DNA of 33,439 bases from Acetobacteraceae bacterium (GCA_023511555.1 JAIMBG010000005.1:1-33439), one strand, 5' to 3'. Positions 1-33,439 are shown, counted from the first letter of the stretch. The notes: a model not told the origin generated them from the sequence alone. Translations and numbers: made by a program.

Positions 1-215
1 AGGCCTCCCAGCCCTTCTCCACCGCCCAGACGGCGAACGCGTAGTCCAGGGCGATCTCCTTGAGGAATTCGAAGCGTCCCGACGCGCCGCCGTGGCCGGC
101 GTCCATGTTGATCTTCAGCATCACCGGCTTGCCGCTGGTGGTGGCCGGCCGCAGCTTGGCCACCCACTTCTCGGGCTCCCAATAGGTGACGCGCGGGTCG
201 GACAGGCCGCCCGTG
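1..215 (-). pseudogene. C-terminal fragment of a prolyl oligopeptidase / oligopeptidase B (S9A), fused in frame to TrmFO; runs off the window
   Basis: Minus-strand translation ...[70 protein letters not shown] matches the S9A C-terminal pattern (DPRV.YWEP.KW.AKLR, AGHGG.SGRF, catalytic His in AGHGG). Confidence 0.8.
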
Positions 216-628
216 GCCAGCACCGCCGGCTCCGGCGGGATGACGGTAACCTCCTCCCGGCGGACCCTGATCAGCGGGTGGGTGCAAAGGGTATGGGTCA
301 CCAGGGCGGAGAACTCGCGGCGGTCGACGGCCAGGGCTTTTCCGGCGGGGACCCGGGACCGGTCGGCACAGGCCATAATCAGCGACCCCATCCGGCGCAT
401 CTCCTCTTTGAGCAGGCCCGAGGCGTTCTCCAGCGCATCCGACCCCAGGGAGTTGGAGCAGACCAGCTCGGCCAGCCCGTCGGTGTGGTGCGCGGGGGTG
501 AAGACCAGGGGCCGCATCTCCAGGAGGAGGACCCTCAACCCCCTCTGGGCGGCTTGCCAGGCCGCCTCGCAGCCGGCCAGCCCGCCTCCCACCACCACCA
601 GGTCCGGCGGCCCACCTGCTGGCTCCAT
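216..628 (-). pseudogene. trmFO: N-terminal part of methylenetetrahydrofolate-tRNA-(uracil-5-)-methyltransferase TrmFO, truncated by the junction
   Basis: ATG at 628: [111 protein letters not shown]...; Rossmann GGGLAG and AELVCSNS motifs; sits directly downstream of topA as is usual in Bacillota. Confidence 0.85.
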
Positions 629-636
629 GCCGCGGC

Positions 637-2757
637 TCACGGCGCCTCCCGCCCCTCCGCTGCGTCCTCCGGGGCAGGCGTCGCGCCCCCGCACCCCGGG
701 CGGGAGCAGGCGTACCGGTAGCCGCGCCCCGCCCGCCGCCTCACCAGGAAGGCGCCGCACCGGGGGCACACGCGCTGAGTGGGTCGCTGCCAGGACACAA
801 ACCGGCAGTCGGGGTAGCGGTTGCAGCCCCAGAACCTGCGACCCTTGCGTGAGGCTCGCTCCACGATCTCGCCCTGCCCGCACTGGGGGCACTTCGCCCC
901 GGTGGGCCGGGAAAACGAGCGGGAGTACCTGCACTCGGGGTAGCCGGGGCAGGCCAGGAACCGTCCGAACCGCCCGTGGCGGACCACCAGGCGGCGGCCG
1001 CACTGAGGGCAGGCCTCCTCCGTCTCCTCCTCCGGCACCTTCTGCCTTTCGATGGAGTCAGCCTTGAGCAGCAGCGGGGCGAACCCGCGGTAGAACTCGC
1101 CCACCACCTGCCTCCAGTCCGCCCGGCCCGCCTCCACCTCGTCCAGCGCCTCCTCCATGTGGGCGGTAAACCCGACGTCCACGATATCGGGGAAGTAGTT
1201 CTTGAGCAGGCCTACCACGGTTACGCCCAGCGGGGTGGGGTGGAAGCGCCTGTCCTCCTTGACCACGTACCCCCGCTGCTGGATGGTGTCGATGATGGGG
1301 GCGTAGGTGCTGGGGCGGCCGATGCCCCTTTCTTCCAGGGCCTTCACCAGCATGGCCTCGGTGTAGCGGGGCGGCGGCTGGGTGAAGTGCTGGTGGGGCT
1401 CAAGGCCCAAGACCTCCAGGGCATCGCCGGCGCTGAGCTCGGGCAGTACGCCGCCCTCCTGGGCCTCTTCCTCGTCGCGGCCCTCGGTGTAGAGCACGGT
1501 GAACCCGGGGAACTTTACGCGCGACCCCGTAGCCCTAAAGTGGTGGGGGCCGGCGGTTATCTCCACCGCCATGGTGTCCAAGACCGCCGCCTTCATCTGG
1601 CTGGCCAGGAACCTCTCCCAAATCAGCCGATACAGCCGGTACTGGTCCGGGGTGAGAAAGGACCTCACCGACTCGGGGTCAAGGTCCACCGCGGTGGGCC
1701 GGATGCACTCGTGGGCCCCCTGGACGCCGGCGCGGGGCTTCTGGGCCTGCCACCTCCGGGCCTGGGCCAAGCCCGCCCCATACCGCTTCTTTATATAGGC
1801 GGCCGTCGGGCCCAGGGCAGCGTCCGCCACCCGGGTAGAGTCGGTACGGATGTACGTCACCAGGCCCGTGCGGCCGCGGGCCCCCAGGTCCAACCCCTCA
1901 TAAAGCTGCTGGGCTACGGCCATGGTCCGGCGGGCGCCCTGCCCCAGCTTGCGTGACGCTTCCTGTTGAAGTGTGCTGGTGGTGAACGGGGGAGGGGGGT
2001 GGCGCCGCCGCTCCTTCCGCTCCACCGACTCCACCCGGAAGCTCTGGGCTTCAGCCTCCGCCACCACCGCCCTGGCCTGGGACTCGTCCTTGAGCTCGAC
2101 CTTCTCTCCTCTTGTCCCCCAGTACTGCGCCTCAAACTCCGGCCCCTGCCCGCGGCGTAGCCGGGCCTCGACGGTCCAGTACTCCTGCCGCTCGAACCCG
2201 TTGATCTCCGCTTCGCGATCCACGATGAGCCTGACCGCCACCGACTGCACCCGGCCGGCGCTGAGCCCTCGCCTGACCTTGCGCCACAACAGGGGGGAGA
2301 GCTGATACCCCACCACCCGGTCCAGGACCCGCCGGGCCTGCTGAGCGTCGACCAGCCGGCCGTCGATGGACCGGGGCTCGGCCAGGGCCTCCTTGAGCGC
2401 CTGCTCAGTGACCTCATGGAACACGATACGGCAGGGCTGGTCCGGATCCAGTCCCAGGAGCTGCGCCAGGTGCCAGGAGATGGCCTCCCCCTCGCGGTCG
2501 GGGTCAGTCGCCAGCAGCACCCGCTTCACCCCCCGGGCGGCCTCCCGCAGCTCCTTAATCACCTCGGCCTTGTCCCGAATGACGATGTATTGCGGAGCAA
2601 AGCCGTTCTCCACGTCCACCCCGAACCGACTCTTGGGGAGGTCCCTCACGTGCCCCATGGAGGCTTTGACCTGGTACTGGCGGCCCACGAAGCGGCTGAT
2701 AGTCCGCGCCTTGGCCGGGGATTCGACTATGATGAGGGAGCTGCCGCGTGAAGCCAC
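637..2757 (-). CDS. topA: DNA topoisomerase I (type IA) with C-terminal zinc-finger repeats
   Basis: [34 protein letters not shown]; active-site [11 protein letters not shown]; three CPxCG zinc-finger units at the C-terminus. Confidence 0.97.
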
Positions 2758-2806
2758 CCTCCCGCCTCCTTTGGACAGGCCTTGCGCCGGCGCCCGACCG
2801 GCGGGC

Positions 2807-3946
2807 TCAGACCCTCAGGAACACCTGCCCGGGTGCCCTCCTCACCAGCCCGTAAAGCTCAAGGCACGACAGGGCCGCCGCCGCCTCCGCCGCCCCCAGG
2901 CCGGATCGGCGCAGGATCTCCTCCAGCTCCGTGCCGCCCGGGCTTACAGCCTCAAGTACCCTCCGTTCCGAGGCCGCGAGCCCTTCTGGAAGAGCCGGTG
3001 GGCTCGGCCCCGCCCTTCCGGCGGCCGTCAAGGCCGGCGCCGGGAACCCCGCTGCCCCCAGGACGGCCAGCACGTCCGCCGCCTCCTCCACCAGCCCCGC
3101 CCCCTCCCGAAGGAGGGCGTGGCAGCCGCGGCTGAGCCCCCCTATCACCGGCCCGGGAACGGCGAACACCGGCCTCCCCTGCCTACGGGCTTCGGCAGCG
3201 GTGGATAGCGCCCCGCTGGAGGCTCCGGCCTCCACCACCACCACGCCGCAGGACATGCCGCTTATGGTGCGGTTGCGGGCCAGAAAGCCCCCCGCCCTGG
3301 CGGGGGTGCCGAGCGGCCACTGAGACACCGCCGCCCCACCCCCGTCCACAATCTGGGTCAGGAGCCCGCGGTTCTCCGGAGGGTACGGCACGTCAAGCCC
3401 CGACCCCAGCACCGCCACCGTGGCCCCCCCGCCCTCCAGCGCCCCGCGGTGGGCGGCGGCGTCGATGCCCCGCGCCAGCCCGCTCACCACGGCGGCGCCG
3501 GCGAGCGCCAGGTCGCGCCCCAGGGCGCGTGCCACTGCACGGCCATACGGGGTAGCCGACCGGGTGCCGACCACCGCCACGCAGGTCAGGGTCGGGCCAG
3601 GGAGCCGCCCCCAAACGTAGAGCACGGGAGGTGGGTCGGGGAGCGCCCCAAGCAGCGGCGGGTAGTCCGCATCCGCCCGCCGGACCACCCTGGCCCCCAG
3701 GGCCCGGGCCCGCTCGAGCTCCGCGGCGGCGGCTCCCCTGCGCTTCAGTTCCTGCAGCCTATGCCACGCCGGGGCCGGGACGCCGGCAGCCGCGAACTCC
3801 CGCTGCCCCGCGCCGTAAGCCGCCTCGGCCGACCCCAGCCGCCGGAGCAGCGCCCAGAACCGCCGGGGGCCTATCCCCGGCACCAGGTGCAGTCCCACCC
3901 AGGCCTCAAGCTCGGGAAGAGGCGGCCCGGCCCCGTCGGGGCTCAC
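2807..3946 (-). CDS. dprA: DNA-processing protein DprA (start at GTG 3946 overlapping the upstream stop is more likely than 3988)
   Basis: Rossmann-fold signature VAVVGTRSATPYGRAVARALGRDLALAGAAVVSGLARGIDAAAHRGAL; GTGA overlap with the M24 peptidase stop at 3943-3946. Confidence 0.93.
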   Translation of the reverse strand: MSPDGAGPPLPELEAWVGLHLVPGIGPRRFWALLRRLGSAEAAYGAGQREFAAAGVPAPAWHRLQELKRRGAAAAELERARALGARVVRRADADYPPLLGALPDPPPVLYVWGRLPGPTLTCVAVVGTRSATPYGRAVARALGRDLALAGAAVVSGLARGIDAAAHRGALEGGGATVAVLGSGLDVPYPPENRGLLTQIVDGGGAAVSQWPLGTPARAGGFLARNRTISGMSCGVVVVEAGASSGALSTAAEARRQGRPVFAVPGPVIGGLSRGCHALLREGAGLVEEAADVLAVLGAAGFPAPALTAAGRAGPSPPALPEGLAASERRVLEAVSPGGTELEEILRRSGLGAAEAAAALSCLELYGLVRRAPGQVFLRV

Positions 3947-5088
3947 CGCACCAGCCGCTCCAGCCCCCGCGGGTAGCGGGTCAGGCACTGGGCCCCCGCG
4001 GGCGTAACCAGCACCGTATCGGAGTGCCTGAAGCCGCCGACGCCCGGGAGGTAGATCCCCGGCTCCACGCTCACCACCATGCCCGAGGAAAGCACCGTCT
4101 CGTCCGACTCGGAGAGGTAGGGCGCCTCGTGAACGTCGAGGCCCATCCCGTGGCCGCTGCGGTGAAGGATGAAGCGGCCGAACCCCGCCTCCTCCAGGGC
4201 TCGGCGGCAGGCGCGGTCCACCTCACGGCAGGTGACCCCCGGGCGGATGGCCTGGATCCCTGCCCACTGGGCCCTCTCCATGGCCGCAAAAGCCTCTTGC
4301 ATCCGCGCGTCCCTGGGCTGGCCCAGAAAGACAGTCCGCTCTACCTCGCAGCAGTACCCCTCCACCACCGCCCCCGCGCCATGCAGCACCACATCGCCCG
4401 TCTCCAGCACCCTCCCGCCCGGCAGGGCGTGAGGTAGGGCCGACTTGGGGCCCGAAACCGGCCGCGACCCCACCGACACCACCAGGCCGGGGAACCGCCG
4501 GACAGCCTCCAGCAGCATGGCCCGGTCCCCCTCGGCCATGAGCTCCAGTTCGGACACGCCCACCCGGGTGGCGGCCACCGCCACGGCCATGCCGTGGTCG
4601 GCCAGCGCGCAGCCGGACCGGATGAGCTCCAGTTCCTGCTGGTCCTTGACCATGCGGGCCTCCTCTACCAGCCCCCGCGTTGGCACCAGCTCGCAGCGCA
4701 GGGCGCCGGCCAGCCGGCGGTACCCCTCCCAGGTTACGGCGTCCGCCTCGACGCCCAGGCGACAGCCGGGGCGATTGATGCCCTGTCTGCTGGCGGCGGC
4801 GACTACCTCGTCCAGCGCCAGGTCGAAGGGCGACCGCCCCCCGACGCCGCCCAGTCCTTCATCGCCGTAGGGGCGCAGCTCGCACGCAGTGGCCACTGCG
4901 CGGGCGTGCTCCAGCTCCAGGGCGGGCAGGACCAGCACCGTGTCGCGGCCCACCAGCAACATCACCGGCCGCGTGTAACTCACGGCCCGGAACCCAGTGA
5001 GGTAGGCGACGTTGGAGGGGCTGGACACCAGCATGAAATCGAGCCTCTCCCGCCTCAGCCTTTCCCTCAGCCAGCCCGGCCTATCCAT
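3943..5088 (-). CDS. M24 family Xaa-Pro peptidase (creatinase N-domain plus pita-bread C-domain)
   Basis: LDFMLVSSPSNVAYLTGFR; metal-ligand region ETGDVVLHGAGAVVEGYCCEVERTVFLG; HRSGHGMGLDVHEAPYLS; VSVEPGIYLPGVGGFRHSDTVLVT. Confidence 0.92.
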   Translation of the reverse strand: MDRPGWLRERLRRERLDFMLVSSPSNVAYLTGFRAVSYTRPVMLLVGRDTVLVLPALELEHARAVATACELRPYGDEGLGGVGGRSPFDLALDEVVAAASRQGINRPGCRLGVEADAVTWEGYRRLAGALRCELVPTRGLVEEARMVKDQQELELIRSGCALADHGMAVAVAATRVGVSELELMAEGDRAMLLEAVRRFPGLVVSVGSRPVSGPKSALPHALPGGRVLETGDVVLHGAGAVVEGYCCEVERTVFLGQPRDARMQEAFAAMERAQWAGIQAIRPGVTCREVDRACRRALEEAGFGRFILHRSGHGMGLDVHEAPYLSESDETVLSSGMVVSVEPGIYLPGVGGFRHSDTVLVTPAGAQCLTRYPRGLERLVR

Positions 5089-5236
5089 GGCAGTCCCCCT
5101 TCAGCTCATCCTGCTCCCCCGGGCCTTGGGGCGCGCCGGCCCGATCCCGCGCCGCCGCTTCTGGACGCAGGCAGCCGTTGAGGGTATACGACCCTGCACC
5201 CCCGTTCCCCTTCATCCCCCCCGGCCGCCAAGCTTA

Positions 5237-5265
5237 ATTCTACCTCAGCCCCGCCCACAACTCAA
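5237..5265 (-). promoter_or_regulatory. Sigma-A-like promoter for the M24 peptidase-dprA-topA-trmFO operon
   Basis: Minus strand TTGAGT (5265-5260), 17-nt spacer, TAGAAT (5242-5237) in an AT-richer patch upstream of the operon. Confidence 0.55.
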
Positions 5266-5509
5266 CGGGCGCGCGCCGCCTCGCGGGCCTCCGCCGGCAC
5301 CCACCCCGCGGCGGGGCCCGGCGTGCGCCGCCGGCGCCGGCTGAGCAGGGGACGGGCGGCCGGGGTCGAATAAAGGGGGCGGGGTCCGGTGCCGGGAAGC
5401 GCCCGCGGCCAGCGAAGGCGGGCCGACCCCGGCCAGAAGGGCAGCCGGCAACGCGGTGCCCCACCGGGGGCAGGCTCGACCGTCCGCCCCGAGGGGAGGG
5501 GGACATGCT

Positions 5510-5974
5510 GTGCAAGGCGGCTTCGATGCCGTGGCGTTTGCGGGGCAGAAGTTCGAGGAGGGATACAACTGCGCCGAGTCGGTCCTCATGGCGCTCGACC
5601 GGGCCTGGGGGCTTGGGGTCGACCCCTCGGCGGGGACGGGGCTGGGCGGCGGCCTGGGCCGTGAGGGCCATGCCTGCGGGGCGCTGACGGGAGGGGTCAT
5701 CGCCCTGAGCCTCAGCGCCAGAGCCGCTGACCTGTCCCGGAGGGAGGCCAGGCGGCAAACAATAGCCCGGGCTTCCGCCCTGGTCCGCTGGTTTCGCGAG
5801 AGGGCTGGGGCTGCCGAGTGCCGGGAGATCGTCGGCTGCGACCTCTCCAGCCCCCAAGGAATGGCCCGGTTCATCCGGGAGGGGCTCAAGCTTAAGGTCT
5901 GCAAGCCACTGGTCCAGGCCGTGGTGGAGCGGCTGCTGGAGTCGGAGGGGGGCACGGCCGGCCCGGACGGTTAG
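5510..5974 (+). CDS. C_GCAxxG_C_C family putative redox protein
   Basis: GTG start at 5510 after GAGGGGAGGGGG; AGQKFEEGYNCAESVLMAL ... GHACGALTGGVIALSL ... AAECREIVGCDL ... KVCKPLVQ has the family's cysteine arrangement. Confidence 0.85.
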   Translation: MQGGFDAVAFAGQKFEEGYNCAESVLMALDRAWGLGVDPSAGTGLGGGLGREGHACGALTGGVIALSLSARAADLSRREARRQTIARASALVRWFRERAGAAECREIVGCDLSSPQGMARFIREGLKLKVCKPLVQAVVERLLESEGGTAGPDG

Positions 5975-6786
5975 AGCCGGGTTCTCCCCAGCCCCCTGTC
6001 CAGCTTGGTGAGAGGGTCAGGCTCCAACAGACCGGGGGCCAGGGCGACAAGATGCGCCTCGGCTTGGCGGAGGTGGGCCACGGTGCCCTGGCCGGCCGCC
6101 TCTATCTCAATGCCGTATAGCGGACCACCCTCCCGACCGGGGTAGGCGGTCCGATCCAGGGAGAGCAGCCCCACCTCCTGGCCGCCCAGGGAAAGCCGGC
6201 GCCGGCAGCGCTGGGCTACCACCTCCAGGACGGGTCTGAGCCGCCCGCAGCGCTCACCGGCGAGGAATTCCTCCAACCGGCAGGCGCCGGGATCAGGCAC
6301 GCCCGACGCGGCGATCAGCGTGAGGCACCTGGCCAGCGAGCCAGGGGTGAGGTCGGCCTCCCACTCCGGGCGCGTGGCATAGCCGCCCGCGCAGGCCCCC
6401 CGGGCCTTGAGGGTGATCCGAGGCCCCGACCCGGCGCGGCGCAGGCGCAGGGCCAGACCGGCGGCGCCGAGCTCACCCCCGACCGTGTCCCAGTAAACGT
6501 CCCTTACCTCTTCCTCCTCCAGCGGTCCTAGGGAGAAGGGACCCAGGGTTTCGGCTCGCCTTAGCCTCTCGAAGACCTCCAGCGCCGCCCCCTCCCCGCC
6601 CCCCGCCACCAGGAGCTTGAGCTCGCATTCCACCCCCGCCGCTCCACCCCCCCAAGAGGATGGCACCCTTTCCACCCCCCTTTCCGGCACCTTTGAGGGC
6701 AGAGGTTCATCGGTCGACGGCAGATCTCCTCCCGCGGCAGGGGGATCCGTTTCCGAATTAAACGGAGGCAAGCCATCGGTTGACAT
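5971..6786 (-). CDS. CYTH domain protein (triphosphate tunnel metalloenzyme family); start codon uncertain
   Basis: VECELKLLVAGG (ExExK-like), VRDVYWDT, GLALRLRRAGSGPRITLKARG, RTAYPGREGGPLYGIEIEA. Confidence 0.75.
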   Translation of the reverse strand: MSTDGLPPFNSETDPPAAGGDLPSTDEPLPSKVPERGVERVPSSWGGGAAGVECELKLLVAGGGEGAALEVFERLRRAETLGPFSLGPLEEEEVRDVYWDTVGGELGAAGLALRLRRAGSGPRITLKARGACAGGYATRPEWEADLTPGSLARCLTLIAASGVPDPGACRLEEFLAGERCGRLRPVLEVVAQRCRRRLSLGGQEVGLLSLDRTAYPGREGGPLYGIEIEAAGQGTVAHLRQAEAHLVALAPGLLEPDPLTKLDRGLGRTRL

Positions 6787-6808
6787 TCGATTCCGCAGGG
6801 AGTAAACT
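6780..6808 (+). promoter_or_regulatory. Sigma-A-like promoter for the NYN-domain gene
   Basis: TTGACA (6780-6785), 17-nt spacer, TAAACT (6803-6808); about 28 nt before the ATG at 6837. Confidence 0.7.
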
Positions 6809-6836
6809 TCCGGTGGGAGGCCTGAAAGGAGGTGAA

Positions 6837-7388
6837 ATGGTGAGTCGAGTGGCTGTCTTCGTGGATGGCGCCAACATGTTTTATGCCCAGAAGCAGCTGG
6901 GATGGAACCTGGATTTCTTCCGCCTGTTGGACTACTTCTCCCGCGGGCACGAACTGGTGGCCGCCTTCTACTACACCGGCGAGCTCAACCCCGACCCCCA
7001 ACACGAGGCCTTCCTGAGGGCCCTGACCCACCACGGCTACACGGTGAGGAAGAGGCCGGTAAGGGAGATCCTTGATCAGCAGACGGGAAAGACGGTGAGG
7101 AAAGCCAACCTGGACGTTGAGATAGCGATTGACATGCTGCTCACCCAGGACCAGTACGATGTGGCTTACCTCTTCAGCGGCGATGGGGACCTGGAGCGCG
7201 TGGTGCGCGAGCTCAGGTCTCGGGGCAAGCGGGTGTATGTCATTGCCAAGTCCGGCATGCTGGCGTTCGAGTTGCTCAACGTCTCCGACCTGCCGCGGCA
7301 GTACCTGGACGACCTCAAGGCCCAACTGGAGAGGACCGAACGCCGGCCGGCTGCGCAGGCCGGCACCGGTGCGCCCGCGGGCGCCTGA
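6837..7388 (+). CDS. NYN domain (LabA/DUF88-type, PIN-like) protein
   Basis: AAAGGAGGTGAA then ATG 6837: MVSRVAVFVDGANMFYAQKQLGW...KANLDVEIAIDMLLTQDQYDVAYLFSGDGDLERVVRELRSRGKRVYVIAKSGMLAFELLNVSD. Confidence 0.92.
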   Translation: MVSRVAVFVDGANMFYAQKQLGWNLDFFRLLDYFSRGHELVAAFYYTGELNPDPQHEAFLRALTHHGYTVRKRPVREILDQQTGKTVRKANLDVEIAIDMLLTQDQYDVAYLFSGDGDLERVVRELRSRGKRVYVIAKSGMLAFELLNVSDLPRQYLDDLKAQLERTERRPAAQAGTGAPAGA

Positions 7389-7627
7389 GACGCTGGCCAG
7401 GGCTGCCCAAGGTCACTTCAAGGAGCCCCCGCCCCGGCGCTGCCCTGAGTCGTCGCCGGGGCGGGGACCCGTGCCCTTTTCCTCTGCTTGCGGCCCTCGG
7501 CGTCCGCCGCCCGGCGTCCCCGTTGGAGCCGATTGGAATTATCACCCCAGCCGGCAGGAATTTTGGCTTGATGGAAGAACTTTACATTGAGTAGCTCTTT
7601 ACTGTATTGCTAAGAGGGGAGAGCGTC

Positions 7628-9676
7628 GTGGGGACTTACCGTATCGTGCCCCTGACCCGGTCTCTGGCCGTGATCCTCCTCTTGCCCGTGTTGTCGCTTC
7701 TGCCGCTCGGCCTCGCAGCAGGGCTGCACCCCGCCACCGCCCGCGCCGCCGGATCTGCGGCGCTCACCCCCCCGCCAGCGCCGCCGCCGGTGGCCCTGGT
7801 GCTGGACGCCGCGATCCGCCGGTACGGGGTCGCCGGCAGCGACCTACGATTCGCGGGCGGTGCCTGGGCGACCTTTCCATACCTGCAGAAGAGCTTGTGG
7901 CACGCCAAGGTGGTGCATCGGACCGACGGGAGGGTGCTGACGGTAGCCCTCACCCCCTCGGGCAAGCCCATCGAGTACGACCTGGTGGCAGCCCAGGAGC
8001 AGACGTTGCGCAACCTGGCCCTGGACAGGCTCGACCCGGACCTGAGGCTGGTGACGCGGGCCCTGGCCCCGGACCGCCGCGTCCGTGTGGCGATCTGGCT
8101 GAGCAACCCCGACACCCAGTCGGCCACGGCACCGGTCCTGGCCCGCTACCTGGACCTCAGTCTGGCTCCAGGGCGCCGCCCTCTGCCCGACTGCAGCCTC
8201 GTCCGCTACCGGGCCTTCTACCAGGACTGCCTCAAGGCCAAAGAGGCGGCTTACCTGGCCAACGCCGCACCGCTCGTGGACTGGCTGGCCTGCCAGGGGC
8301 AGCGGGTCACCTACGTCTGCCGCAGCGCCCCGCTGGTCTTCGCCGAGGTGGCCGTCGGGCTCCTCGGCCGGCTGGCCATGCGGCCCGAAGTGGCGGCGGT
8401 GTACCCCTCCCGCCAGTACCGGCCGGAGCTGAACACCGCCTCGCCCGCGCTCAAGCCCGACTGGACCTGGTCACTGGGGCTGTCGGGCGAGGGCGTGGCG
8501 GTGGCGGTGATCGACGCCGAGCGCATTGACTGGGCCGACCCGTTCCTGGCCAAGGGGCTCACCTTCAGCCCCGCCGGCGCGCCCGGGGCCCATGCTACCG
8601 CCGTGGCCGGCGCCATAGCCTGCGCCCACGAGACCTATCGGGGCCTGGCGCCTGGGGTCACGCTCTTGAGCGCCAACGCCGGTTCCTGGAGCGACGAGCA
8701 TCTGGTGGCGGCGGCCGACTGGGCCCTGGCGGTGGGGGCAGCGGTCTTCGACCTGGGGTTCGGGGCGGACACGGGGCTCAGGCCCCAGGCCCTCGACAGG
8801 TTCTTCGACCATCTGGCCCGGGAGCACGGGCGGCTGGCGGTGAAGTCGGCGGGAAACTGCGGCGGGACCGGCGACACCGGCAACGTGACCAGCCCCGGTC
8901 TGGGCTACAACCCCGTGACCGTAGGCGGCACCTTCGACAACAACACCGGCCCGTACGCCACCGACGACTCGAGGTACCCGCTCTCCAGCTTCCGGGACCC
9001 CCCCTCCACCCACGGCGACCGCAGCGAGCCCGACCTTAGCGCGGTGGCCCAAGGCATCCACACCACCCAAACCCAGGCTGCCTTCGACTCCGGCGGCTCC
9101 TGGATAACCCCCCAGTCCACCCCGGCGGCGGGAACCAGCTACGCCGCCGCCCTGGTCAGCGGCGCGGTGGCCCTTTACACCGAGTACCGGCCGTTCCTGG
9201 CGTACTGGCCTGAGCTGACCCGGGCGGTGCTTTTGGCTTCGGCCGGCCGCACCACCTACGGGCGTTGCAGTGAGGGGCGGCTGCACGACCAGGAGGGCGC
9301 GGGGACGCTGGAGGTGGACGAGGGGATGAGGCTCCTGGCCAGGGACGACTATGCCCTCGTCTCCGGGTACCGGCAGGACTTCCCCCGGGAGTACCCCCTG
9401 CAGCTCTCCGCGGGGCAGAGGGTCCGGGTCGCACTGGCCTGGCTCAACGACCCCAACTGGCCGGCTGACCCCTCCGGCCAGAGGCTGACCGCCGACTTCG
9501 ACCTCACTATCTACGGCCCCACGGGGGAGTATGTGGCCGGTGCCTACACCTGGGACAACAACTGCGAGCTGGTCGAGTTCGTGGCCCCTGCGACAGGGGC
9601 CTACCGGACGGTGATAAGCGCCACCCGGCTGGACACCCCGTACGAGCACCTGGGCCTGGCCTGGAGCATCCGCTAG
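7628..9676 (+). CDS. Secreted S8 (subtilisin-like) serine protease with a ~270-aa N-terminal extension
   Basis: Signal-peptide-like N-terminus; Asp in EGVAVAVIDAERIDW, His in GAPGAHATAVAGAIA, Ser in AAGTSYAAALVSGAVALY; C-terminal jelly-roll-like region. GTG 7628 follows AAGAGGGGAG. Confidence 0.85.
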   Translation: MGTYRIVPLTRSLAVILLLPVLSLLPLGLAAGLHPATARAAGSAALTPPPAPPPVALVLDAAIRRYGVAGSDLRFAGGAWATFPYLQKSLWHAKVVHRTDGRVLTVALTPSGKPIEYDLVAAQEQTLRNLALDRLDPDLRLVTRALAPDRRVRVAIWLSNPDTQSATAPVLARYLDLSLAPGRRPLPDCSLVRYRAFYQDCLKAKEAAYLANAAPLVDWLACQGQRVTYVCRSAPLVFAEVAVGLLGRLAMRPEVAAVYPSRQYRPELNTASPALKPDWTWSLGLSGEGVAVAVIDAERIDWADPFLAKGLTFSPAGAPGAHATAVAGAIACAHETYRGLAPGVTLLSANAGSWSDEHLVAAADWALAVGAAVFDLGFGADTGLRPQALDRFFDHLAREHGRLAVKSAGNCGGTGDTGNVTSPGLGYNPVTVGGTFDNNTGPYATDDSRYPLSSFRDPPSTHGDRSEPDLSAVAQGIHTTQTQAAFDSGGSWITPQSTPAAGTSYAAALVSGAVALYTEYRPFLAYWPELTRAVLLASAGRTTYGRCSEGRLHDQEGAGTLEVDEGMRLLARDDYALVSGYRQDFPREYPLQLSAGQRVRVALAWLNDPNWPADPSGQRLTADFDLTIYGPTGEYVAGAYTWDNNCELVEFVAPATGAYRTVISATRLDTPYEHLGLAWSIR

Positions 9677-9685
9677 GCAGGTCCC

Positions 9686-10657
9686 TCACCCGCCGACCAG
9701 GCAGCCGTCCATCATGAGCAGCCGGCCGTCGACTGTCACGGTGGGCCGGCAAAACACCAGGTCCACGTGGATGGGGGCGCGGTTCCTGCCCCCGAAGGCG
9801 GAGTTGTCACCCAGGGCAAAGTGGCCGGTCCCGTATGCGCCCTCGTCCTCGATGATGCTCCCTACCACCCGGGCCAGGGGGTTCAGCCCCAGCGCGAACT
9901 CCGCCACCACGTAGGCCGAGGGGCTGGCGGCCGCCTGAAGCACGGCGCTAAGCCGCCGCGCCTCCTCCCCACCGCGCACCTCCACCGCGCGGCCTCGCCG
10001 GACGATCAGACGCACCGGCGCCTGCACCCGCCCCAGGATGGAGGCGCTTCCGTCGCACACCAGCTCGCCCTCGGTGAGCCGCTCCACCGGGGCCGCGAGC
10101 ACCTCCACATCAGGAACACCCGTGGCCGACCCCGGCGTCCGGGCCAGGCCGGTGCTGGCCGCTGGCGAGCGCCCCCGCAGCGAGAGGCGGACCCGCGTCC
10201 CGCCGGGGGCTGTGACCAGGACGTCCCGCGCCCCCCGGAGCGCCCGGGCCACCTCGCGCACCTTCGGCAGCAGCGCGTCGAAGTCGGCCGCCAGCGCGGG
10301 AGAGCGCAGCGTGTCCGGGGTGCACTCCGGCATAGACAGCACCCGCGCCCCGCGCTTCCGGGCGCGGCGGACCGCCCGGGTGTGGTAGATGGTGCAGGTG
10401 GTGGCGCCCACCACTACCTGCGAGGCGGCCATGGCCAGCGCCACTGGCGCCGGGGGCTCCCCGACCGGGAGTGTCGGGGGCGCCATCGTCACGGAGAGCG
10501 CCCGGGCCTCCGCCTCCACGGCGGCCAAGTATAGCGCCGCAGCCACTTCGGGGTCCCGCGCGGTATCGGAAAGCACCAGCACGGTTTCCCCGGGCCGCAC
10601 CCCGGCACAAACCTGGATGACCCTCCGAGCGCCCGCGGCCAGCGTCAGGCCCTCCAC
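9686..10657 (-). CDS. M29-like aminopeptidase (thermophilic aminopeptidase family)
   Basis: CAGVRPGETVLVLSDTARDPEVAAALYLAAVEA; C-terminal EFALGLNPLARVVGSIIEDEGAYGTGHFALGDNSAFGGRNRAPIHVDLVFCRPTVTVDGRLLM. Confidence 0.75.
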   Translation of the reverse strand: MEGLTLAAGARRVIQVCAGVRPGETVLVLSDTARDPEVAAALYLAAVEAEARALSVTMAPPTLPVGEPPAPVALAMAASQVVVGATTCTIYHTRAVRRARKRGARVLSMPECTPDTLRSPALAADFDALLPKVREVARALRGARDVLVTAPGGTRVRLSLRGRSPAASTGLARTPGSATGVPDVEVLAAPVERLTEGELVCDGSASILGRVQAPVRLIVRRGRAVEVRGGEEARRLSAVLQAAASPSAYVVAEFALGLNPLARVVGSIIEDEGAYGTGHFALGDNSAFGGRNRAPIHVDLVFCRPTVTVDGRLLMMDGCLVGG

Positions 10658-10746
10658 TCCAGCGACCCCCTCCCCCCGCCATGGGCTCCGGGTCCGGTCC
10701 CCCGATGCCGGGCAACCGGCCCCTCAGGCCCCGCCCCTCGCGGCAC

Positions 10747-11547
10747 CTACCCCGACACGGCCCGGGACAGGAAGACTCCCACTACCATTCCCAAGACCAG
10801 CCCCACGGTGGCCGAGTGTCCCCGCGACAGCCGGCTGGCCGCGGGGATCAACTCGTCAGCCGTCACGTACAGCATGGCCCCCGCGGCCGTCCCCAGGCTC
10901 AGGGCCAGGAAAAGCGGCGAAACGGCGGCCAGCGAGGCGCCCCCCAGGGCCCCCAGGGCCTGGGGCAGGCCCGCCAGGGCGCAGGCCGCCGCGATTCGGC
11001 CGGCCCCCAGCCCCCCAGCCAGCATGGGCAGCGCCATGGCCAGCCCCTCGGGGACGTTGTGGAGCGCGATGGCGAAGGCCAGCCCCGCCCCCACCAGCTC
11101 CCTGTGGGCGTAGCCCGCGCCGATGGCCACGCCCTCGGGGAGGTTGTGCATGGCGACGCCCAGGCCCACGAGGATCCCCGCCCGGACGAAGCCGGGAGCT
11201 ACAGCCTCGGATCCCTCCGAGGCGTGCAACAGGAACTGGCCGCGGCCCGGATCGGGCCGGCCGGGGCTGTGAAAGTGGAAGTGGGGCAGGTAGAGGTCGG
11301 CCAGGAAGAGGAGGCCTACGCCCAGCACAAAGCCGGCCATGCCGGGGACGAGCCCTGCGGCCTCAAACGACTCCGGCATGAGGCTGAAGCCGGTCAGCGC
11401 CAGCATCACGCCCGCCGCAAGGCCCAGGAGCACGCTCACCGCGGAGGGCCCCGGCCGGCGGAACACCAGGGCCAAAACGCCCCCCAGGCCGGTCCCCCCT
11501 ACCCCCGCGATCAGGCCCACCACCGTGGCCAGCACCGCTGCATCCAT
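10747..11547 (-). CDS. ZIP family metal transporter
   Basis: Multiple TM segments with HNLPEGVAIGAG and HNVPEGLAMALPMLAGG motifs. Confidence 0.93.
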   Translation of the reverse strand: MDAAVLATVVGLIAGVGGTGLGGVLALVFRRPGPSAVSVLLGLAAGVMLALTGFSLMPESFEAAGLVPGMAGFVLGVGLLFLADLYLPHFHFHSPGRPDPGRGQFLLHASEGSEAVAPGFVRAGILVGLGVAMHNLPEGVAIGAGYAHRELVGAGLAFAIALHNVPEGLAMALPMLAGGLGAGRIAAACALAGLPQALGALGGASLAAVSPLFLALSLGTAAGAMLYVTADELIPAASRLSRGHSATVGLVLGMVVGVFLSRAVSG

Positions 11548-11581
11548 CGCCGCCCCCCCTTCCGGCGCTCGCTCGTCACCA

Positions 11582-11596
11582 GATAATGATGATTCG
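11582..11596. promoter_or_regulatory. Candidate Fur/Zur-family-like operator upstream of the ZIP gene
   Basis: GATAATGATGATTCG resembles the left part of the classical Fur box GATAATGATAATCATTATC; short AT-rich patch about 35 nt upstream of the ZIP start. Confidence 0.3.
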
Positions 11597-11650
11597 CCGG
11601 CGGCGACGGCCTTCCTTCCGGCCCGTCGCCGGGGGCCGGCGGGGCCGCAC

Positions 11651-12583
11651 TCAGCCGAAAAGTCCGGTGGAGAGGTAGCGTTCGCCGGTGTCGGGGAGTA
11701 TCGTCACGACCAGTTTGCCCCTGTTCTCCGGCCTTGCCGCCAGTTGAACCGCCGCCCAGGCAGCGGCGCCGGACGACACCCCCGCGAGCAGTCCCTCCTC
11801 CCTGGCCAGGCGCCGGGCCATCTCCTCGGCCTGTTCCTGCGGGACGCTCACCACCTCGTCAATGAGATCCCGCCTCAGCACCGGCGGGACGAACCCCGCG
11901 CCTATTCCCTGGATGCGGTGGGCCCCCGGACGGCCGCCGGAGAGCACCGGCGACTCCGCTGGCTCGACGGCGACGGCCCTGAACCCAGGCTTCCGACGTC
12001 TGATGGCGGCCGCCACGCCCGATATCGTGCCCCCGGTGCCCACGCCCGCCACCAGGATGTCGACGCGGCCCCGGGTGTCCCGCCAGATCTCGACCGCCGT
12101 GGTCTCTTCGTGGATCCGGGGGTTGGCGGGGTTGCTGAACTGCCGGGTCATGAATGCGCCGGGGATGCCCGCCGCCAGCTCCTCCGCCCTGTTCACTGCA
12201 CCCGGCATCCCGTCCGCGCCAGGCGTGAGCACCACCTCGGCGCCCAAGGCGCTCAGCAGCTTACGCCGCTCCAGCGACACGGTTTCGGGAAGGGTAAGTA
12301 TGAGCCGGTAGCCCCTGGCGGCGGCGACGAACGCCAGGGCAATGCCGGTGTTCCCGCTGGTGGCCTCGACCAGAGTGGCCCCCGGCCCCAGGAGGCCCGC
12401 CCGTTCCGCGGCGTCCACCATGGCCACCCCGACGCGATCCTTGACGCTGCCGCAAGGGTTGAGCGACTCCAGCTTGGCGGCGACCTCCGCCACGCACCCC
12501 CGGGTCACCCGGTTCAGCCGGACCAGGGGGGTGCCGCCGACAAGCTCTGTCACGTCCCGGGCTATCCGCCTCCTCACCGCCAC
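11651..12583 (-). CDS. cysK: Cysteine synthase A (O-acetylserine sulfhydrylase)
   Basis: [32 protein letters not shown] (PLP lysine); [47 protein letters not shown]. Confidence 0.95.
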
Positions 12584-12589
12584 CGCCGC

Positions 12590-13234
12590 CTACGCCTCCC
12601 CCCCCGTCCCGAGGGCCCGGACCTGCTGCTCCAGGGCCTCGATCCGCCTCGCCAACCCCGACAGCGCCTCCACCACCGGATCGGGAAGGCTTCCGTGATC
12701 CAGAGTATCGGCCCTCACCCCCTGCCTGGCGGTGATGCGGCCCGGCACACCTACCACCGTACAGTTGTCCGGGACCGGCGAGATCACCACCGCGCCGGCC
12801 CCTATCCTGGAGCCGTCACCGACGCGGATGGGGCCCAATACCTTGGCCCCCGCGCCGACCACCACGCCTTTTCCGAGGGTGGGGTGCCGCTTCCCCTTCT
12901 CCTTCCCGGTGCCGCCTAAGGTGACCCCCTGGTAGAGGGTGACGTCGTCCCCGACCTCCGCGGTCTCGCCGATGACCACGCCCGCCCCGTGGTCTATGAA
13001 CACCCTCCGGCCGAGCCTGGCTCCGGGATGGATCTCAATGCCGGTAAGCCACCGGCCCAGATGGGACACCAGCCGGGCCAGCAGGTACAGGCGGGCCCGA
13101 TACAAACGGTGGGCCACCCGGTGGAGCCATACGGCGTGAAGGCCGGGATAGCAGAGCACCACCTCTATCCAGCTCCGGGCCGCGGGGTCCCTCTCGAAGA
13201 CGACAGCGATGTCCTCCCGCATGCGCCCCGACAT
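12590..13234 (-). CDS. cysE: Serine O-acetyltransferase
   Basis: Left-handed beta-helix: [86 protein letters not shown]. Confidence 0.96.
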
Positions 13235-13704
13235 GGCTCAGCCCCCTTCATTTCCGCCGGCCCCCCGCGGGCCCCGGCCGGCCGCCCCTCAATGAGCGAC
13301 TGGAGCGTCACGGCCTCGAGCGCCGCCTCCATCTGGCGCTGGAGCCGGACCCACGCCGGCCGACTGGGGCAGCTTCCCTGCCTGCGGCACCGACCGCCCG
13401 CCGGCCCTTCGCCCGGCACCAGGCACTTTACAGGGGCGATGGGGCCCTCCAGGGCGCGGACCACGCCGGCGACGGTTATCCGGGAGGGGCTCTTAAGCAG
13501 CCTGTAGCCGCCGCGAAGCCCCCTGGAGGCCTGAACGTACCCTGACTTCCTCAGTTGGTGGAAGATGAGGCTCAGGTACGGCCGCGATATCCCCTCTCTC
13601 TCAGCGACACGGGCCAGCGACACCGGGCCGCCGTCTCGGGACATGACCGCCAGGGCGCACAGCGCCCGGACGCCGTACCTGGCCTTCGTCGACAGCCTCA
13701 CCAA
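13165..13704 (-). CDS. Rrf2 family transcriptional regulator (CymR/IscR-like) with three clustered cysteines
   Basis: [19 protein letters not shown]...[67 protein letters not shown]...C...C. Confidence 0.93.
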
Positions 13705-13757
13705 GATACCTGCCTCTCCAAGGAATAATTATCGTTTTACTTTGAATTCTAGAGACT

Positions 13758-13786
13758 ATCATACCACCTGCCAGCCCGCAAGGCAA
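13758..13786 (-). promoter_or_regulatory. Sigma-A-like promoter of the rrf2-cysE-cysK operon
   Basis: Minus strand TTGCCT (13786-13781), 17-nt spacer, TATGAT (13763-13758), followed by an AT-rich leader. Confidence 0.65.
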
Positions 13787-13832
13787 CCCCGGGCAGGCCC
13801 TGCGTGCGCCCGAGGACGCCGGCTCGCACCGC

Positions 13833-15437
13833 CTACCCCTCTCCGGCCCCGGCCAACCCGCGGTCCAGACACCGGTATTGCAGCGCCTCGGCCAGGTCGC
13901 TGGGCCTGAGCTCGCCCTCCCACCCCTCCAAATCGGCTATGGTCCGGGCAACCCGCAGCACCCCGTCGCGGGCCCTGAGACTGAGGCCCAGGCGTTCGAA
14001 CGCCGCGGCCAGCAGGGCGGCGCCGGTCCGGTCGGGGCGGCAAAACCTCTCCACCAAACTGCCGCTGAGCTCCCCGTTGAGCAGCCCCCCCAGGCCTGCG
14101 GCCTCAGACCGCCGAGCCTGCACGCCCCTGGCTCGGGCCACCCTGTCCCTCACCGCCGCGCTGGGCTCGGGGGGAGGGCCTCCCTCCGCCTCGGCCAGGG
14201 AGGGTCGGGCTACCTCGAGCTGCAGGTCGAGCCGATCCAGCAAGGGCCCGCCGACCCGACCCAGGTGGCGGCGGACCTGTCCGGGGGTGCAGGCGCAGGG
14301 GTGCAGCGGGTCCCCCCGATGGCCGCAGGGGCAGGGGTTCATGGCCGCCACCAGCAGGACCCTCGCCGGCAGTGAGGCTCCGCCCGCGGCCCCTGCCAGG
14401 AGTATGCGGCCCTCCTCCAGCGGCCGCCGGAGGGCGGCCAGGGCTGCGGGCTCAAACCCCGACAGCTCATCCAAAAACAGTACGCCCCGGTGGGCCAGGG
14501 TCAGCTCCCCCGGGCGCGGCCGGTCCCCTGACCAGCCCCCCACCAGCGCCCGCACCGAGCAGGAGTGGTGGGGAGCCCTGAACGGACGGCGCCGGGGCAG
14601 GGCATGGCCTGCAGTCAGCCCTCCCATCGCCCCCCAGATACAGGCCACCTCCAGGGCCTCCGGCGGTGAAAGCGGCGGCAGCAGCCCCACCAGACGGCGG
14701 CAGAGCATGGTCTTCCCTACCCCGGGGGGCCCCACCAGCAGGAGGTGGTGCCCTCCGGCCGCAGCCACCTCCACCGCCCGGCGGGCGGCGGAAAGCCCCC
14801 TCACCTCAGAGAGGTCCTCCTCCCTGCCCGGCGTCCCTCCACCCCAGGCCGCATCGGCCCAGGGCGGGGCGCCCGATGCCTCCGCCGGCGGCTGCCCGGG
14901 GCACGGTTCACCCGGCCAGCCGCCCTCCGGGGGTGCGCCCCCCAGCAGCCGGACCGCCTGGGCCAGGCTTCCCACCGGCTCCAGCTCCAGCCCCTCGGCC
15001 AGGCCGGCCTCCGGGGCGCAGGCGGCTGGCAGAACCAGGCGGCGCCCCAGCCGGCCTGCGGCCAGGGCCAGAGCCAGGGCCCCCCGGACCGGCCGGGCCT
15101 CGCCCCCCAGCGAGAGGCCGCCCACCGCCATCCGCGGCTCCAAAGACTTTGCGGGCAACCGCCCGCTGGCGGCCAGCACCCCCAGCGCCACCGGAAGGTC
15201 CAGGGCCTCCGGCTCCTCTCCCCCTCCCATCGCACTCAGGCTCACGGTCACTCGACGGAGAGGGAAGGGAAACCCCGAGTTGCGCAGGGCTGCCCGGACG
15301 CGCTGCCTCAGCCCCCTCGCCGCCGGGGCTCCCAGCCCCACCACGTCGAAGACCGGGACCCCGGCGGACACGTCTACCTCCACGTCCACCGGCCGGCCCT
15401 CCACCCCCCACAGTACACAGCCCAGCACCCGGGCCAC
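13833..15437 (-). CDS. comM: YifB/ComM family Mg-chelatase-like AAA+ ATPase
   Basis: N-terminal Lon-protease-like domain VDVEVDVSAGVPVFDVVGLGAPA; Walker A VGPPGVGKTMLCRRL; Walker B GVLFLDELSGF; CPCGHRGDPLHPCACT. Confidence 0.95.
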   Translation of the reverse strand: MARVLGCVLWGVEGRPVDVEVDVSAGVPVFDVVGLGAPAARGLRQRVRAALRNSGFPFPLRRVTVSLSAMGGGEEPEALDLPVALGVLAASGRLPAKSLEPRMAVGGLSLGGEARPVRGALALALAAGRLGRRLVLPAACAPEAGLAEGLELEPVGSLAQAVRLLGGAPPEGGWPGEPCPGQPPAEASGAPPWADAAWGGGTPGREEDLSEVRGLSAARRAVEVAAAGGHHLLLVGPPGVGKTMLCRRLVGLLPPLSPPEALEVACIWGAMGGLTAGHALPRRRPFRAPHHSCSVRALVGGWSGDRPRPGELTLAHRGVLFLDELSGFEPAALAALRRPLEEGRILLAGAAGGASLPARVLLVAAMNPCPCGHRGDPLHPCACTPGQVRRHLGRVGGPLLDRLDLQLEVARPSLAEAEGGPPPEPSAAVRDRVARARGVQARRSEAAGLGGLLNGELSGSLVERFCRPDRTGAALLAAAFERLGLSLRARDGVLRVARTIADLEGWEGELRPSDLAEALQYRCLDRGLAGAGEG

Positions 15438-15725
15438 CCGGCCCCGCCGTCCGACCCCGCCGCCCTCCCCGCCCGCGCCGATGGCCCAGCCCTCCCCCGG
15501 AGCGCACGGCTGGCGGATGGCCTGGGGACGCCCCGCAGGCTGACGCCGCGCGCCCTGGGGCCGCCCCGTGTGGCAGCGGCCCCGCGCCTCCCAGTCTAGC
15601 CGATGCCGCGGCGCCGGGTCAAACTTCGGTGGACCCCGGTGAGGGCCGCACGGCTCCGTCGGCAGGGGGCCGGGCCTCAGTCCCGCCCTCAGGCGCTGGC
15701 GCGCCCGCCCCCCGGCCGCCGGAGC

Positions 15726-16193
15726 TCAGGGCACGAACGCGACTGCGGCCACCACGCACCCCAGCCGCCGGACCTGGTGATCCACAGACCGCACCAGGTA
15801 GCGCTCCAGCGCCAGGCCCCTGAGCGCAAAGCCCTCTCGCAGTCTGGCCACGGCCCCCTTCTCCGCCCGGAAGCGGTCCATCGCCCCCCGATTCTCCATT
15901 ATGATACCGTACGGGGCCTGGCCCCACCCCACCGCGACCGCTGCCGCTATCACCTCGCCGGGTTTGGAACTGGCGTGGGCGCTCAGCACCACCGGAAGCA
16001 TCGACCCGGGGGGGAGCTCCACAGATTCCCGCGGCTCCAGCCCCGGGGGCAGTATGCTACTCAGCTTCAGAAGGTTGCAGTTGGCTATGCCCGCCCTGAT
16101 CAGCGCCGCGTCGAAGGCCGTGAGCTCCGAGTTTCCCTCCCCCGAGCCCGCCACCACAACGAAGCCCTTCATCCCCTCCAGCACCCGCCTCAC
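15726..16193 (-). CDS. Pyruvoyl-dependent arginine decarboxylase (PvlArgDC)
   Basis: VVAGSGEGNSELTAFDAALIRAGIANCNLLKLSSILPPGLEP (self-cleavage-type SS) ... GEVIAAAVAVGWG...GIIMEN. Confidence 0.9.
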   Translation of the reverse strand: MRRVLEGMKGFVVVAGSGEGNSELTAFDAALIRAGIANCNLLKLSSILPPGLEPRESVELPPGSMLPVVLSAHASSKPGEVIAAAVAVGWGQAPYGIIMENRGAMDRFRAEKGAVARLREGFALRGLALERYLVRSVDHQVRRLGCVVAAVAFVP

Positions 16194-16331
16194 CTCACCC
16201 TCAGTCTATGGCCGGGGGGTGCCTCCGCGCCCGTGGCCGGCCGGCGGCGGCCGCGACCCGCCCGCCCGGGTAACCCATGGCCCGGCCCAGGCCATATACT
16301 GAATCGGCAAGCAGGAAGGCGGTGAGGGGCA

Positions 16332-16859
16332 GTGGAGGCCGTCCTGGGCAGCGTGACGGGGGTGCTGGCGGCCGCACTCCTCTACGCCGCGTTCTTGAGC
16401 TGGCAGGGAGACGCCGATATCGTGCTCCAGGTGGAGAACGCCCAGCCGAGGAACCTCACAGTGTCCGACGGGCAGGCGCGGTTCGAGCTGGCCGTCCCCT
16501 TGTTCAACCGGGGGAAGCAGGACGGCATGGTGCTGGAGTTCCTGGTTCGGCCGGGGTTCGTCGGCCAGCTCAAAGGGCGGGCGCGCATCAGGGCGGGGGC
16601 GGTTTGGGGGGAGGACGATGAAGGCTCCGGCTACTGGAGGGCCGCCCTGCTCAGGCGCCGCGAGGCGCTGCCCGCCCGGGTGTTCCTGGAGGTGCAGCTC
16701 CACACCGGGGATCCCGCGCGCGACCGGCTGCCTGCCGCCCTTCCCAGGATACCCCTCGCCATCTACTTCGAGTTCGTGGGGAGGAAGCAGATCGAATGGC
16801 GGCTGGCGGAGCTGGTGCTAAACCCTTCGGACTTCGTTGGGGTGGGCGCCGGGACCTGA
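16332..16859 (+). CDS. Membrane-anchored protein of unknown function
   Basis: GTG 16332 after a GGTGAGGGG purine tract; single N-terminal TM (VLGSVTGVLAAALLYAAFLSW) followed by a soluble beta-rich-looking domain; overlaps the start of the next gene. Confidence 0.65.
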   Translation: MEAVLGSVTGVLAAALLYAAFLSWQGDADIVLQVENAQPRNLTVSDGQARFELAVPLFNRGKQDGMVLEFLVRPGFVGQLKGRARIRAGAVWGEDDEGSGYWRAALLRRREALPARVFLEVQLHTGDPARDRLPAALPRIPLAIYFEFVGRKQIEWRLAELVLNPSDFVGVGAGT

Positions 16860-17530
16860 AGCCCCAGGCCTTCCCCATCCGCACCCGCATACTGACCCCC
16901 GACGACGACCTCATCCAGGTGCTGAGGGAGTATGCCGGCCCCCTGCTGGGCCGGGGCAGCGTGGTGGCGGTGTCCGAGACCGCCCTGGCCATACTGCAGG
17001 GGCGGTTTGTGCGCCCCGAGCGGGTGCGGCCGGGGCCGCTGGCGCGGTTCTTGGCCCGGTTCGTCAGCCGGACCGGAAGCCTGTCTTCGCCCTTTGCGCT
17101 GCAACTCGTCATGCAGGAGCACGGCCGGGCCCGCGTGGCTCTGGCTTTCCTGGTGGGGGTCATAACCCGGCTGCTGCTGGGCCGCTCCGGGGATCTCTAC
17201 CGCATCGCCGGCCCCCAGGCCTCCCTGGTCGACGACGTCACCGGGACGCTCCCCCCCTACGACAAGCACATCGTGCTGGGCCCCAAGGACCCCCAGAGAG
17301 TGGTGGAGGAGATAAGGCGCCGGACCGGGTCTGAGGCGGCGGTCATCGACGCCAACGACCTGGGGGGGGTGAGCATCGTGGCGGCCACCCGCGGGGTGAA
17401 CCGGGCCCACCTCCGGGAGGTGTTCAGGACCAACCCCTGGGGCAACGGCGACGAGCAGACGCCCATCCTCATCCTCCGCTACTCCACCTCCTCCGCCCCG
17501 CCGCCGCGCCTGCGGGGCCTCGCCTCATAG
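16796..17530 (+). CDS. Coenzyme F420-0:L-glutamate ligase (CofE)-like protein
   Basis: FPIRTRILTPDDDLIQVLREYAGPLLGRGSVVAVSETALAILQGRF...GPQASLVDDVTGTLPPYDKHIVLGPKDP...AAVIDANDLGGVSIVAAT. Confidence 0.7.
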   Translation: MAAGGAGAKPFGLRWGGRRDLKPQAFPIRTRILTPDDDLIQVLREYAGPLLGRGSVVAVSETALAILQGRFVRPERVRPGPLARFLARFVSRTGSLSSPFALQLVMQEHGRARVALAFLVGVITRLLLGRSGDLYRIAGPQASLVDDVTGTLPPYDKHIVLGPKDPQRVVEEIRRRTGSEAAVIDANDLGGVSIVAATRGVNRAHLREVFRTNPWGNGDEQTPILILRYSTSSAPPPRLRGLAS

Positions 17531-17603
17531 AGGACGGGGCATCACCCCCCGCGCCCGCGAATAAGCATACCCCGTAGCCGGCTGCGGGCCGGAGGGGTAG
17601 CTC

Positions 17604-19292
17604 ATGCGGTCGGGCCGTCTGCTGCGGGAGACCGCCATCCTGGCCGCCGCGGGGCTGGGCTGCAAGCTCCTGGGCGGCCTGTCCAAGCTCCCGCTGGCCT
17701 GGATGCTGGGGGCGCACGGCATCGGCGTCTTTCAGCTTGCGTTCACCTTCTACGGCCTCACCCTGGCGCTGGCGGTCTCGGGCTTTCCTGTGGCAGCCTC
17801 CAAGCTGGTGGCCGAAAGGACGGCCGTGGGCGATTCAGCGGGGGCGCGGGCGGGGTTCAGGCTGGCCTACGCCCTGCTCTTCGCGATAGGGGCCCTGGCC
17901 TCGGCCGCTCTCTACTTCGGGGCCCCAGGCGTGGCCGCCCTGCTTCGCAACCCTCACGTTTCGGGGCCGCTTAAGGCCACCGCGCCCGCCGTTCTCCTGG
18001 TCGCGCTGGCCGCCGCCTACCGCGGCTACTTCCAGGGCCACCGCCGGCTCATCCCCACCGCCGTCTCCCAGCTCGCCGAGCAGGCGGTCCGCGTCGCCGC
18101 CATGCTGGCGCTGGCCTACCTCCTGCGCCCCCGCGGCCTGGTTCCCGCCGTCACCGGCGCCAGCCTGGGCAGCACCCTGGGGGCGCTTGCCGCCCTTCTG
18201 GTGGTGGGCTGGCTGTACCACATCGGCGGCCGCCTGGGCGGAGGAACGGACGGCGGGTTCCGCCGGAGAGGGGGCGGAGTACGGTCCCGCCGAACCCCGG
18301 GGCGGCGCGGGCGGCTCAGGCCGGTGCCCTGGCACCCCCCGCCGCCGGCGCCTCCTCCCGCCTGGCGGCTGCGGGGGCGCGGGCCGGGGGCCGGGGCGCT
18401 GCTCCGGAGCCTGGCCGCAACCGCAGCGCCGGTGTCGGCTGGGAGCGCGGTGCTGCCGGTCACCGAGGCCGCCGTGGCCGTCATCGTGCTGGCCCGGCTC
18501 CAGGCGGCGGGCTACACCTCCCTTGGCGCCACCCACCTTTACGGGGAGCTTTACGGCCTGGCCTACTCCCTGGTCACGCTGCCCGCCATAGCCGCGGCCG
18601 CCCTGGCGGCGGCGCTGGTCCCCGCCGTGGCCGGGGCGGTGGCGGCCGGAGACCTGCGGCGGGCCGCCACGTACGCCCGTTCTTCGCTGCGGCTCACCGT
18701 GGTGGGCTCGCTCCCCGCGGCGCTGGGGATGTATCTTTTGGCCGCGCCACTCTGCGGCCTGCTCTTCGGGGTTAGAGAGGCCGGGGCCGCGCTGGCCCCC
18801 CTGGCCCCGGCCGCGCTGCTCATCGCGCTACAGCAGACCACCACCGGCCTGCTGCAGGGCCTGGGCCGCCCCGTGGTGCCGGTCGTGGGGATGGTCCTGG
18901 GCGGGCTGGCCAACGCCGCCCTGGCCTACTGGCTCACCGCGATCCCCTCCCTGGGCATCGCCGGCGCGGCCGGCGCGGTGGTGGGGGGGTACGCGGTGGC
19001 AGTGGGGGTCAACCTGGCCTGCCTGCTGGGCCGGCCGGGGTTCTGGCCGGCCCTGGGGGACGCGGCGGCGAAACCCTTCATCGCCTGCTGGCTCATGGCC
19101 CTGGCGGTGCAGAGGGCGCACCCGGCCCTGGCCCGGACTCTCGGGCAGGGGGTGGGGGTGCTCCTGGCGGTGGTGGTGGGGTCGGCGGTGTACGCCGCCG
19201 CGATGCTGGTGATGAGGGGATTCAGCCGCCAGGAGCTGGAGCTGGTCCCCGGGATCGGTGCGGGGCTGGCGAGGCGGTTCGGGAAGAGATAG
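17604..19292 (+). CDS. MATE/MOP-superfamily polysaccharide/lipid flippase, MurJ/SpoVB-like
   Basis: About 12-14 hydrophobic segments; ASFQLAFTFYGLTLALAVSGFPVAASKLVAE-type N-terminal region; AAYRGYFQGHRRLIPTAVSQLAEQAVRVA; AALIALQQTTTGLLQGLGRP-like C-terminal region. Confidence 0.88.
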   Translation: MRSGRLLRETAILAAAGLGCKLLGGLSKLPLAWMLGAHGIGVFQLAFTFYGLTLALAVSGFPVAASKLVAERTAVGDSAGARAGFRLAYALLFAIGALASAALYFGAPGVAALLRNPHVSGPLKATAPAVLLVALAAAYRGYFQGHRRLIPTAVSQLAEQAVRVAAMLALAYLLRPRGLVPAVTGASLGSTLGALAALLVVGWLYHIGGRLGGGTDGGFRRRGGGVRSRRTPGRRGRLRPVPWHPPPPAPPPAWRLRGRGPGAGALLRSLAATAAPVSAGSAVLPVTEAAVAVIVLARLQAAGYTSLGATHLYGELYGLAYSLVTLPAIAAAALAAALVPAVAGAVAAGDLRRAATYARSSLRLTVVGSLPAALGMYLLAAPLCGLLFGVREAGAALAPLAPAALLIALQQTTTGLLQGLGRPVVPVVGMVLGGLANAALAYWLTAIPSLGIAGAAGAVVGGYAVAVGVNLACLLGRPGFWPALGDAAAKPFIACWLMALAVQRAHPALARTLGQGVGVLLAVVVGSAVYAAAMLVMRGFSRQELELVPGIGAGLARRFGKR

Positions 19293-19374
19293 GGGGAAGC
19301 AGGGGCGGCAGCCCCAGCGGCCTGGGATCCCCCACGCCGCCGCGGGCGCCGCCCCGGCTGTGGCTGCCCTTCGG

Positions 19375-19698
19375 CTATGCCCCCGTTCCGGGCTCCTCGC
19401 CCGGCGGCCGGTGGTGCTTCCGGCAGGCCGGGTCGCTTGCGACCTCGTAGCCCCCCAGGGCCATCACCGCCACCAGAAGGCCGTTGAAGAACGCCACCAG
19501 GGCCGTCTGGCAGGTCAGCCCCCCCGAGGCCGCCAGCGCAAGGAAGACCACGACCCACGACCAGGCCAGGACGTACAGCCGGATGATCCAGTGGGGAAAG
19601 CGCTTCAGCGCGGGCTTGGTTAACTGGACCACCAGCCCCACCGCCGCCGCAGCCCCCGCCTGGGTGCCGAGCGTCTGCAGCGTGAACTCCTCCGGCAC
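19375..19698 (-). CDS. Small holin-like membrane protein (hypothetical)
   Basis: GTG 19698 after GGGGGAGAGG: MPEEFTLQTLGTQAGAAAAVGLVVQLTKPALKRFPHWIIRLYVLAWSWVVVFLALAASGGLTCQTALVAFFNGLLVAVMALGGYEVA; three hydrophobic segments. Confidence 0.6.
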   Translation of the reverse strand: MPEEFTLQTLGTQAGAAAAVGLVVQLTKPALKRFPHWIIRLYVLAWSWVVVFLALAASGGLTCQTALVAFFNGLLVAVMALGGYEVASDPACRKHHRPPGEEPGTGA

Positions 19699-19759
19699 GA
19701 CCTCTCCCCCCCTTCTCCCCCGTGCCCGGACGGCAGGCCCGCCGCCCGGAGAAAGACAG

Positions 19760-19784
19760 CCACCGGGGTACCCTCCCCCGGTGG
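19760..19784. other. Perfect 9-bp inverted repeat CCACCGGGG-TACCCTC-CCCCGGTGG
   Basis: Read directly; lies in the ~400-bp intergenic region between divergent genes. Confidence 0.6.
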
Positions 19785-20013
19785 TCCGAGGAGAGGATTC
19801 GAGACCGCCCCCGAAGGGTCCTTCCGGTATTGGGGGAAAAATCTTCTCTCCCGAACTGCACCCCGTCCCGGGGCGGCGCGCGCCGGGTGGCTGCCCGGGG
19901 CCGTTCGCCGAGCGTAACAGTGCTGGGGGCCGTGTAGGCCCCGGTTTCACAGCCGTTGCGGGTGCATGGGGCCGGGTGAAGGGCTGCCTCAGTCGGAGAC
20001 GTGAGCGGAAGGG

Positions 20014-20041
20014 TCCCAGACCCAGACACTCTGGTCTGGGA
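20014..20041. other. Hairpin TCCCAGACCCAG-ACACT-CTGGTCTGGGA
   Basis: About 11-bp stem with one bulged C, 62 nt upstream of the repeat lipoprotein start; no T-tract. Confidence 0.6.
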
Positions 20042-20102
20042 GGAGTGGACGACAGGATAGTAGAAATAGCAAAAAGCAGAAAGTGGATAGGAGGGTTCGA
20101 CG

Positions 20103-22220
20103 TTGGGCAACCGCAGAGGCAGTCGTCTTATAACGGGCCTGCTGGCCGGGGGACTCTGCCTCCTGGTTCTCGCCTCCCTGGGGTGCCAGACGGGCGGCGC
20201 CGGGGCCTACCGCCCCCGGCGTCCCTGGGAGGCGGCCGGAGTGGGCAGGCTGAGCCAGGACGCCGTGGTGGCGGTCTACACGGGGCCGTCGGACTTCTTG
20301 TCTCTGGCCAGCCACCCCGAGGCCCTGGCCTTTGCCGCGCCGGGCCGGGAGCTGAACCACATCTTCGTCTACTTCTGCAACGTCCAGGCGGGCGGCAGGC
20401 TCTCGTCCCCGACCTCCGGCCTCGCCGATGCCCGGCTGGCGGGGGCGGCTCGGTGGGCCCAGAGGCGCGGGGTGGAGGTCCACCTGGTGGTGGGCGGGGT
20501 GGGGGCCGGCGGGACCAGCCTGGCCTCACCCGAAACCCGCGGAAGGCTCAAAGACGCTATCCTGGAGCTTGCAGCCGCCGCCCCCAGGGGGGTGACCGGA
20601 GTCCAGCTCTGCGTAGAGGGGCTCAGGCCGGAGGGTCCGGCCTTCGAGGGTCTCCTGGAGCTGCTGGGCAAGGTGCGCGAGAAGCTGCCCCCCCAAAAGA
20701 AGCTGGGGGTCGCCGCCCCCAGGTGGGCCTGGGACGGTAAGGAGTCTGAATGGCAGTGGGGGCAGGCCGCCCTGGGCCGGCTGGGACCGGCCGACTACGT
20801 CGTGGTCATGAACCGCGACTGGGGGAAGGCGCTCAGGAAGGCGGAGGACTACAGTTGCCTCACCCGTGACATGGTCGAGGCACTGGCCCTGACCCTGGGG
20901 AACCGCCTGGTGGTCGGCATCCCGGCCTGCGCCGCCACGCCCGGCCACGACCCCGCCGTGGAGAACCCTGTAGCCGCGGCCGCGGGGCTTTTGAGGGCCG
21001 CCGAGGTGGGCAGGATCGGAGGGGTAGCGGTTCACTGGTACGCCCCCCAGGACGCGGGGGCCCTCTCTCCGGCCGGTTGGGACGCGTTGCGGGCCGTGAT
21101 CACCCCCCGGGTGACCTTTGCCGCTACCTTCGGCGGTCCGGCAAGCGACTGCGCCACCGGCCTTCAGCCCGCCCCCGACGGAGGCTATGTCCTGGCCGGG
21201 TGGACGGATTCCCGTGGCTCGGGCAGCGACGACGCATGGCTCATAAAGACCGACGCCGGGGGGAGGGAGGTCTGGTCACGGACCTTCGGCGGGGCCGGCT
21301 CGGACGGGGCCTCCGCCGTGGCGGCGACCAGGGACGGGGGCTGCCTCCTCGCCGGCGGCACCGAATCCTCGGGCTCGGGCGGGAAAGACGCGTGGCTCAT
21401 CAAGACCGACCCGACGGGGAGAGAGGTCTGGTCCCGCACCTTGGGCGGGGCCGGCAAGGACTGGGCCTACTGCGCCCTGGAGGCACCCGACGGCGGCTAC
21501 CTCGTGGCCGGCTACACCGAGTCTTCCGGGAACGGGGGGTCCGACGCCTGGCTACTCAGGACCGACCCCGCAGGCAACGAGGTGTGGTCCCGCACCTTCG
21601 GAGGCCCTGGCTGGGACTGGCTGAACTGGGTCGAGCCGGCGACCGACGGGGGCTACATCCTGGCCGGCCGCACCGAGTCGTTCGGGGCGGGAGACGGCGA
21701 CGCTTGGGTCATCAAGATTGACACCGCGGGCAGGGAGGCCTGGTCCCGCACCTTCGGGGGGCCAAGGGACGACCGGGCCTGGTGCGTGCGTCCTCTGGCC
21801 GGCGGCGGCTGCATCGTGGCCGGCTGCACCGAGTCGACGGGCGCGGGGGGCGCCGACGCCTGGCTCATCAAGCTGGACTCGTCTGGCAAAGAGGTCTGGT
21901 CGCGGACCTTCGGGGGCCCTGAGGACGACGAGGCCAACAGCGTCCAGCCTACGGCGGACGGCGGCTACGTAGTAGCGGGCTACACCCGGTCGTTCGGCGC
22001 CGGTGAAGCCGACGCCTGGCTCATCAGCACCGATGTCAACGGCAGGCAGATCTGGTCCCGAACCTTCGGCGGAACCGGGGAGGACAGGGCCTGGGCCGTG
22101 CTTGTAGCGGCCGACGGCGGCTTCGTGCTGGCCGGCGAGACCCAGTCCTTCGGGGCTGGCGACGGCGACGCCTGGCTGATCAAGACCGACGCCGCGGGGA
22201 GGGTGTTCGAGGGGGAGTGA
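20103..22220 (+). CDS. Secreted lipoprotein: TIM-barrel-like (possibly GH18-related) domain followed by seven ~52-aa propeller-like repeats
   Basis: TTG 20103 after ATAGGAGGG; lipobox LASLGC; repeats conform to SRTFGGxxxDxAxxVxxxxDGGYxxAGxTxSxGxGxxDAWLIKTDxxGxxVW. Confidence 0.85.
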   Translation: MGNRRGSRLITGLLAGGLCLLVLASLGCQTGGAGAYRPRRPWEAAGVGRLSQDAVVAVYTGPSDFLSLASHPEALAFAAPGRELNHIFVYFCNVQAGGRLSSPTSGLADARLAGAARWAQRRGVEVHLVVGGVGAGGTSLASPETRGRLKDAILELAAAAPRGVTGVQLCVEGLRPEGPAFEGLLELLGKVREKLPPQKKLGVAAPRWAWDGKESEWQWGQAALGRLGPADYVVVMNRDWGKALRKAEDYSCLTRDMVEALALTLGNRLVVGIPACAATPGHDPAVENPVAAAAGLLRAAEVGRIGGVAVHWYAPQDAGALSPAGWDALRAVITPRVTFAATFGGPASDCATGLQPAPDGGYVLAGWTDSRGSGSDDAWLIKTDAGGREVWSRTFGGAGSDGASAVAATRDGGCLLAGGTESSGSGGKDAWLIKTDPTGREVWSRTLGGAGKDWAYCALEAPDGGYLVAGYTESSGNGGSDAWLLRTDPAGNEVWSRTFGGPGWDWLNWVEPATDGGYILAGRTESFGAGDGDAWVIKIDTAGREAWSRTFGGPRDDRAWCVRPLAGGGCIVAGCTESTGAGGADAWLIKLDSSGKEVWSRTFGGPEDDEANSVQPTADGGYVVAGYTRSFGAGEADAWLISTDVNGRQIWSRTFGGTGEDRAWAVLVAADGGFVLAGETQSFGAGDGDAWLIKTDAAGRVFEGE
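21117..22217 (+). repeat. Seven tandem ~156-nt coding repeats (WSRTFGG...DGGY.LAG.T.S.G.G..DAWLIKTD)
   Basis: Repeat starts: FAATFGGPASD, SRTFGGAGSD, SRTLGGAGKD, SRTFGGPGWD, SRTFGGPRDD, SRTFGGPEDD, SRTFGGTGED. Confidence 0.93.
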
Positions 22221-22305
22221 TGGAGGAAGCCTGAAGTTCGTCAGGCCGACAGCCCCCAATGAGCTGGAACGGCGGGCATTCGCCAGCCAGAAATGCAGGA
22301 GTTGA

Positions 22306-22482
22306 GAGGAGGCTGGTGAATCGAGAGATACATCGGGAGGTTGCTACGTTGAGGAACTGTTTTGGGCGGAACCGAGGGACGACGGCGGCTGCGTCCTGGC
22401 CGGCTGCACTGATTCCTTCGGGGCCGCTGAGGGCGGCCGGCTCATGAAGACCAACGCCGAAGGAAGTATACCCCGCCCCTGA
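22306..22482 (+). pseudogene. Decayed orphan repeat unit related to the upstream array
   Basis: Frame from 22306: EEAGESRDTSGGCYVEELFWAEPRDDGGCVLAGCTDSFGAAEGGRLMKTNAEGSIPRP*; matches DDGGCxLAGCTxSFGA...DAWLIKTDxxG. Confidence 0.75.
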
Positions 22483-22519
22483 GCAGAGGCCCTGAACGCA
22501 CCCGCGCAAGGAGCCACGC

Positions 22520-22555
22520 AAGGCCGGCTGGGCCAAAGGGAGGCCGGCCGGCCTT
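22520..22555 (+). terminator. Candidate terminator hairpin (weak T-tract)
   Basis: AAGGCCGGC (22520-22528) pairs with GCCGGCCTT (22547-22555), followed by GGTATTTG. Confidence 0.35.
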
Positions 22556-22808
22556 GGTATTTGCGACCACTGCCCCCAGGACAGGCCGCCGGCTTCGGCG
22601 CCAGCCCCATCTCCAGCAGTACCCGCGACCCCCCCGCGTCTCCCGGCAGGAACCCGCCCCCTGCCCGGCCAATAAGGCCATATATCAGCCGGGCAGACGC
22701 CCCGGGGACCTGGCGACGCGGCCTGCGGCCCCTCGCGGCCGCCTGCAGGCAACCCTCCCCCGCCCCGGTCCGTCGCCTGGCGTCATCCAGGACAAGGAGG
22801 GATCACCC

Positions 22809-24608
22809 ATGTCCACCGGCGGACCGGCTCAGCTCGAAGCCCGTCTTCTCTCCGCGCTCTCCCCGGACCGCGCCCTGGCTCACACCCGGTGGCTTACCGA
22901 GCACACCCCCTACCGCATCTCCGGCGGCGGCCAGGACCGAACCGCGGCCCTCTATGTCCGCGACCGCCTGGCTGAGGCCGGCCTCAGCGCCGAGCTCCAG
23001 GAGTTCTACACCTACTGCAGCTTCCCCGAAGCGGCCTCGCTGCACGTGGTGGAGCCCGCGCTCGGGGAGATGGCCTGCCAGCCTTGCTGCCATATCGCCC
23101 CCACGCCCGAGGATGGCATCACGGCGGAGCTGGTGGACGCCGGCGGCGGATCCGAGGAGGAGTTGGCCCGGGCCGAGGTCTCCGGCAGGATCGTGCTCTG
23201 CGAGGTTTCCTACGCGCCCGCGCCCCCGGAGAAGGCCCGGCTGGCGGTGCATGCCGGCGCCCGGGGCATGGTGCTTATGAACTGGGGACTCCCCGACCAG
23301 ACGGAGATCCCCATGCGGGCGCTGAAGATGGTCTGGGGCAACCCCACGCCCGTCACCTTCGGGGAGATACCCCAGATCAGCGCGGTGAGCGTAAGCCGCG
23401 CCGACGGCGAGCGGCTGAGGCGGCTCTGCGCCCGGGGCCGCACCGTCGTCCAGATGAAAGCCGCCTCCACGCGGGAGTGGCGGCCGGTGGTCCAGCCGGT
23501 AGGGCGACTGGAGGGGACCCGCTGGCCCCGCCAGTTCCTTCTGGCCAGCGGCCACCTCGACGCCTGGGAGCCTGGAGTCACCTGCAACGCCACCGGGAAC
23601 GGCCTCATGCTGGAGCTGGCCAGGGTATTCGGCGCCTTCCGGGAGCACCTCGGCCGCAGCCTGGTCTTCGCGTTCTGGAACGGCCACGAGGTCGCCGAGG
23701 CAGCGGGGTCCACCTGGTTCGTCGACCGCATGTGGGACGAGGTGAGCCAGAACTGCGTCGCCTACCTCAACATCGACTCCCCGGGGCTGCGTGGGGTAGA
23801 GCACCACGCGGCGGCCAGCACCCTTGAGCTGGCAGACTTCCACCAGGCCGTGGAGCGGGACGTGCTCGGCTCCGCCGGCCCGCGCCAGCCGCTGGGCCGC
23901 ATCGGGGACCAGTCCTTCTTCGGCGTGGGCGTTCCCGCCCTGGCGGGCAGGTCGCCCTTTCCCGCCTCAGAGCTCAAGCGGACGCACGGCGCCGTGTTCG
24001 GCTGGTGGAACCACACTGCGGCCGACACCCTGGACAAGGTGGACGAGGCGGCGTTCTCCCGTGAGCTGCGCGTATACGCCGCCTACATCTTCCGGCTGCT
24101 CACCTCCCCTGTGCTCCCCTTCTCCTTCGTGGGCTACGCCCGCCACCTCCGCGAGGCCCTGGCCGGGTACGCCGCGGGATCCCCGGCGGAGCTCAACCTT
24201 GAGCCCCTGGCCGCCCTGGCCGGGGAGCTGGAGAGAAAGGCGGCTTCGCTCGAGGCGCTGCGCCGCAGCCTCGATGGCGAGGTAGCCAACTCCGGCGCCG
24301 GCCCCGGGGAGGAGCGGGTGGATGAGGTGAACCGCTGCCTGATGAGGCTGAGCCGCGTCCTGGGGCACGCGACCTACACCGTCGCGGGGCGCTATGGCCA
24401 GGACAGCTACGGGCTCAGCGTCCTTTCGCGGCCGATCCCGGGGCTGGCGGCCGCGCCCGCCATGGCCTCGATGAAGCGGGGGACGGACGCCGCCGAGACG
24501 CTGCTCACCGACCTCCTGCGGCAGCGCAACCGCATCGCCGACGCCCTGCGGGACGCGGTCGAGGCCGCCGACCGGTGCCTCCGGGCAGCGCAGCGCGGTA
24601 CTGCTTGA
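22809..24608 (+). CDS. M28-like metallopeptidase family protein with PA-type insert and substituted active-site positions
   Basis: ATG 22809 after AAGGAGG; SGHLDAWEPGVTCNATGNGLMLELARVF, FAFWNGHEVAEAAGSTWFVD, AYLNIDSPG, WWNHTAADTLDKVD. Confidence 0.8.
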   Translation: MSTGGPAQLEARLLSALSPDRALAHTRWLTEHTPYRISGGGQDRTAALYVRDRLAEAGLSAELQEFYTYCSFPEAASLHVVEPALGEMACQPCCHIAPTPEDGITAELVDAGGGSEEELARAEVSGRIVLCEVSYAPAPPEKARLAVHAGARGMVLMNWGLPDQTEIPMRALKMVWGNPTPVTFGEIPQISAVSVSRADGERLRRLCARGRTVVQMKAASTREWRPVVQPVGRLEGTRWPRQFLLASGHLDAWEPGVTCNATGNGLMLELARVFGAFREHLGRSLVFAFWNGHEVAEAAGSTWFVDRMWDEVSQNCVAYLNIDSPGLRGVEHHAAASTLELADFHQAVERDVLGSAGPRQPLGRIGDQSFFGVGVPALAGRSPFPASELKRTHGAVFGWWNHTAADTLDKVDEAAFSRELRVYAAYIFRLLTSPVLPFSFVGYARHLREALAGYAAGSPAELNLEPLAALAGELERKAASLEALRRSLDGEVANSGAGPGEERVDEVNRCLMRLSRVLGHATYTVAGRYGQDSYGLSVLSRPIPGLAAAPAMASMKRGTDAAETLLTDLLRQRNRIADALRDAVEAADRCLRAAQRGTA

Positions 24609-24695
24609 CGTTGGCGGGACCGCTTACCAACTGCAGCCGGCCACGGCCGTGATCGCCGCCAGGAGTCGACAGAAGCCATAGACTGCTGACAGGAC

Positions 24696-25409
24696 CTACA
24701 GTCCCAGGTAGGCCCGGCGAACCTGGGGATGGCCGAGGAGCTCCTCCGATCCTCCCTCCAGCACCACGCGGCCCTGGCTCAGCACGTAGCCGCGGCGGGC
24801 CAGCGAGAGAGCCCGGGCCACGTGCTGCTCGGCGAGCAGAAGCCCCACCCCCGACGGGCCTACCTCGGCAAGGCACCGGTAGATGCGGGCCAGCACCAGG
24901 GGAGCCAGCCCGAAGGAAGGCTCGTCCAACAGCAGCAGCCGAGGCTCGCCGACCAGCCCCCGGGCGATGGCCAGCATCCTCTGCTCCCCGCCGGACAGCG
25001 TCCCTGCCAGGGCGCGGCGCCGGCGGCCCAACACCGGGAACAGCTCCATCACCCGGTCGAGGTTGCGCCTCCGGTGGGCTCGGGCCCGCGGCGCCATGGC
25101 CCCCAGCTCCAGGTTCTCCTGGACGGTCATGAAGGGAAAGACGGGGTGGCCCTCGGGGACATAGCCCAGCCCCATCTCCAGCCGGCGATGGGGAGGGAGG
25201 CCGTCGAGCCGTTGGCCCTCAAAGCTGATGGTGCCGCCGATAAGCGGCACTAGCCCGGCCACGGCGCGGAGCAGGGTGCTCTTCCCCGCGCCGTTGGAGC
25301 CCACCAGCGCCACAGTCTCCCCCGTGCCCACCCTGAGGCTCACGCCGCAAACGACCTCCACCGGGCCGTAGCCGGCCCTGAGCAGCTCAACCTCCAGCAT
25401 AGGCCTCAC
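24696..25409 (-). CDS. livF: Branched-chain amino acid ABC transporter ATP-binding protein LivF
   Basis: VGSNGAGKSTLLRAVAGLVPLIGGTISFEGQRLDGLPPHRRLEMGLGYVPEGHPVFPFMTVQENLELGA; LSGGEQRMLAIARGLVGEPRLLLLDEPSFGLAPLV. Confidence 0.95.
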   Translation of the reverse strand: MRPMLEVELLRAGYGPVEVVCGVSLRVGTGETVALVGSNGAGKSTLLRAVAGLVPLIGGTISFEGQRLDGLPPHRRLEMGLGYVPEGHPVFPFMTVQENLELGAMAPRARAHRRRNLDRVMELFPVLGRRRRALAGTLSGGEQRMLAIARGLVGEPRLLLLDEPSFGLAPLVLARIYRCLAEVGPSGVGLLLAEQHVARALSLARRGYVLSQGRVVLEGGSEELLGHPQVRRAYLGL

Positions 25410-26121
25410 CCAGGTAGGTCCGGATCACCGCCTGGTCCCGCCCCACCCGGGCGGGCGGACCCTCGCAGAGCTTGCACCCGCTGTCCAGCACCACCAGCCG
25501 GTCACACATGGCCATCACCGCCTCCATCACGTGCTCCACCAGGACCAGCGTGAGCCCGTCCTGGCGCAGCTCCAGGAGAAGGCCCATGGCGTCCTTCACC
25601 TCGCGTGGGGTGAGCCCCGCCATGAGCTCGTCGAGCAGGAGCAGCCGGGGGCCGGTGGCGAGCGCCCGGGCCAGCTCCAGGCGCTTTCTGTCGGCGGCAC
25701 AGAGCTCGCCGGCAGTGGCGCCGGCGGCATCGGCCAGGCCCACCCTCTGCAGGCAGGCGTGGGCGGCTTCCCGGGCCTGGCGCACGGCCAGGGGGCCCAG
25801 CCGGGCGAACGCCCCCACCATCACGTTCTCGAGCACGCTGAGCGAGGCGAGAGGTCGGGGGTACTGGAAGGTGCGGGCCAACCCCAGCCGGCAGACGCGG
25901 TGGGCCGGCCAGCCAGTGATGTCGCTGCCCAGGAAGGTGACCCGCCCCCGGGTGGGGCGGGTCCCGCCGGCAAGCAGGGCCAGCAGCGTGGACTTCCCCG
26001 CCCCGTTGGGCCCGATGATGCCCACGACCTCCCCCTGCGCCACACGGAGACTTACGCCCTTGAGCGCCTGGACCGCGCCGTAGCTCTTATGCAGCTCACG
26101 GCCTTCCAGCACCCGCCTCAC
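25387..26121 (-). CDS. livG: Branched-chain amino acid ABC transporter ATP-binding protein LivG
   Basis: IGPNGAGKSTLLALLAGGTRPTRGRVTFLGSDITGWPAHRVCRLGLARTFQYPRPLASLSVLENVMVGA; LLLDELMAGLTPREV. Confidence 0.95.
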   Translation of the reverse strand: MRRVLEGRELHKSYGAVQALKGVSLRVAQGEVVGIIGPNGAGKSTLLALLAGGTRPTRGRVTFLGSDITGWPAHRVCRLGLARTFQYPRPLASLSVLENVMVGAFARLGPLAVRQAREAAHACLQRVGLADAAGATAGELCAADRKRLELARALATGPRLLLLDELMAGLTPREVKDAMGLLLELRQDGLTLVLVEHVMEAVMAMCDRLVVLDSGCKLCEGPPARVGRDQAVIRTYLGEAYAGG

Positions 26122-27067
26122 CCCCTGCCGCCCGCCTGCGGGCGGCGAGAAGCCCGCAAAACCCCTGGGGCACGAGCAGGACCGTCAACACCAGCAGAAG
26201 CCCATAGGCCAGGCCGTGGGCCCGGCCCAGCAGGACCCTCATGGCTTCGGCAACCAGCACCACCCCGCCCGCCCCGGCGGGGGGGCCCCAGAGAGCCCCC
26301 CAGCCGCCCAGCAGCGCCCCCAGCGCGGCGGGTATGGAGACGTCCGCCAGGGAAAAGACGCTGCCGGGGTCAATGTAGGAGGTCTGGGCGCAGAACAGGG
26401 CCCCAGCCAGCCCGCAAAGGCCGCCGCTCAGGGAGAGCGCCCACAGCTTGCTCTTCAGCGCCGGCACCCCCGCCGCCTCCGCGGCGTCCTCGTCCTCTCT
26501 AAGGGCCCTGAGCCGGTAGCCCAGCCGGGCGCCGCGCACCAGGGCGGAGGTCAGGGTGGCGAGCCCGAACAGCGCCAGCCCCAGCGCGCAGGCCGCCCGC
26601 TGGCCGCCGGAGAGCGGCGGCAGCAGGATGCCGACTGCCCCTCCCGTGATCCCCCGCAGATTCAGGGCGCACAGCCGCACCACCTCGGCCGCAGCCAGGG
26701 TGCTGAGAACGAAGTAGGCCCCGCGGAGGCGGAAGCACAGCCAGCCCACGGGTAGGGCCAGGACCGCCCCCGCCAGCCCGGCCAGCGCCGTCCCGGCTGC
26801 AGCTCCCAGTCCGTTGGTCCAGGCCAGGGCGGCTGCGTACGCGCCTGCCCCAAAGAACGCGGCGTGGCCCAGGGAGAACTGCCCGGCATACCCGCCCACC
26901 AGGTTCCAGGCCTGGCTCATCGCCGCCCAGAGCCAGAAGGTGGCGAACAGGTGGCTCAGGTAGGGCGAAGGTGAAACCAGGGGCAGCACCGCTAGCGCCG
27001 CCCCCAGGGCGAGACCTGCCGCGCCCAGGGCCTTCGAGGCCAGTGCGCCGGCGCGTCTTCCCGTCAT
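26096..27067 (-). CDS. livM: Branched-chain amino acid ABC transporter permease LivM
   Basis: ATG 27067 MTGRRAGALASKALG...WNLVGGYAGQFSLGHAAFFGAGAYAAA; TGGAVGILLPP; polytopic. Confidence 0.92.
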   Translation of the reverse strand: MTGRRAGALASKALGAAGLALGAALAVLPLVSPSPYLSHLFATFWLWAAMSQAWNLVGGYAGQFSLGHAAFFGAGAYAAALAWTNGLGAAAGTALAGLAGAVLALPVGWLCFRLRGAYFVLSTLAAAEVVRLCALNLRGITGGAVGILLPPLSGGQRAACALGLALFGLATLTSALVRGARLGYRLRALREDEDAAEAAGVPALKSKLWALSLSGGLCGLAGALFCAQTSYIDPGSVFSLADVSIPAALGALLGGWGALWGPPAGAGGVVLVAEAMRVLLGRAHGLAYGLLLVLTVLLVPQGFCGLLAARRRAAGGEAGAGRP

Positions 27068-27242
27068 AGCCGTCCAGGGCGGCGGCCCCCGCCGCGCTGC
27101 TGGGTGCGCGCCGACCCCCCTTTCCCTCTCCCCCAACGGCCTCACCCCCTCCACGAACCTCTGCTGCCACGCCGTCCCTTCCTCTGCCTCCCCCGCCGCT
27201 GAACCTTCCCGCCTCCGCCCCAGGGCGGCCCCGTCGGCGGGG

Positions 27243-28127
27243 CTACACCCGGGAACGCCCCACCAGACCCGAGGGCCTCAGCACCAGGACCAGGAGGAAA
27301 GCCAGGAGACCTATGGCGTCCTTCCAGGCCGCAGACAGGTAGACCGCCCCCAGGCTCTCCGCCGCCCCCAGCAGCAACCCCCCCAGGGCCGCCCCCACGC
27401 AGCTCCCCATGCCGCCCAGCACGACCACCACGAAGGCTTTGCCGGTGAGCAGCCCCCCGATGCCGGGGTGGAGGTAGTAGACCGGAAGCAGGAGGCAGCC
27501 GGCGGCTCCCGCCAGCGCAGTCCCCAGTCCGAAGGTCAGGGACGAGACCCGGCCGGTGTCTATCCCTGCTGCCAGCGCCGCCTCCCGGTGCTGAGCCGTC
27601 GCCCTTATCGATCGGCCGGCGGCGGTAAGAAACAGCCAGGCCCACACCCCCAAAGTAAAGACACAGGCCAGGGCAAACGCCAGGAGGTACGGGACGCTTA
27701 CCCGCAGCGGCCCGGCCTTCAACACCAGGTCGCTGTATGCGGTGTACACCGCCAGGTAGTCGCCGGAGAAGATGAGGAGGGCGGCGTTGGACAGCACCAG
27801 GCCCAGACCCAGCGTCAAGAGCACCTGGCTCTGCTCCCGGGACCGCTCCAGCGGCCGGACCACCAGGCGGTACAGCCCCCTTCCCGCCCAAAACAGGGGC
27901 GGAAGGCAGATCAGGGCGGAGAGGCAGGGGTCGACCCCCGCCACGGTGAACAGGCCCCACCCCAGGTACATCCCCACCATCACCAGTTCCCCGTGACAGA
28001 GGTTGATGAACCTCATCACCCCGAACACCAGGGCCATGCCGGTTCCGACCAGGGCGTACACCCCGCCTACCAGCACCCCGTTTATGAGGGCCTCAGTGAA
28101 GACCAGCGTCGCCTGCAGCTTCCCCAC
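27243..28127 (-). CDS. livH: Branched-chain amino acid ABC transporter permease LivH
   Basis: TEALINGVLVGGVYALVGTGMALVFGVMRFINLCHGELVMVGMY; ATAQHREAALAAGIDTGRVSSLTFGLGTALAGAAGCLLLP. Confidence 0.95.
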   Translation of the reverse strand: MGKLQATLVFTEALINGVLVGGVYALVGTGMALVFGVMRFINLCHGELVMVGMYLGWGLFTVAGVDPCLSALICLPPLFWAGRGLYRLVVRPLERSREQSQVLLTLGLGLVLSNAALLIFSGDYLAVYTAYSDLVLKAGPLRVSVPYLLAFALACVFTLGVWAWLFLTAAGRSIRATAQHREAALAAGIDTGRVSSLTFGLGTALAGAAGCLLLPVYYLHPGIGGLLTGKAFVVVVLGGMGSCVGAALGGLLLGAAESLGAVYLSAAWKDAIGLLAFLLVLVLRPSGLVGRSRV

Positions 28128-28157
28128 CCCCCAAAGGGTCCCTTGGCCCCCTCCGGT

Positions 28158-29204
28158 TCACCCGGCCAGCCCCCGCTGTGCGCGGGCCACGATCTCCAGG
28201 GCGCGCTCTTCCAAATCGGCGATGTCGTAGAGGCGCTTTTGGACGCGCCTTAAGATCTCGGCCGCTGGATCGCCCCTGGCGGCTTTGAAGAACAGGGCCC
28301 GGACCACCGACCAGCTCTGGGCCAGGGGCTCGAGCACCCGGCCGGCCTCGACCAGCCCTGGAAGCCTAAGGGTCTCACCGGCGTAGACGAGGAACTGACT
28401 GTGCCAGGCGCGCTTCTCACCAACGGCCATAGTCTGGTTATACAAGGCATCCAGACGGCCCGCCGGAGGGGGTGCCTCGACGAGCCTTCGGGCAAACCCC
28501 CGGATTCCCGAAAGCCCCACTCCCAGGCGCACCGCTCCCCAGCGCTCCAGCGACGCCCGCATCAGCCGGCTGAGCGCGGGAGGCCTCGGCCCCACCATGG
28601 CCCTCAGGTTCCGGTCCAGGGCCCGGGCCACGAGCGAGGCCAGTCCGGGCGCCGGGCCAGAGGGGGGGTCGATCTCTATCCACTTGTTGTCCGGGCGGTA
28701 CCCGTCGCCTCCCCCGGCCCGGGCCTCCGCCAGGACCGAAAAGGGGAGTGGCCCTCGGTACTGGAACAGCCCATCGGCCACGTAGACCTCGCGGCTTGCA
28801 GGATCATAGCCGTTCACGATGAGGAAGTGGAGGCTGTGCCTTATCGCGTACCCCGAGGAGTGGGGCAGGTAGAAGGGATCGACCAACACCACCGCCGGAA
28901 GCTGCCGATCCAGCAGAGCCTTCACCCCTCTCCAGGCCCGCTCTGGGTTCCGGGTGGCCCTCACTCTGAGCTTCACCCCGTGCTCCGCCCAGAAGTCCTC
29001 CTCCGGCCGCCTCCAGGAGGAAAGCAGCAGGTCGGCCCCCTCGGCCTCCGGGATGCAGTAGTGGAAAAAGGCCCAGTCTTTGCCATACAGCAGACACAGC
29101 GGCTCCAGCCCCAGGTACTTCAGCACCGCGGCTACGCACTCGGTCTCGCAGGACAGGTAGTCACTGGTGTACGGCACCACGTCTCTCAGGCTGGGACGGG
29201 ACAA
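28158..29204 (-). CDS. BtrH_N/C39-like protein, copy A2 (butirosin BtrH-like N-terminal fold plus DUF4872-like C-terminal region, tentative)
   Basis: TTG 29204 after GGGGGGTGG: SRPSLRDVVPYTSDYLSCETECVAAVLKYLGLEPLCLLYGKDWAFFHY...SGYAIRHSLHFLIVNGYDPASREVYVADGLFQYRGPLPFSVLAEAR...; strongly similar to 29977-31035. Confidence 0.7.
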   Translation of the reverse strand: MSRPSLRDVVPYTSDYLSCETECVAAVLKYLGLEPLCLLYGKDWAFFHYCIPEAEGADLLLSSWRRPEEDFWAEHGVKLRVRATRNPERAWRGVKALLDRQLPAVVLVDPFYLPHSSGYAIRHSLHFLIVNGYDPASREVYVADGLFQYRGPLPFSVLAEARAGGGDGYRPDNKWIEIDPPSGPAPGLASLVARALDRNLRAMVGPRPPALSRLMRASLERWGAVRLGVGLSGIRGFARRLVEAPPPAGRLDALYNQTMAVGEKRAWHSQFLVYAGETLRLPGLVEAGRVLEPLAQSWSVVRALFFKAARGDPAAEILRRVQKRLYDIADLEERALEIVARAQRGLAG

Positions 29205-29938
29205 GGGACCACCCCCCTGGACGGACCGGCCGGGCACCCGGGGGGGCAGCACGGGTCCGGTCTCGGATCCAGCCCCCCGAGGGGCCGTCCCCGCCGGCTC
29301 AGGCTCCCGACTGCGCGTCCCCGGGGAGGCCGGATGAGCGTCAGGGCCAGGACGTGCATCAGTATGTTCTCGGGAAGCACCAGGGCGATCAGCGCCCGGT
29401 CAGGGTCCAGCACGATGAACTGCACCCACAGGCGGGGCTGGATGCCGGGCACCTGTCTCCCCGGGGCGTGGCAGTGGGTCGCAGCGTAAGCCGCCAGCTC
29501 CCCGAACTGGGGCTCAGGCAGTATCCAGCGGGTGAGACCCAGAGTCCTCGAAGCCTCCGGTCCTGCGTCGAAGCGCAGCCAGACCTGCTCCTTGTAGCTA
29601 CCCATTTCCGAGGCGCCCAACACCGCCAGGGCACAGTACCGGCCAGGGGGCACCTCCAACCGCTGGCCGTCGCACCTGGTGTTGTCCGGCTCCCCGTCGC
29701 AGAACGCGGGCAGCCATAGGGGCACGCCCCCCACGACCAACGGCCGGGGGAGCGAACCAAGTTCCTCAGCGGGGAAAGAGCTGTGGCCCAGGGCAGCGAA
29801 CGGCCGCCGGTCAAAGGAGGCGCAGGCGTGGTTAAGGAATGGACGTAGATCCACCCCCAGGTAGCGGCCTCGGCTGAAGCAGCCCGCCCCATCATCCGGC
29901 AAGCTCCAACCCTGAGTGGCCCTATGCCCTGCTGGCAC
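29186..29938 (-). CDS. Beta-sandwich-like protein, copy B2; no signal peptide evident
   Basis: RGRYLGVDLRPFLNHACASFDRRPFAALGHSSFPAEELGSLPRPLVVGGVPLWLPAFCDGEPDNTRCDGQRLEVPPGRYCALAVLGASEMGSYKEQVWLRF...LTRWILPEPQFGE...LPENILMHVLALTL; strongly similar to 31017-31691; GTG start at 29938 tentative. Confidence 0.7.
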   Translation of the reverse strand: MPAGHRATQGWSLPDDGAGCFSRGRYLGVDLRPFLNHACASFDRRPFAALGHSSFPAEELGSLPRPLVVGGVPLWLPAFCDGEPDNTRCDGQRLEVPPGRYCALAVLGASEMGSYKEQVWLRFDAGPEASRTLGLTRWILPEPQFGELAAYAATHCHAPGRQVPGIQPRLWVQFIVLDPDRALIALVLPENILMHVLALTLIRPPRGRAVGSLSRRGRPLGGLDPRPDPCCPPGCPAGPSRGVVPCPVPA

Positions 29939-29976
29939 TGCCCCACTCCCCCTTCCTCCTGGCAGGCCGTCCCCCG

Positions 29977-31035
29977 TCAGCGGCCGGCCTCCCTCAGCTC
30001 CCGGGCCGCTAGCTGTACTAGCCCCAACGCCCTCTCCTCCGTGTCGGCGATGTCCAGCAGGCGTCCCTCGATACGCCCCTGGATGTCTGAGACCTGCTGG
30101 GCGTGGGCCGCCTTGAAGATCAGGTTCCTCACCACCATCCAGCCCTGGGCCAGGGGCGCCAGCACCCGGCCCGCCTCGACCAGCGGGCTCAGCCCCAGCT
30201 CCTTCCCGGCGTAGGCCAGGAACTGCGAGTGCCACATGCGCTTTTCGCAGAACGCCACCAACTGGTTGAACAGGGACATCAGCACCTTCTGGCTAGGCAG
30301 GGGGCAGCCCCCCATCATGCGCGCGAAGGCCCTGAGGCCGCCGAGGCCGGCCCCCACCAGGCGTGCCCGCCGCCGGTCCAGGGGCTCCCGCACCGCCCTT
30401 GTCAGCGCCGGGGGGCGGGAGCCCAGCATGGCCCGAAGGTTGCGTCGGAGCGCACCTGCCACCAGGGCCCTGAGGTCGGGGCGGGGGCCGGTGGCAGGCT
30501 CGATCTCCAGCCACTTGTTGGCCGGGTCGCAGCCATCCCCCGCCCGGCCCCGCACCTCGGCCAGGACAGAGTAAGGGAGGGCGCCCACGAAGTTGAACAG
30601 CCCGTCGGCCACGTACACCTCCCGCTTCTCCGGGTCGTAGCCGTTTACGATGAGGAAGTGGAGCGAGTGCCGTACGCCGTACCCCGAGGCCTGGGGAAGG
30701 TAGTAGGTGTTGGCCAGGACCACCGCCGGCCGCCCGCGGTCGAGGAGGTTCTGCACCCCCTTCCATGCCCGCCGGGCATCCCGGGTGCGCCTTACCTTGA
30801 GCCGGATGCCGTGCTCCGCCCTGAAGTCCTCGTCTGGCTTCCTCCAGGAGGCCAGCACGAAGTGCTCGCCGTCGGGCCCCGGCGCCTGCCAGTGGTAGAA
30901 CGCCCAGTCCTTGCCGTAAAGCAGTTCCAGCGGGCCCTGGCCCAGGTGCTGGAGCACCCCGGCGACGCACTGGGTCTCGCAGGAGATGTAGTCGCTTATG
31001 TAGGGGGCGACCCGCCTCAGGTCCTCGCCGGGCAT
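29977..31035 (-). CDS. BtrH_N/C39-like protein, copy A1
   Basis: ATG 31035 after GGAGGTGACACC: MPGEDLRRVAPYISDYISCETQCVAGVLQHLGQGPLELLYGKDWAFYHW...SGYGVRHSLHFLIVNGYDPEKREVYVADGLFNFVGALPYSVLAEVR...; overlaps the 3' end of B1. Confidence 0.75.
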   Translation of the reverse strand: MPGEDLRRVAPYISDYISCETQCVAGVLQHLGQGPLELLYGKDWAFYHWQAPGPDGEHFVLASWRKPDEDFRAEHGIRLKVRRTRDARRAWKGVQNLLDRGRPAVVLANTYYLPQASGYGVRHSLHFLIVNGYDPEKREVYVADGLFNFVGALPYSVLAEVRGRAGDGCDPANKWLEIEPATGPRPDLRALVAGALRRNLRAMLGSRPPALTRAVREPLDRRRARLVGAGLGGLRAFARMMGGCPLPSQKVLMSLFNQLVAFCEKRMWHSQFLAYAGKELGLSPLVEAGRVLAPLAQGWMVVRNLIFKAAHAQQVSDIQGRIEGRLLDIADTEERALGLVQLAARELREAGR

Positions 31036-31691
31036 GGTGTCACCTCCGGGGAGGCGCGCCCTGGGCAGCGGGACGGGCAGGGCCCGGGCGCCCGGGGCGG
31101 CACGATGAGGGTTAGCGCCAGGAAGTGAAGGAAGATGTTGTTGGGGAACACCACCGCCCTCAACCTCCGCGCCGGATCCACCACCAGGAGTTTGAGCCAC
31201 AGGCTGGCCTGCTGGCCAACCACCTGCGTCCCCGGCCCGTGGACGTGGGTCACGGTATAGGCCTGAGCCTCCCCGAACCTCGGCCTCCTGTCTGTCCAGC
31301 GGGTGAGAGCCAGCTCCCGGGCCTGCTCCGCCCCGCCCTCAAAGCGCAGGCGCATCTCCTCGACATAGCTTCCCATCTCCGCCACCCCGAGCAGTGCCAG
31401 GGCGCAGTAGCGGCCTGGGGGGACGCCCACCTTCTGCCCCTCGCACATCAGGTTGTCGGGCCTTCCCGGCAGGAACGGCGGAAGCCGCAGAGGGACCCCG
31501 TCCGCGATGAATGGCCGCGGGAGCGCCGCAAGCTCCTCGGCGGGAAAGGAGCAGAACCCCAGCGAGGCAAAGGTGTCCTGGTCAAAGGAGGCGCAACTGT
31601 GGTTGAGGTACGGGCTGAGATCCACCTCCCGGTACCTTCCCTGCCCCCAGGCCTCTTGCCTTGCGACCCGACCCGCCCTCACCGCCCCCAC
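31017..31691 (-). CDS. Beta-sandwich-like protein, copy B1
   Basis: QGRYREVDLSPYLNHSCASFDQDTFASLGFCSFPAEELAALPRPFIADGVPLRLPPFLPGRPDNLMCEGQKVGVPPGRYCALALLGVAEMGSYVEEMRLRF...LTRWTDRRPRFGE...FPNNIFLHFLALTL. Confidence 0.75.
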   Translation of the reverse strand: MGAVRAGRVARQEAWGQGRYREVDLSPYLNHSCASFDQDTFASLGFCSFPAEELAALPRPFIADGVPLRLPPFLPGRPDNLMCEGQKVGVPPGRYCALALLGVAEMGSYVEEMRLRFEGGAEQARELALTRWTDRRPRFGEAQAYTVTHVHGPGTQVVGQQASLWLKLLVVDPARRLRAVVFPNNIFLHFLALTLIVPPRAPGPCPSRCPGRASPEVTPCPART

Positions 31692-31712
31692 CCCCAGGCC
31701 CAGCCCCGACGG

Positions 31713-31828
31713 TCACCGCCCGGCCGGACGCTCCGACCAGGCCGGCACCGGGAACACGTATTCCTTTGAGGCGTATTCCCTCGGCCACACGGTCTCCAGC
31801 CTCCCACCCTGCCACTGCCCCAGCACCG
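31713..31828 (-). pseudogene. C-terminal tail resembling a LIV-type ABC substrate-binding protein (livJ-like), truncated by the junction
   Basis: ...VLGQWQGGRLETVWPREYASKEYVFPVPAWSERPAGR* resembles the QWQ.G....VWP.EYA....YP.P.W C-terminus of LIV-binding proteins, and it sits upstream of livHMGF. Confidence 0.6.
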
Positions 31829-31931
31829 TCCCGGCCCGGTTGACGAGGACGACCGCGCCGGGGAAAACTCCCCGCTCCACGGCCGCGGCGAGCTCTCTGT
31901 CTATCGGTGAAAAATCCATACCGGGTGTCAC
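31829..31931 (-). pseudogene. N-terminal fragment of a class C beta-lactamase-like serine hydrolase, truncated by the junction
   Basis: GTG 31931 / ATG 31919: MDFSPIDRELAAAVERGVFPGAVVLVNRAGTV..., typical N-terminal strand-helix of the family; start follows the LD-carboxypeptidase stop directly. Confidence 0.65.
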
Positions 31932-32848
31932 TCGACCGCAGGCTCAAGAAAAGTCAGGTCTCGGTTGACCGTATCAAGCCGGACACGGGCGCCTATGGGA
32001 AGGGCGAAATTATCTCCGCCGTGTCCGGCGGGCAGCCCAAATCCCACCGGGTACGCGTAGTCAGCAAAGATGTCGGTGAGGACCGACATCAGCAGGGCAG
32101 GGTCGTTGCTGTCCCCGAAGCAGCCGCCCATCTCGCCGAATACCACCCCGGCCACGTCGTCCAGTTTGCCCGCGTGCTTCAGCTGGGTCAACATGCGATC
32201 CACACGATACGGCTTTTCTCCCACGTCTTCAAGAAAGAGGATCGCGCCGCTGGTCTCCACGGCAAAAGCGGTCCCCAACGTGGCAACCAACAGGGATAAG
32301 CATCCGCCGACCAGCTGGCCTTCAGCGACCCCTTCACGGAGGGCGGTTGGGACGGGAAGGGAAGGTTCGCCGCGTCCTGTCGTCAAGAGATTCAGCAGGT
32401 GCGCCAGCGGGCGCGCGGAAAACCCCTTGGCGAACTCACCGGCCACCACCGGGCCGTGAAAGCAGACAAGGCCGGCACGCTGGAAGAAAGCGTTCAGCAG
32501 CAGGGTGACGTCACTAAACCCGAGAAATACCTTGGGGGTCCGGGCGAGCTGCGAGAAATCGAGCAGCGGCAGTAAGCGGCCTGAACCGTAACCGGCGCGG
32601 GAGCAAAAAATGCCGCGGACTGCAGGATCGTGGAACATGTCCATCAGCTCGGCGGCTCGTTCGCGGTCGGTCCCGGCAAGAAAGCGATGCCGGTTGAGCG
32701 CGCGGGCCCCCACCCGCACGCGAAACCCGAGGCGCTCGATGGCCTCGCAGCCGCGTCGCAGCGGCTCCGCTTCTACCGCAGCTGCGGGGGAGACGACCCC
32801 GGGCGCGTCCCCCGGGCGGGGGGGGGGGGGTTTCCGGGGGGGCGTCAT
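31928..32848 (-). CDS. S66 family LD-carboxypeptidase (MccF/LdcA-like)
   Basis: RPGDAPGVVSPAAAVEAEPLRRGCEAIERLGFRV; IFCSRAGYGSGRLLPLLDF; VFLGFSDVTLLLNAFFQRAGLVCFHGPVV; FLEDVGEKPYRVDRMLTQLKHAGKL; GLPAGHGGDNFALPIGARVRLD. Confidence 0.92.
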   Translation of the reverse strand: MTPPRKPPPPRPGDAPGVVSPAAAVEAEPLRRGCEAIERLGFRVRVGARALNRHRFLAGTDRERAAELMDMFHDPAVRGIFCSRAGYGSGRLLPLLDFSQLARTPKVFLGFSDVTLLLNAFFQRAGLVCFHGPVVAGEFAKGFSARPLAHLLNLLTTGRGEPSLPVPTALREGVAEGQLVGGCLSLLVATLGTAFAVETSGAILFLEDVGEKPYRVDRMLTQLKHAGKLDDVAGVVFGEMGGCFGDSNDPALLMSVLTDIFADYAYPVGFGLPAGHGGDNFALPIGARVRLDTVNRDLTFLEPAVE

Positions 32849-32851
32849 GTC

Positions 32852-33439
32852 CTACGCGGCCCCGAAGAACCGTTTCTTATCGGCCGCCACCCGCGCCTCA
32901 TACTCCCGCTCGAGCAGGGCGCTGGGGACGTACAGCGGCTCAATGCGCCGGCGGAGTTCCCAGACTTGTTCACAGGCAGTCACCAAGCGGGAGAGCTGCT
33001 CGGGGAACAGGCCCTGGAAACCGTCGGACTTCGCGATCAGCGGGTTGGGATGCGCCTCGACGAGCACGACCGAGGCCCCGGCCATGATCCCGGCCAGGGT
33101 CATGGGGTGGACCAAGTCGCGAATGCCGGTGCCGTGCGAGGCGTCAATGGCGACCGGGAGGCAGGACAGCTGGTAGTAAAAGGCGGCGATGCCGCCAAGG
33201 TCCAGCGTGTTGCGCGTATAGCGGTTCGGGCTCACGATGCCACGTTCACAGAGAATGACATTCTCTTTGCCCCCGGCCATCACCCGCTCGACCCATAAGA
33301 GGTAGGCCTCAACGTCGAGCGAGTTGCCGCGTTTGTGGATCACGGGGAGCGGCGTCTCACGCAGGCGGTTGAGCAGCGCCTGATTTTTCGAGTTCGGCTC
33401 GCCCACCTGCAGGCAATCGACCCCCATGTCCTCGTAGGC
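32852..33439 (-). CDS. 3-deoxy-7-phosphoheptulonate synthase (AroF/KdsA-type class I beta), partial at the window edge
   Basis: AYEDMGVDCLQVGEPNSKNQALLNRLRETPLPVIHKRGNSLDVEAYLLWVERVMAGGKENVILCERGIVSPNRYTRNTLDLGGIAAFYYQLSCLPVAIDASHGTG...AGASVVLVEAHPNPLIAKSDG. Confidence 0.85.
   Translation of the reverse strand, partial: AYEDMGVDCLQVGEPNSKNQALLNRLRETPLPVIHKRGNSLDVEAYLLWVERVMAGGKENVILCERGIVSPNRYTRNTLDLGGIAAFYYQLSCLPVAIDASHGTGIRDLVHPMTLAGIMAGASVVLVEAHPNPLIAKSDGFQGLFPEQLSRLVTACEQVWELRRRIEPLYVPSALLEREYEARVAADKKRFFGAA

Follow-up and report, generated by a model that had tools for sequence, protein, structure and literature searches.

A duplicated, diverged gene pair related to AziU2/AziU3 ahead of livHMGF in an Acetobacteraceae bacterium

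The antibiotic azinomycin owes its DNA-reactive aziridine ring to the two-protein enzyme AziU3/AziU2 (Azi29/Azi28; PDB 7WUW, 7WUX, and 8GS1). The reaction of this enzyme is described as running via a sulfated intermediate and ending in aziridine closure (PMC9570651). Several acyl and peptidyl transferases are also informative for comparison. BtrH is the ACP:aminoglycoside acyltransferase of butirosin biosynthesis (PMC10318531). CcbD/LmbD (PDB 7YN1, 7YN2, 9DKR, and 9DKS) is the carrier-dependent amide synthase of the lincosamides and follows a ping-pong, carrier-dependent mechanism through an active-site cysteine (PMC12945683), and CtaG (PDB 9QUZ and variants) is the peptidyl transferase of closthioamide, which has been proposed to work between two substrates that are each bound to a carrier (PMC6772006).

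The window considered here is a stretch of 33,439 nucleotides that makes up the complete contig C21 of a 2.49 Mb draft genome (88.6% complete) of an Acetobacteraceae bacterium. It carries two tandem copies of a gene pair, called B and A below, which has diverged into a new branch within a known kind of two-protein enzyme and is found here duplicated and in an unusual setting.

Gene order and duplication

Read along the minus strand, the genes are arranged S66 LD-carboxypeptidase, B1, A1, B2, A2, livH, livM, livG, and livF (Table 1). A first-pass annotation of the window had given the same order from B1 to livF, and this part stands; it had also placed the tail of a livJ gene upstream of B1, and that livJ is ruled out by the Peptidase_S66 match of the gene in this position. 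The gap between the S66 gene and B1 is 236 nt, and the two are possibly on the same transcript. A DAHP synthase gene precedes the S66 gene, and an M28 peptidase gene also lies near the B-A pairs.

Table 1. Features at and around the B-A pairs, in positions of the window
Feature	Coordinates	Strand	Length and evidence
S66 LD-carboxypeptidase	31928..32848	-	Peptidase_S66 E 1e-35, S66C E 3e-37
68-aa ORF ahead of B1	31713..31919		Pfam search without match; by eye resembles the beginning of a serine hydrolase
B1, AziU2-like beta-sandwich subunit, copy 1	31017..31691	-	224 aa, GTG start; phmmer and profile matches to AziU2
A1, AziU3/BtrH-like papain-fold subunit, copy 1	29977..31035	-	352 aa, ATG at 31035; BtrH_N, AziU3 profile, Foldseek
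B2, AziU2-like subunit, copy 2	29186..29938	-	250 aa with a divergent C-terminal tail, GTG start
A2, AziU3/BtrH-like subunit, copy 2	28158..29204	-	348 aa, TTG at 29204; BtrH_N, DUF4872
livH-type permease	27243..28127	-	BPD_transp_2 E 1.4e-28; 30 nt past A2
livM-type permease	26096..27154	-	BPD_transp_2 E 1.1e-29
livG-type ATPase	25387..26121	-	Reading of the translation alone
livF-type ATPase	24696..25409	-	Reading of the translation alone

The A1 and A2 proteins are 60% identical over 347 aa (E 7e-145), B1 and B2 are 59% identical over 185 aa (E 6e-79), and the two B-A units align at the DNA level with ~69–70% aligned identity, which upholds the earlier suggestion that A and B were duplicated as a unit and have since diverged. 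Divergence is mostly at third codon positions (0.48 at the third position vs. 0.29 and 0.24 at the other two for A1/A2, and 0.49 vs. 0.30 and 0.23 for B1/B2), and thus both window copies look like coding genes under selection. Their identity of ~60% suggests that they serve two related substrates or two steps. Both B1-A1 and B2-A2 had been noted to overlap by ~19 nt, and indeed the first 19 nt of each A lie within the B of its pair; B and A are adjacent and coupled with B first, an arrangement of the AziU3/U2 type.

Relationship of A and B to AziU3 and AziU2

The N-terminal domain of A belongs to the same Pfam family as that of BtrH (PF14399, BtrH_N; C39-like), a resemblance that the first-pass annotation had pointed out and that is well founded, since the matches of A1 (73 bits, E 3.5e-20) and A2 (67.6 bits, E 1.7e-18) both exceed the curated cut-off of 29.7. 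The DUF4872 half of BtrH (PF16169), also suggested for checking, is over its cut-off of 28 in A2 (32.2 bits, E 1.1e-7); it is weak in A1, where it falls just below (27.3 bits). A profile of the five A proteins of this genome (three of them encoded outside the window, see below) matches AziU3/Azi29 with E 1e-13 over positions 19–317, nearly the full length, and a wider A profile that includes Streptomyces proteins does so with E 7e-56. The AlphaFold2 model of A1 has a mean pLDDT of 85.5, and when this predicted structure is compared with the PDB by Foldseek the top match is AziU3 (7wuw_C, E 1e-13, TM 0.72 normalized to query length), with CtaG (E 2e-10) and CcbD (E 1e-9) ranking next, all with E < 1e-7. 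The Pfam match and the modeled structure agree with the BtrH/C39-like fold that had been predicted for A.

The putative catalytic residues C19, H126, and D144 are kept in A1 and A2, and they are invariant in all five A proteins of the genome, three Streptomyces proteins, and two stand-alone BtrH_N proteins. In AziU3 the corresponding alignment columns are likewise occupied by Cys, His, and Asp, and the deposited CtaG variants C11A, H128A, and D144N point to a Cys-His-Asp set like that of A. CcbD, whose matched structure is a C19S variant solved with its own PCP, likewise has a catalytic Cys and His, but its triad is described as Cys-His-Glu (PMC12945683) vs. Cys-His-Asp in the window A proteins. 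Mesorhizobium A (below) is without the Cys and the His, so the family can exist without those residues, and since AziU3 has the same three residues and yet is described as closing an aziridine, the triad is no proof of acyl transfer. Unlike B-A, the solved CcbD complexes contain no B partner and CcbD has a dedicated PCP, and the PDB entries of CtaG name no B subunit. To our knowledge BtrH has no B partner either.

The B proteins have no family match in Pfam or NCBIfam. That they form an orphan family is ruled out by their homology to AziU2: B1 as a single sequence finds AziU2/Azi28 with phmmer (E 2e-15), and so does, with E 9e-30, a profile built from the genome's five B proteins, a profile that B2 matches with E 4e-86. 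The first-pass annotation, which noticed the BtrH-likeness of A, overlooked this solved relative of B. The structure model of B1 is poor (pLDDT 46), and so the fold of B rests on sequence homology only.

The closest known pair to B-A is AziU3/U2, not BtrH alone. Homology of A to AziU3 and of B to AziU2 extends over most of the proteins, nearly their full length, AziU3 is the best fold match of A1, and B is directly followed by A in the homologous Streptomyces clusters, as in the window. The pairs nevertheless differ from AziU3/U2 in their tandem copies before livHMGF and in an identity of 21% in the fold alignment, and the window pairs are best described as distant relatives of both AziU3/U2 halves that, given their lack of the group-specific sequence marks of that enzyme and their place ahead of an amino-acid-type transporter, probably carry out related chemistry. 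They could be genuine synthases of aziridine (or azetidine-like) rings that eliminate sulfate or phosphate from an amino alcohol ester; in favor of this, both chains are homologous to AziU3/U2, the sole example of such a pair for which a structure was found here. However, none of the five pairs of this genome carries the motifs that unite AziU3/U2 with the pairs of Streptomyces and Mesorhizobium, namely LP[FY]RPA and PPx[FY] on the A side and N.W.N on the B side, no transketolase/DegT set adjoins any of the five pairs, and neither LysW (TIGR01206) nor the sulfotransferase families PF00685 and PF13469 (Sulfotransfer_1 and _3) had a match in the 88.6% complete genome. We consider such synthases quite unlikely here, and a specific aziridine-synthase function of the window pairs is not supported.

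B-A pairs elsewhere and the liv genes

Three further B-A pairs, missed in the first-pass annotation, are present in the same genome on contig C78. They have 4 nt overlaps and lie in a cluster with ketosynthase-like genes, an ACP, a FabA-like dehydratase, B12-radical-SAM enzymes, 2-hydroxyacyl-CoA-dehydratase-like subunits, and BcrAD-type ATPases. On Streptomyces plasmids B is directly followed by A in azinomycin/vazabitide-type clusters with LysW, transketolase halves, and DegT, and in one such cluster a sulfotransferase adjoins the pair. Mesorhizobium huakuii plasmids also carry B then A, one of them near radical-SAM, DegT, transketolase, and sulfatase-like genes, and an Alkalihalophilus pseudofirmus plasmid has B then A near ACP and PKS-type genes. 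B is a stand-alone gene in these three genera, and most of the pairs overlap by 4–11 nt (4–11 nt in Streptomyces). One genome from the phylum of the window (G375) encodes A and B as a single fused protein of 519 aa, with AcpS-type PPTase and radical-SAM genes nearby. A and B thus recur together in other genomes, as had been anticipated, and this recurrence of adjacent genes, along with a natural fusion, argues strongly for joint action of the two proteins.

Searches of 40 class relatives turned up no B-A pair, and among 399 phylum and 154 class genomes, the window's own genome aside, the matches had no A partner in the DNA examined except for the fusion just described; scans of further genome contigs gave no B relative and three A relatives without B. 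B without A is common. Class and phylum matches outside the own genome are mostly domains of secreted proteins, the settings in the phylum being tails of GH38 mannosidases and small exported proteins adjoining sugar ABC transporters, and the B-only matches on Streptomyces plasmids are in SGNH, GH3, and lectin proteins with no A. This suggests that B derives its fold from carbohydrate-binding-type sandwiches or has it in common with them, and because it occurs in several settings B alone should not be read as a B-A system.

In trees of A and of B the window copies cluster together and the C78 copies cluster together, with weak deep branches; this grouping indicates that the window pair is no recent copy of a C78 pair and that the two sets expanded separately. 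The C78 pairs are part of a large cluster and no other biosynthetic genes are present at the window locus, as might be expected if the tandem pairs were relics of a larger biosynthetic cluster that was broken by rearrangement, expressed with the liv genes by chance. This is very unlikely in our estimation, given that both window copies retain open frames, the triad, the overlaps, and the third-position-biased divergence, that the GC of the pairs matches that of their neighbors, and that the trees keep window and C78 copies apart.

With the other pairs sitting in biosynthetic clusters, the association with liv genes is seen on the window contig only (40 class relatives, 399 phylum genomes, and 154 class genomes), and the livH neighborhoods read in relatives contain no B-A. 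The first-pass annotation had suggested checking whether this association recurs and had itself named its restriction to one contig as evidence to the contrary; B-A as a recurring liv-linked system is thus not supported in the genomes covered. Import of a B-A product by the LIV transporter, proposed at the same time, is for the same reason unsupported. The gene immediately ahead of livH in several relatives is livJ, a place that the B-A-B-A array occupies here. No LivJ gene adjoins the window livHMGF genes. The two LivJ-type genes of the genome are on contigs C92 and C153, the one on C92 being without a livH of its own; one of the two has no liv genes beside it on its 3 kb contig. The B-A pairs could still be tied to the transporter and modify an imported or exported peptide, amino acid, or cell-wall fragment. 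Such a role would agree with their position on the same strand only 30 nt ahead of livH and in the usual place of livJ, and with the S66 gene upstream, since nearby S66 and M28 peptidases would fit it. We nevertheless think it unlikely, as the association is confined to this contig and the C92 LivJ could serve the window transporter.

Proposed function and significance

Our preferred reading, to which we assign a probability of roughly 0.6, is that each B-A pair is a diverged AziU2/AziU3-type heterodimer that performs Cys-based acyl transfer or cyclization on an amino substrate; dimerization here, acyl transfer, the substrate, and any transporter link are what we infer. A would be the papain/C39-fold catalytic subunit, a member of the BtrH-CtaG-CcbD superfamily with its Cys-His-Asp triad intact. 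An acyl or aminoacyl group would be loaded from a carrier protein or CoA onto C19 as a thioester, H126 and D144 would activate C19 and the incoming amine, and A would then hand the group to the amine, as CcbD does. Alternatively, this step could be a ring closure in the fashion of AziU3/U2 on a differently activated substrate. B, a beta-sandwich partner with no catalytic motif known of its own, probably completes the active site or holds the amine partner or the substrate. The thioester and amine steps are modeled on CcbD and on the carrier machinery beside the non-window pairs, namely the C78 and Alkalihalophilus ACPs, the PPTase near the fusion, and the Streptomyces LysW; in the window itself no carrier protein or other biosynthetic gene was seen near the pair. 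A bolder version, which we hold to be doubtful, is that the pairs make up a new AziU3/U2-type subfamily outside the azinomycin/vazabitide group, one that uses its retained triad either to transfer acyl groups from a carrier or to close small rings, and whose window members moved from biosynthetic clusters into a transporter operon and act there on the molecule being transported.

No solved pair of this architecture was found here besides AziU3/U2, which is known for its unusual enzymatic aziridine closure. The five pairs of this genome, with the Alkalihalophilus and Mesorhizobium pairs and the fusion, make the heterodimer a wider module across several bacterial lineages, one that is repeatedly found beside B12-radical-SAM and carrier-protein genes. 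Its fold ties AziU3 to the acyl and peptidyl transferases BtrH, CcbD, and CtaG, which raises the testable question of whether cysteine acyltransferases that recruited a beta-sandwich partner gave rise to the aziridine synthases. The listed pairs are also new starting points for genome mining aimed at reactive small rings or unusual amide bonds.

The cluster on C78

Another contig of the source genome, C78, carries a biosynthetic-looking cluster whose genes include three B-A pairs (AziU2-like beta-sandwich and AziU3/BtrH-like papain-fold proteins), together with KS/CLF-like pairs, an ACP, a FabA-like dehydratase, three B12-radical-SAM enzymes, and several HGD-D proteins accompanied by BcrAD-type ATPases. 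In the present analysis, this gene combination was not assigned to any known cluster. The reading frame of the third A gene shifts close to its 3′ end, which reflects either a sequencing error or a real frameshift.

Features discussed (L, DNA stretches)
Feature	Stretch	Position	Strand
Cluster	L006, L030 (C78)	L006 1-20000	
Third A gene	L006	7853-8944	-
68-aa ORF	Window	31713-31919	-
A-B fusion, 519 aa	L041 (G375)	7366-8925	+
B-like domains	L037	6034-10545	
B-like domains	L031	8968-10413	
B-like domains	L087	1372-3540	
PPTase-like and B fragments	L039	8177-8900	

The S66-B1 interval

A small ORF between the S66 gene and B1 has no Pfam match; by eye, it looks like the start of a serine hydrolase.

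Fused and dispersed homologs

In G375, of the same phylum, A and B are naturally fused into one protein, and the neighboring genes encode an AcpS-type phosphopantetheinyl transferase, a MetK-like protein and radical-SAM proteins. B-like sandwich domains, which Pfam does not cover and which sometimes occur in tandem, form the end of a secreted GH38 mannosidase, of exported proteins and of SGNH hydrolase proteins. In L039 a PPTase-like gene fragment precedes a truncated piece of B; the two are probably what is left of a cluster that has decayed.
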